Part shown: piece by piece, positions 1 to 64,000 of the stretch
How the letters are laid out: each line of letters starts with the position of its first letter
Position numbering within the stretch: position 1 is the stretch's first letter
Source: Synechococcus sp. CBW1002
Lineage (GTDB): Bacteria > Cyanobacteriota > Cyanobacteriia > PCC-6307 > Cyanobiaceae
DNA length: 64,000 nucleotides
NCBI RefSeq assembly: GCF_015840915.1
Contig: NZ_CP060398.1
Coordinates: forward strand, 496,001 to 560,000
Direction: 5' to 3'
The notes under the pieces: model-generated
The model's database searches: none
What the model was told of the DNA's origin: nothing
The model's input: only the letters and a program-made list of their open reading frames with translations
Made by a program: the position numbers and the translations under genes

Positions 1-935
1 ATCGGCGCGTAGTAACAGACCTCAAAGTGAAGATTGTCGAGGTCCACATCACTGCCCCAGTAGCGACCCCAGAGCTCCTGCTCGGAGCGCACGCACAGCG
101 ACATCGCCACCGGCTCCGAGGGATCACCGCGGTGTGCACTGAACAGCACCAGATGCTGCCGCAACTGCTCAGCCGCCGCCGTGAAGAACGCCTCGGTGAG
201 GTACTTGCTGCCCCATGGCCCCCAGCGGCTGCAGTGCTGGGCATAGAAGTCGTGCATCCGCCCCACCATCCGGGGGGGAATCTCCGCCCCCACCAGAGGC
301 GTGACCTGAAGACCCGCACTGGCGACAGCCTTGCGTTCCCGCTTGATGTTGCGGCGCTGGTTGGCGTTGAAGCTGGCCAGGTAATCAGCAAAGCTGCGAT
401 AGCCGGGGTTGTGCCAGAGGCTCTGCTGATTGATCCAGGTGGCGCAGCCGGCCGCCTCGGCCAGGGGCTGCCAGGCGGGATCGACATAGAGAAAGTTGCA
501 GCTGAGCAGATGATTGCGGCGGCAGAACGCGTCGATCAGCTCCAGCATCAACCCGGTCAGTGTCGCGGCGTCCTCGTCGGGGGAGAACCAGAAGCGGTAG
601 CCCTGCACCGGGCTCACCGGACTCATGCCCACGAGCTTGGGGTAGTAGCGCAGCCCCAGGTCGTCGGCGAGGCGTGCGAAGGCCTGGTCGAAGACGAATT
701 CGCCATAGCTGTGACCCTTGAGATAGAGCGGTGCCACCGCCACCAGCAGGTCGCCGCGCCACAGACCCAGGTGACAGGGCTGCCAGCCCTGGCGCGGCAC
801 GATGCTGCCGCTGGCCTCGAGCTGATGCAGCCAGTCCCAGCCATAGAACGGCAGGTGCTGGCCCACCAGCGCCTGCCACTGTTCGGAAGGCAGCTCCGCC
901 ATCGACTGGTGCCAGCGGGCGTGCAACTCAGCCAT
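1..935 (-). CDS. FemAB/GNAT-like acyltransferase of the DUF482 (peptidogalycan) type, 3' part outside the window
   Basis: The frame is open from an ATG at 935 down to the left edge, giving about 311 visible residues. An in-frame stop (TAG on the minus strand at 972-974) lies upstream, so 935 is the first ATG available. The translation begins MAELHARWHQ and contains GYRFWFSPDED, FNANQRRNIKRE and MHDFYAQHCSRWG. These resemble the GNAT-fold DUF482 proteins found in cyanobacteria and proteobacteria, a family related to FemAB aminoacyl transferases. The substrate is unknown; a cell-envelope role is usual family speculation, not seen here. The gene is divergent from the small secreted-protein gene that starts at 1005. 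Confidence 0.75.
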   Translation of the reverse strand, partial: MAELHARWHQSMAELPSEQWQALVGQHLPFYGWDWLHQLEASGSIVPRQGWQPCHLGLWRGDLLVAVAPLYLKGHSYGEFVFDQAFARLADDLGLRYYPKLVGMSPVSPVQGYRFWFSPDEDAATLTGLMLELIDAFCRRNHLLSCNFLYVDPAWQPLAEAAGCATWINQQSLWHNPGYRSFADYLASFNANQRRNIKRERKAVASAGLQVTPLVGAEIPPRMVGRMHDFYAQHCSRWGPWGSKYLTEAFFTAAAEQLRQHLVLFSAHRGDPSEPVAMSLCVRSEQELWGRYWGSDVDLDNLHFEVCYYAP

Positions 936-1004
936 GGAGCGGGCCGCGGTGGCGAGTGTTCGGGCGCAAAACTAACGGGACTGTTCCAGCCACGGCGGTC
1001 TGTC

Positions 1005-1481
1005 ATGCGCCAGCCCCAGCGACGATCGCACCGATCCCTGCTGCTGCCCCTGGCCGCCGCACTGCTGGGTGGCCTGGGCGGGCTGGGCGCAGCGCCACCG
1101 GCCCGGGCTGGCCTGGCCCGGCCGCTGCTGATGATGATGAAACCGCAGCTGGAGGAGCGGCTCGCCCGGGTCTGTGTGGAGACCGCCTCTGGAGGGCAGA
1201 GCGATCTGGCCCGCAGACTGAAGGATCCCTGCCGCCAGCTGGCCGGGCCCACCAGTGCCTGCCTGATCGAAGAGACTGACCGCAGTGGCCGCAGCCTCGG
1301 CGTGGTCAGCGAACTGGTGCAGGGCCGCTTCGGCGACGACAGCGAATGGGTGGTGAAACGCTGCCTGGCCCGTCTGCTGGGACTGAAACCCGAAAGCCTG
1401 CAGGAGGTGCCGCTGGAGGAGCTGGCCAAACGCTTCGGTCAGAGCGCGGGGACAGGCAAAGACCGACTTGATTACCCATAA
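1005..1481 (+). CDS. Small secreted protein whose last codons lie inside an IS element
   Basis: A 158-residue protein of unknown function. It opens with an Arg-rich start followed by a hydrophobic, Ala/Leu/Gly-rich stretch ending in PPARAG, a typical Sec signal peptide with an AxA site at about residue 34. The mature part is hydrophilic with three or four Cys (RVCVET, DPCRQL, SACLIE, KRCLARL) that could form disulfides. The IS1595 element starts at 1467, so the last four residues (LDYP) and the stop are read from the IS end. Joining the flanks across the element gives SRTP and a stop at 2517-2519, also 158 residues, so the insertion is probably harmless. The frame is open back to position 27, but that part is antisense to the acyltransferase; ATG 1005 is chosen for the signal peptide. 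Confidence 0.6.
   Translation: MRQPQRRSHRSLLLPLAAALLGGLGGLGAAPPARAGLARPLLMMMKPQLEERLARVCVETASGGQSDLARRLKDPCRQLAGPTSACLIEETDRSGRSLGVVSELVQGRFGDDSEWVVKRCLARLLGLKPESLQEVPLEELAKRFGQSAGTGKDRLDYP
1459..1466. repeat. Left copy of 8-bp target-site duplication AAGACCGA
   Basis: AAGACCGA lies directly outside the left inverted end (starting 1467) and is repeated at 2497-2504 directly outside the right end. Eight base pairs is the duplication length usual for IS1595-family insertions. Confidence 0.85.
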
Positions 1482-2496
1482 GCCTCCGCAAGCCTGAGAT
1501 CCCGCTCCGTGCAAGGCATGCAGCAGCAGACTGCATTGGCGATGCGCTCGGTCATCTCAGCCATGGCAAAGCGCCGATTGAAGCGGAAGCAGAAGCCGCC
1601 CAGGTAGCGCTTGGCGTACTTGTCAAAGTTGAAGGCATGGAAGGTGCCGTTGAAGCTGGTCTTTAGGTTGCCCAGCAGGGTGTTGATCCAGCGGAACTGC
1701 GGCAGGTCGTTGGGGTGCTTGCCGGTGGTGACATTCGCCTTGTGGTGGCAGTTGGCCGTTGTCACGGCGCGGAAGCAGGCCAGGCCATCGGAGAGTACAT
1801 CGCTACCGGGAGTCAGATTATTCAAGGACCAGTTAGCGATCGCCTCTGAACTGAAGCTATTCACCGGCGCGATCTTTGCGTGGATCGGATGGCCGGACTC
1901 GTTCAACGAGACGGCTGCCACGATCGGAATCTTGTTTTCTGATCCGCGACCCACCTTGCCGCCAGTGCGTTCTCCGCCGAGGTAAGCATCATCTATCTGA
2001 ATCTTTCCCCGCAGCAGATACTCCTCCTCCCGTTCGCTCATCGCCCGCAGGATCTTGTTGTGAAGCAGCCAGGCGGTGTCGTAGTTGACGCCCAGGTGAC
2101 GACTCAATTCCAGCGAGGAGATCCCGTTCTTGGCCTGGCCGATCAGATAAAAGGCCAGGAACCAGTTTGTCAGAGGGAGCTTGGTGGCCTGCAGGATCGT
2201 GCCGGCCGTGAGTGTTGTCTGATGGCCGCAGTTGCGGCATTGGTAGCGCTTGAGTCGTCGGCCGTAAACCAGGCCATGCTCATGCCCATTGCAGCGAGGG
2301 CACCGGAACCCATCCGGCCAGCGAGCCTTCTCCAGAGCAGCCTCACATTGCTCCTCTGTGCCGTAGAGCCGCTGGAACTCAGGCAGAGACAGGCCCTTCT
2401 GGAACTGGATGCCGTTGCGCGCCATGGCCAGAACAGTATCTGTGTACCACTCTAGTCGGGACAAATGGCCTGCGCGGAGCGAGCTGGGTAATCAAG
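1467..2496 (-). mobile_element. IS1595-family insertion sequence, complete (1030 bp)
   Basis: The element is bounded by perfect 12-bp inverted ends CTTGATTACCCA (1467-1478, and as its complement at 2485-2496), with weaker similarity continuing inward (CTCCGC in both). An 8-bp direct duplication AAGACCGA flanks it at 1459-1466 and 2497-2504. It carries one transposase gene on the minus strand. The intact ends and duplication indicate a fairly recent, unrearranged insertion. It landed in the last codons of the small secreted-protein gene, and the transposase stop overlaps the left inverted end. Confidence 0.88.
1472..2425 (-). CDS. IS1595-family transposase (ISXO2-like)
   Basis: 317 residues from ATG 2425 (MARNGIQFQKGLSLPEF); a TTG at 2464 would add 13 residues. 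The N-terminal third holds a zinc-ribbon: FRCPRCNGHEHG and YQCRNCGHQTT, about residues 44-80. The ISXO2-like catalytic part follows, with acidic residues in KIQIDDAYLGGER and DVLSDGLACF and the conserved tail YLGGFCFRFNRRF. Length and layout match a complete IS1595 transposase, and no frameshift or stop interrupts it. The stop codon lies within the left inverted end. Confidence 0.9.
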   Translation of the reverse strand: MARNGIQFQKGLSLPEFQRLYGTEEQCEAALEKARWPDGFRCPRCNGHEHGLVYGRRLKRYQCRNCGHQTTLTAGTILQATKLPLTNWFLAFYLIGQAKNGISSLELSRHLGVNYDTAWLLHNKILRAMSEREEEYLLRGKIQIDDAYLGGERTGGKVGRGSENKIPIVAAVSLNESGHPIHAKIAPVNSFSSEAIANWSLNNLTPGSDVLSDGLACFRAVTTANCHHKANVTTGKHPNDLPQFRWINTLLGNLKTSFNGTFHAFNFDKYAKRYLGGFCFRFNRRFAMAEMTERIANAVCCCMPCTERDLRLAEAYG

Positions 2497-2504
2497 AAGA
2501 CCGA
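2497..2504. repeat. Right copy of 8-bp target-site duplication AAGACCGA
   Basis: Second copy of the duplication seen at 1459-1466, directly after the right inverted end of the IS1595 element. The 12 bases after it (2505-2516) encode the displaced SRTP end of the interrupted gene, followed by TGA at 2517. Confidence 0.85.
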
Positions 2505-2529
2505 AGCCGTACGCCCTGAACGGCACGCC

Positions 2530-3264
2530 CTACGCGCGATCGCCACCAAGGCTGGGGCGGTCATAACGCAACAGCAGCTCGTTGTCCTCAAGCAGGCGCT
2601 GCTCCTGCAGCCGCCAGCCGCGCCGCAGAGCATCCATCACCGGCGATGTCGCCGGCAACCAGCTGTGCGCCCCCCCCAGGAGCTGGGGGCACAGGGTGAG
2701 CTGCAGTTCATCGAGCCAGCCTTCGGCCACAAGGGAGGCCACCAGCCGTGCGCCGCCCAGCACCACCAGCCGCTCCAGGCCGGCCAACGCCAGCTGCTCC
2801 AACGCCTCCTGCCAGCCGCCACAACACAGCTGGCGCTCAAAACCAGCGGGCGCGGAGGCTCGATCCCCGGCGGGGGCACCAGGACCAGCCGCCAGGCCGG
2901 CCGGATCGCCACCAGGATCCAGCCGCCAACGCCGCAGGGGCTGGGCAAAAAAAGGCAGACCGGCCTCCACAACACCACTGCGGCTCACCACCACCGCCAG
3001 GGGCTGGGGCTCACGGCCGGCGGCAGCGCGCTGGGCCAGCAGGTCGGCCCGGCGGATCAGGCAGGTGGTGCCGTGGCGCCGCAACGTCTCGGCGCCGATC
3101 AGGCAGCCGTCTGCCCAGGCCAGCGACTCTTCCAGCACCCGCCGATCGCCGCGGCCGCCGATCTGGGCCGCACCTCCCGCTGCCGGCGCCAGCCGTCCAT
3201 CCAGGCTCACGGCCAGCACCAGCCTCAGCAGTGGTCGGCTCCGGCCAGACGACAGGGCAACCAC
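2530..3264 (-). CDS. RibD C-terminal (DHFR-like) reductase domain protein
   Basis: 244 residues, probably from GTG 3264. The protein is a stand-alone reductase domain of the RibD C-terminal/dihydrofolate-reductase superfamily. Visible hallmarks are LVLAVSLDGRLAP near the start, IGAETLRRHGTT around residue 57, LVVLGGARLVASL near residue 165, and DELQLTLCPQLLGG. There is no N-terminal deaminase domain with the HAE/PCxxC zinc motif, so it is not a full bifunctional RibD. The likely reaction is NADPH-dependent reduction of a pteridine or aminopyrimidine; the true substrate is unknown. It lies 11 bp downstream of the pterin synthase gene on the same strand, so co-transcription is likely. Confidence 0.8.
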   Translation of the reverse strand: MVALSSGRSRPLLRLVLAVSLDGRLAPAAGGAAQIGGRGDRRVLEESLAWADGCLIGAETLRRHGTTCLIRRADLLAQRAAAGREPQPLAVVVSRSGVVEAGLPFFAQPLRRWRLDPGGDPAGLAAGPGAPAGDRASAPAGFERQLCCGGWQEALEQLALAGLERLVVLGGARLVASLVAEGWLDELQLTLCPQLLGGAHSWLPATSPVMDALRRGWRLQEQRLLEDNELLLRYDRPSLGGDRA

Positions 3265-3275
3265 GGCGACAGGCC

Positions 3276-4268
3276 TCAGGCCGCCGCCAGCACCTCAAGC
3301 CCACGGGGCAGCATGCCCAGCTGGGCGGTTTCGGCAAACACCTCGGCGGCGTTGTTGGGGCTCTCCTGCAGGCGGACCTTGTGCAGGCAGGCGCCGGTGG
3401 CGGCGATCGGTGACGCCAGAAGATCGCAGATATGCAGCGCGATGTTCTCGGCGGTGGGCACGCAGGCGGCGAAGTGGGACACGTCCTTGTTGAGGAAGGT
3501 GTGATCGAAGGGCTCGACCACCAGGTCCTGGACCAGGGTCTGGAGCTCCGCCAGATCGCAGACCATGCCGGTGCGGGGGTCGATGCTGCCGCGCACGGTC
3601 ACATCCAGCAGGTAGTTGTGGCCATGGCCATGGGGCCGGGCGCACTTGCCGTAGATCGCCTCGTTCTCCGCCTGGGAAAGCTCGGGGCGGGCCAGGCGAT
3701 GGGCGGCGGCGAAATGGGTGCGGATCGAGAGGAAGGCTTCCATGGTGTCGCCGATCACGTCGGCCCAGAGGTTGGCGGTTTCGTAGAGGCGCAGCCCCAT
3801 CAGGGGCAGATGGGGGGCCAAGCGGGTCCAGATCGCCCGCACCAGGGCTTCGGTGGTCGGCAGACAACCGGCTGGGGTGGAGAGATCGAACTCCGGCCAG
3901 ACCTCGTTGAGGTAGCGGAAGTCGAGCTGTCCGGTCACCTCACGGCGGATGGCGTGCTTCACATCCGAGAGATTGAGCACCATGCCATCGGCGTCGAGAT
4001 CGCCACCCATGGCCACCACCAGCTCGTAGTTATGGCCATGGCCGGGGGCGATGCTGCAGGGACCGAAGCGCTCCTGGTTGGTGGCCGCATCCAGTTCCGG
4101 CAACCAGTAGTGGTGGCTGGCACTGAAGGTGGCCCGCCGTGTGATCACACAGGGGCGGCCCCGGCCGTGGGGGCAGGCCGTTCCATCGGGCACGGATGCC
4201 GCAGACGCCGGCCGCAGCGCAGCCGACTCCGGTGGGGCCAGGGTGGGCGCACGCAAGCCGGTAGCCAT
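3276..4268 (-). CDS. 6-carboxytetrahydropterin synthase-type protein with two tandem PTPS domains
   Basis: 330 residues from ATG 4268. Two PTPS/QueD domains lie in tandem. The first (about 42-165) has ATFSASHHYWL, a Cys in FGPCSIAPGHGHNY and a Glu in RLYETANL. The second (about 168-310) has THFAAAHRL, a Cys in YGKCARPHGHGHNY and a Glu in VRLQESPNN. Each copy keeps a His triad for zinc, a candidate catalytic Cys and a pterin-binding Glu, so both may be active. The family converts dihydroneopterin triphosphate to 6-carboxy- or 6-pyruvoyl-tetrahydropterin, for queuosine or pterin synthesis. Bacterial QueD is normally one domain of about 120-150 residues. The first 40 residues are low in conservation and the start is uncertain. 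Confidence 0.85.
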   Translation of the reverse strand: MATGLRAPTLAPPESAALRPASAASVPDGTACPHGRGRPCVITRRATFSASHHYWLPELDAATNQERFGPCSIAPGHGHNYELVVAMGGDLDADGMVLNLSDVKHAIRREVTGQLDFRYLNEVWPEFDLSTPAGCLPTTEALVRAIWTRLAPHLPLMGLRLYETANLWADVIGDTMEAFLSIRTHFAAAHRLARPELSQAENEAIYGKCARPHGHGHNYLLDVTVRGSIDPRTGMVCDLAELQTLVQDLVVEPFDHTFLNKDVSHFAACVPTAENIALHICDLLASPIAATGACLHKVRLQESPNNAAEVFAETAQLGMLPRGLEVLAAA

Positions 4269-4344
4269 TTTCGCCCATGCCTGTGTAGAGCGTGCATCCT
4301 AGAAACCGGATCCCAAGCACTGCCGCGCTCGACGCCCGCCGCCC

Positions 4345-5049
4345 ATGCCCCCCGCCGCTTCCTCCGGATCCGATGGCCGTGACGGATTCAGGGGCTCTGC
4401 CTCAGACATCAGCAGGGAAGCCGCCGATCGCACCACCCACCGCTCCCTCGCCCGCCGGCTGGAGGGGATCAACATCTATCTGGTGGGGATGATGGGCGCG
4501 GGCAAGAGCGCGGTGGGCAGGCCCCTGGCCGCGGCGCTCGGCTACCGCTTCCTCGATGCCGACACCACGATCGAACAGGTGGCCGGCCAGCCGATTCCGG
4601 CGATCTTCGAGCAGGAGGGGGAGGCGGGGTTCCGTGCCCTAGAAACCGCGGTGCTCGATCGCATCGCCAGCTGGCACTCCCTCGTGGTGGCCACCGGCGG
4701 CGGCGCCGTGACACGGCCGGAGAACTGGGGCCACCTGCACCAGGGGGTTGTGGTGTGGCTGGATGCCGCCGATGCGGTGCTGTTGCAGAGGCTCAGCGCC
4801 GACCCAACCCCGCGCCCGCTGATGGCCGGCCCCGACCCGCACGGACGGCTGCTGGAGCTGCTGGAGCAGCGCCGCCCCCTCTATGCCCAGGCCGACCTGC
4901 ACATCGTGCAGGGCAGCGGCACGCCGGAGCAGGTGGCGCTCCAGGTGCTGGACGGGCTCCCCTCGATCCTCAAGGAACGCCAGGCCGGCCCCAGCGAACC
5001 GCTGACGCTGATCAACGCGGACGGAGCCATCACTCCCTCGCTCAACTGA
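4345..5049 (+). CDS. aroK: Shikimate kinase
   Basis: 234 residues from ATG 4345. It phosphorylates shikimate with ATP in the chorismate pathway, in the cytosol. The P-loop is LVGMMGAGKSAVGR (about residues 46-59). The shikimate-binding DAD is in FLDADTTIE, a conserved Arg is in EAGFRALE, and the GGG motif is in VVATGGGAV. A LID Arg is in PRPLMAG. The N-terminus is about 40 residues longer than most AroK proteins, so the start could be later. It is divergent from the pterin synthase gene with a 76-bp gap. Confidence 0.92.
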   Translation: MPPAASSGSDGRDGFRGSASDISREAADRTTHRSLARRLEGINIYLVGMMGAGKSAVGRPLAAALGYRFLDADTTIEQVAGQPIPAIFEQEGEAGFRALETAVLDRIASWHSLVVATGGGAVTRPENWGHLHQGVVVWLDAADAVLLQRLSADPTPRPLMAGPDPHGRLLELLEQRRPLYAQADLHIVQGSGTPEQVALQVLDGLPSILKERQAGPSEPLTLINADGAITPSLN

Positions 5050-5071
5050 CCACCGCTCAGCCGACCACGGC

Positions 5072-5338
5072 TCACCGGTGCCCGCCGGGCTCCAGACGCA
5101 CCGCGAACCACTGGATCGCCAGCCCCGGTGCCAGCTCCAACTCGCAGGCGGTGTCGAGCAGGCGTTCCGCCTGGGCCCGGGCATCGGCGAGGCCGGCCAG
5201 ATCCTCTGGGACCGCAGGCAGACGCTCGAGGTGGGCCGCCAACCAACCCAACGCGGCGCCCACATCAAGGATCTCCTGAGGCCGCCCCGGCTCGAGCACC
5301 ACGTAATGATCAAGCTCCCGCATCAGGGGATCAGACAT
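5072..5338 (-). CDS. CRR7-like (chlororespiratory reduction 7) protein
   Basis: 88 residues from ATG 5338 (MSDPLMRELDHYVVLEPG). The start sequence, the conserved LLDTACELELAPG segment and the QWFAVRLEPG tail match small CRR7-type proteins of cyanobacteria and chloroplasts, linked in plants to assembly of the NDH-1 complex. This fits the other NDH genes in the window. An ATG at 5362 in the same frame would add eight residues and has a weak AGGA upstream. The ATG at 5338 overlaps, base for base, the start codon of the divergent gene on the plus strand (shared CATG at 5336-5339). No catalytic motif is expected. Confidence 0.7.
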   Translation of the reverse strand: MSDPLMRELDHYVVLEPGRPQEILDVGAALGWLAAHLERLPAVPEDLAGLADARAQAERLLDTACELELAPGLAIQWFAVRLEPGGHR

Positions 5339-6038
5339 GGCCGCAACGCTGCTGGGCACCATCCTGGCGATCCTGCTGGCTTTGCCGGTCGCAGCCGCCC
5401 CTGGAACGGTTGTGCAGGAGCGCCTGAGCAGCTGGCCGCAGTGGCGGCTGCCGGTCCCCCTGCCGCGGCCGGGGCGAGGCGACCTGATCTATCCCCACTG
5501 GTTTGCGGGAGCCTGGGAGGTGACCAGCCACAGCCTTGAGGGCGACACCGCAACGCCTGCGGGGCCAGCCCAGGAGCCACCGCTGCACTACCGCGTCGAC
5601 TTCATCGCCGATCGCCGGGGCCGCATCGTGGGCGCCCGGGCCGCGAACGCCGCTGCGATCGGCCGGGCAGTGCTGGGCCATCGTCTGGTCAGCGTGGAAG
5701 ACGACCCCGCGAACCCGAACCGCCAGCTGGCCCGCCTGCGCGACGGATCCCTGCTGGAAACCCGCGTGATCGGTCGGCAGGTGCTGACCTTGCCACCCGA
5801 CCAGTTCCTGGCCGACGAACTCAGCCTGCAGGTGCTGCATGGTGAGGCGGCACCCAGGGTCAGCCGGGTGGAGGTGCTGAGCCACTACCAGCTTGAAGCG
5901 GATGGAACCATCAGGGGCGAGCAATGGCTGGCCACCTACCCCTCCCCGACCGAGGGCCTGATGGCCAGCCCCAGGAGCCTCGCCCAGTACGAGCTCAGGC
6001 TCGTCCCGCTGCGGCCACAATCCGGTCCCGCCAGCTGA
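5337..6038 (+). CDS. Conserved secreted protein, possibly DUF6816
   Basis: 233 residues from ATG 5337. Residues 1-21 (MAATLLGTILAILLALPVAA) form a signal peptide or lumen-targeting sequence. The rest contains FAGAWEVTSHS, YRVDFIADRRGRIVGARAANAAAIG and a C-terminal SLAQYELRLVPL. It resembles a cyanobacterial/plastid lipocalin-like family (DUF6816 is a tentative name from memory). The function is unknown. The C-terminal 44 bp overlap the 3' end of the GST gene on the other strand. Confidence 0.6.
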   Translation: MAATLLGTILAILLALPVAAAPGTVVQERLSSWPQWRLPVPLPRPGRGDLIYPHWFAGAWEVTSHSLEGDTATPAGPAQEPPLHYRVDFIADRRGRIVGARAANAAAIGRAVLGHRLVSVEDDPANPNRQLARLRDGSLLETRVIGRQVLTLPPDQFLADELSLQVLHGEAAPRVSRVEVLSHYQLEADGTIRGEQWLATYPSPTEGLMASPRSLAQYELRLVPLRPQSGPAS

Positions 6039-6714
6039 ACAGGGGCTCCAGCAGGGGGTTGTCGGCGATACCGGTGACGCCACGGCCCGCCAGGGGTGCT
6101 CCGGCGCTGGCCGGGAACTTCAGCAGCGACAGCTGGGCCGCCACGGCCAGATCCGCAATGGACAGAGCATCACCAACCAGATAGGGAGTGGACTCCACCA
6201 GCAGGGCGAGCTGCTCGAGGTTGCGGCGCAATTGCTGCATCGCCTCACCGGCGATCGCCTCGCCAACAGCACCGGTGAGGGAGGAGAGGGCCTCGGCCGG
6301 CAGGGCACCCACCAGGCTGCGCAGCGGGCCGGGCAACCGATCCGGCAGCAGGGCCGTGCGCAAGACCGGATCGGCGGCGGCGGCCTGCACCAGGGCGAGG
6401 CGACAGCCTGCGGACAGGGCGGTATCGGCCCAGTCTTCCAGAAGCCAGAGGCGGGCCCGCTCGACCGGATCGACGGGTTGCAGGGCCGGCGTGGGGTAGC
6501 GATCCTCCAGATGCAGGGCGATGGCAGTGGAATCAGCAATCACCTCACCGCCATCCACCAGCACCGGCACCTGCCGCTGACCCGAGAGGCGGAACACCTC
6601 CAGCTGGCCCAGGCCTGGCGTCACCTCCACAACGGTGTAATCGAGACCCTTGGCCGCCAGGATCAGGCGCACCTTCTCGCAGAAGGCCGAATGTCTGAAC
6701 TGATGCAGTTCCAT
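5995..6714 (-). CDS. Glutathione S-transferase family protein
   Basis: 239 residues from ATG 6714 (MELHQFRHSAFCEKVRLIL). The thioredoxin-like N-terminal domain (about 1-78) has the CEKVRL helix, the cis-Pro loop RQVPVLVDGG and the glutathione-binding ESTAI-like ADSTAI. The alpha-helical C-terminal domain follows, with PYLVGDALSIADLAVAAQ. It would conjugate or transfer glutathione in the cytosol; the substrate is unknown. The 3' end overlaps the convergent secreted-protein gene by 44 bp. The frame is open upstream to 6843, but the domain starts at 6714. Confidence 0.88.
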   Translation of the reverse strand: MELHQFRHSAFCEKVRLILAAKGLDYTVVEVTPGLGQLEVFRLSGQRQVPVLVDGGEVIADSTAIALHLEDRYPTPALQPVDPVERARLWLLEDWADTALSAGCRLALVQAAAADPVLRTALLPDRLPGPLRSLVGALPAEALSSLTGAVGEAIAGEAMQQLRRNLEQLALLVESTPYLVGDALSIADLAVAAQLSLLKFPASAGAPLAGRGVTGIADNPLLEPLFSWRDRIVAAAGRA

Positions 6715-6841
6715 CGGCGGTGACTCCGGGGGCAAGGGGGACTGGCGGGATGCGGCGGGAGGGATCCGCGGCCGGAATGCGACAGAGCCAACCTCCGGGC
6801 GGCAGAGTAGCGAGCACCTGCGAGCGCGGTGCACGGCGGCC

Positions 6842-7048
6842 ATGAAGGACTTTTTCGTGAACGTAACGCGGTACCCGCGTTATCTGATCGCCTTCAGCCT
6901 CGGTGTGATCAATTCGGTGGTGGAGCCGCTGGCACGGCGACGCAGCAATCCGGTCACGGCGGTGGCCCTGGTGGGGGCCCTGATCAGCGGCCTGCTCAGT
7001 CTGGGCCTGGTGCTGCGTGCGATGGTGACCACAGCACCTCTGGCATAG
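6842..7048 (+). CDS. ycf33: DUF751 / Ycf33 family small membrane protein
   Basis: 68 residues from ATG 6842: [22 protein letters not shown], followed by a second hydrophobic segment ([20 protein letters not shown]). The start and the two-helix layout match the DUF751/Ycf33 family of cyanobacteria and red-algal plastids. The function is unknown. It is followed two bases later by rbfA, so the two are almost certainly co-transcribed. Confidence 0.85.
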
Positions 7049-7050
7049 CC

Positions 7051-7470
7051 ATGGCACAGGGCCGACGGGTGGAACGGGTGGCGGCCCTGATCCGCCGCGA
7101 AATCAGCGAGCTCCTGATCACGGGCATCAAGGACGAACGGGTCAGCCAGGGCATGGTGAGCGTCACCCATGTGGATGTGGCCGGCGATCTGCAGCACTGC
7201 AAGATCTTCGTGAGCGTGTTCGGCAGCGACGACGACCGCATCCAGGCGATGGCCGGCCTGCAGTCGGCCGCGGCCTACGTGAAAGGCGAACTGGGCCGCC
7301 GGCTGAAGATGCGCCGAACACCCGAGGTGGTGTTCCAACTGGATCGTGGCCTCGAACGCGGGACCACGGTGCTGAGTCTGCTGAACCGCCTTGGGGAAGA
7401 ACGGCTGAGCAAAGACAGTGAGCCACCCTTGACTGAGGCCCCCGAGGACCAGAACGGCACTGCGCCATGA
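7051..7470 (+). CDS. rbfA: Ribosome-binding factor A
   Basis: 139 residues from ATG 7051. RbfA binds the 30S subunit and helps mature the 5' end of 16S rRNA. The KH-type fold is recognisable from [17 protein letters not shown], the [20 protein letters not shown] segment, and the helix-strand end [21 protein letters not shown] hydrophilic tail of about 30 residues follows. Its TGA overlaps the ATG of the next gene (ATGA at 7467-7470), indicating translational coupling. Confidence 0.95.
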
Positions 7471-9143
7471 CGGCGGCCGGGGCTGGCGCTGGAACGGCCA
7501 CGGAGCAGGACCTGCGGCGCCTGGTGGCCGAGCTGCTGGTGGTGCGCTGCAGCGGCCACCTCAGCGACGATCAGCGGCGCTATCCCCGCTGGGAGCTCGA
7601 CAACGCCACCCTGCGGCGCCTTCTGGCTGAGGGGGTGGGGGGCGTGATCCTGCTGGGCGGCAGCGCCGCCGAGCTGGGTCTGCGCTGCCGCCAGCTCCAG
7701 GCCTGGTCAGGCCAGCCACTGCTGCTCTGCGCCGACGTGGAAGAGGGGGTGGGGCAGCGCTTCGAGGGGGCCAGCTGGTTGGCACCACCCCTCACCCTGG
7801 GTCGCCTCTACCAGCGGGAGCCAGGGCGAGCCGAGGAGCTTGCCGAGCGCTATGGCCGCTGCACGGGCGCCGAAGCCCGGGAGCTGGGCCTCAACTGGGT
7901 GCTGGCGCCGGTGTGCGATGTCAACAACAATCCCGCCAACCCGGTGATCAACCTGCGCGCCTGGGGGGAGGTTCCCGCCACCGCGGCGGCCCTGGCCACG
8001 GCCTTCCTGCGCGGCGCCCAGGCCGAGGGGGTGCTGTGTTGCGCCAAGCACTTCCCGGGGCACGGCGACACGGCCGTGGATTCCCACCTGGAACTGCCCC
8101 GCCTCGACCACGAGCGCACCCGGCTGGAGCAGGTGGAGTTGCCGCCTTTCCGGGCCGCGATCAACGCTGGTGTGGCCTCGGTGATGACCGCCCACCTGCT
8201 GCTGAGCGAGCTGGACAGGGAGCAGCCTGCCACCCTGTCGCCGGCCGTCCTGGACGGACTGCTGCGCCGGGAGCTGGGCTTCAAGGGCCTGATCGTGACC
8301 GACGCCCTGGTGATGGAGGCGATTGCGGCCCGCACCGGCGGGGCCGAGGCCGCCGTGCTGGCCCTGGTCGCCGGGGCGGATCTGGTGCTGATGCCGGAGA
8401 ACGCCGACGCGGCCATCGACGCAATCCTGGAGGCCGTGCAGCAGGGCCGCCTGTCGCCAGAGCGGCTGGCAGCCAGCCAGCAACGGCGGCGACGCGCCCT
8501 GGCCTCGGTCGCGGAACCCGCGGCTCAGCAGACGTCCGCCGCAGACGCGGCCCTGCCACTCCAGCGCCTGGGTGAGGGGCCCCGGGCTGAGCACCGGGCA
8601 CTGGCCAGGGAGCTGGTGCAGGGCGGTCTGCAGCATCGCGGCGGCCGCCTGACAGTCCGCCCGCAGGGCACACCGAGCGCGGCAGGCTGCAACCTGATTC
8701 GTATCGACAACGCCCTGCAATGCCCTGCCCTGCCGCTGGGGGCACCAGCCCTGAACCTGCCGGCCGCAGCGGGCTTCCGGAGCCGCTTGCTCGAACCTCG
8801 CAGCCCCTCCCCCTGGAGCCAGGATCCCCGCCATCCGCTCAACCTGGAGAGCCTGGGCAGTGGAGCGGTGCTGCTGCAGCTGTTCCTGCGCGGCAATCCC
8901 TTCACCGGCGGCGCCGGCGGTCAGGAGCCGTGGGAGAAGGCGATCCAGCAACTTCAGGAGCTCGGCCGGCTGGCTGCCCTGGTGGTCTACGGCAGCCCCT
9001 ATCGCTGGGACAGCCTGGTGGCGGAGCTCGACCCGCAGATTCCAGCCGCCTACTGCCCCGCCCAGACACCGTTGGCCCAGCGCTACGCCCTGGAGGCCAT
9101 CGGCCTGGGAGAAGGAAGCCAGGCTGGGTCCTTCACAGACTGA
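7467..9143 (+). CDS. nagZ: Glycoside hydrolase family 3, beta-N-acetylhexosaminidase (NagZ-type)
   Basis: 558 residues from ATG 7467, coupled to rbfA. The GH3 TIM barrel covers about residues 20-350. The NagZ signature [14 protein letters not shown] is near residue 193 and contains the His/Asp dyad used by NagZ. The nucleophile Asp is in [12 protein letters not shown] near residue 275. NagZ enzymes release N-acetylglucosamine from peptidoglycan fragments during wall recycling. The remaining 200 residues form a less conserved C-terminal domain seen in cyanobacterial GH3 proteins, so the protein is longer than E. coli NagZ (about 340). No signal peptide is visible, so it should be cytosolic. 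Confidence 0.88.
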
Positions 9144-9204
9144 GCGCCTTGGCAACCCTCCGCCTCGCTCCAGACCAACCGTGACCAAGTCCCTACCCAC
9201 CGCC

Positions 9205-11235
9205 ATGGGCACCGAGCCTCAGCTCAGCCTCTCGATGATCGTGCGCGATGAGGCCGCCTGCCTGGAGCGCTGCCTGGCCTCGGTACGGGACTTCGTCGAC
9301 GAGATGGTGGTGGTGGACACCGGCTCAGCCGATGACACGGTGGCGATCGCCGAGCGGTGTGGCGCCGTGGTGCACCCGATCACCTGGCCCGGCGATTTCG
9401 CACCGGCACGCAACCGCGCCCTGGAGTGGGTCCGGGGCGCGTGGGTGTTGGTTCTCGATGCGGACGAGGTGCTGCTCCCCGAGGCCATTCCCGCTCTGCG
9501 GCAACTGATGGAGCAGCCCGACCTGCTGCTGATCAACCTGCTGCGACGGGAGCAGGGGGCCAGTCAGTCGCCCTATTCCAGTGTCAGCCGCCTGTTCCGC
9601 CGCCATCCGGCGATCCACTGGAGCCAGGCCTACCACTCCCTGGTGGACGACAGCGTGATGGCGCTGATGGCGCAGGAACCCCACTGGCGCATTGCCGACT
9701 GTCCGGAACCGGCCCTGCTGCACGACGGCTACCGGCCGGAACTGCTGGCCGATGGACGCAAGGCCCAGCGCCTGCGCCAGGCGATGGAGCAGGAACTGCG
9801 CCGCAAGCCCGGCGACCCCTACGCCTGCGCCAAGCTGGGCGCCCTCGAGGTGAGTGACGGCAACGCGGCACGGGGGCTGTCCCTGCTGGAGCAGGGATTG
9901 GCCCAGTGCCCCGCTGAAGCGGTGGCGGAGCGCTACGAGCTGCTGCTCCATCTCGCCATCGCCACGGCGCCATCCCAGCCGCAGCGGGCCACCACGCTGT
10001 ATCGCGAAGCCCTCACCCAGCCCCTGCCGGCGCGGGTCCGACTGGCGGCCTTTCACAATCTGGCGGCGCTGCTGCTGCAACAAGCCGAGAACGCTGGACC
10101 CTCAGCCACGCCATCCGACCTGAGCGAAGCCCTCGAACTGGCCCGTGCCGCCACCGGCGCCGCTCCCGAACTGGCGCCGGGCTGGATCCAGCTCGGTCTG
10201 ATCGAACGGCGCTGCGGTCACCTGGAGGCCGCCGCCGCGGCCTACCGCCGAGCGATCACCTGCGATAGCAGCCAGGCAGGGGCCCACCAGAACCTGGGAG
10301 TGGTTTCCCTGCTGATGGGCGACATCCCCGCAGCCCGCGAGGGCTTCCGTCAGGCGATCGCCCTGCTTACCAGCCAGGGCAAGACCTCGGCAGCGGAGGC
10401 CCTGCGCCAGCAGGCGTCCTCGCTGGTGAAGCTGGAGCCTGCCAGCCCGTTGACGGGCCGCACCGTGGCGGTGACCCGGGCGGAGCAACAGCTGGGGGAA
10501 GCTCGCGCTCTGTTTGAGGCGATGGGAGCGCGCGTCGTGGATCTGCCGGCCCTCGTGATCGGTCCCCCCGATGAATGGGGTCCGCTCGACGACGCCCTGG
10601 CGGAACTGGAGCACTTTCACTGGCTGATCCTGTCCAGCGCCAACGGGGTGGAGGCGGTGCAGCAGCGGCTGCGCCGCCGCGGCGGCGACCTGGCGCACCT
10701 CCCCGGCAGCCTCAACATCGCCGCGGTGGGCCGCAAGACGGCCCGGCAGCTGGAGGATCTCGGCGCCCCTGCAGACTTCGTACCTCCTGCCTATGTCGCC
10801 GACAGCCTGATCGAGCACTTCCCTGTCTCAGCCTGGGGCCTGCGGTTGCTGCTGCCACGGGTGCAGAGCGGCGGCCGCACCGTGCTGGCGGAGGCCTTCG
10901 GCGAAGCCGGTGCCCGGGTGGTGGAAGTGGCCGCCTACGAAACGCGCTGCCCTGAGGCCCTGCCCTCGCAGACCCTGCTGGCTCTGGAGCGCGGCCACCT
11001 GGATGCGATCACCTTCAGCAGCGGCAAGACGGTGAGCCACACCTGCCAGCTGCTGCAGCGCCACTTCGGGAGCGACTGGCGCCAGCGGCTGGACAGCGTG
11101 GCCGTGATTTCGATCGGCCCCCAGACCACGGCCCGCTGCCGCCAGGAGCTGGGCCGGGTGGACGCCGAAGCGGACCCCCATGACCTCAACGGACTGGTGG
11201 CGGCCTGCTGCAGGGCCCTCAGCGAACAAGGCTGA
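9205..11235 (+). CDS. Fusion: family 2 glycosyltransferase - TPR - uroporphyrinogen-III synthase
   Basis: 676 residues in one open frame from ATG 9205 (GTG 9181 is an alternative). Residues about 8-230 are a GT2 domain: LSLSMIVRDEAACLERCL, VVDTGSADDT and the metal-binding LDADE. Residues about 285-405 are TPR-like helices (LGLIERRCGHLEAAAAAYRRAI). From about 417 to the end the protein is a HemD-type synthase: TGRTVAVTRAEQQLGEARALF, LILSSANGVEA, ITFSSGKTV and VISIGPQTTA. HemD closes and inverts ring D of hydroxymethylbilane to give uroporphyrinogen III for chlorophyll, haem and bilins. A TTG at 10450 just before the HemD part could start a separate HemD; a GGAG lies about 14 bases before it. 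No stop separates the two activities. Confidence 0.85.
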   Translation: MGTEPQLSLSMIVRDEAACLERCLASVRDFVDEMVVVDTGSADDTVAIAERCGAVVHPITWPGDFAPARNRALEWVRGAWVLVLDADEVLLPEAIPALRQLMEQPDLLLINLLRREQGASQSPYSSVSRLFRRHPAIHWSQAYHSLVDDSVMALMAQEPHWRIADCPEPALLHDGYRPELLADGRKAQRLRQAMEQELRRKPGDPYACAKLGALEVSDGNAARGLSLLEQGLAQCPAEAVAERYELLLHLAIATAPSQPQRATTLYREALTQPLPARVRLAAFHNLAALLLQQAENAGPSATPSDLSEALELARAATGAAPELAPGWIQLGLIERRCGHLEAAAAAYRRAITCDSSQAGAHQNLGVVSLLMGDIPAAREGFRQAIALLTSQGKTSAAEALRQQASSLVKLEPASPLTGRTVAVTRAEQQLGEARALFEAMGARVVDLPALVIGPPDEWGPLDDALAELEHFHWLILSSANGVEAVQQRLRRRGGDLAHLPGSLNIAAVGRKTARQLEDLGAPADFVPPAYVADSLIEHFPVSAWGLRLLLPRVQSGGRTVLAEAFGEAGARVVEVAAYETRCPEALPSQTLLALERGHLDAITFSSGKTVSHTCQLLQRHFGSDWRQRLDSVAVISIGPQTTARCRQELGRVDAEADPHDLNGLVAACCRALSEQG

Positions 11236-11244
11236 GGCAACCCC

Positions 11245-11811
11245 TCAAAGCTCAGCCGTGATCGTGCGGTCGGCCTGGCGCAGCACCAGACGCCCCTGCT
11301 GCACGTCCACCGCCTGCACAGACCAACCAGGCGGCAGAAGATCGGTGGAGCGGCCACCCTGATCCCCGGGAGCAAGACTGCCGCTCACAGATTCGAACTG
11401 GACAAGAGCCTTCGGCCGACCACTGGATGCCACCACACCATTGAAGCGGAAGGCTTCGGGCAACAGCAGTGGAGGTCGCACCTCCGTTCCAGGAGCTCCT
11501 GGAAGGCCAGAGATGAGCTGGCCGTTGGCACTGAGCAACGGCGAACTAAAGGGATCCAGGCGGCCGACCACCATGGAAGCCACCACGGCCTGGGGCTTGA
11601 GCAGGGGAGTCAGGCCGGCAGAGTCGAGCGGAGGTTCGGACAGAGGGTTCTCCCGGGCTGGCGGCTGGCGATCGGGAGCAGGCGCCTCAGATGCAGGGCC
11701 GCCGCCAAAGCCGGGGATCGAGAAGGGAAGCTCAATCCCCTGACAGCCCGTCAGCAGCAAGGTCAGCGCCAGGGCCGCTGGAGATTTCGACCAGGTCGCG
11801 AAAACGGTCAA
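11245..11811 (-). CDS. Putative lipoprotein, unknown function
   Basis: 188 residues if started at TTG 11811; the frame stays open to 11838. The N-terminus has a short hydrophobic stretch (LALTLLLTGCQG) with a lipobox whose Cys would be lipidated, so an envelope lipoprotein is predicted. A Pro-rich spacer (about 30-70) precedes a mixed region with VVGRLDPFSSPLLS and GWSVQAVDVQQGRLVLRQADR. No family was recognised. Its 5' end overlaps the 3' end of the SRPBCC gene by about 80 bp on the same strand, and its 3' end lies 9 bp from the convergent HemD fusion. Confidence 0.6.
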   Translation of the reverse strand: MTVFATWSKSPAALALTLLLTGCQGIELPFSIPGFGGGPASEAPAPDRQPPARENPLSEPPLDSAGLTPLLKPQAVVASMVVGRLDPFSSPLLSANGQLISGLPGAPGTEVRPPLLLPEAFRFNGVVASSGRPKALVQFESVSGSLAPGDQGGRSTDLLPPGWSVQAVDVQQGRLVLRQADRTITAEL

Positions 11812-12211
11812 GGTTGGCCTGCAGTTCCTTGGTGACAATGCCCCCCAGGATGGTGGGTTCCATCAGGGGTGCAAGCACCCCCGGCAGCTCATAGCTGACG
11901 CTGAGCCGGACCGTGGTGCATCCGGGACCCTGGGGATAGAAGCGCACCGCCCCCCGGGTCGGCAATCCCCCCACCGATTCCCAGTGCAGCTGCTGGGCCT
12001 CGACCCGCTGGGTGATGCGAGCCTTCCAATGAAAACGAAATCCCTGGGCCGCCAGGGTCCAGTCGGTGAGATCGGGGTCATCAAGGGTCTTGACCGACTC
12101 GATCCAGCGCATCCAGCGCGGCATCGCCTCGAGATCGCTCCACACCACCCAGACCCGATCCGCGGGGGCCTGGATCTCGGTGGTGACGCTGTGCTCAAGC
12201 CAACGGCCCAT
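11732..12211 (-). CDS. SRPBCC (cyclase/dehydrase-like) protein
   Basis: 159 residues from ATG 12211. The START/SRPBCC fold is indicated by TTEIQAPADRVWVVWSDLEAMPRW, MRWIESVKTLDD and the C-terminal helix TKELQANLDRFRDLVE. These proteins bind hydrophobic ligands such as lipids or polyketides; the ligand here is unknown. It lies 18 bp downstream of crtQ on the same strand, an order also seen in other picocyanobacteria, so a carotenoid-linked role is possible but not shown. Confidence 0.82.
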   Translation of the reverse strand: MGRWLEHSVTTEIQAPADRVWVVWSDLEAMPRWMRWIESVKTLDDPDLTDWTLAAQGFRFHWKARITQRVEAQQLHWESVGGLPTRGAVRFYPQGPGCTTVRLSVSYELPGVLAPLMEPTILGGIVTKELQANLDRFRDLVEISSGPGADLAADGLSGD

Positions 12212-12229
12212 GGGGAAAGGTGCAAGGGG

Positions 12230-13732
12230 TCAGGCCACGGCCGCATTGCTGGCGAGCTGAACCGGGCGGTCCAGAATCGCGGCCGCAGCCAGACGCCCGC
12301 TCATGGTGGCGCCTTCCATCGAATCGATGTAGTCCTGGCGGGTGTAGCTGCCCGCCAGAAAGAAGTTGGACACCGGGGTGCGCTGATCCGGGCGAAACGG
12401 CTCCATCCCTGGCGCCTCGCGGTAGAGCGACTGGGCCAGCTTGACCACGTTGCTCCACACCAGCGTCAGGTTGCGGGCCGAGGGGAAGAGGCTGCGGACC
12501 TGGGCATCGGTGGCGGCCACGATCTCCTCGGTCTTTTTGGGAATCCAGGGATCGCCCGGGGTGAGCACGCATTGCAGCAGCGAGCCCAGGCCAGGCCTGC
12601 GGTAGTCCACCGGGCTGGCCAGGGCCAGATCCGCGAAGCAACTGAAATCGGCGTCTGCCGTGTAGAGGAGATTGTCGAGACCGGCCGGATGGGCGAGGTC
12701 GGCCCGGCGACCGGTCGCCTCGGCGGAATCGCCCAATTCGGTGACCCAGCCGTCGTAGCGGAGCTGCACGGTGGCCACCGGCACGGCCTCCAACCGGTAG
12801 ATCGCATCAAAAGCCTCGTGGCAGCGCCAGGCCTGCGGCAGCAGGCGCTGGATGCCGGGCACATCACAGGCGGCGAGATAAGCATCGGCCTGCACGTTCA
12901 GATCCCCCGCCGGTGTTCCCATCGTGAGCCCCGTGACCCGGGTGAGCGGAGCAACGGCGGGATCACCGGGCTCTGCGGGTGCCTCCTCAAAGTGCACCTC
13001 CTTGACGCGGTGGCGTAGGTGCAGGCGGCCGCCACGGGCTTCGATATAGGCCAGGATCGGGCCGGTGAGCCAGCGATGGGGCGACCCCTTGAGCAGGTTG
13101 AGCTTGGAGGCCTCGGTCTTGGCCGCGAACATCATGAAGATGGTGAGCATGCAGCGAGCCGAGATCGTGGCGCAATCGATGAAACCCAGCGCGTAGGCCA
13201 CCGGATTCCACATGCGCTCGATGCTGCGCAGGCTGCCTCCATGGCCGAGGAACCACTCCTGGAAGCTGATCCGATCGAGATCGCGGATCACCTGCATCGC
13301 CCCCTCGTAATCCACCAGTCCGCGCACGATCGGGCTGGTGCCCAGGGCCAGGGCATTGCGCAGCTTGTCGATCCAGTCGAGCTGGGGGGTGGTGAAGAAG
13401 GCCTTGAGACCGTTGAAGGGGGCGCCGATCGGAAAACGGAAATCGAGTTCGCGCAGATCCCCACCCGCATTCACGAACAGGTGGGTGTGGTCCTTGGGCA
13501 GGAGGTTCTCGAACGCCCCCACCTTGCGCATCAGGGCGAAGAGGTTGGCGTAGTTGAAGAAGAACACATGCAACCCCATCTCGATGTGGTTGCCCTCGGG
13601 ATCTTCCCAGCTGCCCACCTTGCCACCCATGAAGGGCCGGGCCTCGTAAAGATCCACCTGGTGACCGGCATCGACCAGATCCACTGCCGCGGAGAGTCCC
13701 GCCAGCCCCGCTCCCACGATGGCGACCCTCAC
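12230..13732 (-). CDS. crtQ: Zeta-carotene desaturase (CrtQ/ZDS)
   Basis: About 500 residues from GTG 13732 ([19 protein letters not shown]); a TTG at 13747 would add five. It dehydrogenates zeta-carotene through neurosporene to lycopene at the membrane. The N-terminal FAD-binding GxGxxG is followed by [15 protein letters not shown] and [16 protein letters not shown], typical of plant-type ZDS rather than CrtI. The C-terminal FAD signature is [20 protein letters not shown]. The upstream part of the pathway (crtP, crtB) is at 49.4-51.7 kb in this window. Confidence 0.93.
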
Positions 13733-13881
13733 CCTCTGAATTCCCAAACTGGGCCGACTCTATGGAGACGGCTGCGCCAGCGAGCGGATATCCGGTCGAG
13801 GCAGCCGCCAGCCTGTGGCGTCTGTCGGCGAGACGACAGCCCCAGCAGCACGGAAAGTCAGAGGGATGGCTGCAACAGCGC

Positions 13882-13915
13882 CGGATGGGCCTCGTGACCG
13901 GATGGCCCTCGTGAC
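13882..13915. repeat. Two tandem 17-bp units with one mismatch
   Basis: CGGATGGGCCTCGTGAC at 13882-13898 is followed at once by CGGATGGCCCTCGTGAC at 13899-13915. The repeat lies in the 276-bp gap between the divergent crtQ and Fe-S carrier genes. No other feature was seen in that gap. Confidence 0.7.
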
Positions 13916-14008
13916 CACAAGGAAGCGAAAGCCGCGGACACCCACGAAAGCAACAATGGCAGCCAGGGCTCCATAGAGTTGTGCCATGACCCATCCGCGG
14001 CCCCAGCG

Positions 14009-14494
14009 ATGAGCCCCGAGACCGTGCGCTCCGCAACCGCAACTACGACATCCGCAACCCTCGAAACCTTGAACACCGAAACGATCGCGGCCCCCACCGC
14101 GAGCCAACCTGCCTCCGCCCCCCCCCAGGCTTCCGCCGGCAAGGACGGCCGGGGCATCCTGATCACCGAGCCGGCCATGAAGCAGCTGGCCGCCCTGACG
14201 AGCCAGCAGGGGGACAGCAAAGTGCTGAGGGTGGGCGTGCGCTCAGGCGGTTGCAGCGGTATGAGCTACACGATGGATTTCATCGATGCCGACCAGATCC
14301 GCTCCGATGACGAGCAGTACACCTACGAACCCGACGGATCGGCTGCCTTCCAGGTGGTCTGCGACCCCAAGAGCCTGCTGTACATCTACGGCATGCAGCT
14401 CGACTTCTCCAGCGCCCTGATCGGTGGCGGCTTCAACTTCACCAACCCCAACGCCACCCAGACCTGCGGCTGCGGCAGTTCCTTTGCCGTCTGA
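14009..14494 (+). CDS. A-type iron-sulfur carrier (IscA/SufA/HesB family)
   Basis: 161 residues from ATG 14009. The conserved domain (about 52-161) has ILITEPAMKQLAAL, the first Cys in VRSGGCSGMSY and the C-terminal pair in QTCGCGSSFAV. These three Cys bind iron or a [2Fe-2S]/[4Fe-4S] cluster for delivery to apoproteins. The first 50 residues are Thr/Ala/Ser-rich, with no conserved motif, and may be a disordered extension. The gene is divergent from crtQ and is followed by a TPR gene. Confidence 0.92.
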   Translation: MSPETVRSATATTTSATLETLNTETIAAPTASQPASAPPQASAGKDGRGILITEPAMKQLAALTSQQGDSKVLRVGVRSGGCSGMSYTMDFIDADQIRSDDEQYTYEPDGSAAFQVVCDPKSLLYIYGMQLDFSSALIGGGFNFTNPNATQTCGCGSSFAV

Positions 14495-14552
14495 GCCCTG
14501 GGCTGCGACGGCCGACATGGGAATCTGAGATCCCGAGGCTTCGCTCCCGCCG

Positions 14553-14972
14553 ATGACGGCCACCTTTGAATCCCGCTTCGATGCGGCCATCGCCCGCTAT
14601 CAGCAGGGTGGGCCGTCCGCCGAGTTGATCGGAGAATTCCAGGCGATCACCCAGCAGGCTCCCCGCCAGTCGGCGGGCTGGACCTGCCTGGCCTGGCTGC
14701 AGTTGCTGGAAGGCCAGGCCGACGACGCCCTGCGCTCGGCCCGCACGGCCGTGAAGCTCAATCCCCAGGATCCCCAGGCCCGCATCAACCTCTGCCTGGC
14801 CCTGCTCGAGACCGATTCCAAGGGGGTGCGCGAACAGATCGAGATGGTGCAGCGGGTGATGCAGATGGCACCGGAACTGGCTGCTGAACTGAACGACTCG
14901 ATGGCCGATGGCCTGCAGCGCAAGCCAGGTTGGCCGGCCATGCAGAAGGTGCAGCGGTGGCTGCAGGGTTGA
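14553..14972 (+). CDS. Small TPR protein
   Basis: 139 residues from ATG 14553. Two or three TPR-like helical repeats are visible (PRQSAGWTCLAWLQLLEGQ, ALRSARTAVKLNPQDPQARI). The C-terminal LQRKPGWPAMQKVQRWLQG is characteristic of a conserved picocyanobacterial family. The function is unknown; TPRs bind proteins. Its TGA overlaps the proposed TTG start of the next gene (TTGA at 14969-14972), suggesting coupled translation. Confidence 0.7.
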   Translation: MTATFESRFDAAIARYQQGGPSAELIGEFQAITQQAPRQSAGWTCLAWLQLLEGQADDALRSARTAVKLNPQDPQARINLCLALLETDSKGVREQIEMVQRVMQMAPELAAELNDSMADGLQRKPGWPAMQKVQRWLQG

Positions 14973-16273
14973 CACGCCTGCTGCTGCTGAGCAACGGCCA
15001 CGGGGAAGACCTCAGTGGCGCCCTGCTCGGCCGGGCCCTGATCCAGCAGCCGGGGATCCAGGTGAGCGCCCTGCCCCTGGTGGGCCATGGCGAGCCCTAC
15101 CGCCAGGCCGGCATCGCCGTGCTGGGCCGCACCCGCTCCTTCAGCACCGGTGGGCTCGGCTACACCAGTCTGCGCGGGCGCCTCACCGAACTGGCCCAGG
15201 GTCAGGTGGTGTACCTGTTCGGGCAGCTGCTGCGTCTGTGGCGGCGGCGCAAGCAGACCGATCTGGTGGTGATCGTGGGCGACGTGGTGCCGTTGCTGGC
15301 CTGGTGGCTGACCGGCTGCCGAGGCGTCGTGTATCTGGTGGCGTATTCCAGCCACTACGAAGGCCGCCTGCGGCTGCCCTGGCCCTGCGGCTGGATCCTG
15401 CGGCGGCGCCGCCTGCTGCAGGTGTGGAGCCGCGACGCCCTCACCGCCACTGACCTGAGCCAGCAGCTGGGGCGGCCGGTGCTGTTCCTGGGCAACCCCT
15501 TCTTTGATCTGGTGGCAGATGGCTCCGGGACCGGAGCGCCGGCAGGGCCTGGAGATGCCGAAGCGATCGACAGCGCCACGCCCACGGACGAAGCCAGGAA
15601 CGCCAGTGCTGCACCACAGAGCCTGGTCCTGCTGCCCGGCAGTCGCCTGCCGGAAGCCGAGCAGAACCTGGAGCTGATGCTGCACCTGCTCATCCTGCTG
15701 CCGCAGGAGCTGAGGCAGCCGTCACGGCTGTGTCTGCGGGCGGCTCTGGTGCAGCACCTCGACAGCGAGCGCCTGGCAGCCCTGGCCCAGCGACTGGGCT
15801 GGCAACTGCAGGGCTCCGCCGATCAACCCCAGGGCCTCTGGATGCAGCGTGAGGAGCTGCGGCTGGAGCTAGGCTGGGATCGATTCGCCTCCCTTTTGCG
15901 GCAGAGCGATCTGGTGCTGGCCATGGCCGGGACCGCCACCGAGCAGGCCGTTGGGCTGGGAAAACCGGTGTTGCAGCTGGCCGGCCAGGGCCCCCAGTTC
16001 ACAGAGGGCTTCGCCGAGGCGCAGCGCCGCCTGCTTGGCCCCGGGGTGGTGTGTGCTCCTGGTGAGGCCGGCATGCTCGACACCCTGCGCGCCAGTGCGG
16101 CTCTGGCCGCGCGACTGCTGGAAGAGCTGGCTGATGCCGAACGCGGGGCTCAATGGCGCCGGCAGCTGCATCAGCTGGGTCTGGAGCGGATCGGCGAGGC
16201 CGCCGGCACCCAGCGCATGGCCGCAGCGATCATGACCCTGTTGCCCCAGGAGTCCTGTGCCGCCCATGGCTGA
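14969..16273 (+). CDS. Lipid-A-disaccharide synthase-related protein
   Basis: About 434 residues from TTG 14969 (LTRLLLLSNGHGEDLSG); an earlier TTG at 14930 would overlap the TPR gene more. The two-domain GT-B layout has LLSNGHGEDLSGALLG at the start, VVIVGDVVPLLAWWL, and the donor-side LLPGSRLPEAEQNL and LVLAMAGTATEQAVGLGKP. These match the LpxB-related family of cyanobacteria. True LpxB transfers GlcNAc-type sugars to make lipid A. This branch has an unproven substrate and is not the canonical LpxB, which belongs with lpxA/C/D. Confidence 0.82.
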   Translation: MTRLLLLSNGHGEDLSGALLGRALIQQPGIQVSALPLVGHGEPYRQAGIAVLGRTRSFSTGGLGYTSLRGRLTELAQGQVVYLFGQLLRLWRRRKQTDLVVIVGDVVPLLAWWLTGCRGVVYLVAYSSHYEGRLRLPWPCGWILRRRRLLQVWSRDALTATDLSQQLGRPVLFLGNPFFDLVADGSGTGAPAGPGDAEAIDSATPTDEARNASAAPQSLVLLPGSRLPEAEQNLELMLHLLILLPQELRQPSRLCLRAALVQHLDSERLAALAQRLGWQLQGSADQPQGLWMQREELRLELGWDRFASLLRQSDLVLAMAGTATEQAVGLGKPVLQLAGQGPQFTEGFAEAQRRLLGPGVVCAPGEAGMLDTLRASAALAARLLEELADAERGAQWRRQLHQLGLERIGEAAGTQRMAAAIMTLLPQESCAAHG

Positions 16274-16523
16274 CACCCCCACAATTCTTCAGCGGCTCAA
16301 GGGTGCCCTCGACACCGTGCTGGTGATCGATGTGTTCGTGGTGCTGACCGGTGCCGGCTGGTTCGCCCTGGCGGTGGTCTTGCACAGCCAGGAGATCGAG
16401 GCACCGCTGCGAGTGTTTCAAGGGCTCTGGGAGCCCCTGTTCACGCCGGCGATCGGTCTGTTGATGGCCGCTGCCCTGATCAGTGGGGCGCTGGGCTGGT
16501 GGCAGCGACGAGGGCAGCGTTGA
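16266..16523 (+). CDS. Small two-helix membrane protein, unknown
   Basis: 85 residues from ATG 16266; GTG 16257 is also in frame. Two hydrophobic segments are clear: TVLVIDVFVVLTGAGWFALAV and FTPAIGLLMAAALISGALGW, ending in WQRRGQR. Its start overlaps the previous gene by 8 bp and its end overlaps the convergent epimerase gene by 44 bp. The family is conserved in appearance but no function is recognised. Confidence 0.65.
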   Translation: MADTPTILQRLKGALDTVLVIDVFVVLTGAGWFALAVVLHSQEIEAPLRVFQGLWEPLFTPAIGLLMAAALISGALGWWQRRGQR

Positions 16524-17415
16524 GCTCCGGGTAGTGAAAGCTGAAACCCTGCGGCTGCAGCCGCTCCGACACGACTCGCTGGCCCTCGAGCACCACCTGG
16601 GCGCCATCGCCGAGCAACAGCTGCAGGATCGGGCCGGGAACAGGCAGGAGACTGGGGCGGCCCAGAGCCTTGCCCAGGGCCGCCGCGAACGAGGCCATGG
16701 TGGTGGGCTCCGGTGCCACCGCGTTGTAGACCCCACTGAAGCCTCCATCCTCGAGGGCCGCACCGATCAGGCGACAGAGGTCATGACGGTGGATCCAGCT
16801 CATCCACTGCCGGCCTGAGCCGATCGGACCGCCGAAACCGGCCCGGAACACCGGCAACATCTTGGCCAGGGCACCACCATCGGGGCCCAGCACAATGCCG
16901 ATGCGCAGCTTCACCACCCGGCAGCCCGCTGGCGCCCGATCGGCCGCCGCCTCCCACTGCCGGCAGACATCAGCAAGGAAATCTGCCCCCGCGGGACTCG
17001 ACTCGGAAAACCGCTTCTCCAGATTGGTGCCGTAGTACCCCACCGCCGAGGCGTTGACCAGCACGGCCGGGGGGCGCCTGAGGCCGGCCATCGCCTGCAC
17101 CAGACCGTTGGTGGTGCTCAGACGGCTGTCGAGCAGCAGCTGCCGCTGGGACGCACTCCAGCGCTTCTCGGCAATCGGCTCCCCGGCAAGATTGACCACT
17201 CCATCGGCCTCGGCCAAGACCTGCAGCAGCTCGGATCGCTGCCAGGTGGTGACGTCCGCTGGGTTGAGCTGCATGGCCGCGAAGCGCTCCCCGAGCAGAT
17301 GGGGGAACGGCTGGGCCTGGCGGCTCACGAGCACGATCGAATGGCCCAGTTCCAGCAGGAACGGGACCAACTCGCGCCCCACGAAACCTGAACAACCCAG
17401 CAACAGCAAACGCAC
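16480..17415 (-). CDS. TIGR01777-family NAD(P)-dependent epimerase
   Basis: 311 residues from GTG 17415. The Rossmann start is LLLLGCSGFVGRELVPFLL. Next come VVNLAGEPIAEKRWSASQRQ, the NASAVGYYG motif (Tyr of an atypical SDR) and GPIGSGRQWMSWIHRHDL, which are signatures of the TIGR01777/YfcH (SulA-like) family. In plants a relative affects cell and chloroplast division, but the reaction is not known. A C-terminal DUF1731-like part ends FHYPELNAAL. It is convergent with, and overlaps, the small membrane-protein gene. Confidence 0.88.
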   Translation of the reverse strand: MRLLLLGCSGFVGRELVPFLLELGHSIVLVSRQAQPFPHLLGERFAAMQLNPADVTTWQRSELLQVLAEADGVVNLAGEPIAEKRWSASQRQLLLDSRLSTTNGLVQAMAGLRRPPAVLVNASAVGYYGTNLEKRFSESSPAGADFLADVCRQWEAAADRAPAGCRVVKLRIGIVLGPDGGALAKMLPVFRAGFGGPIGSGRQWMSWIHRHDLCRLIGAALEDGGFSGVYNAVAPEPTTMASFAAALGKALGRPSLLPVPGPILQLLLGDGAQVVLEGQRVVSERLQPQGFSFHYPELNAALVAATSPAPH

Positions 17416-17448
17416 GCCCGTCGATCGATGCGATGGAATGCCGCGAGG

Positions 17449-18702
17449 CTAGGTCTGCGGCGGCTCCGCGGCGGTGGCCAGTCCCAGCCGTTGCGCCAGT
17501 GGCACCAGCAGAAAACCCTGTCCCAGCAGGCCCAGCAACACCACCCCCAGGGCCAGGGGAGGCATCGCATCCCCCCAGGGGACGGAGCTGGCCGCGGCCT
17601 GGATCGCCAGGGCGATCGGCACCGCGCCGCGCAGACCAGAGAAAGAAATGAACAGCCGGGAATTGCGGGGGAAGCCGGAACGCGCCAGCACCAGTTCCAC
17701 CATCAGCCAGCGGGCCAGCAGCATCGAGCCGAACAGCACCAGCACATGCAGGGACGACTCCACCACTGCATCGGCGCTCACCACCAGTCCCATGCAGAGG
17801 AACAGCAGCAGCTCCGCCATCTTGGCGAAGCCGGCGTGGGCCTCCTCCAGCACCAACCGCTCGGAATCGGCGCTGTTCCCCAGCACCAGACCAGCGATGT
17901 AGGCCGCCAGCAGGCCACTGCCGCCCAACAGCTGGGTCCCGCCCACCAGCAACATCAGCACCGCCAGACTCACCACAGCCAACAGCGCCGGGCTGGTGAG
18001 CGAACGCCGCGCCGCCAGCAGCTGACGGGCCAGGCTGCCGCCCAGAAAGCCCAACAGGATTCCCAGCAGAAACTGACGCATCACCTCAGTGACCAGGGAG
18101 GAGGGCGTCGCCAGCCCCGATGCCCCGCCGGCTCCTGCCATCGCCATCGCCACACCGGCCAGCACCACCGCCACGGGGTCGTTGAAGGCGGACTCGCACT
18201 CGATCAGATCGATCAGGCGCTTCGGCAACCGCCCCGACAGAGGGCGCAACAGGGCCAGAACGGCGGAAGCGTCGGTGCTGCAGACCATCGCACCAACGAA
18301 CAGAGCCAAAGGGAAACTCATCGGCGATTCGTCGCTCGCCAGGGAGCCCAGGGCCATCACCACCCCCGTGATCAACAGGGCCGTCACCAATGACCCCAGG
18401 CTTGCCAGCCGGGCGGCCGGCTGAAGCACGGCCCGGAGCTCGCGCCAGTTGGTGGTGAGCCCACCGAAGAACAGCACCAGCACAAGCGCGACCTGGGCGA
18501 TCTGATCAGCACTGGCGAGGGTGAGCAGCGGCTGGGCCTCAAGGCCGGTGATGGCATCGAGATCGTTATCGGTGAGCAGACCAAGCACCAGAACCAGCAG
18601 TACGCCAGGGACCCGCAGACGGGCCGCCATGTCGTCGAGCAGCACGGCAACCAGCATCAGGGCGCCAAACACGGCCAGCAGCAAGGCCAGAGTGGGGGAC
18701 AT
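17449..18702 (-). CDS. Cation:proton antiporter, CPA1 (NhaP-like)
   Basis: 417 residues from ATG 18702 with about 12 hydrophobic segments. The transport-site Asp pair is visible in IECESAFNDPVAVVL (the ND motif of CPA1), and the conserved MVCSTDASAVLALL precedes it. The C-terminal FSGLRGAVPIALAIQA is typical of NhaP/NhaG-type Na+/H+ exchangers. It should exchange Na+ or K+ for protons in the cytoplasmic or thylakoid membrane. There is no large C-terminal cytosolic regulatory domain. Confidence 0.9.
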   Translation of the reverse strand: MSPTLALLLAVFGALMLVAVLLDDMAARLRVPGVLLVLVLGLLTDNDLDAITGLEAQPLLTLASADQIAQVALVLVLFFGGLTTNWRELRAVLQPAARLASLGSLVTALLITGVVMALGSLASDESPMSFPLALFVGAMVCSTDASAVLALLRPLSGRLPKRLIDLIECESAFNDPVAVVLAGVAMAMAGAGGASGLATPSSLVTEVMRQFLLGILLGFLGGSLARQLLAARRSLTSPALLAVVSLAVLMLLVGGTQLLGGSGLLAAYIAGLVLGNSADSERLVLEEAHAGFAKMAELLLFLCMGLVVSADAVVESSLHVLVLFGSMLLARWLMVELVLARSGFPRNSRLFISFSGLRGAVPIALAIQAAASSVPWGDAMPPLALGVVLLGLLGQGFLLVPLAQRLGLATAAEPPQT

Positions 18703-18755
18703 GGGCGTGGTTGAGCTGCAGGGGTCCTAGCGTGGACTGAGTCCAGCAGCCACCG

Positions 18756-19007
18756 ATGGCTGAATCGATGACCGACACCACCAGCAGCCCACCTCCGTTG
18801 AAGAAGGGAAGCCTGGTGCGGGTGAACCGGGCCGCCTACTGCGGCAGCCTTGAGGCTACGGCGAGCGATCCGGCACCGCCTGACTACCTCTTTGCGGGGC
18901 CCGGCGAGATCCTGCTCGTGAAGGGCGAGTACGCCCAGCTGCGCTGGAACCGCCCCGTTCCTGATGTGTGGCTGCGGCTGGATCAACTCGAGGCCTACGC
19001 CGCCTGA
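18756..19007 (+). CDS. ndhO: NAD(P)H-quinone oxidoreductase subunit O
   Basis: 83 residues from ATG 18756; ATG 18768 is an alternative. The sequence PLKKGSLVRVNRAAYCGSLEA, followed by YLFAGPGEILLVKGEYAQLRW and VWLRLDQLEAY, matches NdhO. This small oxygenic-photosynthesis-specific subunit sits at the stromal/cytosolic face of the NDH-1 complex in cyclic electron flow and respiration. The gene is divergent from the antiporter with a 53-bp gap and stands alone on its strand. Confidence 0.93.
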   Translation: MAESMTDTTSSPPPLKKGSLVRVNRAAYCGSLEATASDPAPPDYLFAGPGEILLVKGEYAQLRWNRPVPDVWLRLDQLEAYAA

Positions 19008-19053
19008 GCCAGCGACGGCTGTATCTCTCAGCGTTCCAGCTCTGAGTTCCAGC

Positions 19054-19764
19054 TCAGAGTTCCAGGCGGCGCCGCTCCTGCTTCAACAGGCTGCGACGCT
19101 GTTTGGCCTCCCGCAGCATCTCGCGGCCATCGTGCAGATAGCCGTCCACATATCCCATGGTGTAGCGCTCCAGCTCCTGCAGGGCGTCTTTCACCTGGCT
19201 GAGGCAGTGATAGAGGCTGAGGCCAAAGCCCTTTGCCGAGGATGGGCAGGGCAGTGACCCAAACAGCGCCTCCACCTTCTCGATCTTGGCCTGGCTCTGG
19301 GCCAGAAACCCACAGAACGCCTCCATCAGGCGATCGTCATAGGGATCCGCTGCCAGCTCCCGCAGCTGGGCTGGGAAGGGATTGATCACCTGCCCGAGCA
19401 AGCGATCAATCGGTGCATAGACCTGCTGCAACCAGGCCAGCAACAGTCCATCGTCCTTGTCGCCGCGGCGCGGGGCTGCTCGACGTGCGCCGCCACCGGT
19501 CCCGCTGGCTGCCGCGGCCCCCCGACCGCGATGGCCGTCGTAGCACCGGCGCCGCTCACCATCGCCCAGCACCTCCCAGGCCGCATTGAGGGCCAGGATC
19601 GTGTCGTCGCCGCCGCCGGCGTCGGGATGGTGTTGCTTCACCAGAGCGCGGTAAGCCGCCTTGATCTCGGCGGCACTAGCGGAGCTGGCCACCCCCAGGA
19701 CTTGGTAGGGATCACGGGCGGGCTGGAACGCAGACAAGGGCAACGGCACGGGATCAGGCTCCAT
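19054..19764 (-). CDS. J-domain (DnaJ-like) protein
   Basis: 236 residues from ATG 19764. A J domain lies at about residues 15-75: DPYQVLGVASSASAAEIKAAYRALVKQHHPDAGG, with the HPD tripeptide that stimulates Hsp70. A Gly/Ala/Arg linker follows. The C-terminal half is helical and ends RSLLKQERRRLEL. No zinc-finger or client-binding DnaJ C-domain is present, so this is a specialised J protein. The frame is open upstream through the terminator at 19795-19825, but that part is not coding. Confidence 0.85.
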   Translation of the reverse strand: MEPDPVPLPLSAFQPARDPYQVLGVASSASAAEIKAAYRALVKQHHPDAGGGDDTILALNAAWEVLGDGERRRCYDGHRGRGAAAASGTGGGARRAAPRRGDKDDGLLLAWLQQVYAPIDRLLGQVINPFPAQLRELAADPYDDRLMEAFCGFLAQSQAKIEKVEALFGSLPCPSSAKGFGLSLYHCLSQVKDALQELERYTMGYVDGYLHDGREMLREAKQRRSLLKQERRRLEL

Positions 19765-19794
19765 TTTCACCGCAGGCAGCACAGGGGCGCCCCA

Positions 19795-19825
19795 TAAAAA
19801 AAGCCCCCCGCTGACGCGGGAGGCA
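19795..19825 (-). terminator. Rho-independent terminator of the porin gene
   Basis: Read on the minus strand: CTCCCGC, loop GTCA, GCGGGGG, then C and a run of seven T. It lies about 40 bp downstream of the stop of the porin gene at 19865 and before the J-domain gene on the same strand. Confidence 0.88.
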
Positions 19826-19864
19826 AACGACTTGTGATGTGTGAGGAGTGAAGCAATCAGGCAA

Positions 19865-21451
19865 TCAGAACTTGAAGCCCACTTGGACCACTCCGCCGAG
19901 GGAATCGAGACTCTTTCCTGAGGGCGTGTTCTGACCAAGAGGACGGCTCTGATACACCAGCGCGGGGGTCACACTGATGTTGTCGGTGACTTGGAACTTG
20001 TACCACCACTCCCAGACATAGTTGCCGTCTTGGGGGGTGGTATCGCTGAAGGCAGAGGTAGTGAAGGGAGCTTGACCAACGGCCATACCCGCGTTATTCC
20101 CCTTCACGAACACATCACTCCACTGCAGACCCACCATCCAGGACTGAGCAGCCTGGGTATCGGTGGCAACTTTATAGCTGTCGCTGAAGGTACTGATTCC
20201 CCAGCTACCGCTGATCGAAGGGACCCAGCCAGACTCAGAGGGCTGCCAGTAGGCGCTGACAGCAAAGTTGTTGGTGCTGCCACCACCATTGCCTAGATCA
20301 TCGCAACCCACCCTGGACGCACGGTAGGTGTAGCCGGTACCAGAGCGAAGATTAGTACCACACTGGCCATAGCGGTAAGCGGCACTTAAGCCCCAGTTTT
20401 TACCAGCCCCGCCCAGCTGAGCCATGAAGGAAGCTGCGGAGTTGTCGGTCCCCACGCCACCTTCACCAGGGTTCCCATTGGCAGCATTCTTGGCGACGTA
20501 GTTCACCGCAGCCGCGAGGTAGGGATTCCCCTTCTTCACCTTCTGCTTCCAGATAGCACCAACTGCGGCGCCAGTCTCCTTATTATAGGTACCCGAAGCG
20601 CCAAAGGTGCCAGTAAAGAAGTCCAGGAGATCGGACTTATAAACAACAGGCTTAAGAGCCAAGAGCTCTGTATTACGAGCTCGAGCACCAAGAGTAAACT
20701 TGAGCTGGTCGCCCACCGGGAAGGTGTAGTACAAGCGGTCGATATCAACCACGTTAGGGCCAGCGTCAGACTCGAACGACTTATCGAACTTCAGGCTGCG
20801 GAAATCGGTAGGGCCATCGAAAGCGCTGGATGCCCAGTTGCCGGCACGCAGACGAGTTCTCAGCAGGTCCTTGCCCGTGAAGCTGGTATCGAAGTTCAGG
20901 CGAACGTCGTAAACAAAAACAGTGGCCCCATATTCTTCACGAGCCAGATCGCGCGCCTCTCCAGCGCTACCGCCAAAGGCGTAAGCACCCAGCAAGAAGG
21001 TGGCTTCGCCCGAGAGCTTGGTGGTGGTGGAAAACTGGGTGGCCTCCAGCTCTCCCACCTTGGCCTCCAAGCCATCGACGCGGCCACGGAGCACGGCGAG
21101 CTCCTTCTCGAACTCCTTCATCAGGCGCTTGAGCTCGTCGGTCACTTCAGTGATCCGGTCGAGGCAGGCGTTCAGCAGGGCCGCCGCTTCATAGCGGGTC
21201 ATGGCCTGTCCACCTTTATAGGTGCCGTTCGGGTAGCCGGCGACGCAACCGTAGCGCTCGATCAGATTGCTGAGTGCCTGATAGGCCCAGTCGGTGGGCT
21301 GAACGTCGGAGAACTGGCTGATGCTAGTGACTTGCTCCTGGGAAGCGTACTGGTTGACGGCATCCAGGTTGAGTTCGTTGGCGTTGGCAGCCAGGGGCGA
21401 TAGCAGACCCAAGGCCGCTGGCGCCAGAAAAAATTTCTGGAAGGGTTTCAT
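19865..21451 (-). CDS. SLH-domain outer-membrane porin (Som/iron-uptake porin type), copy 1
   Basis: 528 residues from ATG 21451 (MKPFQKFFLAPAALGLL). A signal peptide (cleaved near ANA-NEL) leads into an SLH domain (about 40-105: DVQPTDWAYQALSNLIERYG, AMTRYEAAALLNACL). A coiled-coil follows (about 105-145), then an OprB-like beta-barrel to the end, closing on GFKF with the C-terminal Phe of outer-membrane proteins. The SLH domain anchors to peptidoglycan; the barrel passes ions or small solutes. The barrel uses more A/T-ending codons than its neighbours, while the N-terminal 360 bp nearly match copy 2. Confidence 0.9.
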   Translation of the reverse strand: MKPFQKFFLAPAALGLLSPLAANANELNLDAVNQYASQEQVTSISQFSDVQPTDWAYQALSNLIERYGCVAGYPNGTYKGGQAMTRYEAAALLNACLDRITEVTDELKRLMKEFEKELAVLRGRVDGLEAKVGELEATQFSTTTKLSGEATFLLGAYAFGGSAGEARDLAREEYGATVFVYDVRLNFDTSFTGKDLLRTRLRAGNWASSAFDGPTDFRSLKFDKSFESDAGPNVVDIDRLYYTFPVGDQLKFTLGARARNTELLALKPVVYKSDLLDFFTGTFGASGTYNKETGAAVGAIWKQKVKKGNPYLAAAVNYVAKNAANGNPGEGGVGTDNSAASFMAQLGGAGKNWGLSAAYRYGQCGTNLRSGTGYTYRASRVGCDDLGNGGGSTNNFAVSAYWQPSESGWVPSISGSWGISTFSDSYKVATDTQAAQSWMVGLQWSDVFVKGNNAGMAVGQAPFTTSAFSDTTPQDGNYVWEWWYKFQVTDNISVTPALVYQSRPLGQNTPSGKSLDSLGGVVQVGFKF

Positions 21452-21601
21452 CGAGATCCTCACACCAAATTGAGGGGGCCGATCCAATGGATCAGCCGCG
21501 ACATCCTGACGGAAACAACAGCAGAGCGCCTGCAGTGCGAGCACAGACCGGAGTGCCCTGCGATACCAGACTGAGCTCCGAGCGCAAGATCAGATCAGCA
21601 C

Positions 21602-21630
21602 AAAAAAACCGGCGAGACAAGCTCACCGGG
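21602..21630 (-). terminator. Terminator between the porins (or attenuator in the copy-1 leader)
   Basis: On the minus strand CCGGTGAG, loop CTTGT, CTCGCCGG (one G-T pair), then seven T. It is 213 bp after the stop of porin copy 2 and 151 bp before the start of porin copy 1. It can end the copy-2 transcript or act in a long copy-1 leader. Confidence 0.8.
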
Positions 21631-21796
21631 ACAGGGAAAACGAAGAAAGGAAGAATGCTCGGGGTGCGTGGTACTTAAAGCACAGGTTGCAAAGCAAGAA
21701 AATCCTGGCGCATTAATTGCAGCAAGGCATGGTGTGTGAGGAGCCTGCGCTAGCGCCGATGGAATCGACGGAGAAAGTCAGTCAAACTGAACAAGG

Positions 21797-21824
21797 AGGG
21801 AGAAAAGCGTTAACAATTCTCCCT
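21797..21824. repeat. 8-bp inverted repeat just after porin copy 2
   Basis: Arms AGGGAGAA (21797-21804) and TTCTCCCT (21817-21824) are perfectly complementary with a 12-base loop. It lies 18-45 bp past the copy-2 stop codon. With no T-run it may protect the mRNA 3' end rather than terminate transcription. Confidence 0.6.
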
Positions 21825-21842
21825 GCCAAGCTCATGCCCTGA

Positions 21843-23432
21843 TCAGAACTTGAAGGTGGTCTTGACCAGACCGCCGAACTGATTGAAGGTATCGCCATTG
21901 ACTTTCTGGAGCTGACCCAGAGGAGCGCTGAGGTAGTAGATGGCCGGGGTGACGGAGATGTTATCGGTCACCTGGAACTTGTACCACCACTCCCAGACGT
22001 AGTTGCCGTCGTTGGGGGTGTCACCAAGGGCATCCTTGATGTCGGAGTCATTACCAAAGCTGGTGATGAAGGTACCCTGGCCAACGGCCATACCGGCGGC
22101 ATTACCCTTGATGAACACGTCTTCCCACTGCAGGCCGACGTACCAGGACTGGCTCTGAAGACCATCGAAACCGAAGGCATCATCTTCAGAGTTGTAGCCC
22201 GTCAGCCCCCAGCCAGCGCTGATCGAGGGAACCCAGCCAGCCTGGGAAGGCTGCCAGTAGCCGCTGATGCCGATGGAGTTGCTGCTGTCAAAACCACCGA
22301 ACTCGCTGACGCCCACGGCGAAGGGGGTACCGGAGGCGAACCCGATGCCGTTGGCATAGGTGTAGGCCACGGCCAAGCCCCAGTTCTCAGCGGCGTAACC
22401 AATCTGAGCGGTTCCGGTCTGGGCGGAACCATCGGTGCCAATACCACCGATGTTGGGATTGCCTTCGTTGCCGTTTGCGGCCACATAGTTGAGGCTGACG
22501 CTCCAGCCGTTCTTCTGCCACCAGATACCGGCACCGGAACCGAGGTTCAGGCTGTAGGCAGCGGGCGCACCGGCGTAGGTGAAGAAGTCGAGCACGGTGT
22601 CAGCGGGGTACACGCTGGGCCACATGGCCAGCATGTCGTCCTGACGGACGCGACCACCGATGGTGACGGTGAAGTCGCTGCCAACCGGGAACTGATAGAA
22701 CAGGCGGTTGATCGCCACGATGTTATCCGAGGCCTCACTTTCCTGGAAGGCGATTTCCAGGGCGCTCAGGGGGTTGGGAGCGAACTCGTTGCCACCCAGG
22801 TAGGTGGTGTCGCGGAAGTTACCGGCGCGCAGACGGGTGCGCAGCAGATCCTTGCCGGTGAAGCTGGTATCGAAGTCCAGCTGAACGTCGTAGTTGAAGG
22901 TGGTGGCACCCAGTTCGGAGCGGTACTGGTTCCGCAGGAAGGTGGCGTCGCCGTTGAAGCTGTTGGCACCCAGAACGAAGGTGGCCTTACCTTTCAGCTT
23001 GGTGGTGGTGGAGAACTGGTTGGCTTCCAGTTCGCCCACTTTGGCCTCAAGACCGTCGACGCGGCCACGGAGCACGGCGAGTTCCTTCTCGAACTCCTTC
23101 ATCAGGCGCTTGAGCTCGTCGGTCACTTCCGTGATCCGGTCGAGGCAGGCGTTCAGCAGGGCCGCCGCTTCATAGCGGGTCATGGCCTGGCCGCCTTTGT
23201 AGGTGCCGTTCGGGTAGCCGGCGACGCAGCCGTAGCGCTCGATCAGGTTGCTGAGTGCCTGATACGCCCAGTCGGTGGGGCGAACGTCGGAGAACTGGCT
23301 GATGCTGGTGACTTGCTCCTGGGAGGCGTACTGATTGACGCCGTCCAGGTTGAGCTCGTTGGCGTTGGCGGCCATCGGGGCCAGCAAGCCAAGGGCCGCA
23401 GGAGCAACCAGCAGTTGCTTAAAGAGTTTCAT
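21843..23432 (-). CDS. SLH-domain outer-membrane porin (Som/iron-uptake porin type), copy 2
   Basis: 529 residues from ATG 23432, with GAGGA about 5 bases upstream. It has the same order as copy 1: signal peptide, SLH domain (DVRPTDWAYQALSNLIERYG), coiled-coil (ELKRLMKEFEKELAVLRG), OprB-like barrel and terminal TTFKF. The N-terminal third is almost identical to copy 1, but the barrel differs strongly (for example IGGRVRQDDMLAMWPSVY against GARARNTELLALKPVVY). Base composition is GC-rich, as in the rest of the window. The two genes look like a tandem duplication with diverged pore domains. Confidence 0.92.
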   Translation of the reverse strand: MKLFKQLLVAPAALGLLAPMAANANELNLDGVNQYASQEQVTSISQFSDVRPTDWAYQALSNLIERYGCVAGYPNGTYKGGQAMTRYEAAALLNACLDRITEVTDELKRLMKEFEKELAVLRGRVDGLEAKVGELEANQFSTTTKLKGKATFVLGANSFNGDATFLRNQYRSELGATTFNYDVQLDFDTSFTGKDLLRTRLRAGNFRDTTYLGGNEFAPNPLSALEIAFQESEASDNIVAINRLFYQFPVGSDFTVTIGGRVRQDDMLAMWPSVYPADTVLDFFTYAGAPAAYSLNLGSGAGIWWQKNGWSVSLNYVAANGNEGNPNIGGIGTDGSAQTGTAQIGYAAENWGLAVAYTYANGIGFASGTPFAVGVSEFGGFDSSNSIGISGYWQPSQAGWVPSISAGWGLTGYNSEDDAFGFDGLQSQSWYVGLQWEDVFIKGNAAGMAVGQGTFITSFGNDSDIKDALGDTPNDGNYVWEWWYKFQVTDNISVTPAIYYLSAPLGQLQKVNGDTFNQFGGLVKTTFKF

Positions 23433-23578
23433 GGGGTCCTCACACAAAGGGCGCAATGCGCCGACCCGAAGGATGGCGACTGGATCGGCAGCCCACAAGC
23501 ACCGCTGTGCCACTCCGGGCAATGACCAGCGGCCTGGTGCTCTGGACATAGGGTGAGCGCCTGCTGCCAGCCCCGGGG

Positions 23579-25126
23579 ATGCACCGATCCAGAGACCCGG
23601 GTCCCTGGCTGCCTCTGGGTCTGGGTGCCGCGCTGCGGCTGGTGCAGCTCTGGATGCCGATCGTGGGTGTCCACAGCTGGCGTCAGGCGGACACGGCGGC
23701 CATGGCACGCCACTTCGCCGGGAACGGCCTCGTGTTCTGGCTTCCTCAGATCGACTGGGCCGGGGCCTCTCCCGGATATGTGGAAAGCGAGTTCCCCCTG
23801 TCTCCTTATCTGACTGCCCTGCTCTACCGCCTGTTCGGCGTGCACGAGTGGCTGGCCCGCGCTCTGGCGGTGGTGTGCAGCCTGCTCACCCTCTGGCTGG
23901 TGATCCGGATCGGCACGCGGCTGCTCGGTGCCGGCGCCGGCTGGTGGGGCGGATTCTTCTATGCGGTGCTGCCGAGCAGCGTGTACTTCGGCCGCAGCGT
24001 GCAGGCCGAGGCGCTGCTGCTGCTGCTGGCGGCCCTGAGCTTCGAGCGCCTGCTGGCCTGGCAGGAGGGTCGGCGCTGGACGGATCTGCTGCTGTGCTGG
24101 CTCGGCTTCACGGGGGCCTGCCTGCTCAAGGTGTTCCCGCTGGTGTGGCTCGGGCTGCCGCTGCTGTGGCAGTGGTGGCGCGGCTGCGCCGAGCGCCCCA
24201 ACCGCCCCCGGCCCTGGCTGGCGGCAGGCCTGTTCGCCCTCTCGGCCGTGGCCGTGTCGGCGCTCTGGTACTGGCATGCCCACCAGCTGGGCCAGGCCAG
24301 CGGCCTCAGCTTCGGCTTCTGGGGGGGGGATGCGGACCGCGTGAGCCCGCTTGCGCTGCTGGGCTGGCGCTACTGGAGTGAGCTGCTGCTGCGGATCAGC
24401 CTGCGCAACCTGGCGGTGCTGGGGCTGCCGCTGCTGCTGCTCGGCATCGCCGCGGCCCCCCGCCGGCGGGCCGGCAGCCTGGTGGTGGGCCTGGCCGGTG
24501 TGCTCGGGGCGGGGGCCGTGGTGGCCCGCTCCAGCGCCGTGCACGAGTACTACCAGCTGCCGCTGATGCTGTTCGCCTGCCCGTTGATGGGCCTGGGCTG
24601 GGAGCAGCTGGCCCTGCGCTGGCCCACGCCCGCGGGCCGCCGGATCCGCCTGGGCCTGCTCGGCCTGCTGATGGCCACGAGCCTGGTGATCCTCAGCCTC
24701 GACTACTGGCGCGTGGAGCGGGTGCAGCAGCGCCAGCTGGCCCCCCTGGCGGCGGCGATCCAGGCCAAGACCCCACCCGGGGCCAGGATCGTGGCCGTGA
24801 GCGGTCCCGATCCCACCCTGCTGAACCTGGCCCGCCGCCAGGGCTGGCTCACCAGCCCCGCCAAGGTGAGCCCCAAGGCGATCCGCCGCTGGCGGCGGCA
24901 GGGCGCCACGGCTTTGGTGGGGAGCCTCGAAACGATCGAGAGCTTCCGGCCCTTCCCCGACGGGGAAGAGAAACAGGAGCTGGTGGCCACCCTCTGCCGG
25001 CTGCAGGCCCAGGCCAGCCCCAGCCCGGCTGCCGCCTGCCCCTGGCCGCAGCAGAGCTGGTATGTGGTGCCACTGAGCGAACGGCCACCGGAGCCCGGTT
25101 CCCCTTCCCAACCCTCGCCCCCCTGA
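23579..25126 (+). CDS. Family 39 (ArnT/PMT-like) membrane glycosyltransferase
   Basis: 515 residues from ATG 23579 with about ten hydrophobic segments. The N-terminal loop VGVHSWRQADTAAMARHF is the typical acidic first periplasmic loop of GT39-related, polyprenyl-phosphate-sugar-using transferases. Later motifs include PSSVYFGRSVQAEALLLLL. A soluble C-terminal part of about 120 residues follows the last helix (AVSGPDPTLLNLARRQGW). It likely adds a sugar from a lipid-linked donor to an envelope acceptor outside the membrane; donor and acceptor are unknown. Ten bases separate it from the next gene, so the two form an operon. Confidence 0.82.
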   Translation: MHRSRDPGPWLPLGLGAALRLVQLWMPIVGVHSWRQADTAAMARHFAGNGLVFWLPQIDWAGASPGYVESEFPLSPYLTALLYRLFGVHEWLARALAVVCSLLTLWLVIRIGTRLLGAGAGWWGGFFYAVLPSSVYFGRSVQAEALLLLLAALSFERLLAWQEGRRWTDLLLCWLGFTGACLLKVFPLVWLGLPLLWQWWRGCAERPNRPRPWLAAGLFALSAVAVSALWYWHAHQLGQASGLSFGFWGGDADRVSPLALLGWRYWSELLLRISLRNLAVLGLPLLLLGIAAAPRRRAGSLVVGLAGVLGAGAVVARSSAVHEYYQLPLMLFACPLMGLGWEQLALRWPTPAGRRIRLGLLGLLMATSLVILSLDYWRVERVQQRQLAPLAAAIQAKTPPGARIVAVSGPDPTLLNLARRQGWLTSPAKVSPKAIRRWRRQGATALVGSLETIESFRPFPDGEEKQELVATLCRLQAQASPSPAAACPWPQQSWYVVPLSERPPEPGSPSQPSPP

Positions 25127-25136
25127 GTCCACGCAG

Positions 25137-26786
25137 ATGGACATGCCGATCGACATGCCCCCCGACAAGCGAACACGCCAGGCCCAGCGACTGGTGTGGA
25201 TCGCGGCCGGGGTTTTCCTGGTGGTGGGCCTGCTGCTGCAGTGGTGGCGCCTGAGCGTGCTCACCGCCTCCTACGACCAGGGGATCTTCCTGCAGGTGCT
25301 CCACAACGGCTGGAGGGGCCATCCCTTCGAGAGCACCCTTTCCTCGCAGCTCTCCACCAACGTGGTGCACGGCGACGAACTGCCGGCGGTGGGTTACCAC
25401 CGGCTGGGCCAGCACTTCACGCCCGTGCTGGCCCTCTGGATTCCGCTGGTGGCGCTGCTGGGGCCGTGGGCACTGCCGCTGGTGCAGGTGAGCCTGGTCT
25501 GCGGCGCCGGTCTGCTGCTGCACCGGCTCGCCCTGCTGCGGCTCGAGCCGGCCCTGGCGGCCCTGATCACCTGCAGCTTCTACGGCGCCAACGCGGTGAT
25601 CGGCCCCACCTGGGGCAACTTCACCGACCTCTGCCAGTTGCCGCTGCTGTTTTTCCTGCTGCTGCTGGGGCTGGAGCGGCGTTGCCGCTGGCAGATCCTG
25701 CTGGCCGCAGCGGCCATGCCCCTGGTGCGGGAGGACACCGGGGTGCTGCTGGTGGGCGTGGGGATCTGGCTGGCGGTGCGGCAGCGGCAGCGCTGGCCCC
25801 TGGCCCTGGCCCTGGCGGCCTGGGGCGGGGGCTGGGTGGTGCTCGTGACCAATGTGCTGATGCCGCTGTTCAGCGAGGACACCTCCCGCCGCTTCATGGT
25901 GGAGAACTTCGGCCAGTACATCGGCGATCGCGACCAGGCCAGCAGCCTGCAGGTGCTGCTGCTGGTGCTGCGCCAGCCCCTGATCCTGCTGCGGGAGCTG
26001 GTGAGCCCCCCTCTGGACACACTGCGCTATCTGCTGGTCCAGACCCTGCCGCTGGCCCTGGTGCCGCTGGTGTCGATCGACGCCTGGCTGTTGATGGGCC
26101 TGCCGCTGCTGGGGCTGCTGCTGGCCCAGGGCACGAACAACCCCCTCTCGATCAACCTCCGCTACACGTTCCTGGTGGTGCCTGGCCTGTTCAGCGGCAC
26201 CGTGTACTGGTGGCAGAACCACGGCGGGCTGTTCCACCGGCGGCGGTTCCGGGCCGTCTGGATCGGTGCGATCGGCCTGTCGCTGCTGCTCACGGTAGTG
26301 GCCAACCCCAACCGCAGCCTCTCCTTCCTGATCCCGGACAGCATCCAGCCGTGGGTGCATCAGGCGCCATGGGAGAAGTGGAGCCACGGCCAGGCGGCCC
26401 GCCGCGCCCTGGCCGTGATCCCCGCCGATGCCTCCGTGGCGGCGAACACCCCGCTCGTGCCCTTGCTGGCTCGCCGTGAAGCCTTGGTGCGCTTCCCCTA
26501 TGCCCAGGCCTACCGCGACCGGCAGGGGAGGGAGCAGCCCGTGGAGTGGATCGCCGTGGATCTCGACTGGCTGCAGCGCTACGGAGCGGCCTTCGCGGGG
26601 GACCGGCAGCAATACCGCAAGGCCGTGAAACGGGTGCAGCAGATGCTCGAGAAGGGCACCTACGGCATCCGTGCCCTCGATGACGGCGTGGTGGTGTTGG
26701 AACGAGGAGCCCCCACCCGCAAAGGGGACAGGCAAGACATCAAGACGTTCCTCCGAACAGGGGAATCCGGAACAACGCCGGACTGA
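25137..26786 (+). CDS. DUF2079 polytopic membrane protein
   Basis: 549 residues from ATG 25137. About eleven membrane segments fill residues 20-390. Motifs of the DUF2079 family are visible: ASYDQGIFLQVLHN, GYHRLGQHFTPVLAL and PLVREDTGVLLVGVG. The soluble C-terminal part (VIPADASVAANTPLVPLLARRE) resembles the extracytoplasmic domain of related glycosyltransferase-like proteins. The function is unknown, but the GT-C-like architecture and the upstream GT39 gene suggest surface-glycan work. Confidence 0.82.
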   Translation: MDMPIDMPPDKRTRQAQRLVWIAAGVFLVVGLLLQWWRLSVLTASYDQGIFLQVLHNGWRGHPFESTLSSQLSTNVVHGDELPAVGYHRLGQHFTPVLALWIPLVALLGPWALPLVQVSLVCGAGLLLHRLALLRLEPALAALITCSFYGANAVIGPTWGNFTDLCQLPLLFFLLLLGLERRCRWQILLAAAAMPLVREDTGVLLVGVGIWLAVRQRQRWPLALALAAWGGGWVVLVTNVLMPLFSEDTSRRFMVENFGQYIGDRDQASSLQVLLLVLRQPLILLRELVSPPLDTLRYLLVQTLPLALVPLVSIDAWLLMGLPLLGLLLAQGTNNPLSINLRYTFLVVPGLFSGTVYWWQNHGGLFHRRRFRAVWIGAIGLSLLLTVVANPNRSLSFLIPDSIQPWVHQAPWEKWSHGQAARRALAVIPADASVAANTPLVPLLARREALVRFPYAQAYRDRQGREQPVEWIAVDLDWLQRYGAAFAGDRQQYRKAVKRVQQMLEKGTYGIRALDDGVVVLERGAPTRKGDRQDIKTFLRTGESGTTPD

Positions 26787-26821
26787 GGGCATCACCGACA
26801 CGAGAGCCGAACTCCCCTTCG

Positions 26822-27385
26822 ATGCGTCTGTTCCACCACGATGCACGCAGCCTCGGGCCCACCTCGCGCCACAGGACGCTGGAGGTGGCCTCGCAGGCCC
26901 TGGCCCTGACGGAGCAGGGGGATCGGATTCAGATGCCGAAGCAGCTCCAGGGGCTGTATCCGATGGTGACCCGCCATTTCAGGCGAGCAGGATTGGAGCC
27001 AACCCAGGACGTGATCTGGGGAATGGAACTGAGCCACACCGCCTGCCAGGGCATCCAGAGCCTCTCCTGCCACAGCTTCGGCCAGAAGGAGCACGAATTC
27101 TTTCCCGATCCGCAGCGCCTGGAGGCCACCAGGCTTCTGGCGAACAGAAGCAAGGTGATGCGGCTGGTCACGGAACTGGGCCTCTCCATGCCGGAAACCA
27201 TCTGCCTGAATCCAGACGATGCCACGGCAGAAGCAAGGATCCGTGCCTTTCCGATGCCCTGCTGGTTCCAGCCCGAGCGAACCAGCACGGACGCAGGGGT
27301 GCACTACCAGGGCCTATTAGAAGTCATCCTGATGGCTGTTTCTTCGCGGCTTCCTGTCACCCCAGCAGCCTCAGCAGACCCTTGA
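26822..27385 (+). pseudogene. 5' part of an ATP-grasp-like ligase gene, cut by the ISAs1-family element
   Basis: The native sequence runs from ATG 26822 to 27313 (about 164 residues). The remaining 23 codons and the stop are read from the IS. A pre-ATP-grasp-like region is followed by NRSKVMRLVTELGLSMPETI and FPMPCWFQPERTSTDAGVHY. This pattern (Lys, small-residue hinge, then P-x-x-x-K/Q-P and GV) resembles the start of an ATP-grasp fold. The catalytic C-terminal half is missing, so no enzyme can be made. ATP-grasp ligases join amino acids or peptides in RiPP and metabolite clusters. The identification is moderate. It lies 35 bp after the DUF2079 gene on the same strand. Confidence 0.5.
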
Positions 27386-28483
27386 TGTCGTGCGCGAGGG
27401 CAGCGATGGCCTCGGTGATCGACCAGATCCCATCGAGCCGCAGGGCATTGATCGCCAGGCTGCGGAGGGTGGCCAGGATCTGGACGCCGTTGTCCTCCCG
27501 GTAGCGGTGGCCGTCTTCCGGTAGCGCCACATCGCGCACCCAGTGCCAGCTGTTCTCAATCGACCACCGGTCTCTGACGTGCCGCAACAGGGCCTTGGCT
27601 CCGGTTCGCAGACTCGAGACGTAGTAACGGGTCTCATCCGTCGGCTTGCCATCACGGATGCCGTGGCTGCGCACGGCGATGATCGTGGCGCTGCCCGGCC
27701 ACTGCTCCACCACCCACTCCGGTGCGGGCATCGCCCGCAGGGTCCAGGTGATGTCACGGCCCCGTTTCACTTCCCGTCTGCTGGTGCGCCACGGGATTCG
27801 CCGGCCATAGGTGAGCCGGTCTCTGATCAGCCGAAACCCCTTGCGGCGGCTGTGATTGACGGCGATCAGGAAGTCGGCGCCGCGCTGGGCGAGATAGAGG
27901 AAAAAGGGCGGTTCGCCTGTAGCGCGTCGGCCTGCACCAGCACACCCTCAAGCTCCACCGCCTCCAGCAGCTGGCGCAGCGCCTGGATTTCGCCACCGGT
28001 ATCGGTGGCGTAGGTGGTCTGGGCGATCGCCACGCCCAGCGTCTGGGAGTACAGGCTCACCTGGGCAATGAACTTCGCTGCGCCAGAGGTGTTTTCAGCG
28101 ATGGAGCCCCGCAGCGTCTTGCCATCACAGACCAGGGTGTCGAGCCCCTCGGCCACGCCCGGCTGGGCCGCCATCCAGTCACGCAGGAGGGTTTCAAAGC
28201 CCGCCACATCCAGCTGGGCCAGCAGCAGCCGAAAGGTGGAGTCAGACGGCGACTTGCCGAAGTCAGTGCCCAACAGCTCGTTGAGCGTCTGCCGGTGGCG
28301 CTTTGCAAAACGCTCCATGCCCACCAGCGATCCCTGGCCGCTGAGGATCGCCAGGATGGCCACCAGCAGCATCCACCACTGGGGGAAGCGGATGCCGCGG
28401 CGCATCCGGCAGTCCGGCAGCACCAGGAGAAAGCTGATCAGATCGCCTGCTGCAGCAGGGTTGGCGGCGGGCTCAGAGGCCAA
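27357..28483 (-). CDS. ISAs1-family transposase split by a -1 frameshift
   Basis: Frame A runs from TTG 28483 to a stop at 27866 and frame B, one base back, ends at 27357. Read with a -1 shift at 27902 the product is 375 residues, the usual ISAs1 length. All three catalytic acids are present: Asp in LVCDGKTLRGS and in LVQADALQANRPF (frame A), and Glu in RWSIENSWHWVRDV (frame B). The switch falls directly on CCCTTTT read as C-CCT-TTT. Either this is programmed frameshifting or a one-base deletion inactivated the copy. The rest of both frames is undamaged. Confidence 0.78.
27902..27908 (-). promoter_or_regulatory. Slippery heptamer CCCTTTT at the transposase frame change
   Basis: On the minus strand the frame-A codons are CGC CCT TTT TCC. 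The seven bases C-CCT-TTT fit the X-XXY-YYZ rule for -1 slippage. After a shift the reading becomes CCT TTT TTC CTC TAT (PFFLY), restoring the full transposase. No downstream pseudoknot was established by eye. Confidence 0.5.
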
Positions 28484-28992
28484 GGGTCAAGAGCGGGTCC
28501 CGCGCAGGTCACCGTAGGCGGGGCGCCACCGCCAGACCTATTGGGACAGACTTCTAATAGACCCTGCCCCCTCACCAGATAGGCCTGGCGACCCAACAAG
28601 TTGGAGACCCTGTCGAGCCTTTCGAGATCGAGCTCAATCTCACTGCTGGTGGAGGTCCGGGCCCGATGACTGATCACATACCTTTCCAGCATCGCTTCAA
28701 AATACTGACTCCGCTGTTGGCTCAGCTCGTCGTCGGTGCTTCTGGTCACAAGGGCACGACTGATCAGCAGCACCAACGCAAAGGCTGTTGCAATTCCCAG
28801 AGCCTTCAGGTCTGATCTGTTGATACTCCCACCCTTGTCAATGATCTGCTTCTGCAAGGAGATCACAAAGGTGATGAACAGTGGTGGAACCAGTGAGCAA
28901 AGTCCGGAGTAGGTGACCTGCAGCGTAAGCCTCCAGGATCTCGGTCCACCGCTGCAGCTGTATAACCAGCGAACGTACCGAAACAGATTCAT
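28438..28992 (-). pseudogene. 5' part of an ABC transporter membrane-domain gene, cut by the ISAs1-family element
   Basis: The native part runs from ATG 28992 to 28561 (144 residues); the last codons and stop are IS-derived. It shows LFRYVRWLYSC, then two membrane segments (YSGLCSLVPPLFITFVISLQ and LKALGIATAFALVLLIS), and a charged loop ELSQQRSQYFEAMLERYV. This is the beginning of a type-1 ABC exporter membrane domain of the kind fused to an ATPase and often to a peptidase. The remaining helices and the nucleotide-binding domain are absent, so the gene is dead. It converges on the IS from the side opposite the ATP-grasp-like fragment. Confidence 0.65.
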
Positions 28993-29107
28993 CACCGTTC
29001 GGCGCGGCCGCTCTTGAAGCAGGATAGGTCCTCAAGGGCGGTTCTTCATCAGCCTTACCGCGTTTCGGGGACAAGACGGGGGTGGCCATATCAGTGAATC
29101 AAAACGA

Positions 29108-29140
29108 TGCCCCCGGCTGCCTTAGAGGCATCCGGGGGCT
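29108..29140 (-). terminator. Strong hairpin with a weak T-run after the 17-codon ORF
   Basis: On the minus strand GCCCCCGG-A-TGCC, loop TCTAA, GGCA-G-CCGGGGGC, then ATCGTTTTG. The stem has 12 pairs and one A-G mismatch. It is placed 56 bp after the small ORF stop and would end a short transcript. Confidence 0.65.
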
Positions 29141-29195
29141 CTCGCCGGGTCCGCTCTTGGCGCGGAACCGTTTGATCAAGGGGGTGGCGCCGCGA

Positions 29196-29249
29196 TCAGC
29201 CGGCGTTCTCCGCGATCAGCAGACCCTGGGTCGAACAACTGGGACTCAT
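29196..29249 (-). CDS. 17-codon ORF with very strong ribosome binding site
   Basis: The predicted peptide is MSPSCSTQGLLIAENAG, unlike any family I know. It is listed because GAGGAGGAGGTG (29253-29264) lies three bases before the ATG, with an ideal GGAGG spacing, and a terminator-like hairpin follows. An upstream CCCTCCTCC (minus strand, 29309-29317) can pair perfectly over 8 bp with GGAGGAGG of the binding site. The translation start could therefore be masked by structure. It could instead be a non-coding RNA. It lies upstream of the broken ABC gene on the same strand and might once have belonged to that cluster. Confidence 0.35.
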   Translation of the reverse strand: MSPSCSTQGLLIAENAG

Positions 29250-29308
29250 GGACACCTCCTCCTCGGGGATGGATGACAGCCGGCGATGCCTTCGGCGGAT
29301 ACTCTCCC

Positions 29309-29317
29309 GGAGGAGGG
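29309..29317 (-). promoter_or_regulatory. Anti-Shine-Dalgarno segment upstream of the 17-codon ORF
   Basis: Minus-strand CCCTCCTCC is complementary over 8 bases to GGAGGAGG within the ribosome binding site at 29253-29264, 44 bases away. It could form a masking stem. No known riboswitch class was recognised. Confidence 0.35.
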
Positions 29318-29361
29318 AACCTGCCACACCACTGCTGCCAGAACAGGTGAATTCTAGCCAA

Positions 29362-29391
29362 GAAAAAAGGTGCCCCGCTGAGGGACACCTT
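29362..29391 (-). terminator. Rho-independent terminator of psbD
   Basis: On the minus strand AAGGTGTCCC, loop TCAGC, GGGGCACCTT (10 pairs, one G-T), followed by a run of T (TTTTCTTGG). It starts 34 bp after the psbD stop, so psbD is monocistronic here. Confidence 0.88.
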
Positions 29392-29424
29392 GGATCGAGC
29401 AAATCCTGAAGCCTGGTGGAGGGA

Positions 29425-30480
29425 TCAGAGAGCGTTGCCGCGAGGCAAAACCTCTTCAGGGAAGACGAAGTTTTCGTGCGGCTGGTCGGCCGGGGCCATC
29501 CAGGCCCGCAGACCTTCATTCAGAAGGATGTTCTTCGTGTAGAAGGTCTCGAATTCGGGGTCCTCAGCGGCGCGGATCTCCTGCGACACGAAGTCGTAGG
29601 CACGCAGGTTGAGGGCCAGGCCGATGATGCCGATGCTGCTGGTCCACAGACCCATCACCGGCACGAACAGCATGAAGAAGTGCAGCCAGCGCTTGTTGGA
29701 GAAGGCGATCCCGAAGATCTGGCTCCAGAAGCGGTTGGCGGTGACCATCGAGTAGGTCTCCTCTTCCTGGGTGGGCTCGAACGCCTTGAAGGTGTTCGCC
29801 TGCTCGGAATCCTCAAACAGGGTGTTCTCCACCGTGGCGCCGTGGATGGCACAGAGCAGAGCACCGCCGAGGATGCCGGCCACTCCCATCATGTGGAAGG
29901 GATTCAGGGTCCAGTTATGGAAGCCCTGCAGGAACAGCAGGAAGCGGAAGATCGCCGCCACCCCGAAGGAGGGCGCGAAGAACCAGCTGCTCTGGCCCAG
30001 CGGGTACATCAGGAAGACACTGACGAACACCGCGATCGGACCGGAGAAGGCGATGGCGTTGTAAGGACGGATGCCCACCAGACGGGCGATCTCGAACTGA
30101 CGCAGCATGAAGCCGATCAGGGCAAAGGCGCCGTGCAGGGCCACGAACGGCCAGAGGCCACCGAGCTGAATCCAGCGCACGAAGTCGCCCTGCGCCTCGG
30201 GGCCCCAGAGCAGCAGCAGGCTGTGGCCCATGGCGTCAGCGGGGGTGCTGACGGCGGCGGTGAGGAAGTTGCAGCCCTCCAGATAGGAGCTGGCGATGCC
30301 GTGGGTGTACCAGGAGGTGGCGAAGGTGGTGCCGGTGAGCCAGCCGCCCAGCGCCAGGTAGGCGGTGGGGAACAGCAGCAGACCGGACCACCCCACGAAT
30401 ACGAAGCGGTCGCGCTTGAGCCAGTCATCGAGGACGTCGAACCATCCCCGCTGCGGCAGACGCCCTGCAGCGATCGTCAT
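29425..30480 (-). CDS. psbD: Photosystem II D2 protein, solo (non-psbC-linked) gene copy
   Basis: 351 residues from ATG 30480, full length. D2 forms the PSII reaction centre with D1 in the thylakoid membrane. Key residues are present, one lower than standard numbering: redox Tyr D at 159 (FLMYPLG), the P680 ligand His 196 (NPFHMMG), and iron/quinone-site His 213 (AIHGATVE) and His 267 (KRWLHFF). In cyanobacteria one psbD copy overlaps psbC. Here a terminator follows at once and there is no psbC, so this should be the second, light-stress-responsive copy (psbD2/psbDII). An HLR1-like site lies just upstream of the start. Confidence 0.97.
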
Positions 30481-30487
30481 AAAGGGC

Positions 30488-30505
30488 TTTACGAAGCTTT
30501 ACAAG
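30488..30505 (+). promoter_or_regulatory. HLR1-like RpaB-binding site in front of psbD
   Basis: TTTACGAAGCTTTACAAG matches the high-light regulatory element, two (G/T)TTACA(T/A)(T/A) units separated by two bases, at 16 of 18 positions. It lies 8-25 bp before the psbD start and reads on the plus strand. RpaB (encoded at 39261 in this window) is known to bind HLR1 at high-light genes. The position is so close to the ATG that it would be in the leader unless the transcript start is very short. No binding is shown. Confidence 0.5.
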
Positions 30506-30634
30506 CCCATCGTACGGGCCTCGCTGGCGAATCGCGCCCACTTTCGCTTCCCTTAAGAACCGGATGAGTACAAGCACTCAGTCTTCGGTTGGTGCTGGCG
30601 ATTCGCCAGAGTGGGCTTCCACCGATCCACGCGC

Positions 30635-30898
30635 GTGTACGTCGTCGAGCTGTCCCTGAAGCTGAGCCCCATGCCCGTCGCGGTGCAGCGCAAGGAGCTG
30701 GAGGCTGCCCAGGCTCTTTATGCCGAGGTGAAGCAGACCCTTGAAAGCGGCCAGCCACGGCTGCTTGAACTCCACTGCGAGAAGGAGGAGGACAAGCGCA
30801 TCAGCCTGCTGAGCAGCGAACTGGTGGCCGTGCAGATGTACGAGAAGTCGGCCACGGGCGGCGGTTCCCGGCGGCCGGGCTTCAGCTTCGAGGGCTGA
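30635..30898 (+). CDS. UPF0367 family protein
   Basis: 87 residues from GTG 30635 ([21 protein letters not shown]). The family is conserved in cyanobacteria; the pattern continues with [32 protein letters not shown] and a Gly-rich RRPGFSFEG tail. The function is unknown. It is divergent from psbD with a 154-bp shared upstream region, which contains the HLR1-like site. Confidence 0.88.
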
Positions 30899-30930
30899 AG
30901 CCCTTCACGTCCCCCCTGACCGCTGCACCG

Positions 30931-31644
30931 TTGCGCACCGAAGCCGACCACCCCAGCGGAGCAGAGCCGCCTCTGACTGTCGAGCGGCTGTGCTTCACCT
31001 GGCCGAATGGCCACGTGGCCCTGCAGCACTGCCAGCTCGTCATTCCCCGTCCGGGGCTCTGGATGTTGGTGGGCAGCAATGGCAGTGGCAAAAGCACGCT
31101 GCTGCGGCTGATTGCCGGCCTTCTGCAGCCCTCCGGCGGACAGATCCGGCGCCCCGACCGCACGGCACTGGTCTTCCAGAACCCTGACCACCAGCTATTG
31201 CTGCCCAGCTGTGGCAGTGATCTGCAGCTGGGGCTGCCCCAGGATCTCTCCTCGATCGAGCGCAGCGAGCGGGTGGAGCAAGCCCTGAAGCAGGTGGGAC
31301 TGGCCGGCATGGCCTCCCGGCCGATCCATACCCTCAGCGGCGGCCAGAAGCAGCGGTTGGCGATCGCCGGCGCCCTGGCCAGCGGTGCTCAGCTGCTGTT
31401 GCTGGACGAACCAACGGCATTGCTGGATCCAGACAGCCAACGTGGTGTGCTGGAGCTGATCCACAGCCTGTGCACCGGATCCGAGCCAAAGCTGACGGCA
31501 CTCTGGATCACCCACCGGCTGGAGGAACTGGCCGCCTGCAACGGCGCTGCCTTGGTGGAACAGGGCCATGCCGGCCCCTGGCAGAGCGGTGCAAGCCTGC
31601 GGCGCAGCCTTGCCCCCTTGCAAGGGGGCAAGGCTGCGGGGTAG
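30931..31644 (+). CDS. ABC transporter ATPase, energy-coupling-factor (CbiO/EcfA) type
   Basis: 237 residues from TTG 30931. Walker A is VGSNGSGKSTLLRL, the Q-loop FQNPDHQLLLPS is of the ECF type, the signature is LSGGQKQRLAIA, Walker B is LLLLDEPTAL and the switch His is in LWITHR. ECF ATPases drive uptake of vitamins or metal ions (Co, Ni). No T component or substrate-binding S component is adjacent, so its partners must be elsewhere. The last codons lie in a perfect 36-bp palindrome. Confidence 0.85.
   Translation: MRTEADHPSGAEPPLTVERLCFTWPNGHVALQHCQLVIPRPGLWMLVGSNGSGKSTLLRLIAGLLQPSGGQIRRPDRTALVFQNPDHQLLLPSCGSDLQLGLPQDLSSIERSERVEQALKQVGLAGMASRPIHTLSGGQKQRLAIAGALASGAQLLLLDEPTALLDPDSQRGVLELIHSLCTGSEPKLTALWITHRLEELAACNGAALVEQGHAGPWQSGASLRRSLAPLQGGKAAG
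31603..31638. repeat. Perfect 36-bp palindrome in the ATPase 3' end
   Basis: The left half is CGCAGCCTTGCCCCCTTG and the right half is its exact reverse complement, with no spacer. It is followed by the gene's stop at 31642-31644 and, 23 bp after the palindrome, by tRNA-Asn. RNA would form a long stem capped by TTGCAA. There is no T-run, so a role as a classic terminator is doubtful. Confidence 0.9.
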
Positions 31645-31660
31645 TTTCTCGTGGTCCCAA

Positions 31661-31732
31661 TCCTCGGTAGCTCAGCGGTAGAGCGGTCGGCTGTTAACCG
31701 ATTGGTCGCAGGTTCGAATCCCGCCCGGGGAG
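31661..31732 (+). tRNA. tRNA-Asn (GTT)
   Basis: A 72-nt cloverleaf. The acceptor stem TCCTCGG pairs with CCGGGGA (one T-G) and is followed by discriminator G. The D-arm starts AGCTCAGCGGTAGAGC and the anticodon loop CTGTTAA carries GTT. The T-arm is GCAGGTTCGAATCCCGC-like. CCA is not encoded. Confidence 0.97.
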
Positions 31733-31743
31733 TTGTTGTTCTG

Positions 31744-31772
31744 AAGCCGAAGCGTTTGCTTCGGCTTTTTTT
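31744..31772 (+). terminator. Rho-independent terminator after tRNA-Asn
   Basis: AAGCCGAAGC, loop GTTT, GCTTCGGCTT, continuing into a T-run. It starts 12 bases after the tRNA. The remaining 288 bp up to rpaA (31773-32060) show no ORF with coding signs; only a short inverted repeat TGTCCA/TGGACA near 31992-32011 was noted. Confidence 0.92.
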
Positions 31773-32060
31773 GGTCAGTCCCGCCGTGTCAAGTCCTGCC
31801 CAGCAGGGGCCGTCGGCCATGAAGCACTCCCTACAGCGGTCAGAGGTTCCGGGCACTGGTTCTCTGGGAGGATGGCGCCGCTTTCATTCAGCCACAACCG
31901 AAACTGCGACCCGGTCCCTTCCTTGCCTGTCGCAGGCCCCCCCGCCAGCGCCATCAACTCCGGGCAAGGATCCCTGACCGGATTCCAGTCGTGTCCAGTC
32001 CCTTTGGACAGGCTCCCGCTCCAGCGTTCTTCTGCAATCACCCACGCCTCCGCTCCATCC

Positions 32061-32840
32061 ATGAAGCCCTGCATCCTGCTGATCGAAGACGACAGCGACA
32101 TGCGTGAGCTGGTGGCCGGCCATCTGGAGCACAGCGGCTTTGACGTCCATCGCGCCGAGGACGGCATCAAGGGTCAGGCTCTGGCCGTCCAGGTCACCCC
32201 TGACGTGATCCTGCTGGATCTGATGCTGCCCAAGGTGGACGGCCTCACCCTCTGCCAGCGCCTGCGACGGGACGAGCGCACCGCCCGGATCCCGATCCTG
32301 ATGCTCACAGCTCTGGGTGGCATCAAGGACAAGGTGAGCGGCTTCAACTCCGGCGCCGATGACTACCTCACCAAGCCCTTTGATCTTGAGGAGCTGATGG
32401 TGCGGGTCAAGGCGCTGCTCCGCCGCACCGACCGTGCCCCCCTCTCCACCAAGCAGACCGAAATCCTCAGCTACGGCAGCCTGACCCTGGTGCCGGAGCG
32501 GTTTGAGGCGATCTGGTTCGATCAGCCGGTAAGGCTCACCCACCTCGAGTTCGAACTGCTGCACTGCCTGCTGCAGCGCCATGGCCAGACCGTCTCCCCT
32601 TCACTCATTCTCAAGGAGGTGTGGGGCTACGAGCCCGACGACGACATCGAAACCATTCGGGTGCACGTGCGCCATCTGCGCACCAAGCTTGAGCCAGATC
32701 CACGCAAGCCTCGCTTCATCAAGACTATCTATGGCGCCGGCTACTGCCTGGAGCTTCCCATCGGAGACCAGTTGCTGCAGGTCCAGGCACTGATCAATGA
32801 GACGCGGGAGCAGCGGCGCCAGGAACGGGCCTCGGCCTGA
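32061..32840 (+). CDS. rpaA: OmpR-family response regulator RpaA
   Basis: 259 residues from ATG 32061. The receiver domain (about 3-120) has the acidic pair ED-D, phospho-acceptor Asp53 ([12 protein letters not shown]), Thr/Ala switch and Lys in YLTKPF. A winged-helix DNA-binding domain follows ([48 protein letters not shown]). The linker [18 protein letters not shown] and C-terminal [14 protein letters not shown] match RpaA, the output regulator of the circadian clock under SasA. Its end overlaps holB on the opposite strand by 47 bp. The 328-bp upstream gap follows tRNA-Asn. Confidence 0.92.
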
Positions 32841-33831
32841 TCCTCTCCTCGCTGCCCTGTCCGAGCAGGCCTCGTTGCTGCAGGCCCAGATCCAGCAGAG
32901 CCACCTCCCAGGCCAGCCGAGGTTGGACATAGGCCAGCAGCTGGCGACGCAACAGCTCAAGCCGCCCCAGGCTCTGGGGCTGGTGATGGCGATGCCACAG
33001 CTGCCATTGCCACCAGTCCAGCAGCCAGAGTTGCTGCTCGGCGTCCAGGGCCTCCGTCAGATCCCTGGCCAGAGCCAGGGCCTCAAGCGGATCGGGCCTG
33101 AGGTCGAGCAGCCGCTCGGCCACGCCAGCGGGCAGCGCCTGCCACTGGCGACGATGCTCCAGCAGGGCTCCAGGCGAGCCGGCCGCCAGGTCGAGCAGTC
33201 CGGGGGGATCGGCCATCGGTGGATCGTCGGGTGGCGTTGGTGGCAAGGAGGCCAGCACCTGGGCCAGGAGGGCCGGTGAGAGCCGCGCGAAGGGAACCTG
33301 CTGGCAACGGGAGCGGATTGTGCTGAGCAGTTGTTCCGGCGCCGCGCTGATCAGCACCAGCAGGCTGTCGCCGGGCTCCTCCAGGGTCTTGAGCAGAGCA
33401 TTGGCGGCTCCTTCCGCCATCGCTTCGGCCGTGTCCACCACCACCAGGCAGCGGTCCGCCTCCAGCGGCCGGCGTGCCAGAAAGCGGGTCAGCTCGCGCA
33501 CCTGCTCGAGCCGCAACTGCGGCAAGGCCCGGCGGCTGAGGCCCTGCTCGCGTGCCTGGGCCGCTGTGAAGAGCTGACCCTGGTGCTGATAGGTGGGTTC
33601 CACCCAGAGCAGGTCGGGATGGTTTCCCTGCGCCAGGCGCCGCCGCACCGAGGCTGATCCCTCCGGCCCCGCCAGCACTCCCTCGAGAAAGCGCAGCACG
33701 GCCAGCCGCCGACCCACGCCCTCCGGCCCGGCGAACAGATAGGCCGGTGCCAGGCGGCGACGTTCCAGCGCCGCCTGCAACAGGACCACGGCCTGCGGCT
33801 GCCCGATCAGATCGGCGAACAGGTCAGCCAT
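32794..33831 (-). CDS. holB: DNA polymerase III delta-prime subunit
   Basis: 345 residues from ATG 33831. HolB is part of the clamp loader. The AAA+ N-terminal domain has a degenerate P-loop [12 protein letters not shown], a sensor [27 protein letters not shown] (HolB/DnaX hallmark) and the SRC motif [11 protein letters not shown]. The Ser in place of P-loop Lys/Thr order suggests ATP is not hydrolysed by this subunit, as usual for delta-prime. Its start overlaps tmk by 8 bp, the common tmk-holB pairing. Confidence 0.92.
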
Positions 33832-34465
33832 GCGGGCCGAACCTGCTTTCCAGCAGGGCCCGGCAGGCCGCCGTCACCTGGTCGGGGGAACCAGCGGCAT
33901 CCAGCCTGCACCAGCCCCGTTCCAGCGCCAGTTGGCGGAAACCGGCCTGCACCCTCGCCAGAAACGCTTCGCCGCTGGCCTCGATCCGGTCTGCAGGGCG
34001 ACCTCCACGGCGCTGCAGCGACGCCGCCAGGGGCAGATCCAGCCAGAGCGTGAGATCGGGCTGCAGGCCACCGGTGGCGATCCGCTCCAGCGGCAGGATC
34101 TGATCCCAGGGCAAGCCACGCCCATAGCCCTGATAGGCGGCGGTGGATCCGCTGAAGCGATCGCTGAGCACCCAGTCGCCGGCGGCCAGAGCCGGTTGCA
34201 GGCACTGCTGCACGTGCTGGGCTCGATCGGCCGCGTAGAGCAACAGCTCGGCCTCACTGCAGGGCGCCTGATCGTCGGGTGGATGCAACAGCAGCTGGCG
34301 CAGGGCCAGGCCCAGCGCAGTGCCCCCTGGTTCGCGGGTCGTCAGCAAGCGGGCCGCCGTGGGCATCAGGCCGGAGCCAGGCAACCACTGGCGCAGGGCT
34401 TCGAGCTGGGTGGTCTTGCCGCATCCATCGATGCCTTCGAACACCAGGAACCGCCCGCGCTCCAT
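33824..34465 (-). CDS. tmk: Thymidylate kinase
   Basis: 213 residues from ATG 34465. The enzyme phosphorylates dTMP to dTDP. The P-loop is VFEGIDGCGKTTQ (about 8-20). The TMP-binding REPGGT is near residue 45, the DR pair is in VLSDRFSGSTAAYQG and the LID Arg-rich region is in LQRRGGRPADRIE. The gene lies between the copper-ATPase gene (44 bp upstream) and holB (overlap 8 bp) on the minus strand. Confidence 0.95.
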   Translation of the reverse strand: MERGRFLVFEGIDGCGKTTQLEALRQWLPGSGLMPTAARLLTTREPGGTALGLALRQLLLHPPDDQAPCSEAELLLYAADRAQHVQQCLQPALAAGDWVLSDRFSGSTAAYQGYGRGLPWDQILPLERIATGGLQPDLTLWLDLPLAASLQRRGGRPADRIEASGEAFLARVQAGFRQLALERGWCRLDAAGSPDQVTAACRALLESRFGPHG

Positions 34466-34509
34466 GGCCTATCCCTCCTCTCCCGTCCCAGCTGGTCGGG
34501 CGCTGCCGG

Positions 34510-36936
34510 TCAAGGCCGAATGTAGGGGGAGAGCAGCAGGGCGTTGACCACCACCGTGATCGAGCTGAGGGCCATCAGCAGGGCCGCCAGCGGCGGCGTC
34601 AGCACGATGCCGAAGCCGGGCAGCAGGGCTCCGGCAGCGATCGGCAGCACGATCAGGTTGTAGCCGAAGGCCCAGGCCAGGTTGGCCCGCACGGTCGCCA
34701 TGGTTCGGCGAGCGATCGTCAGGGCCTCGACCACCCCGTTCAACCGATCGCCCAGCACCACCAGATCGGCCGTGTCCTGCGCGATCTGGGTGCCGGTGCC
34801 CACCGCGATGCCGAGATCGGCGGCGGCCAGGGCCGGGGCGTCGTTGATGCCGTCTCCCACCATCGCCACCGGCCCCAGCTGGCGCGCTTCAAGAATCCGC
34901 TCCAGCTTCTGCTCAGGACGCAGCTCCCAGGCCAGTTCCTCGGCGGTCAGTCCGAGCCGCTGGCCCAGGCGGTTGACGGCGGATCGCCGGTCTCCGCTGA
35001 GCAGGCCCAGCCGCAGCCGCTGATGCCGCAGCTGCTCCAGGGTCTGCAGGGCATCGCTGCGGGGCTGATCCTCGACCGCCACCAGGCCGAGCGGCACGGT
35101 TCCCTCCGCCACGGCCAGCACGCTGGCTCCCTGACGCTCCAGGGCCTGGACCCTGCGGTCCAGGCCCTCCATGGCCACGCCGGTTGCTGCCAGCCATGCG
35201 GGTCGGCCCACCCGCACCCGCAGTCCCTGCTCCTCGCTGACGAACATCCCTTCGACGCCGTCACCACTGAGGGTTCGGGTCTCGGCCACTGGCAGCAACG
35301 CCAGTCCGCGGCGCTCGGCCTCCTGCAGCAGGGCGTGGGCGAGCGGATGGCGGGTGTGCTGTTCGAGGCTTGCGGCGAGCTGGAGCAAGCGATCCGCTGC
35401 CGCGCCATCCGCAGGGGCGTTGAGCGGGCAGACCGCGCTGACCAGGGGCCGGCCCAGCGTGAGGGTGCCGGTCTTGTCGAACAGGACACCGTGCAGGGAA
35501 GCGGCGACCTCGATCGCATCGCCACCGCGGAACAGCAAGCCCCGGCTGGCCGCCAGACCGGAGCCCACCGTGATCGCGGTGGGGGTCGCCAGGCCGAGGG
35601 CGCAGGGACAGGCCACCACCAGCACGGCGATCGCCAGCTGCAGGGCCAGGGCAAAGGGGGTGTCGGCGGCCATGCCGAGGGCGGCATGGGCCGCATGGGG
35701 GCTGGCGCCGGTATGGGACGCGGCCTGGAGAACCTGCGGCCACAGAGATGCACCCCACTGCCACCAGAACAGAAACGTGGCGAGCGCCAGCAGCACCACC
35801 ACGCCGGCGAAGCGCCCGGCCACCCGGTCGGCCAGGCCCTGGATCGGCGCTTTGCGGGCCTGGGCCTGCTCGACCAGATGGACGATGCGGCTGATGGCGC
35901 TGTCGCTGCCGCTGCGCTCCACCTCCAGCACCAGGGGCGCCTCCAGGTTGAGGCTGCCGGCATCGAGCTGCGTGCCGGCCTCGGCCTGAACAGGCAGGGG
36001 CTCGCCGGTGAGGCTGGACACATCCACCGCCGAAGCGCCGTCTCGCACGACCCCATCCACGGGCACCCGATCGCCGGGCAGGATCCGGACCCGATCGCCG
36101 GGCCGCAGCCCCCCCACCCGCACCGGCCGGGGCGCATCGGTGCCGAGCAACAGCAGGGCCGTTTCGGGTTGCAGGCGGGCCAACTGCTCGATCGCCCGAC
36201 CGGTGCGTTGGCGGGCCCGGTCCTCCAGAAAGCGGCCCAGCAGCACGAAGCCGAGCAGCATCACCGGTTCGTTGAAGAAACAGGGCCAGCCGCTGGTGGG
36301 GTGGAGATAGGCCACGAGGCTGGCGCCGTAGGCACTGGCCACCCCCAGCCCCACCAGGGTGTCCATGCTGGGCATCCCGGCCAGGGCGGCCCGCAGACCC
36401 CGCAGCAGGATCGGCCGGCCAGGCCCAAGCAGAGCCACGGTGGCCACCACCGCGTGCACCCCCGGGTCGATCAGTGCTGCGAGCGGCGCTCCTGCGGCGG
36501 TGAGGCGCTCAGGCAGGCCACCCACCATGGCCAGGTGTCCAAGGCCGGAGACCAGCACCAGCAGCAGCGCCACCACCAGTTGCCGCCACTGGCGCCACCA
36601 GTGCTCCTGCTCCCGCTGGTCGCGGCGATCCAGGGCCTCCACCGACAAGCGAGGACTGGCCGCGAAGCCCAGGCCCAGCAGGCTGGCCTGCAGCGCTGGC
36701 AGGGTGTCTGAGGTTGCGCCTGGATCCAGCCCCACCCAGGCCGTACGGGTGAGCAGATTGACGCTGGCCTGGCATACGCCCGGCTGCTCCAGCAGGCGGC
36801 GCTCCACCGCCCGCACGCAGCCGCCACATTTCATGCCCTCCACCTCCAGCAGCAGCGGCTCGAGGGCGGGCGATTCCGCCCCATCGGACGTACCAGGCGC
36901 TGCAGGGGCGCTGGTCGATGCAGACCGATCGCTCAC
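34510..36936 (-). CDS. Copper-type P1B ATPase
   Basis: About 808 residues from GTG 36936 ([11 protein letters not shown]); a TTG at 36990 is in frame but would add an unlikely Cys-rich segment. One N-terminal heavy-metal domain has GMKCGGC. The ion-path motif is [13 protein letters not shown], the phosphorylation loop is [10 protein letters not shown], with [19 protein letters not shown] (HP motif) and [12 protein letters not shown]. It pumps Cu(I) out of the cytosol or into thylakoids for plastocyanin (PacS/CtaA-like; which one cannot be told). About eight membrane segments are present. Tmk lies downstream on the same strand. Confidence 0.93.
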
Positions 36937-37048
36937 GATCCAGAGGCAGTACAGGCAGGCTAGGCAGCCCACTCTCCAGCCCTGGGCCAAAGCGCCGGGC
37001 CGTCAGCGAAACCATGCAGGATGGTGGCAAGCAGACCAGGATCCAGCC

Positions 37049-37570
37049 GTGCCCCGCAGCCAGCGCAACGACAACTTCATCGACAAGAGCTTCACGGTGA
37101 TGGCCGATCTGATCGTGAAGCTGATGCCGATCGATCCCAAGGCCAAGGAAGCCTATGTGTACTACCGCGATGGCCTCTCGGCCCAGAACGACGGTGACTA
37201 TGCCGAGGCCCTGGAGAATTACGAGGAAGCCCTCAAGCTCGAGGAGAACGCCGTGGACCGGGGCGAGATCTTCAAGAACATGGCGATCATCTACATGAGC
37301 AACGGCGAGGAGGAGAAGTCGCTCGAGTACTACCGCCAGTCGCTCGACGCCAACCCCAACTCCCCCTCCTGCCTCAAGAACATGGGTCTGATCTATGAGA
37401 AGTGGGGCCGTCTGGCGGCGGAAGCCGGCGACCAGGACGCGGCAGACCGCTGGCTTGACCAGGCCGCCGACTACTGGGGCAAGGCGGTGCGGCTCTACCC
37501 CGGCGGCTACCTGGACATCGAGAACTGGCTGAAGTCGTCGGGTCGCAGCAACGTGGACGTGTACTTCTGA
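37049..37570 (+). CDS. ycf3: Photosystem I assembly protein Ycf3
   Basis: 173 residues from GTG 37049 ([20 protein letters not shown]), the exact length of Ycf3. It contains TPRs ([70 protein letters not shown]), ending [16 protein letters not shown]. Ycf3 guides early PSI core assembly in the thylakoid. The frame is open far upstream, antisense to the copper ATPase, but the family start is at 37049. Confidence 0.96.
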
Positions 37571-37600
37571 GCCTCCGCAGGCCCCTCAGACGCGCGACCC

Positions 37601-39124
37601 TCAGAACGGCTGCTCCTGGGTGGGGTGCGAGCCCAGGGCCGCCACCAGCGCTTCGGCCACGTTGCCCGCCTCCAGCAGCTGCAGATCCAGTCCGGCCGCC
37701 AGCCCCCCCAGGCCGCCGGACCTGGGCACCACCGCTCGGCGGAACCCGAGGCGGGCCGCTTCCTGCAGACGCAGCTCCATCTGCCCCACGGGTCTCAACT
37801 GGCCGCCCAGGCCCAGCTCACCGATCAGCACGGTTCCAGGCGGCAGGGTGAGGTCGCGGAAGCTGGCCACCACCGCGGCAGCAACCCCCAGGTCCGCCGC
37901 CGGCTCCTCCACCTCGAGGCCGCCGGCCACGGCCAGGTAGCAGTCGAAGCGCGACAAGGGCAGGGAGAGGTGCTTCTCCAGGACCGCCAGGATCTGATGG
38001 AGGCGATTGGTGCCGATGCCCGTGGCGGTGCGCCGTGGGCTGGCGTAGCTGGTGGTGCTCACCAGGGCCTGCAGTTCGACCACCAGGGAGCGGGTGCCTT
38101 CGCAGGCCACGATCGTGGCGGTGCCCGGGCTGGGCTCCTGGCTGCCCAGGAACAGTTCGCTGGGGTTGCTCACCTCCGCCAGGCCGCGGCCCTGCATCTC
38201 GAAAACACCGAGTTCGTGGGTGGCGCCGAAGCGGTTCTTCACGGCACGCAGCAGCCGGTGGCTGGCGAAGCGGTCCCCCTCGAAGGTGAGCACGGCATCA
38301 ACCAGATGCTCCAGCACCTTGGGCCCCGCCAACATGCCCTCCTTGGTCACATGGCCCACCAGCAGCAGTGCCGTGTCCTGGCGCTTGGCGATGCGGGCCA
38401 GGGCCGCGGCACACTCCCGCACCTGCGCGACCGACCCCGGGGCGCTGCTGAGTTCGCCGTCGTGCAGGGCCTGGATGCTGTCGATGATTGCCACCGCCGG
38501 CCGCAGTGCCTCCAGCTCCTGCAACACCAGCTCCAGATCGGTTTCCGAGAGGAGTTGAAGCACGTTCCGGTCAGCCCCGCCAGACCCTTGAGGCTCGCTT
38601 CTGCCCTCACCGCTGGTGGCCGCCACTTCGGCCAGGCGCCGCCAGCGCAGTTTCACCTGCTGGGCCGATTCCTCGGCACTGACGTAGAGCACCGAGCAGC
38701 GATCCGCCATCGCCCGGGCGCTCTGCAGCAGCAGGGTCGATTTGCCGATGCCGGGATCGCCCCCCAGCAGCACCAGCGATCCCGGCACCAGGCCACCACC
38801 GAGAACCCGGTCGAGTTCGATGTAGCCGCTGCTGAGCCGCTGCAGGGGCCGTTCCCCCACCGCATGGATCGGCTCCGAACGCCGCGGTCTGCCGGTGGCG
38901 GCAGCCTCTCCATCCGCCCCATTCCAGTCTTCGGCCACACCGTGGCTTGCAGGGCCACCACCGGAGCGGGGCACCGGCCGGCGCCGCCGTGAATCAGCTG
39001 CCGGTACCGCCTGTTCCACCAGGGTGTTCCAGCTGCCGCAGGCCGCGCAACGGCCGAAGAACTGGCGCGTGCGGGCGCCGCAGCTGCTGCAGACGTAGTG
39101 GGTGGACGGGCGCCCCAGGGCCAT
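37601..39124 (-). CDS. radA: DNA repair protein RadA
   Basis: 507 residues from ATG 39124. The C4 zinc finger is CSSCGARTRQFFGRCAACG (about 12-30). Next come a RecA-like ATPase with GGDPGIGKST and the RadA-specific KNRFGATHELG, then a Lon-like C-terminal domain (DLGVAAAVVASF, GELGLGGQLRPV). RadA drives branch migration at recombination intermediates. The region between the finger and P-loop is longer than in E. coli RadA and Arg/Gly-rich. It ends 30 bp from convergent ycf3. Confidence 0.95.
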   Translation of the reverse strand: MALGRPSTHYVCSSCGARTRQFFGRCAACGSWNTLVEQAVPAADSRRRRPVPRSGGGPASHGVAEDWNGADGEAAATGRPRRSEPIHAVGERPLQRLSSGYIELDRVLGGGLVPGSLVLLGGDPGIGKSTLLLQSARAMADRCSVLYVSAEESAQQVKLRWRRLAEVAATSGEGRSEPQGSGGADRNVLQLLSETDLELVLQELEALRPAVAIIDSIQALHDGELSSAPGSVAQVRECAAALARIAKRQDTALLLVGHVTKEGMLAGPKVLEHLVDAVLTFEGDRFASHRLLRAVKNRFGATHELGVFEMQGRGLAEVSNPSELFLGSQEPSPGTATIVACEGTRSLVVELQALVSTTSYASPRRTATGIGTNRLHQILAVLEKHLSLPLSRFDCYLAVAGGLEVEEPAADLGVAAAVVASFRDLTLPPGTVLIGELGLGGQLRPVGQMELRLQEAARLGFRRAVVPRSGGLGGLAAGLDLQLLEAGNVAEALVAALGSHPTQEQPF

Positions 39125-39260
39125 CGCTTCAACTCGATCTGTGACGAATGGTGGCTTTCAGTGAACGGAGTGGACCTCTGGCCTTTTCAGTAGTGCTGAT
39201 CGGATGTAGATGCCGCTCAATGGCGAGTGCCTCTGTGATGACGGTTGTGGTGACGCTGCG

Positions 39261-40007
39261 ATGACGGCTTCGTCCCCCGCCAAGGAAACCATCCTCGTCG
39301 TGGATGACGAGGCCAGCATCCGACGGATCCTGGAGACCCGCCTGTCGATGATCGGCTATCAGGTGGTCACCGCCTGTGACGGTGTCGAGGCGCTTGAAAG
39401 CTTCCGACGCGTCACACCCGATCTGGTGGTGCTCGACGTGATGATGCCGAAGCTGGATGGCTACGGCGTCTGCCAGGAGCTGCGCAAGGAATCGGATGTA
39501 CCGATCGTGATGCTCACGGCCCTGGGCGACGTGGCCGACCGCATCACCGGCCTCGAACTCGGCGCCGATGACTATGTGGTCAAGCCGTTCAGCCCCAAGG
39601 AACTCGAGGCACGCATCCGCTGCGTGCTCCGGCGTGTCGAGAAGGAAGCGGTGGCGGGCATCCCCAACTCGGGGGTGATCCAGGTGGGCGAACTGCGCAT
39701 CGACACCAACAAGCGCCAGGTCTACCGGGGCGATGAGCGCATCCGGCTCACCGGCATGGAGTTCAGCCTGCTGGAGCTGCTGGTGAGCCGCTCAGGCGAG
39801 CCGTTCAGCCGCGGCGAGATCCTCAAGGAGGTGTGGGGGTATACCCCGGAGCGTCACGTGGACACCCGCGTGGTGGATGTCCATATCTCCCGGCTGCGCT
39901 CCAAACTGGAAGACGATCCCGCCAATCCCGAGCTGATCCTCACGGCACGGGGCACCGGGTATCTGTTCCAGCGCATCGTTGACGCCGTTGCCTCCGAAGG
40001 AAGCTGA
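39261..40007 (+). CDS. rpaB: OmpR-family response regulator RpaB
   Basis: 248 residues from ATG 39261; a frame extension to 39210 is not needed. The receiver has VDDEASIRRILETRL, phospho-acceptor Asp59 (LVVLDVMMPKLDGYG), LTALGDVADRITGLELGADDY and KPFSPKELEARI. These strings are the RpaB (Ycf27) signature. The winged helix follows with RLTGMEFSLLELL and HISRLRSKLEDDPANP. RpaB binds HLR1 elements and tunes photosystem and phycobilisome genes to light; it is normally essential. An HLR1-like site is at psbD in this window. Confidence 0.95.
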   Translation: MTASSPAKETILVVDDEASIRRILETRLSMIGYQVVTACDGVEALESFRRVTPDLVVLDVMMPKLDGYGVCQELRKESDVPIVMLTALGDVADRITGLELGADDYVVKPFSPKELEARIRCVLRRVEKEAVAGIPNSGVIQVGELRIDTNKRQVYRGDERIRLTGMEFSLLELLVSRSGEPFSRGEILKEVWGYTPERHVDTRVVDVHISRLRSKLEDDPANPELILTARGTGYLFQRIVDAVASEGS

Positions 40008-41397
40008 CAACACGGTTCCGGGCCCTCTGCGGCCTCGAACCAGCCGAGCCAAACCCAGCCGGGCGATCCGGCGACTGGTGGTCTGGTACCGGCGCAATGC
40101 GACCGTGACTCGCGTGGTCGGCACGGCCACCGCCGCCGGCAACGTGGCCGGGTCCGTGGTGGGCGTCGCCGGCAACGTGGCCGGTGCAGCCGGCTCGATG
40201 GCGGGGACCATGGCCGGATCGGTGGTCTCCGGCGCCGGCACCGTGGCGGGCACGGTGCTCACCCCCCTGGTGTTCGACCCCCTGCGGCGGCTGCAGCAGG
40301 GCCAGGCGGGCATGGCGGCCGAGATCGCCGATACCGAGCGGCTCTGGGTGGCGGTGGACGGCATGGGCGGCGACGAAGCCCCCGGTCCGATTCTTGAGGG
40401 CTGCCTCAGTGCCGTGGAGCTGCTGCCTCTGCGGGTGCGCTTCGTGGCAGAGACCGAGCCCCTGCAACGGGCCGTGGCTGAGCTGGGGCTGCAGGACGCC
40501 CTCGCCAGCGCGACGGAGCGGGGCCTGATCGACCTGGTGTCCAGCGGCCCCTCCGTGGGCATGCACGAGGAAGCCACGGTGGTGCGGCGCAAGCGCGACG
40601 CCAGCATCAACCTGGCCATGGATCTGGTCAAGCGCGGCGAGGCCACCGCCGTGTATTCCGCCGGCAACTCCGGTGCCGTGATGGCCTCGGCGATCTTTCG
40701 CCTCGGCAGGCTCAAGGGCATCGATCGCCCCGCCATCGGCGCCCTGTTCCCCACCAAGGACCCCAGCCAGCAGGTGCTGGTGCTGGACGTGGGCGCCAAC
40801 ATGGACTGCAAGCCCGAATGGCTGCACCAGTTCGCCCTGCTCGGCAACATCTACAGCCGCGACGTGCTGCAGGTGGCCCGCCCCCGGGTCGGCCTGGTGA
40901 ACATCGGAGAGGAGGAGTGCAAGGGGAACGACCTCTGCCTGCGCACCTACCCGCTGCTGGCCGGCGACGAGCGCTTTGTGTTTGCCGGCAACTGCGAAGG
41001 GCGCGACATCCTCTCCGGCGACTTCGATGTGGTCGTCTGCGACGGGTACACCGGCAATGTGCTGCTGAAATTCCTTGAATCGGTGGGCAGCGTGCTGCTG
41101 GATGTGCTGCGCGCCGAGCTGCCCCGCGGCCGCCGCGGCAAGCTGGGCTCAGCCTTTCTGCGCAGCAACCTGGTGCGCATCAAGAAGCGTCTCGACCATG
41201 CCGAGCACGGCGGCGCTCTGCTGCTGGGGGTGGATGGGGTCTGTGTGATCGGCCATGGCAGCAGCAAGGCCCTCTCGGTGCTGAGCGCCCTGCGCCTGGC
41301 CCATTCGGCCGCCAGCCACGGCGTCATGGACGACCTCCATGCGCTCGGCGCCAGCCAGGTCCAGGCCGAAGCAGCAACGGCAGCAGCCTGTGATTGA
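39979..41397 (+). CDS. plsX: Phosphate acyltransferase PlsX with a Gly/Ala/Val-rich N-terminal extension
   Basis: 472 residues if started at TTG 39979, inside the rpaB end; GTG 40078 is an alternative. The catalytic part starts at about residue 120 (LWVAVDGMGGDEAPGPILEG) and includes AVYSAGNSGAVMASAIFRLG, VLDVGANMDCKPEWL, NIGEEECKGNDL and VCDGYTGNVLLKFLE. PlsX makes acyl-phosphate from acyl-ACP for PlsY. Before it comes an extension with a basic stretch (SRAIRRLVVWYRRNATV) and about 45 residues of GNVAGSVVG/GNVAGAAGSMAG type repeats that could form a membrane-bound Gly-zipper helix. Typical PlsX lacks this. Confidence 0.93.
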   Translation: MTPLPPKEADNTVPGPLRPRTSRAKPSRAIRRLVVWYRRNATVTRVVGTATAAGNVAGSVVGVAGNVAGAAGSMAGTMAGSVVSGAGTVAGTVLTPLVFDPLRRLQQGQAGMAAEIADTERLWVAVDGMGGDEAPGPILEGCLSAVELLPLRVRFVAETEPLQRAVAELGLQDALASATERGLIDLVSSGPSVGMHEEATVVRRKRDASINLAMDLVKRGEATAVYSAGNSGAVMASAIFRLGRLKGIDRPAIGALFPTKDPSQQVLVLDVGANMDCKPEWLHQFALLGNIYSRDVLQVARPRVGLVNIGEEECKGNDLCLRTYPLLAGDERFVFAGNCEGRDILSGDFDVVVCDGYTGNVLLKFLESVGSVLLDVLRAELPRGRRGKLGSAFLRSNLVRIKKRLDHAEHGGALLLGVDGVCVIGHGSSKALSVLSALRLAHSAASHGVMDDLHALGASQVQAEAATAAACD

Positions 41398-41455
41398 CTG
41401 AGCCCAATCGTGGTCTGATCACGTGGCGTTCGGGGCAAGCGGTGAATCCCTGGGC

Positions 41456-42490
41456 ATGTCGGCGGATGGCCTGGGCCGGGCAGCGGAACGTCCGGGCATG
41501 GCCCTGGTGGGCTGCGGCAGTGCCCTGCCGGCAGCCAGTGTCAGCAATGCCGCGCTGAGCGAGCGGGTCGACACCAACGATGCCTGGATCCGCTCCCGCA
41601 CCGGCATCGGCTCTCGGCGGGTCGCTGGCCCCGATGAAACCCTCACCAGCCTGGCCGCAGAGGCCTGCACCCACGCCCTTGCCCATGCCGGCTGGAGCCC
41701 GGAAAGCCTGGATCTGATCCTGCTGGCCACCTCCAGTCCCGACGACCTGTTCGGCACCGCTCCTCGCATCCAGGCCTGCCTGGGCGCTCGGAATGCCGTG
41801 GCCTTCGATCTCACGGCCGCCTGCAGCGGCTTCCTCTTCGCCCTGATCACCGCGGCCCAGTACATCGCCGGCGGCAGTGTGCGTCGGGCCCTGGTGATCG
41901 GCGCTGACCAGCTCAGCCGCTGGGTGGACTGGGATGACCGCCGGACCTGCGTGCTGTTCGGGGATGGGGCCGCAGCCGTGGCCGTGGAGGCCTGCGATGC
42001 CGACGCCAACGGATTGCTGGGCTTTCGCATGCGCTCCGATGGCAGCCGCAACGGCTGCCTCACCCTCGCCCAGACCGATCAACGCCAGGCCCTGCTCGGC
42101 AATCTCTCGGCCCAGCGCGGCGGCTTCGCGCCGATCCACATGAACGGCCAGGAGGTCTACAAGTTCGCCGTGCGGGAAGTGCCCGCCGTGCTGGCTGAGG
42201 TGCTGGAGGCCTGTGGCACCGAGGCCAACCAGCTCGACTGGTTGCTGCTGCATCAGGCCAACCAACGCATTCTCGATGCGGTGGCCGAGCGCTTCAAGGT
42301 GCCTCCGGAACGGGTGCTCAGCAACCTGGCCAGCTATGGCAACACCTCAGCCGCAACAATTCCGCTGATGCTTGATGAAGCCGTGCGCGATGGTCGTGTC
42401 AAGCCCGGTCACCGGCTGGCCAGCAGTGGCTTCGGTGCCGGGCTCAGCTGGGGCGGGGCCCTGCTGCGCTGGAGCGGTCCCCAGGGCTGA
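41456..42490 (+). CDS. fabH: 3-oxoacyl-ACP synthase III (FabH)
   Basis: 344 residues from ATG 41456; GTG 41423 would add 11. It condenses acetyl-CoA with malonyl-ACP to start fatty-acid synthesis. The catalytic triad is visible: Cys in FDLTAACSGFLFAL, His in LLLHQANQRILDA, Asn in ASYGNTSAATIPLML. The acyl-enzyme pocket loop is GIGSRRVAGPDET. Plus-strand order plsX-fabH-fabD-plsC is the conserved lipid block. Confidence 0.95.
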   Translation: MSADGLGRAAERPGMALVGCGSALPAASVSNAALSERVDTNDAWIRSRTGIGSRRVAGPDETLTSLAAEACTHALAHAGWSPESLDLILLATSSPDDLFGTAPRIQACLGARNAVAFDLTAACSGFLFALITAAQYIAGGSVRRALVIGADQLSRWVDWDDRRTCVLFGDGAAAVAVEACDADANGLLGFRMRSDGSRNGCLTLAQTDQRQALLGNLSAQRGGFAPIHMNGQEVYKFAVREVPAVLAEVLEACGTEANQLDWLLLHQANQRILDAVAERFKVPPERVLSNLASYGNTSAATIPLMLDEAVRDGRVKPGHRLASSGFGAGLSWGGALLRWSGPQG

Positions 42491-42605
42491 GCCCGGTCAC
42501 CTCGGGGTCACACCGCTGCGGCTCGCCTGCAGGCGGCAGCCCTGGTTTGGTTCTCGGTGAACAGCACCGCCGTAATCTCCTGCCGATCGCACGCGCAGCA
42601 ACGGC

Positions 42606-43505
42606 ATGGGTATTGCCTGGGTGTTTCCTGGCCAGGGTTCCCAGAAGGTGGGGATGGCCGATGGGGTTCTGGATCTGGCCGGCGCCCGCGAGCGCTTCGG
42701 GCAGGCCTCGGAGCTGCTGGGCCGCGACCTACTGGCGATCTGCCAGGGGCAGGAGGAGAGCCGCTATGGAGTTCTCGGAGACCTGAACCGAACCCGCAAC
42801 ACCCAGCTGGCCCTGTTCGTTGTTGAAAGCCTTCTGGTCGACGAGCTCAGGCGCCAGGGACGCACAGCCCAGTTGGTCTCTGGGCACAGTCTTGGTGAGT
42901 TCGTTGGCCTCTATGCCGCCGGGGTACTGGATGCGCATACGGCGTTGGTACTCATCCTGAAGCGAAGTGTGCTGATGGCGGCGGCAAGGGGCGGCGCCAT
43001 GACTGCGGTGATGGGCTTCGATCGCAATCAGCTCAACGACCTGGTGGCCGCCACCGATGGGGTGGTGATCGCCAACGACAACAGCAGTGCCCAGGTTGTC
43101 CTCTCCGGCAGCCCCGAGGCCGTGGCTGCGGTGTGCGCAGCGCTGCAGTGCAAGCGCGCCATCCCGCTGGCGGTGAGCGGGGCCTTCCATTCCCCCTTCA
43201 TGGCTGAGGCGGCCGAGGCCTTCGCCGCTGAGCTGGAGGCCGTGCCGTTCGCCGATGCCACGATTCCGGTGCTCAGCAACACCGATCCCACGCCGGAAAC
43301 CCGGGGAGAGGTGCTCAAGGCGCGGCTCACCCGCCAGATGACGACCGGCGTGCGCTGGCGCGAAACCATGGATTGCTTCGTGGCCGAGGCGATCAGCACA
43401 GCGGTGGAAATCGGCCCGGGCAATGTGCTCAGCGGCCTGATCAAGCGGAGCTGCAGCGGCATCACCACCAGCCAGATCGCTTCCGCCGCTGACCTGGGCC
43501 TGTGA
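42606..43505 (+). CDS. fabD: Malonyl-CoA:ACP transacylase (FabD)
   Basis: 299 residues from ATG 42606. The N-terminus WVFPGQGSQKVGM is the family signature. The nucleophile Ser is in LVSGHSLGEFVGLYAA and the catalytic His is in VSGAFHSPFM. A second oxyanion Gln is at PGQGSQ. It loads malonyl groups onto ACP. Its stop overlaps the GTG start of plsC (GTGA at 43502-43505). Confidence 0.96.
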   Translation: MGIAWVFPGQGSQKVGMADGVLDLAGARERFGQASELLGRDLLAICQGQEESRYGVLGDLNRTRNTQLALFVVESLLVDELRRQGRTAQLVSGHSLGEFVGLYAAGVLDAHTALVLILKRSVLMAAARGGAMTAVMGFDRNQLNDLVAATDGVVIANDNSSAQVVLSGSPEAVAAVCAALQCKRAIPLAVSGAFHSPFMAEAAEAFAAELEAVPFADATIPVLSNTDPTPETRGEVLKARLTRQMTTGVRWRETMDCFVAEAISTAVEIGPGNVLSGLIKRSCSGITTSQIASAADLGL

Positions 43506-44353
43506 GCACCCCAGCCCCACCCTCCGGGCCTCGGCAAGGCAGCGGTGCCGACGAGCAAGAGCGGCCCGTCGGCGCTAACCGCCCCGGATCCCGCTCCGTC
43601 CAGGCGGTGAAGCGGGTCCTGCGGCGGCGGCGCAAACCTGCCGAGCCTCCGGCACTGCTCAGCACCCCGAAACCCAGCCTCACCTATCGGCTGATCAGCT
43701 ACCTGCTGGTGTTTCCGATCTACCGGCTGCTGTTCCGGGGCCGCACCGCCGGCAACACCAATGTGCCCCTGGAAGGGGCGTTGGTGGTGGTGGCGAACCA
43801 CGGATCCCATCTCGACCCGCCGCTGCTCGGCCATGCCCTGGGACGCCCCGTCGCCTTCATGGCGAAAGCGGAGCTGTTCCGGGTGCCGCTGCTGGGGCCG
43901 ATCATCCGGGCCTGTGGCGCCTACCCGGTGGCCCGTGGCGCCAGCGACCGCGAAGCGATCCGCACCGCCACCGACCGGTTGCTGCAGGGCTGGGCCACGG
44001 GGGTGTTTCTGGATGGCACCCGTCAAGCGGATGGGCGCGTCAACGAGCCCCAGCCCGGTGCCGCCCTTCTGGCCGCCCGGGCGGGGGTGCCGCTGCTGCC
44101 GGTGGCGATCGTGAACAGCCACCGGGCCCTCGGTACCGGTAGGCAACGCCTGCGCCTGGTGCCGATCCACATCCGCATCGGCACGCCGATTCCGCCACCG
44201 GCTTCGCGCCGCCGCCCCGATCTGGACGCCACCACCCGGGCCTGCCAGGAGCAGATCAATGCTCTGCTCGATCAGGGAATGCTCAGCGGCGCTCCAGCCG
44301 CGCCCCAGCTCGCTCCAGCCACGGGCTCAGATGGTCTGCCGCCCAACCCCTGA
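43502..44353 (+). CDS. plsC: 1-acyl-sn-glycerol-3-phosphate acyltransferase (PlsC/LPAAT)
   Basis: 283 residues from GTG 43502. A basic, Pro-rich N-terminal extension (about 60 residues) precedes a membrane segment (LISYLLVFPIYRLLF). The LPAAT motifs are NHGSHLDPPL (HX4D), GVFLDGTRQADGR in place of the usual FPEGTR, and VPLLPVAIVN. The second acylation to phosphatidate is the likely reaction. The Asp in FLDGTR is a variation from the common Glu. The 3' end overlaps the YdcF gene by 71 bp. Confidence 0.9.
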   Translation: MSTPAPPSGPRQGSGADEQERPVGANRPGSRSVQAVKRVLRRRRKPAEPPALLSTPKPSLTYRLISYLLVFPIYRLLFRGRTAGNTNVPLEGALVVVANHGSHLDPPLLGHALGRPVAFMAKAELFRVPLLGPIIRACGAYPVARGASDREAIRTATDRLLQGWATGVFLDGTRQADGRVNEPQPGAALLAARAGVPLLPVAIVNSHRALGTGRQRLRLVPIHIRIGTPIPPPASRRRPDLDATTRACQEQINALLDQGMLSGAPAAPQLAPATGSDGLPPNP

Positions 44354-45032
44354 TGTCATGGCCGCTCACCACCCAGAGCGCCGCCCTTAGCCCATCTCCC
44401 CAGACCTTGCTGCGGCCCTCAGGACGGCAGTGGTGGCCGCAGGGCACAGCCACGGGAGTGAGCTGGATGCCACGGCTGCCGGCCACGATCCGGCCCACCA
44501 GCAGGGCCCGGTCCATGTGGTCGCTGCTGGTCACCAGCAGGGCGTGGCGGATGCGCGAGCGACGCAGATCATCCACCAGGGAGGTGAAGTTGGAGAGGGT
44601 GTCGCGGGCGCGGTAGTCGAGCTTGACCCGATCCCGCGGCAATCCCTCCCGTTGCTCGAACAGCCAGTGGGCATATTCGGGATTGGTGCCGCCGCTCACC
44701 ACCACCGGCAGTCCATCGCGGCGGGCCAGGCGGGCCGCGACCTGTTCGCGCTCCGCATCGCCGCCCAGCACCAGGATCATCTGCGGCTGCGGCTGCGGTG
44801 GCGTCGGCCACCACCAGCCGCGGGACAGCCAGAGCAGGCCGCTGCCCAGCACCAGCGGCAGCACCAGCCTGCCCAGTCCCCGCCGGGCCGGAGGGCGACG
44901 TGTCTGTTGCTGGGGCACCGGCCGGCCCGTGGGCCCTGGGAGTGGACCGGCGCTGCGCGGCGGTGGCCCTGACGATCGGCGCTGGGGTCGGCGGCGCCGG
45001 GAGGGCGGAGGGTCGCTGGGGGTTGCCGCCAT
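44283..45032 (-). CDS. YdcF/ElyC (DUF218) family protein
   Basis: 249 residues from ATG 45032. A Pro/Arg-rich N-terminal tail (about 60) leads into one membrane anchor (LGRLVLPLVLGSGLLWLSRG) and the DUF218 domain: MILVLGGDAEREQVAARLA, VVVSGGTNPEYAHW, DYRARDTLSNFTSL, ALLVTSSDHMDRA. This family includes ElyC and SanA, which act at the envelope, possibly in undecaprenyl carrier use. The reaction is unproven. Its ATG overlaps the tsaB stop (TGATG). Confidence 0.85.
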   Translation of the reverse strand: MAATPSDPPPSRRRRPQRRSSGPPPRSAGPLPGPTGRPVPQQQTRRPPARRGLGRLVLPLVLGSGLLWLSRGWWWPTPPQPQPQMILVLGGDAEREQVAARLARRDGLPVVVSGGTNPEYAHWLFEQREGLPRDRVKLDYRARDTLSNFTSLVDDLRRSRIRHALLVTSSDHMDRALLVGRIVAGSRGIQLTPVAVPCGHHCRPEGRSKVWGDGLRAALWVVSGHDIRGWAADHLSPWLERAGARLERR

Positions 45033-45730
45033 CAGAGCCCCTCCACCGGGCTGGTGGGATACAGCGGCAGCACCGGCTGCCAAGGAGCGGGCCGATCGGC
45101 CGCCGCCGCTGCCTGGCAGCGGACCAGCAGCAGCTCGGCATCGGCGGGAAGAACCGGCACGGCCGGCAGCTGCGGCGCCGCCGCCAGCTCAGCCAGCTGC
45201 TCAGACTTGCCGTAGAGGCGTGGGGTCAGCCGTTCGATCACGCCAGCGGTCTGGGTGGGATCGGCGGCATAGAGGCCCGCCACCAGGCCGCGGCGCGGCA
45301 GCTCCTGCACCAGCCAGAAAGGACCCGTGGCAGGAGCTGCCGCATCGCCCAGCAGACGTTGGGCGATCAGCGCGAAGCTGCCCACGCCATCCAGGGGGAC
45401 CGCCAGCTGCTGGGCCAGGGTGCGGGCCAGCACCACCGAGAGGCGCGTGCCGGTGAAACCACCAGGACCTGTCGCCACGGCCAGGCGCGCAAGCCGTGAC
45501 CATTGGCTGGCCGGCAGCACCGCCTCCACACACTCGAGCAGTTGATTGGAGAGCGAGCGCCCCAGGGGAAAGCCGCGGGACTGAAGAGACCCGCCGCCCC
45601 CCAGGGGCTGGGCCGCCACACCGAAGGTGTCGCTGCTGCTGTGCAGCGCCAGGACCCAGGGAACGGCACTCCCGTTGGCCTGGGAAACCGTGGCCGGCGA
45701 GGGATCGGGGGAGGGAGAGGGCTCACTCAT
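45032..45730 (-). CDS. tsaB: tRNA t6A synthesis protein TsaB
   Basis: 232 residues from ATG 45730. TsaB is the regulatory partner of TsaD in N6-threonylcarbamoyladenosine formation at position 37 of ANN-decoding tRNAs. The fold start WVLALHSSSDTFGVA and the conserved VATGPGGFTGTRLSVVLARTLAQQL are diagnostic. The N-terminal 25 residues are a Ser/Pro tail. It overlaps ycf34 by 4 bp (ATGA) and the YdcF gene by 1 bp, so the three form a tight operon. Confidence 0.9.
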   Translation of the reverse strand: MSEPSPSPDPSPATVSQANGSAVPWVLALHSSSDTFGVAAQPLGGGGSLQSRGFPLGRSLSNQLLECVEAVLPASQWSRLARLAVATGPGGFTGTRLSVVLARTLAQQLAVPLDGVGSFALIAQRLLGDAAAPATGPFWLVQELPRRGLVAGLYAADPTQTAGVIERLTPRLYGKSEQLAELAAAPQLPAVPVLPADAELLLVRCQAAAAADRPAPWQPVLPLYPTSPVEGL

Positions 45731-45978
45731 GCGGGCAGCTTCTCGCCCGGCCGCAACCGATGCCAACGCCCCGGCTCCGCCTGGAAACTGTCACATCCGC
45801 GCACGTCCCACTCCACCCCCACCCCTCCGCCCTCCAGCTCACGCACCTGCACGTGAATGCGTGGCTGCTGGGGCCTGATGTCCGGGGTGGCGCTGAGGTG
45901 GGGCACACCATGCTGCCGCTCCACTGCGTGGTAGGCCTGGCAGCGGTCCACCCAGTGGCAATCCACACAGATGCACAT
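45727..45978 (-). CDS. ycf34: Ycf34 family protein
   Basis: 83 residues from ATG 45978 (MCICVDCHWVDRCQAYHAVERQHG). The Cys set C2, C4, C7, C13 and the following HLSATPDIRPQQP match Ycf34, an iron-sulfur protein linked in Synechocystis to photosynthetic electron transport. The start codon shares CATG (45976-45979) with an ATG of the divergent CCA-transferase gene. It overlaps tsaB by 4 bp. Confidence 0.92.
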   Translation of the reverse strand: MCICVDCHWVDRCQAYHAVERQHGVPHLSATPDIRPQQPRIHVQVRELEGGGVGVEWDVRGCDSFQAEPGRWHRLRPGEKLPA

Positions 45979-47323
45979 GCTGCACGGACCGGATCCAACA
46001 GACATTCTGGCCGAAGAGGCTGAGGCGGCGGCGCAGTTGCGTCACAGGCTGGCCGTGAACCAGTGGCCGCTCTCCATCGACCACCTTCCGGCCGATGCCG
46101 CCCTGGTGGGTGGGGCTGTGCGGGATGGGCTTCTGGATCGCCTGGCGGATCGCCCCGATCTCGATCTGGTGGTCGCGGAGGATGCGATCGAGCTCTGCCG
46201 CCGCCTGGCCCGCCGCCACGGCGGCAGTTGCGTGGTGCTGGACGAGCAGCGCAGCATCGCCCGCCTGGTGCTGCGGGGCTGGACGGTGGACCTGGCTCGC
46301 CGCTGCGGCACCGATCTGGCCAGCGATCTGCGCCGCCGCGACTACACGATCAATGCCATCGCCCTGCCACTGGAAGCCGGCGCCTCTCTTCTGGATCCCA
46401 CCGGAGGCCTGGCGGATCTGCGCCAGCGGCAGCTGGTGGCCGTGAGCGAGGCCAACCTGCTTGACGATCCGCTGCGTCTGCTGCGGGGGGTGCGGCTGGC
46501 GGCAGAACTGGAGTTTCGCCTGTCCGCCGCCACCCGTCGCTGGCTGGTGGCCCACCATCACCGCCTGGCCAGCGTGGCCTGCGAACGGGTTCTGACGGAA
46601 CTGGAGAAACTGGCGGCGGCACCAGCCGGCCACAGAGGCCTGATCACCGCGATGGAGCTGCAGCTGCTGCAACCCTGGCAAGCCGATGCAGCGGGCGCGG
46701 CCAGGCTCGCGGGCCTGGATGAGGAAGGGGCGGTTGCCCGGGGTTTGAACCGGGAGGAACGGGGCTGGGCCTTACCCCTGGCGCGGCTGGCGGCCCTGCT
46801 GGATGGCGGGGCTGTGGCGCGGCTGCACGGCAGTCGCCGGTTACAGCAGCGCTGTGAGCGCCTGAATCGCTGGCGCGTCGCTTTGGAGGCCCGCAGCGCC
46901 GGGAAGGGCTGCGGCAGTCTGAAGACCTTGCAGGAACCCGAACGCCTGCGGCTGCACCAGGAGCTGGAGGAGACGCTTCCGGCGCTGCTGCTGCTCCTGC
47001 CTGAGGCCACGGCTCGCCAGGCCATGGAGCGCTGGCACGACCCGCACGACCCCCTGTTTCACCCCCGCCCGCCGATCGATGGGCGCCAGCTGCAGGAGCT
47101 GCTGGCGATCCCCGCTGGGCCACGGCTGGGGGAATTGCTGGCCTTCCTCACCCGCGAGAGAGCCTATCAGCGGTTGCCAGAAGCGTCACAACAGAGCACC
47201 AGCGGGTTGGATCCGCAATCTGCTGCGGCAGCCGAACCGATCGTGCAGCTGGCGCGGAAATGGTGGCAACAGGCCGAGGCAGGTGAGGAAGGCCGTAGGG
47301 CTGCGGACCGGCGACATGATTAA
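45977..47323 (+). CDS. CCA tRNA nucleotidyltransferase / poly(A) polymerase family
   Basis: 448 residues from ATG 45977; ATG 45971 adds two. Class II nucleotidyltransferase motifs: LVGGAVRDGLLDRL (GG..R), catalytic acids in DLDLVVAEDA, RRRDYTINAIALPL and LLDDPLRLLRGVRLAAEL. The neck and body follow, then a C-terminal half rich in Leu helices. It either adds CCA to tRNAs or only C, C or A; subtype cannot be read. The tRNA-Asn in this window lacks encoded CCA, in agreement. Its start overlaps ycf34's start. Confidence 0.88.
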   Translation: MLHGPDPTDILAEEAEAAAQLRHRLAVNQWPLSIDHLPADAALVGGAVRDGLLDRLADRPDLDLVVAEDAIELCRRLARRHGGSCVVLDEQRSIARLVLRGWTVDLARRCGTDLASDLRRRDYTINAIALPLEAGASLLDPTGGLADLRQRQLVAVSEANLLDDPLRLLRGVRLAAELEFRLSAATRRWLVAHHHRLASVACERVLTELEKLAAAPAGHRGLITAMELQLLQPWQADAAGAARLAGLDEEGAVARGLNREERGWALPLARLAALLDGGAVARLHGSRRLQQRCERLNRWRVALEARSAGKGCGSLKTLQEPERLRLHQELEETLPALLLLLPEATARQAMERWHDPHDPLFHPRPPIDGRQLQELLAIPAGPRLGELLAFLTRERAYQRLPEASQQSTSGLDPQSAAAAEPIVQLARKWWQQAEAGEEGRRAADRRHD

Positions 47324-47400
47324 CTTTGAAATGCAAAGGCGTGTACCAGAGGTTTCTCCTCGCCTGCTGAAGCTTTCCTCCTATCCCCTTCCCTCCTCCC

Positions 47401-47826
47401 ATGAGCGTTCGTCTCTACATCGGCAATCTGCCGGAAGCTTTTGATGCAAAAGAGCTCGACGCTCTGCTCGCGAACGTTGGCAAGGGGATTCGTTTCAAGT
47501 CCGTCACCGACCGCGACACCGGCGCCAGCCGGGGCTTCGGCTTCGCCAACGTGGACGACCCGAAGCTGGCCGATGCCCTGATCGAGCAGCTCAACGGCAA
47601 GGAGTTCGGCGGCAGCACCCTCCGCATCGAGATCTCCGAGCGTCGTGACGCCCGCCCCACCGGTGCCGCCGGCAGTCGCGTCGGTGCAGCACCCACGGCC
47701 GCCCGCAAGGCAATCAACAAGGTGGTTCACGCCGACAGCGTCGATGCCGAAGCTCCCGATCCCCGCTGGGCTGGCGAGCTCTCGAAGCTGAAGGACCTGC
47801 TCGGCAAACAGACTGCTGCCGTCTGA
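47401..47826 (+). CDS. RRM-type RNA-binding protein (Rbp family)
   Basis: 141 residues from ATG 47401. One RRM fills residues 1-82: RNP2 LYIGNLP (about 4-10) and RNP1 SRGFGFANV (about 42-50). The tail is Ala/Arg-rich, then PRWAGELSKLKDLLGKQ, a C-terminus typical for marine Synechococcus Rbps. Cyanobacterial Rbps bind mRNA and some are cold- or light-regulated. A pyrimidine-rich leader (CTTTCCTCC, CCCTTCCCTCCTCCC) lies directly before the ATG, with no purine ribosome binding site. Confidence 0.92.
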   Translation: MSVRLYIGNLPEAFDAKELDALLANVGKGIRFKSVTDRDTGASRGFGFANVDDPKLADALIEQLNGKEFGGSTLRIEISERRDARPTGAAGSRVGAAPTAARKAINKVVHADSVDAEAPDPRWAGELSKLKDLLGKQTAAV

Positions 47827-47838
47827 TCCAGCAACGAT

Positions 47839-47872
47839 CGCAGGGCTGCTGCCTCCCGGCAGCAGCCCTGCG
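47839..47872. terminator. Long perfect hairpin after the RRM gene
   Basis: A 15-bp perfect stem CGCAGGGCTGCTGCC with loop TCCC. It begins 12 bp after the stop. No T-run follows on the plus strand, so it may act in 3'-end protection or as an intrinsic terminator of low T content. Confidence 0.65.
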
Positions 47873-48141
47873 GCACATGCGTCGCCACCATCGACGTGCC
47901 GCAGGATTCAGATGCCAATCAGGAAAATCTAAATACCATCGTGCCAATCACCGGCTGCCCTCGGAAGCCTACTGACCACGCAAACCTTCCATGATCAGAC
48001 GGCAGCTGTTTGTTGTTGTCGGCCTGAGTCCCGGACGTCTACTTCTATGCGTGCAAGGGTGGGTCAGGTTGTGAGATCGGACCTGCGCCTTGTCAACAAC
48101 ACCGACAGAATCAGGTGTATGGCGGCTGGACTGGTCAATCC
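47873..48141. other. Intergenic region before the hydrolase gene
   Basis: With the hairpin, the gene-free stretch is 315 bp. It is less GC-rich than the neighbours. A 27-codon frame starting ATG 47992 was seen, with no ribosome binding site or family; nothing else is supported. Confidence 0.4.
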
Positions 48142-49155
48142 ATGACAAGTGGGGCATCCAGCGTGAGCGACAGTCCCTTTCCCAAGACATGGGAGGCCCA
48201 GTGGAACTGGCGGGGCCAGCCAGTGAGTTATGTGATCTGCCGAGCAGGTGAGAACAGACCGGCTCCAGGTGATTTCATCAGGAGAGAAGCCGGAGATCGG
48301 CCGGCGGCTGTACTGATCCACGGGTTCGGGGCTTGCAAGGAGCACTGGCGCCACAACCTTGCAGCTCTGGCCGTCCATCACGACGTCTACGCCATTGACC
48401 TGCTTGGATTCGGAGCCAGTGGCAAGCCTCGCTCCCGCCTTGTCGGGGAATCGGCTGAAGACGGCGATTGTGTCTATGGCCTTGAACTCTGGGCAGAACA
48501 GGTCTCCGCCTTCATCACGGAAGTCGTGCATACTCCAACCACCCTGGTGGGCAACTCAATCGGTGGAGTGGTGGCTCTGCGCTGTGCCGCTCTGATGGAA
48601 CAGGAAGGACGTCCCGCCCGACAGGTGCTGCTGGTGGACTGCGCTCAGCGAGCTCTTGATGACAAGCTCCTGGCGGATCAGCCGCCTCTGAGTCGTTATA
48701 GCCGTCCTCTGCTGAAAGCCCTTGTTCGGCAACGATGGCTCACCCAATGGCTGTTTCGGCAGCTCAGCCAAGCCCGCGTGATCCGAAAGGTGCTGAAGCG
48801 GGCCTATCCAAGCGGAGCCAATCTTGACGACCAGCTGGTATCGCTACTGCTGGGCCCCACCCAGAAGACCGGAGCTGACGAAGCCTTCCGAGGCTTCATC
48901 AACCTCTTCGACGATCACCTCGCGCCGGATCTGCTCGCAGCACTGACCACCCCCGTTCGCATGGTGTGGGGCGAAGCAGATCCCTGGGAACCGGTATCCG
49001 AAGCCAGACGCTGGCAACAGTTCGCCTGTGTGAAAGCACTCCATGTCCTCCGTGGCCTAGGCCATTGCCCCCACGATGAGGCTCCTGACCTAGTCAATCC
49101 GATCTTGCTCCGGGCCCTCTCGCAGGACGTCACAGGAACAGGCCTGTCCTGCTGA
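48142..49155 (+). CDS. Alpha/beta hydrolase
   Basis: 337 residues from ATG 48142; GTG 48115 is possible. Alpha/beta-fold signs are AAVLIHGFGACKEHWRHNL (oxyanion), the nucleophile Ser in TLVGNSIGGVVAL, Asp in VWGEADPWEPV and His in LGHCPHDEAPDL. The pattern is close to the haloalkane-dehalogenase-like group that contains cyanobacterial chlorophyll-pathway and phytol-related hydrolases, but the substrate cannot be read. It faces crtB convergently with a 218-bp gap. Confidence 0.85.
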   Translation: MTSGASSVSDSPFPKTWEAQWNWRGQPVSYVICRAGENRPAPGDFIRREAGDRPAAVLIHGFGACKEHWRHNLAALAVHHDVYAIDLLGFGASGKPRSRLVGESAEDGDCVYGLELWAEQVSAFITEVVHTPTTLVGNSIGGVVALRCAALMEQEGRPARQVLLVDCAQRALDDKLLADQPPLSRYSRPLLKALVRQRWLTQWLFRQLSQARVIRKVLKRAYPSGANLDDQLVSLLLGPTQKTGADEAFRGFINLFDDHLAPDLLAALTTPVRMVWGEADPWEPVSEARRWQQFACVKALHVLRGLGHCPHDEAPDLVNPILLRALSQDVTGTGLSC

Positions 49156-49175
49156 TCCACGATCCGGCAAGGCCC

Positions 49176-49346
49176 TCACCACGGCTGCATCTCTTCTCGG
49201 GCACTGATCTTGTCTTCGCTGTGGAGAAGCTCACCAAGCAGGTGCGCTGCAGCTCTCAGATGGTTGGTCAACATCGGACCTGGCCTGAGGTCAACCACGG
49301 CGAGGAGTACCGCGCTGAAACCACTGGCAAGACTCGAAGCCATCAT
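49176..49346 (-). CDS. Possible small protein downstream of crtB
   Basis: A 56-codon frame from ATG 49346, on the crtB strand 27 bp after its stop. It contains a hydrophobic SAVLLAVVDLRPGPML and a helical LRAAAHLLGELLHSEDKI. Amino-acid make-up looks protein-like, but there is no strong ribosome binding site and no known family. It could also be chance. Confidence 0.35.
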   Translation of the reverse strand: MMASSLASGFSAVLLAVVDLRPGPMLTNHLRAAAHLLGELLHSEDKISAREEMQPW

Positions 49347-49373
49347 GACGATGGCGAGACTTTCCCTACCGTG

Positions 49374-50306
49374 TTATCGAGCCTGGGCGATCACAAAGGA
49401 GAGCGGCAGATCCAGCAGCTTGCCCACTCGTGGAACATAGGCCCGCTTATTGAAGACATCGTAATCGTGGCGCTCAATCACATCGAGAATGCCGCGATAG
49501 AGGCGCAGCGAGGCCCACACCGGCCATCGGGCATCGGGAGCCAGCCAGCGGACCCCTTCCTCGGAGCGGGCAAACCAGTCACGGGCCCGCTGCAGTTGAA
49601 AGCGCATCAGGGCTCGCCAGTTCTCGCTCAGGCGGCCAGCCATCAGGTCGGTCTCGGAATAGCCGAATTTGTTGAGATCTTCCTGGGGCAAATAGATGCG
49701 ACCCCGGCCACGATCCTCGCCAACATCGCGGAGAATGTTGGTGAGCTGATTGGCAATCCCCAGGGCCACCGCTGCTTGGGAGGTGTCGGGCCGCTCGCTC
49801 CAGGGAGCCGTGGTGTAGGCCGGATCCAGGCCCATCACCTCCTGCGTCATCAGCCCAACGGTTCCAGCGACCCGGTAGCAGTAGAGCTTCAGATCAGAAA
49901 AGGTGGCATAGCGATGCTGAAACAGATCCATCCGCTGCCCCTCGATCATGTCGAGATAGGGCTGCAGCGGCTGGGGATAGCGCTCCAGCGTGTCGGCCAT
50001 CACCCGATCCAGTCCGTCCTTCACCTGCCCTGCAAACAGGGCGCGGGTGCGCTCTTCCCAGCGATCGAGCCGTTCTGCCAGCTGGGCTACAGGCAGATCC
50101 TGCGCCTGGGGGCTGTCCATCAATTCATCGGTGCGGCGGCACCAGACGTAAATCGCCCAGATGGCCCGACGCTTGGCCGCGGGCATCAGCAGGGTGCCCA
50201 GATAAAAGGTCTTGGCCCACTGGGCTGTTTCCTGGCGGCACTGGTCATAGGCCTCCTCCAGGGATGGGAGGAGAGCAGTGGAGGTGGCAGGGGTGGCGGC
50301 CAGCAC
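49374..50306 (-). CDS. crtB: Phytoene synthase
   Basis: 310 residues from GTG 50306. It joins two geranylgeranyl diphosphates to 15-cis-phytoene at the membrane surface. The Mg-binding Asp motifs are CRRTDELMDS (DELxD) and ILRDVGEDRGRGRIYLPQED (DxxxD). Squalene/phytoene synthase motifs YCYRVAGTVG and ALGIANQLTNIL are present. It starts two bases after the crtP stop, the usual crtP-crtB operon. Confidence 0.96.
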   Translation of the reverse strand: MLAATPATSTALLPSLEEAYDQCRQETAQWAKTFYLGTLLMPAAKRRAIWAIYVWCRRTDELMDSPQAQDLPVAQLAERLDRWEERTRALFAGQVKDGLDRVMADTLERYPQPLQPYLDMIEGQRMDLFQHRYATFSDLKLYCYRVAGTVGLMTQEVMGLDPAYTTAPWSERPDTSQAAVALGIANQLTNILRDVGEDRGRGRIYLPQEDLNKFGYSETDLMAGRLSENWRALMRFQLQRARDWFARSEEGVRWLAPDARWPVWASLRLYRGILDVIERHDYDVFNKRAYVPRVGKLLDLPLSFVIAQAR

Positions 50307-50308
50307 GC

Positions 50309-52264
<1,956 letters not shown>

Positions 52265-52268
<4 letters not shown>

Positions 52269-52993
52269 CCCGCTCCCGCGGCCGGGCTGCCTCCGATGCT
52301 GGCTACAGCCGCTACGACGGCCGTCCCAGAGGGCGGGGTGACCGGGAGATGGCTTACGAAACCGGTCGCTATGACCGAGGCGACAGCCGTTATGAGCGGG
52401 ATGCCGGCAGACGGACGACAACCGCTGGCTACGGGGGTGGCGGCGGAAATCCAGGCGGGCGTGGTCCCGGCGGTGGTGGGCCCGGAGGGAGCCCTGCCAT
52501 TTCCCTGAACGTGCGCACGATCGCCATCCTGGCAGGAGTGCTGGTGGTGGGGATCGGCATCGGCAGCGCTGTGACCAGCACCACCCAGGGCAACCAGGGG
52601 AACATCGCCAGCAGCCAGCAGCTCGACATGGCCGTACCCGACCCGGAATTCTGCAAGCAGTGGGGTGCCAGCGCCTTCGTGATGGACATCGAGCTCTACA
52701 CCACGATGAACCCGAGCAGCAGCTTCGTGACCCAGCCCACGCTGCAGCCCGGATGCGTGATCCGGCGGGAGAACTGGGCCGTGCTTCAGAAGGAGGGTGC
52801 CGTGACCGCCGAGCAGATGCGCCAGTGCAAGCAGCGCATGAACACCTTCGCCTACATCGGCTCGGTGCGTGACAAGCCAGTCGTTCGCTGTGTCTACCAG
52901 ACCGACATCACCGGCAACAAATTCCAGACCCGTGGGATTGCCGGTGCCGCAGACGATGCCGTGGGCGTGACCCCGGAAGCTGATCAGTTCTGA
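52265..52993 (+). CDS. DUF3172 membrane-anchored protein
   Basis: 242 residues from GTG 52265. A low-complexity Arg/Tyr/Gly-rich cytosolic tail (about 1-75; [17 protein letters not shown]) leads to one membrane helix ([19 protein letters not shown]) and an outer domain of about 145 residues with three conserved Cys ([29 protein letters not shown]) ending in [10 protein letters not shown]. The function is unknown. It is coupled to ndhM, and overlaps the rbcR 3' end by 10 bp. Confidence 0.82.
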
Positions 52994-53955
52994 GCCGGCT
53001 GGGCCTGCGCCAGGGGCTGGCGCAGGGGGCTGTCGGGGCTGGCGAACACCGGCAACACTTCCTTGCGGAAGGCATCGGAGGCCCGGGAGCAATACCGGGC
53101 CGGGTGGCTGATCAGCTTCAGCTGGCGCCGCACCAGCAGATCGGCCACCTGGGGCCGATGCAGACTGCCGGCAGCGAGTTCCCTCTCGATCGAGACCACC
53201 GGCAGAAACGCGGCCCCCAGGCCGCTCTGCACGGCGTTCTTGATCGCCTCGAAGGAGTTGAGTTCCATCTCGATCTTGAGCCGGCCCACATCAAGGCCGG
53301 ACCGGGCCAGCAGCTGGTCCACCATCTTGCGGGTGGTGGACTGGGCATCCAGGCAGACGAAACCGAGACGGTAGAGGTCGTCCTTGGTGAGCTCCGGCAA
53401 ACGCGACAGCGGATGCTTCACCGGCAGCACCAGCGCCAGTTCATCGCTGGCGTAGGGAAGAACCTGCAGTAACTCGTTCAGTTCAGGCGGCAGCTCGCCA
53501 CCAATGATCGCCAGATCCACCTGGCCGTTGGCCACACTCCAGCCTGTTCGGCGGGTGCTGTGCACCTGCAGCTGCACGGCCACGTCCGGATACTTCTGCC
53601 GGAACAGCCCGATCATGCGCGGCATCAGGTAGGTGCCGGTCGTCTGGCTGGCGCCGACGATCAGGGATCCACCCCGCAGGTTGTGGAGATCATCAAGAGC
53701 GCGACAGGCCTCCTGACACTGGCTGAGGATCCGGTCGCAGTAGCTCAGCAGCAGGTGGCCCGCTTCGGTGAGCTGAGCCTTGCGCCCGCCCCGATCGAAC
53801 AGCGACACATCCAGCTGCTTCTCCAGATTCTGGATCTGAAGGCTCACGGCCGGTTGTGTCACATAGAGGCTGTCGGCGGCCTTCTTGAAACTGCCCTCGC
53901 TGGCGATGGCCCGCAGGATGCGCAGCTGATCGAGGGTGAAGGGCAGATCAGCCAT
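52984..53955 (-). CDS. rbcR: LysR-family regulator RbcR
   Basis: 323 residues from ATG 53955. A LysR helix-turn-helix is at about 8-67 ([41 protein letters not shown]). The effector domain follows ([24 protein letters not shown]). The match is to the RbcR/NdhR/CmpR clade that controls Rubisco and carbon-concentration genes. It sits between ndhM and ndhF, as in other picocyanobacteria. The name RbcR is by resemblance and position. Confidence 0.88.
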
Positions 53956-54064
53956 GGACGCGGCGGGCGTTTGGAGACAAGGCGGGAGCGCAGTGAAAAC
54001 GTTGGCGGGAGAAGGGAGGTGTGTGATTCAGCCTCGTAAGTCCAGACTCTAGGTGGGCCGGCGG

Positions 54065-54850
54065 ATGCCCAGAATTGCTGGCTTCGCAGTCGCCCGGCCC
54101 TTGCCTTCCCTGCTTGCCCCAGCCAGCCCCCACCACAGCAGCGTGGTGATGCTGGCCCTGCTCGTGGTGTTCGCCGTGCTGCACAGCGGTGGTGCCTCCC
54201 TGCGGGTGTGGGGGGTGGAGCGGATCGGCGAACGGGCCTGGCGCCTGCTGTTCGCCGGCGTGAGCATCCCTGCGGCGGTGGTGGTGATCGGCTACTTCCT
54301 GGCCCACCGCTATGACGGCCTGCGGCTCTGGAATCTGCAGGAGCAGCCCTGGATCGTGCCGCTGGTGTGGGGCGGCACCGCCATCAGCTTCCTTTTCCTC
54401 TACCCGGCCACCTACAACCTGCTGGAGATCCCGGCGGTGCTGAAGCCTCAGGTGCGGCTGTATGCCACCGGCATCATCCGGGTCAGCCGCCATCCCCAGG
54501 CGGTGGGGCAGGTGCTCTGGTGTGCCACCCACCTGCTCTGGATCGGCAGCAGCTTCATGGTGGTGACCTGCGCCGGCCTGATAGCCCACCACCTGTTCGC
54601 CATCTGGAATGGCGATCGGCGCCTGGCCCACCGCTTCGGCACCGCCTTCGAAGAGCTGCGGGACAGCACGTCAGTGCTGCCGTTCCGGGCGGTGCTGGAT
54701 GGCCGTCAGCAGCTGATCTGGGCCGAATTCCTGCGCCCGGCCCAGCTGGGCATCGCCATCGCCATCGGCGTGTTCTGGTGGGCCCACCGCTTCATCGGCC
54801 TCGGCGCCGTCACCTTCTCGCGCACCGCCCTGGCCCATTGGCTGGGATGA
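54065..54850 (+). CDS. NnrU / Z-ISO family membrane protein
   Basis: 261 residues from ATG 54065; ATG 54149 would give a 233-residue form starting at the first helix. About six membrane segments: VMLALLVVFAVLHSGGA, RLLFAGVSIPAAVVVIGYFL, WIVPLVWGGTAISFLFLYPA. Conserved NnrU/Z-ISO features include LFLYPATYNLLEIP, GIIRVSRHPQAVGQVLWCATHLLW and ATHLL. Plant Z-ISO isomerises 9,15,9'-tri-cis-zeta-carotene using a haem; cyanobacterial members are the candidates for this step. The gene precedes ndhF on the plus strand by 99 bp. Confidence 0.8.
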   Translation: MPRIAGFAVARPLPSLLAPASPHHSSVVMLALLVVFAVLHSGGASLRVWGVERIGERAWRLLFAGVSIPAAVVVIGYFLAHRYDGLRLWNLQEQPWIVPLVWGGTAISFLFLYPATYNLLEIPAVLKPQVRLYATGIIRVSRHPQAVGQVLWCATHLLWIGSSFMVVTCAGLIAHHLFAIWNGDRRLAHRFGTAFEELRDSTSVLPFRAVLDGRQQLIWAEFLRPAQLGIAIAIGVFWWAHRFIGLGAVTFSRTALAHWLG

Positions 54851-54949
54851 GGCGGGGCGCCGGCGGGGCGGCGATGGTGGGCGCTCAGGCACACGAGCCG
54901 GTGGGAGCCAGGCGGGCTGCCTACACTCGCCAGCACCAGCCTGAGCAGG

Positions 54950-56956
54950 ATGCCGTCAGCCGCTGAACTCGCCTGGTTGATTCCGGTGCTTCCCCTGTTG
55001 GGGGCCTGCGTCACCGGCCTCGGCCTGATCAGCTTCAACCGCACAGTGAATCGGTTGCGAAAACCGGTGGCCGTGCTGCTGATCAGCTGTGTCGGAGCCG
55101 CTGCTGTGCTCAGCTACGCCGTGCTGGCCCAGCAGCTCGCCGGAGCAGCACCCACCGAGGTGCTGTTCAACTGGGCCAGCGCCGGCACCTTCAATCTGCA
55201 GATGGGCTTCCGCGTCGATGCCCTCGGCGCGGTGATGCTGGCCCTGGTGACCACCATCGCCCTGCTGGTGATGGTCTATTCCGATGGCTACATGGCCCAC
55301 GACAAGGGCTATGTGCGCTTCTTCACCTACCTGGCCCTGTTCAGCAGCTCAATGCTGGGCCTGGTGATCAGCCCGAACCTGCTGGAGATCTATGTCTTCT
55401 GGGAGCTGGTGGGCATGTGCTCCTACCTGCTGGTGGGCTTCTGGTACGACCGCGACGGCGCCGCCAATGCCGCCCAGAAGGCCTTCGTGGTGAACCGGGT
55501 CGGCGACTTCGGCCTGCTGCTCGGCATCCTCGGCCTGTTCTGGGCCACCGGCAGCTTCGGGTTCGAGGAGATCGGAGCACGGGTCAGCGAGGCCGTGGCC
55601 GGCGGCAGCCTCAGCACCGGTGTGGCCGTGATCCTCTGTCTGCTGGTGTTCATGGGGCCGATGGCCAAGTCGGCCCAGTTCCCCCTGCATGTGTGGCTGC
55701 CCGATGCCATGGAGGGCCCCACACCGATTTCGGCCCTGATCCATGCCGCCACCATGGTGGCCGCGGGCGTGTTTCTGGTGGCCCGGCTTCAGCCGGTGTA
55801 CGAGCCCTTTGCCGCGGTGCAGGTCACGATCGCCGTGATCGGCACCATCACCCTCGTGCTGGGGGCTTCGATTGCCCTGACCCAGATGGACCTGAAGAAG
55901 GGTCTGGCCTACAGCACCGTCAGTCAGCTGGGCTACATGATGCTGGCGATGGGCTGCGGTGCTCCGGTCGCCGGCATGTTCCACCTGGTGACCCACGCCT
56001 TCTTCAAGGCGATGCTGTTCCTCGGCTCTGGCTCGGTGATCCATGCCATGGAAGAGGTGGTGGGCCACGAACCGGTGCTGGCCCAGGACATGCGCCTGAT
56101 GGGCGGCCTACGCAAATTCATGCCGATCACCAGCGCCACCTTCCTGATCGGCTGCGTGGCGATCAGCGGCATCCCTCCCTTGGCCGGCTTCTGGAGCAAG
56201 GACGAGATCCTCGGCCAGGCATTCGGCAGCTTCCCGCTGCTCTGGGTAGCCGGCTTCGTGACCGCCGGCATGACCGCCTTCTACATGTTCCGCCTTTACT
56301 TCCTCACCTTCGAAGGCGACTTCCGCGGAACCGACCAGACGATCCAGGCCCAGCTGCTTGCCGCCGCCGGAAAGTCCAGTGGTGGCGATGACGACCACGG
56401 CCACCACGCCAGCCACCCCCACGAATCCGGCTGGCAGATGGCGATGCCGCTGGCGGTCCTCGCCGTCCCCTCGGTGTTGATCGGCTTGCTCGGCACCCCC
56501 TGGAACAGTCGTTTTGCCGGCCTGCTCGATCCCCATGAAGCCGCTGAGATGGCCGAGCACTTCTCCTGGGCCGAGTTCCTGCCCCTGGCGGGCGCATCGG
56601 TGGCGATCTCGGTGGCAGGCATCTCCGTAGCGGTGCTGGCCTATGCGCTCCACAGGATCGATCTGGGCACGGCAGTGGCCGCACGCTTCCCCGCCCTCAA
56701 TGCCTTCCTGGCCAACAAGTGGTACCTCGACGACATCAACGACAAGCTGTTCGTGCAGGGCAGCCGCAAACTGGCTCGCCAGGTGCTGGAGGTGGACGCC
56801 AAGGTGGTGGACGGTGTCGTGAACCTCACCGGCCTGCTCACCCTGGGCTCTGGGGAGGGTCTCAAATACTTCGAGACCGGTCGCGCCCAGTTCTATGCCC
56901 TGATCGTGTTCGGCGGTGTGATCGCCCTTGTGGTGCTGTTCGGATCCCTCGGTTGA
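54950..56956 (+). CDS. ndhF: NAD(P)H-quinone oxidoreductase subunit 5 (NdhF)
   Basis: 668 residues from ATG 54950 with about 15 membrane segments. Antiporter-type conserved pieces: NLLEIYVFWELVGMCSYLLVGFW (the key Glu), MGPMAKSAQFPLHVWLPDAMEGPTPISALIHAATMVAAG and STVSQLGYMMLAMG. Lys and His residues of the proton path are in these strings. It pumps protons across the thylakoid membrane in cyclic flow and respiration. The His-rich loop GDDDHGHHASHPHES (about 480) is variable. It is followed by ndhD. Confidence 0.97.
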   Translation: MPSAAELAWLIPVLPLLGACVTGLGLISFNRTVNRLRKPVAVLLISCVGAAAVLSYAVLAQQLAGAAPTEVLFNWASAGTFNLQMGFRVDALGAVMLALVTTIALLVMVYSDGYMAHDKGYVRFFTYLALFSSSMLGLVISPNLLEIYVFWELVGMCSYLLVGFWYDRDGAANAAQKAFVVNRVGDFGLLLGILGLFWATGSFGFEEIGARVSEAVAGGSLSTGVAVILCLLVFMGPMAKSAQFPLHVWLPDAMEGPTPISALIHAATMVAAGVFLVARLQPVYEPFAAVQVTIAVIGTITLVLGASIALTQMDLKKGLAYSTVSQLGYMMLAMGCGAPVAGMFHLVTHAFFKAMLFLGSGSVIHAMEEVVGHEPVLAQDMRLMGGLRKFMPITSATFLIGCVAISGIPPLAGFWSKDEILGQAFGSFPLLWVAGFVTAGMTAFYMFRLYFLTFEGDFRGTDQTIQAQLLAAAGKSSGGDDDHGHHASHPHESGWQMAMPLAVLAVPSVLIGLLGTPWNSRFAGLLDPHEAAEMAEHFSWAEFLPLAGASVAISVAGISVAVLAYALHRIDLGTAVAARFPALNAFLANKWYLDDINDKLFVQGSRKLARQVLEVDAKVVDGVVNLTGLLTLGSGEGLKYFETGRAQFYALIVFGGVIALVVLFGSLG

Positions 56957-57056
56957 TCCTGACTGCGGTCTCACACTCTGTGTGACATCCCCCACCGCAG
57001 CTCTGGCGGGCGGTGGGCATTTCTACACTCCGGCCTGACTTGACCTGCCCAGGACC

Positions 57057-58667
57057 TTGGCCTTTCCCTGGCTGAGCGCGTCGATCCTCTTCCCGATCGC
57101 CGCCGCGCTGCTTATCCCGTTCGTTCCCGATGAGGGCGATGGCCGCAGGGTGCGCTGGTACGCCCTGGGCATCGCCCTGATCACCTTCCTGCTCACGGTG
57201 GGGGGCTACCTGAACGGCTACGACCCTTCCGTGGCTGGCCTGCAGCTGGTGGAACGGGTGGAGTGGCTGCCCGATCTCGGTCTGGCCTGGTCCGTGGGGG
57301 CCGATGGCCTGTCGATGCCCCTGATCCTGCTGACCAGCTTCATCACCGCCCTGGCGGTTCTGGCGGCCTGGCCGGTGACCTTCAAACCGCGTCTGTTCTT
57401 CTTCCTGCTGCTGGCCATGGATGGCGGCCAGATCGCCGTGTTCGCGGTGCAGGACATGCTGCTCTTCTTCCTGGCCTGGGAGCTCGAGCTGCTTCCGGTG
57501 TACCTGCTGCTGGCCATCTGGGGCGGCAAGAAGCGCCAGTACGCCGCCACCAAGTTCATCCTTTACACCGCCGGCAGCTCCCTGTTCATTCTCCTGGCGG
57601 GGCTGGGCATGGCCTTCTACGGCGGCGGGGCCCCCACCTTCGAGTACACGAGCCTGGCAGAGAAGGGATTCGGCACCGGCTTCCAGGTTCTCTGTTACGC
57701 CGGCCTGCTGATTGCCTTCGGCGTGAAGCTACCGATCGTGCCGCTGCACACCTGGCTGCCGGATGCCCATGGAGAGGCCACGGCACCGGTCCACATGCTG
57801 CTGGCCGGCATCCTCCTGAAGATGGGCGGCTACGCCCTGCTGCGCTTCAACTGCCAGCTCCTGCCCGATGCCCATGTGCGGTTCGCGCCATTGCTGGTGG
57901 TGCTGGGGGTGGTGAACATCATCTATGCCGCGCTCACGTCGTTCGCCCAGCGCAACCTCAAGCGCAAGATCGCCTACAGCTCGATCAGCCACATGGGCTT
58001 CGTGCTGATCGGCATCGGCAGTGTCAGTGCCCTGGGAACCAGCGGGGCCATGCTCCAGATGGTCAGCCATGGCCTGATCGGCGCCAGCCTCTTCTTCCTG
58101 GTGGGTGCCACCTATGACCGCACCCACACCCTCCAGCTCGACGACATGGGTGGGGTGGGTCAGAAGATGCGCAAGATGTTCGCCCTCTGGACCGTCTGCT
58201 CGCTGGCCTCCCTGGCCCTGCCCGGCATGAGCGGCTTTGTGGCCGAACTGATGGTGTTCGTGGGCTTCGCCACCAGCGAGGTCTACTCGCTCAGCTTCCG
58301 CATCGTGATGGCGGTGCTCGCCGCCGTGGGCGTGATCCTCACGCCGATCTACCTGCTCTCGATGCTTCGGGAGATCTTCTTCGGCAAGGAGAACGCCGAG
58401 CTGGCCTCCCATAGCAATCTGGTGGATGCCGAGCCGCGGGAGATCTACGTGATCAGTTGCCTGTTGGTGCCGATCATCGGCATCGGCCTCTACCCGCGCC
58501 TGATGACCGACACCTACCGCGCCTCGATGGAGCAGCTTGTGGGACAGGAGGACAAGGCGATGGCGCACCTGCGGCAGGCCTCTGGTCTCCCCGGAGGCAC
58601 TCCCCTGGCGCCTTTCCTGGCTGGCAGCGGAGTCCAAGCCCTGCTGCGCGCTCCTGCTGTGGGCTGA
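57057..58667 (+). CDS. ndhD: NAD(P)H-quinone oxidoreductase subunit 4 (NdhD)
   Basis: 536 residues from TTG 57057, with AGGA six bases before. Core motifs are [23 protein letters not shown] (conserved Glu), [38 protein letters not shown] and [13 protein letters not shown]. It is an antiporter-like proton-pumping subunit of NDH-1. The pairing ndhF-ndhD with a basal-type sequence suggests the respiratory/cyclic complex (NdhF1/NdhD1) rather than the CO2-uptake type, which would have cupA nearby. Confidence 0.96.
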
Positions 58668-58805
58668 CCCAGACCGATCTGCTCAGGCGTTCGTCCCCGC
58701 ACGGCCTGCGTAAACAAAACCTGCGCTGGCCCAGTCCCTTCATCCGGCCTGCCCTGCTGTTCTTACGCTCCATCCGTTCATGGCCCAACCCTCTGTCTTG
58801 ATCCG

Positions 58806-59165
58806 ATGCGACAGCTGAACTTCCTGCTGATCTTCAGCTTCGGCCTGGCCACGGTGATGTTCACCCTCGAGAACACGGCCCCCACGACCGTGCACTTCCT
58901 GCCCGGCATCACCGCCACCCTGCCCCTGGCCGCCATGCTCCTCGTGGTCGGTGGGATCGGTGCCACCGCGGCCTGGGTGTTTGCGGTGTGGACAGGCGTG
59001 GTCAAGCAGGTGGAGCGCCTGCAGGAGCAGACCGAACGGGAAGCCCAGCAGGTGCGGATCCAGGAACTCGAAGATGACCTGCAGCGCTACCGCGCGGCGG
59101 TCGATGCCCAGCTCGGCCTGCTGCCTGCAGCCGGAGAGAGCTCCGCAGCAGCCGGCGAAACCTGA
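58806..59165 (+). CDS. LapA (DUF1049) domain membrane protein
   Basis: 119 residues from ATG 58806. Two membrane helices (FLLIFSFGLATVMFTL and LPLAAMLLVVGGIGATAAWVF) surround a short loop, ENTAPTTVHFLPG. A cytosolic coiled-coil follows (VERLQEQTEREAQQVRIQELEDDLQRY). The LapA/DUF1049 family is linked to lipopolysaccharide assembly in E. coli; its role in cyanobacteria is unknown. Confidence 0.85.
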   Translation: MRQLNFLLIFSFGLATVMFTLENTAPTTVHFLPGITATLPLAAMLLVVGGIGATAAWVFAVWTGVVKQVERLQEQTEREAQQVRIQELEDDLQRYRAAVDAQLGLLPAAGESSAAAGET

Positions 59166-59228
59166 ACTGAACCGGGAACAGACCCCTGGTGCAGCAGCTG
59201 CCCGACCGTTACGGTGCGGTGATTCTGC

Positions 59229-60110
59229 TTGGAGACCCGGGAGCGCGTGGCTGAAGCAGGCGCCAGGCTGGCCATCCGACTGCTCCAGGATGCAGCGATA
59301 CGGGGAGAGCTCGACCCGTGGGATGTCGATGTGATTGCCGTGGTGGATGGATTCCTCGACCAGCTGCGCCAGCGCATCGGCGCCCCCCGTCTGGTGGTGG
59401 CCCGATCGGATGGGCGCCAGGGGGGGAGTTACGAACGTGATCTTGCCGAAACCAGCGAGGCGTTCCTGGCGGCCTCCGTGCTGGTGAGCCTCAAGGCCGA
59501 AGTGCTGGAAGCCCTCACCTTCCCGCCCGAACCGATCGAAGAGCTGCTGGAAGCCCCCTGCGACGAGGGCGAAGATTCGGGATGGGGCACCATGATCGCC
59601 CTGCCGCGGCGGCCTGAACGCCACCTGCGCCGCCGTCCCGTGGCGCCTCCCCCCTTGCAGAGGCCCGTGACCCTGGGCGAACTGATCCGCCAGCTGGAGG
59701 ACATCGCCGAACGCCTCGAACAGGAGGGGGAAGGGCGCCAGCGCCAGCGTTCCCGTAGCCGCCGGTTCAGCGACCGAGCGGCAATCGAACAGGTGGCCAA
59801 CCTTGCCCACCGCGAGAAGCTGCCGGAGACCACCACCGGACTGCAGCGGTTCCTCAGCCATTGGCAGGCGGCTGAGGATTGGCTGGATTTCGAGGTGCTG
59901 GTTAGCGCCTGGGCGCGGGCCGTTCAACAGGATCCGGCCGGAGAGGATCTCGACTGTGATCGGGTGGGCGTGTTCTGGGCCCTGCTCTTCCTCTCCGCCC
60001 AGGGATCGGTGGAACTGGAGCAGCAGGGCGGCCTGTTCGGCCCCCTGCACCTGCGTCGCCTCGAACAGGTGCCAGCTCCCCTGCCGACCAGGGAGATCCT
60101 GGCTGCCTGA
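59229..60110 (+). CDS. scpA: Segregation and condensation protein A
   Basis: 293 residues from TTG 59229; GTG 59247 is an alternative. It is the kleisin partner of SMC. The N-terminal ARLAIRLLQDAAIRGELDPWDVDVIAVVDGFLDQL and RDLAETSEAFLAASVLVSLKAE bind the SMC neck; the C-terminal winged helix (VGVFWALLFLSAQGSVELEQQGGLFGPL) binds the SMC head. The central part is Arg-rich. Later marker pieces PVTLGELIRQLE agree with cyanobacterial ScpA. Confidence 0.92.
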   Translation: METRERVAEAGARLAIRLLQDAAIRGELDPWDVDVIAVVDGFLDQLRQRIGAPRLVVARSDGRQGGSYERDLAETSEAFLAASVLVSLKAEVLEALTFPPEPIEELLEAPCDEGEDSGWGTMIALPRRPERHLRRRPVAPPPLQRPVTLGELIRQLEDIAERLEQEGEGRQRQRSRSRRFSDRAAIEQVANLAHREKLPETTTGLQRFLSHWQAAEDWLDFEVLVSAWARAVQQDPAGEDLDCDRVGVFWALLFLSAQGSVELEQQGGLFGPLHLRRLEQVPAPLPTREILAA

Positions 60111-60156
60111 CGCCTTTGACTAAGGTACGGGCTCTGATGGATGGGGACAGGCGCCA

Positions 60157-61338
60157 ATGAAGGCGATGATCCTGGCGGCAGGGAAGGGCACACGGGTAAG
60201 GCCGATCACCCACATTCTGCCGAAGCCGATGATTCCGATCCTGCAGAAGCCGGTGATGGAATTCCTGCTGGAGCTGCTGCGTCAGCATGGCTTCGACGAA
60301 ATCATGGTGAACGTCTCCCATCTAGCTGAGGAGATCGAGAACTATTTTCGTGATGGCCAACGCTTCGGCGTGCAGATTGCCTACAGCTTCGAAGGGAAGA
60401 TTGAAGATGGAGAACTGATCGGCGATGCCCTCGGCTCAGCCGGAGGCCTCAAGAAGATTCAGAATTTCCAACCCTTCTTCGACGACACCTTCGTGGTGCT
60501 CTGCGGCGATGCTCTGATTGATCTCGATCTCAGCGAGGCGGTGCGTCGCCACCGTGAGAAGGGCGCCATGGCAAGCCTCGTCACCAAACGCGTTCCGAAG
60601 GAGCAGGTGAGCAGCTACGGCGTGGTGGTGACGGACCCTGATGGGCGCGTGCTGTCCTTCCAGGAGAAGCCGAGCCTGGAAGAAGCAGCTAGCGACATGA
60701 TCAATACCGGCATTTATATTTTTGAGCCGGAGGTCTTCGACTTCATTCCCGATACAACTCCCTTTGATATCGGCTCCGATCTTTTCCCAAGGCTGGTTCA
60801 GGCAGGCGCTCCATTTTATGCCCTGCCCATGGATTTTGAGTGGGTGGACATCGGCAAGGTACCTGATTACTGGCAGGCGATCCGTAGCGTCCTGGAAGGT
60901 GAGGTCAGGCAAGTGCAGATTCCAGGCAAGGAAGTGCGCCCAGGGATCTATGCGGGCCTGAACGTTGCTGCAAACTGGGACAAGATCAATGTGAAAGGAC
61001 CGATCTATGTCGGTGGGATGAGCCGCATTGAGGATGGGGTCACGATCATTGGTCCGGCGATGATCGGTCCCAGCTGTCACATCTGTGCTGGTGCCACGAT
61101 CGACAATTCCATCATCTTCGATTACTCACGCATCGGTGCTGGCGTGCGCCTGGTCGACAAGCTCGTGTTCGGTCGTTATTGCGTCGATCGCAACGGCGAT
61201 CACTTCGATCTGCAGGAAGCCGCCCTCGACTGGCTGATCACCGATGTCAGGCGTCAGGACCACAGCTCCCCTTCACCCCAGCAGAAGGCCATGGCCGACC
61301 TTCTCGGCACCGACCTGACCCTGTCCCAGAGGCCCTAA
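60157..61338 (+). CDS. NDP-sugar pyrophosphorylase family protein
   Basis: 393 residues from ATG 60157. The nucleotidyltransferase start is KAMILAAGKGTRVRPITHILPKPMIPI (Gx3GTR...PKP). Next come FVVLCGDALIDLDLSEAV, ITGIYIFEPEVF-like INTGIYIFEPEVF and WVDIGKVPDYWQAI. A short left-handed beta-helix (IYVGGMSRIEDGVTIIGPAMIGPSC) follows. It makes an activated sugar (mannose- or glucose-1-phosphate type); the sugar cannot be told. It overlaps metF by 66 bp at the 3' ends. Confidence 0.9.
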   Translation: MKAMILAAGKGTRVRPITHILPKPMIPILQKPVMEFLLELLRQHGFDEIMVNVSHLAEEIENYFRDGQRFGVQIAYSFEGKIEDGELIGDALGSAGGLKKIQNFQPFFDDTFVVLCGDALIDLDLSEAVRRHREKGAMASLVTKRVPKEQVSSYGVVVTDPDGRVLSFQEKPSLEEAASDMINTGIYIFEPEVFDFIPDTTPFDIGSDLFPRLVQAGAPFYALPMDFEWVDIGKVPDYWQAIRSVLEGEVRQVQIPGKEVRPGIYAGLNVAANWDKINVKGPIYVGGMSRIEDGVTIIGPAMIGPSCHICAGATIDNSIIFDYSRIGAGVRLVDKLVFGRYCVDRNGDHFDLQEAALDWLITDVRRQDHSSPSPQQKAMADLLGTDLTLSQRP

Positions 61339-62277
61339 ACCCGCCTGGCGAATGATCGCCGGAATGCGTTCCTCCGCCTTCACGGCCATCAGGTGAACGC
61401 CCTGGGCGATCGTGCTGAAGGCCCGCACCTGTTCCGCCGCAATCGCAATGCCCTCGGCTGCTGGATCGGCGGCATCGGCCAGGCGCTCGATCAGGTGCTG
61501 GGGAATCCTGGCCCCTGGCACCACCCGATTCACGAAGGCGGCGTTCCGCGCCGACTTGAGCAGGAACACCCCCGCCAGCACAGGCAGACCCAGGGGGGCG
61601 GCCAGTTCGTCCACGAACCGCCGTAAGGCGTCCGTCTCCATCACCATCTGGGTCTGCACGAAGCGGGCCCCAGCTTCCTGCTTGCGCTGCAGCCGGCTGC
61701 GCAGGCCACTCCAACTGGGTGACTGGGGATCGGCGGCGGCGCCTGCGAACAGCTGGGTCGGACCATCGGGCAGGCTGCCCTTGACAGGATCTTCTCCACT
61801 GTTGAGGAGGCTGACCAGCTGCAGCAACCGCACCGATTCCAGTTCATTCACCGGCCTGGCTTCGGGCTGATCGCCGGCCCGCACCGGATCACCGGTGAGG
61901 CAGAGCACATTGCGGATTCCAAGGGCATGAGCACCGAGCAGATCCGCCTGCAGGGCGATGCGATTGCGATCGCGGCAGGCCACCTGCCAGATGGGCTCGA
62001 TGCCGGCATCCAGCAGCAGACGGCACACCGCCAGGCTGCACATGCGCATCACCGCCCTGCTGCCATCGGTGACGTTGACGGCATGAACCAGACCCCGCAG
62101 AGCTCGCGCCGCCTCCAGGGTGCGTGTGCAATCGCCTCCACGCGGTGGCGTCACCTCGGCAGTGACAGCAAAATGACCCTGGGTGAGTGCCTGGTGGAGC
62201 TGCTGCAAGCCTTCGGAGGATCTCAGGCTCCCATCATGCGGCAGCGACCTGCGTACAGTGAGGTCTGAGCCTGGCAA
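61273..62277 (-). CDS. metF: Methylenetetrahydrofolate reductase
   Basis: 334 residues if started at TTG 62277; a TTG at 62208 (LQQLHQALTQGHFAVTAEVTPPRGGD) gives 311 and fits homologues better. The FAD-dependent TIM barrel reduces methylene-THF to methyl-THF for methionine. Visible: TAEVTPPRGGD, NVTDGSRAVMRM, LCLTGDPVRAG and TQMVMETDALRRFVDEL. The start region overlaps the leader of the divergent pedR gene if the long form is real. Confidence 0.88.
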   Translation of the reverse strand: MPGSDLTVRRSLPHDGSLRSSEGLQQLHQALTQGHFAVTAEVTPPRGGDCTRTLEAARALRGLVHAVNVTDGSRAVMRMCSLAVCRLLLDAGIEPIWQVACRDRNRIALQADLLGAHALGIRNVLCLTGDPVRAGDQPEARPVNELESVRLLQLVSLLNSGEDPVKGSLPDGPTQLFAGAAADPQSPSWSGLRSRLQRKQEAGARFVQTQMVMETDALRRFVDELAAPLGLPVLAGVFLLKSARNAAFVNRVVPGARIPQHLIERLADAADPAAEGIAIAAEQVRAFSTIAQGVHLMAVKAEERIPAIIRQAGLGPLGQGQVGAEKVGHGLLLG

Positions 62278-62293
62278 GTACCGGAGCGGTCGG

Positions 62294-62590
62294 ATGGAGT
62301 GGAGTCACAGACTGGGCCCACCGATGGCCGGCCTTTCAGAGCGGGAACTTGAGATTATTGAGCTGGTGGCGCAAGGCCTGACCAACCAGGAAATCGCCGA
62401 TCGCCTGATGATCAGCAAGCGCACCGTAGATAATCACGTCAGCAATATCTTCACCAAGACAGGTGTGAAGAACCGGGTGGCCCTGCTCAACTGGGCCATG
62501 GACAACGGCAAGATCTGCCGCGACGGCTTCAATTGCTGTTCGCTGGATGGGACTGGACCGGAAGCTCGCCCACCAGGGAAACAAGGCTGA
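62294..62590 (+). CDS. pedR: PedR-type small LuxR-family regulator
   Basis: 98 residues from ATG 62294; ATG 62324 is possible. Nearly the whole protein is a LuxR-type HTH: LSERELEIIELVAQGLTNQEIADRLMISKRTVDNHVSNIFTKTGVKNRVALLNWAMDNG. No receiver is present. The Cys-containing end KICRDGFNCCSLDG matches PedR, a regulator sensing photosynthetic electron flow through thioredoxin reduction of Cys. Its 3' end overlaps a small minus-strand gene by 62 bp. Confidence 0.9.
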   Translation: MEWSHRLGPPMAGLSERELEIIELVAQGLTNQEIADRLMISKRTVDNHVSNIFTKTGVKNRVALLNWAMDNGKICRDGFNCCSLDGTGPEARPPGKQG

Positions 62591-62690
62591 AACTCTCCAC
62601 CTCAAAGCCGAACAGCTCTGCGTACGCCAGGCAATCCTCCAGATCACCAGAGACCCGCAACACACCTTGGTGGTCGTAGAGGCCGGTCAC
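62529..62690 (-). CDS. Small conserved-type hypothetical protein
   Basis: 53 residues from GTG 62690, with AGGGGG 8 bases upstream. The sequence VTGLYDHQGVLRVSGDLEDCLAYAELFG is amphipathic and protein-like; the frame extends upstream to 62798 without a better start. No family was recognised. It converges on and overlaps pedR by 62 bp. Confidence 0.5.
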   Translation of the reverse strand: MTGLYDHQGVLRVSGDLEDCLAYAELFGFEVESFSLVSLVGELPVQSHPANSN

Positions 62691-62835
62691 CGGCAGTCCC
62701 CCTGAAAATACTGATTTTCTTTCGACTTGGACACTACGGCACCGCCGGCCCTTGCTTGGCCGTTTGCGCCGCCGCGACTGATTGGAAAAACGTATCAATC
62801 GCTGCCGTTACGGCGACGTCGGCCCGAACTGAGGC

Positions 62836-63417
62836 CTAATCCAACGGCCCCAGCAGGGCGCCAAGCTCCGCAGTGGACCAGGAGTTCAGGGGATGGCGGG
62901 CCAGGGCTGCGTTGCTGAGGTCGTGGCGGCCTGTGATCTCGGGTCCGCACCAAGGCGGCACCACCACCTCGGTGCCGGCATCGGGCAGTTCAACTTCCGC
63001 CACCACCAGCGGAGCATTGGCCCCCTCAAACACATCCAGCACCCAGTCGCCCCCGGGCAGATCCAGGCCATAGCGGTGCTTGAGCACCTGGTTTGGCGCC
63101 TGGGCCAGCAGAGCCTCGCCATCCGCCCACGGGATCGCGTATTCGAATTCCTGGCGGATCAAGGGAACGACGGTGGCAGCCTTGTCCGCTGGAACCTGCA
63201 CGGCCTCCGATAACGGTGCCTCGGATGACACCGCTCCAGATGGCACCGCCGCCTTGAGGGTGAGCCAGGCGCGGTCCCCATCGGCGAGGCGCACCCGCAG
63301 GGTGAAGCCATCCTCCCGGCTCACCAGATACCCCTGGGCCAATTGCTCACTCCAGCGCACCCGCGTCCGCCATTGATCCCCACGCACAAGAAAGCGACGC
63401 TCGATTTCCAGGGCCAT
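62836..63417 (-). CDS. CYTH-domain protein
   Basis: 193 residues from ATG 63417. The N-terminal EIERRFLVRG (E-x-E-R-x-F) is the CYTH signature. The tunnel-fold basic and acidic residues continue in FTLRVRLADGDRAWLTLKAAV, RQEFEYAIPWADGEALL and WVLDVFEGANAPLVVAEVELPD. The superfamily hydrolyses triphosphates (inorganic triphosphate, thiamine triphosphate) or makes cAMP. In bacteria of this form a triphosphatase role is likeliest. It lies 53 bp from the nadK stop on the same strand. Confidence 0.88.
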   Translation of the reverse strand: MALEIERRFLVRGDQWRTRVRWSEQLAQGYLVSREDGFTLRVRLADGDRAWLTLKAAVPSGAVSSEAPLSEAVQVPADKAATVVPLIRQEFEYAIPWADGEALLAQAPNQVLKHRYGLDLPGGDWVLDVFEGANAPLVVAEVELPDAGTEVVVPPWCGPEITGRHDLSNAALARHPLNSWSTAELGALLGPLD

Positions 63418-63470
63418 GGCTGCAGGGCGACGCCATGGCGCCGGATCTCTGCCGTCATTCTGGGCCGGCC

Positions 63471-64000
63471 TCAGTTGGGCCCGGCTTCGGCTCCATCGAG
63501 GCTGCCGGCCCAGTGGAGTTTGCGGGTGAGGGTGCGGTAGTAGGAGGGGCTCTGCTCAAGGATCACGAACAGGGCCGGGTGCGGACTGCGCTGCACGATG
63601 CAGCGATCGCCCGGCTCCAGTTCGGTGGCGTGGGCGCCGTCTTTCCAGAGCTTGACGCGGCGGCTGCTCTCCCCCAGGGGCCAGACGATCAGTCGCGCCC
63701 GCGGCGGCACGACCACCGCCCGGCTGGAAAGACTCATGGGGCAGATCGGCGTGATCACGATCGCCTCGATGCCCGGATGGAGGATTGGTCCACCCGCCGC
63801 CATGGCGTATCCCGTGGAACCGGTGGGGGTGGCGATGATCAGGCCATCGCCGCGGTACTGGTCCACCACCTCGCCGTCGATTTCCAGTTCGAGCACACAG
63901 GTGGGCGACAGCTCATCGAGGCAGGGTCGCAGGTAGAAATCGTTCAGGGCGCAGTGGGCTCCATCGCTGTCATCGCCCAGCAGCACCCCATCGCCGCGAT
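63471..64000 (-). CDS. nadK: NAD kinase, 5' part outside the window
   Basis: About 176 C-terminal residues are visible and the frame is open to the right edge. Diagnostic strings are [30 protein letters not shown] (NAD-binding) and [18 protein letters not shown]. It phosphorylates NAD to NADP using ATP. The N-terminal GGDGT motif is outside the window. CYTH follows on the same strand. Confidence 0.93.

Follow-up and report, generated by a model that had tools for sequence, protein, structure and literature searches.

The window analysed here, a stretch of 64,000 nucleotides of the Synechococcus sp. CBW1002 genome, contains a gene in which a GT2 glycosyltransferase (GT) domain, TPR-like helical repeats and a HemD (uroporphyrinogen III synthase) domain follow one another (Table 1). 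A preliminary description of the locus had read it as one open frame of 676 residues joining these three parts, and this reading was upheld throughout. No internal stop interrupts the frame between its ATG and TGA. The GT2 domain was recovered with Pfam (PF00535, Glycos_transf_2, residues 11-155, 3e-19, 70 bits against a cut-off of 23.3), and this match, together with the acidic motif LDADE, of which DADE is invariant across 40 aligned sequences, places the fused protein in the GT2 family. The repeats gave a Pfam TPR match at about residues 324-371 (1.3e-06). The HEM4/HemD match (PF02602, residues 434-665, 6.1e-45, 153.6 bits against a cut-off of 27.5) spans positions 4-230 of the 231 in the profile, that is, nearly the whole of it, as expected for a full-length member of the HemD family. 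The fusion keeps all 55 GT columns for which the other rows of the alignment are invariant, and 126 of the 130 HemD columns invariant in relatives. A conserved tyrosine has been reported to be important for the cyanobacterial HemD enzyme (PMC7242693).

Table 1. Features of the fused gene and its upstream neighbour (window positions)
Feature	Position	Strand	Evidence
Fused GT2-TPR-HemD gene, 676 aa	9205..11235	+	ATG to TGA frame; same frame in CS-1328
GT2 glycosyltransferase domain, about residues 1-200, LDADE at 84-88	9205..9810	+	PF00535 11-155; invariant columns; Foldseek SunS/ThuS
TPR-like helical repeats, about residues 185-405	9811..10422	+	PF13414/PF00515; helices in AlphaFold model
Junction LVKLEPASPLT: native GT C-terminus LVKLE, HemD N-terminus PLTGR; lacks the stop and ATG seen in relatives	10423..10455	+	Junction alignments
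In-frame TTG, putative internal HemD start, GGAG upstream at 10434-10437	10450..10452	+	
HemD (uroporphyrinogen III synthase) domain; no second one found in the genome	10441..11235	+	PF02602
GH3 beta-hexosaminidase-like (NagZ-like) gene, directly upstream	7467..9143	+	PF00933; NF003740 below cut-off

An AlphaFold model of the fusion was built from a 40-row alignment; for alignment purposes only, the stop at the junction was read through in the rows of some relatives. The model comprises three domains in the order GT, helical repeat (about residues 185-405) and HemD. Since the mean pLDDT is 86.6 but the pTM is 0.58, the folds of the domains are confident whereas their mutual arrangement is not, and no confident packing between domains was found in the model. 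Foldseek matched the SunS/ThuS glycosyltransferases, TPR proteins and uroporphyrinogen III synthases.

The GH3 gene and the fusion probably belong to the same transcription unit. The GH3 gene is preceded by rbfA (the two together at 7072-9143, + strand), with which it overlaps by 4 nt (7467-7470). The convergent neighbours are an SRPBCC/polyketide-cyclase-like gene (11732-12211, - strand) and a zeta-carotene desaturase gene (12230-13747, - strand; TIGR02732, 872 bits). In two cyanobacterial genomes of another family (G046 and G423), hemD lies downstream of the GT-TPR gene with a tetrapyrrole methylase (cobA-like) gene in between, which shares 4 nt with the GT-TPR gene; the annotated gene order was read in G046 (L143, 1519-4245). 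There too, a cluster of tetrapyrrole genes begins with the GT gene. At locus L046, which has no neighbouring GT, a GH3 gene is followed directly by hemD. Nostoc-type genomes encode a GT-TPR protein at 41-46% identity, and no HemD match was found in the 4-kb flanks of its gene. These arrangements indicate that the neighbourhood is old but breakable, and that HemD can do without an adjacent GT.

Within the Cyanobiaceae, the counterpart of the fusion is a gene pair (for example in Synechococcus sp. RCC307 and WH 5701) encoding orthologous proteins in the same order, with identities to most relatives of 55-68% for the GT portion and about 70-79% for HemD. The pair, unlike the fusion, is divided into two genes by a stop and a start. 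Of 89 separate-gene loci, in which the start codon nearest the GT stop was taken, 48 show an overlap of 1, 4 or 11 nt between the HemD start and the GT stop; in 37 the start lies 0-25 nt past the stop, and in 4 it is further off. Gene pairs overlapping by 4 or 1 nt are those in which translational coupling arises, and short gene overlaps are over-represented among the genes for complex subunits (PMC10666635). The codons of the GT C-terminus (CTGGAGG...) appear to serve also as the hemD Shine-Dalgarno sequence in many relatives (L062, L152 and other separate-gene loci). One contig titled Bifidobacterium breve (L103) carries a cyanobacterial GT-TPR/hemD pair, and therefore this record is probably mislabelled or contaminated.

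A search for the fused architecture in picocyanobacteria, which the preliminary description had named as a check, was carried out among 400 genomes of the family. Twenty-two genomes were colinear across both genes, 19 of them with exactly one junction stop (TGA or TAG); the three stop-free cases were the window genome, Synechococcus sp. CS-1328 (G001) and Synechococcus sp. GFB01 (G252). Long open HemD frames had suggested further fusions in G296, G273, G222, G162 and others, where the genes turned out to be separate. The fused state was found only in the genus of the window genome and in GFB01, although the adjacency of the two genes is old.

In the relatives, one or two residues separate LVKLE, or a close variant of it, from the GT stop, and HemD begins within a few codons, as in LVKLET*AMTFPLAGRRIAVTRAE at locus L062 (the asterisk marks the stop). 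The junction in the window reads LVKLEPASPLTGRTVAVTRAE. True fusion and loss of a stop codon between adjacent genes had been posed as alternatives; both hold together, and only the change of a single stop into a sense codon has to be given up, since the junction contains neither the stop nor the HemD ATG and falls three codons short of its counterpart in L062. These features fit better with a small in-frame deletion or replacement. The ancestor would have carried a GT2-TPR gene followed by hemD, overlapping or a few bases apart, and the pair was probably translated by termination-reinitiation. In the ancestor of the genus, a small in-frame deletion or replacement may then have taken out the GT stop together with the HemD start codon. 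This would have linked the native ends of the two proteins, adding about three residues, and left HemD on the native C-terminus of the GT-TPR protein. The fusion looks like an easy evolutionary step and not like proof of a new enzyme scaffold.

The frame of GFB01 (L070/L158), from an assembly that is 78% complete and 6% contaminated, is also single and open, with the same domain order. Its junction, LVKLEADATAGSPMALQAAAARSLQGRR, differs from that of the window in its longer linker and in the ATG retained inside it, and the strain belongs to a different genus, g30, whose other listed members have separate genes. FastTree grouped GFB01 with three separate-gene relatives (support 0.93), while IQ-TREE placed it elsewhere, still apart from the genus of the window genome. 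Forcing the three fusions into one clade cost 16 log units and was not rejected (AU p = 0.084). Because g30 otherwise has separate genes and the junction differs, a second, independent fusion in GFB01 is likely, and with it two origins of the fused state, though the sequences at hand do not prove them.

Almost all relatives have the two genes separate, as would be expected if a sequencing or assembly error had deleted a stop in the window, and the preliminary description had allowed for a lone exception of this kind. This is contradicted by CS-1328, the only other genome of the genus in the comparison set. This independently sequenced species has the same junction and an identical 676-residue architecture without indels, at 95% identity. 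At a dS of 0.15, dN/dS between the two genes is 0.19 (0.185 overall; GT 0.13, TPR 0.26, HemD 0.17), showing purifying selection, the 20-codon linker having too few changes to be judged separately. Given this copy, and a junction from which the stop and the ancestral HemD ATG were lost together, such an error is ruled out for practical purposes, and the two genomes indicate that the join is real, fixed and maintained in a small picocyanobacterial genus. It is less simple to decide whether HemD is nevertheless made mostly as a free protein, by internal initiation at the TTG at 10450 (or a GTG at 10426), which would render the fusion largely silent for HemD. The TTG lies in frame, as had been claimed, and the GGAG upstream of it, contained in the codons for LE, is kept and gives a duplex energy of -5.6 kcal/mol, near the median of -6.4 for the hemD ATG of relatives. 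The same holds in CS-1328. TTG is rare in the frame (4 of 92 leucine codons), and the GFB01 junction even retains an ATG. However, TTG is usually a weak start, the spacing of 12 nt is long, and at 4 of about 87 loci in relatives a TTG stands by chance at the equivalent leucine. Conservation in CS-1328 says little because the two genomes share recent ancestry. The GTG has a weak Shine-Dalgarno match (-3.4 kcal/mol). A scan limited to the sigma-70 consensus found no internal promoter for a separate hemD, which weighs little. We regard predominantly free HemD as unlikely; if it were true, initiation at either codon would mean that the long chain does not matter for HemD activity.

The fusion could also fix a functional link, with the TPR helices holding HemD near a partner such as HemC or CobA, or with the GT acting on the tetrapyrrole branch point. 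The adjacency of the GT-TPR gene and hemD across much of the Cyanobiaceae, the position of the GT-TPR gene ahead of the cobA-like gene and hemD in G046, and the known enrichment of short overlaps among complex subunits all speak for such a link. Against it stand the rarity of the fusion, the family members in which hemD has no adjoining GT (and likewise L046), the Nostoc-type GT genes with no HemD match in their flanks, and the low pTM of a model lacking interdomain packing. Scaffolding of HemD by the TPRs is possible, and a fusion that fixes such a link seems to us improbable. Hardly better placed is the broader proposal that GT-TPR and HemD form a functional pair across the Cyanobiaceae, either as a TPR complex at the uroporphyrinogen III branch point or through a flux-tuning glycosylation, of which the fusion would be the covalent form.

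The best explanation as a whole, to which we assign a probability of about 0.75, is a real, fixed fusion that arose from a coupled gene pair and gives a chain with two activities. The product would most likely be a single protein of about 73 kDa whose two activities are independent. The N-terminal part would be a glycosyltransferase with TPR helices, possibly with a protein or peptide acceptor by analogy with GmaR and SunS, and the C-terminal part would act as an ordinary synthase. Cyanobacteria need HemD, which is essential for chlorophyll and haem. The preliminary description had named a second hemD as something to look for, and none was found in the genome (3.85 Mb, one contig, 99.7% complete), whose single HemD match is that of the fusion. 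We infer that most of the product is the long chain, with both of its domains active. Coupling of sugar transfer to tetrapyrrole synthesis is not needed to explain the fusion.

HemD is already known as one domain of longer chains, in fusions with CobA and with HemC (PMC4921024) and in the HemD-HemX type described by NF005411. CobA and HemC are pathway neighbours of HemD, whereas the partner in the window, a GT2-TPR protein, has no known link to the pathway. The fusion falls outside these types, NF005411 scoring 69.5 bits against 414 and covering the HemD part only. The N-terminal GT2 is similar in sequence to GmaR of Listeria (1.2e-17), which also has TPRs after the GT (PMC9638930), and in fold to SunS/ThuS (Foldseek). 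These proteins, unlike the fusion, have no HemD domain; their acceptors are flagellin and a bacteriocin peptide, and the suggestion of a protein acceptor comes from this resemblance. The SunS model TIGR04195 gave 47 bits against a cut-off of 350, so the fused GT does not count as a SunS equivalog. The literature searched contained no report of a GT-HemD fusion, most subscription papers lying outside its reach.

The GT2-TPR protein is thus a new fusion partner for the known enzyme HemD, in one genus and probably in one further strain. Taken with the widely conserved and often overlapping gene pair, the fusion hints at a possible link between an uncharacterised glycosyltransferase and tetrapyrrole synthesis. 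Should no such link exist, it would still be a clean natural case of a translationally coupled pair turned into a fusion through loss of a stop and a start.
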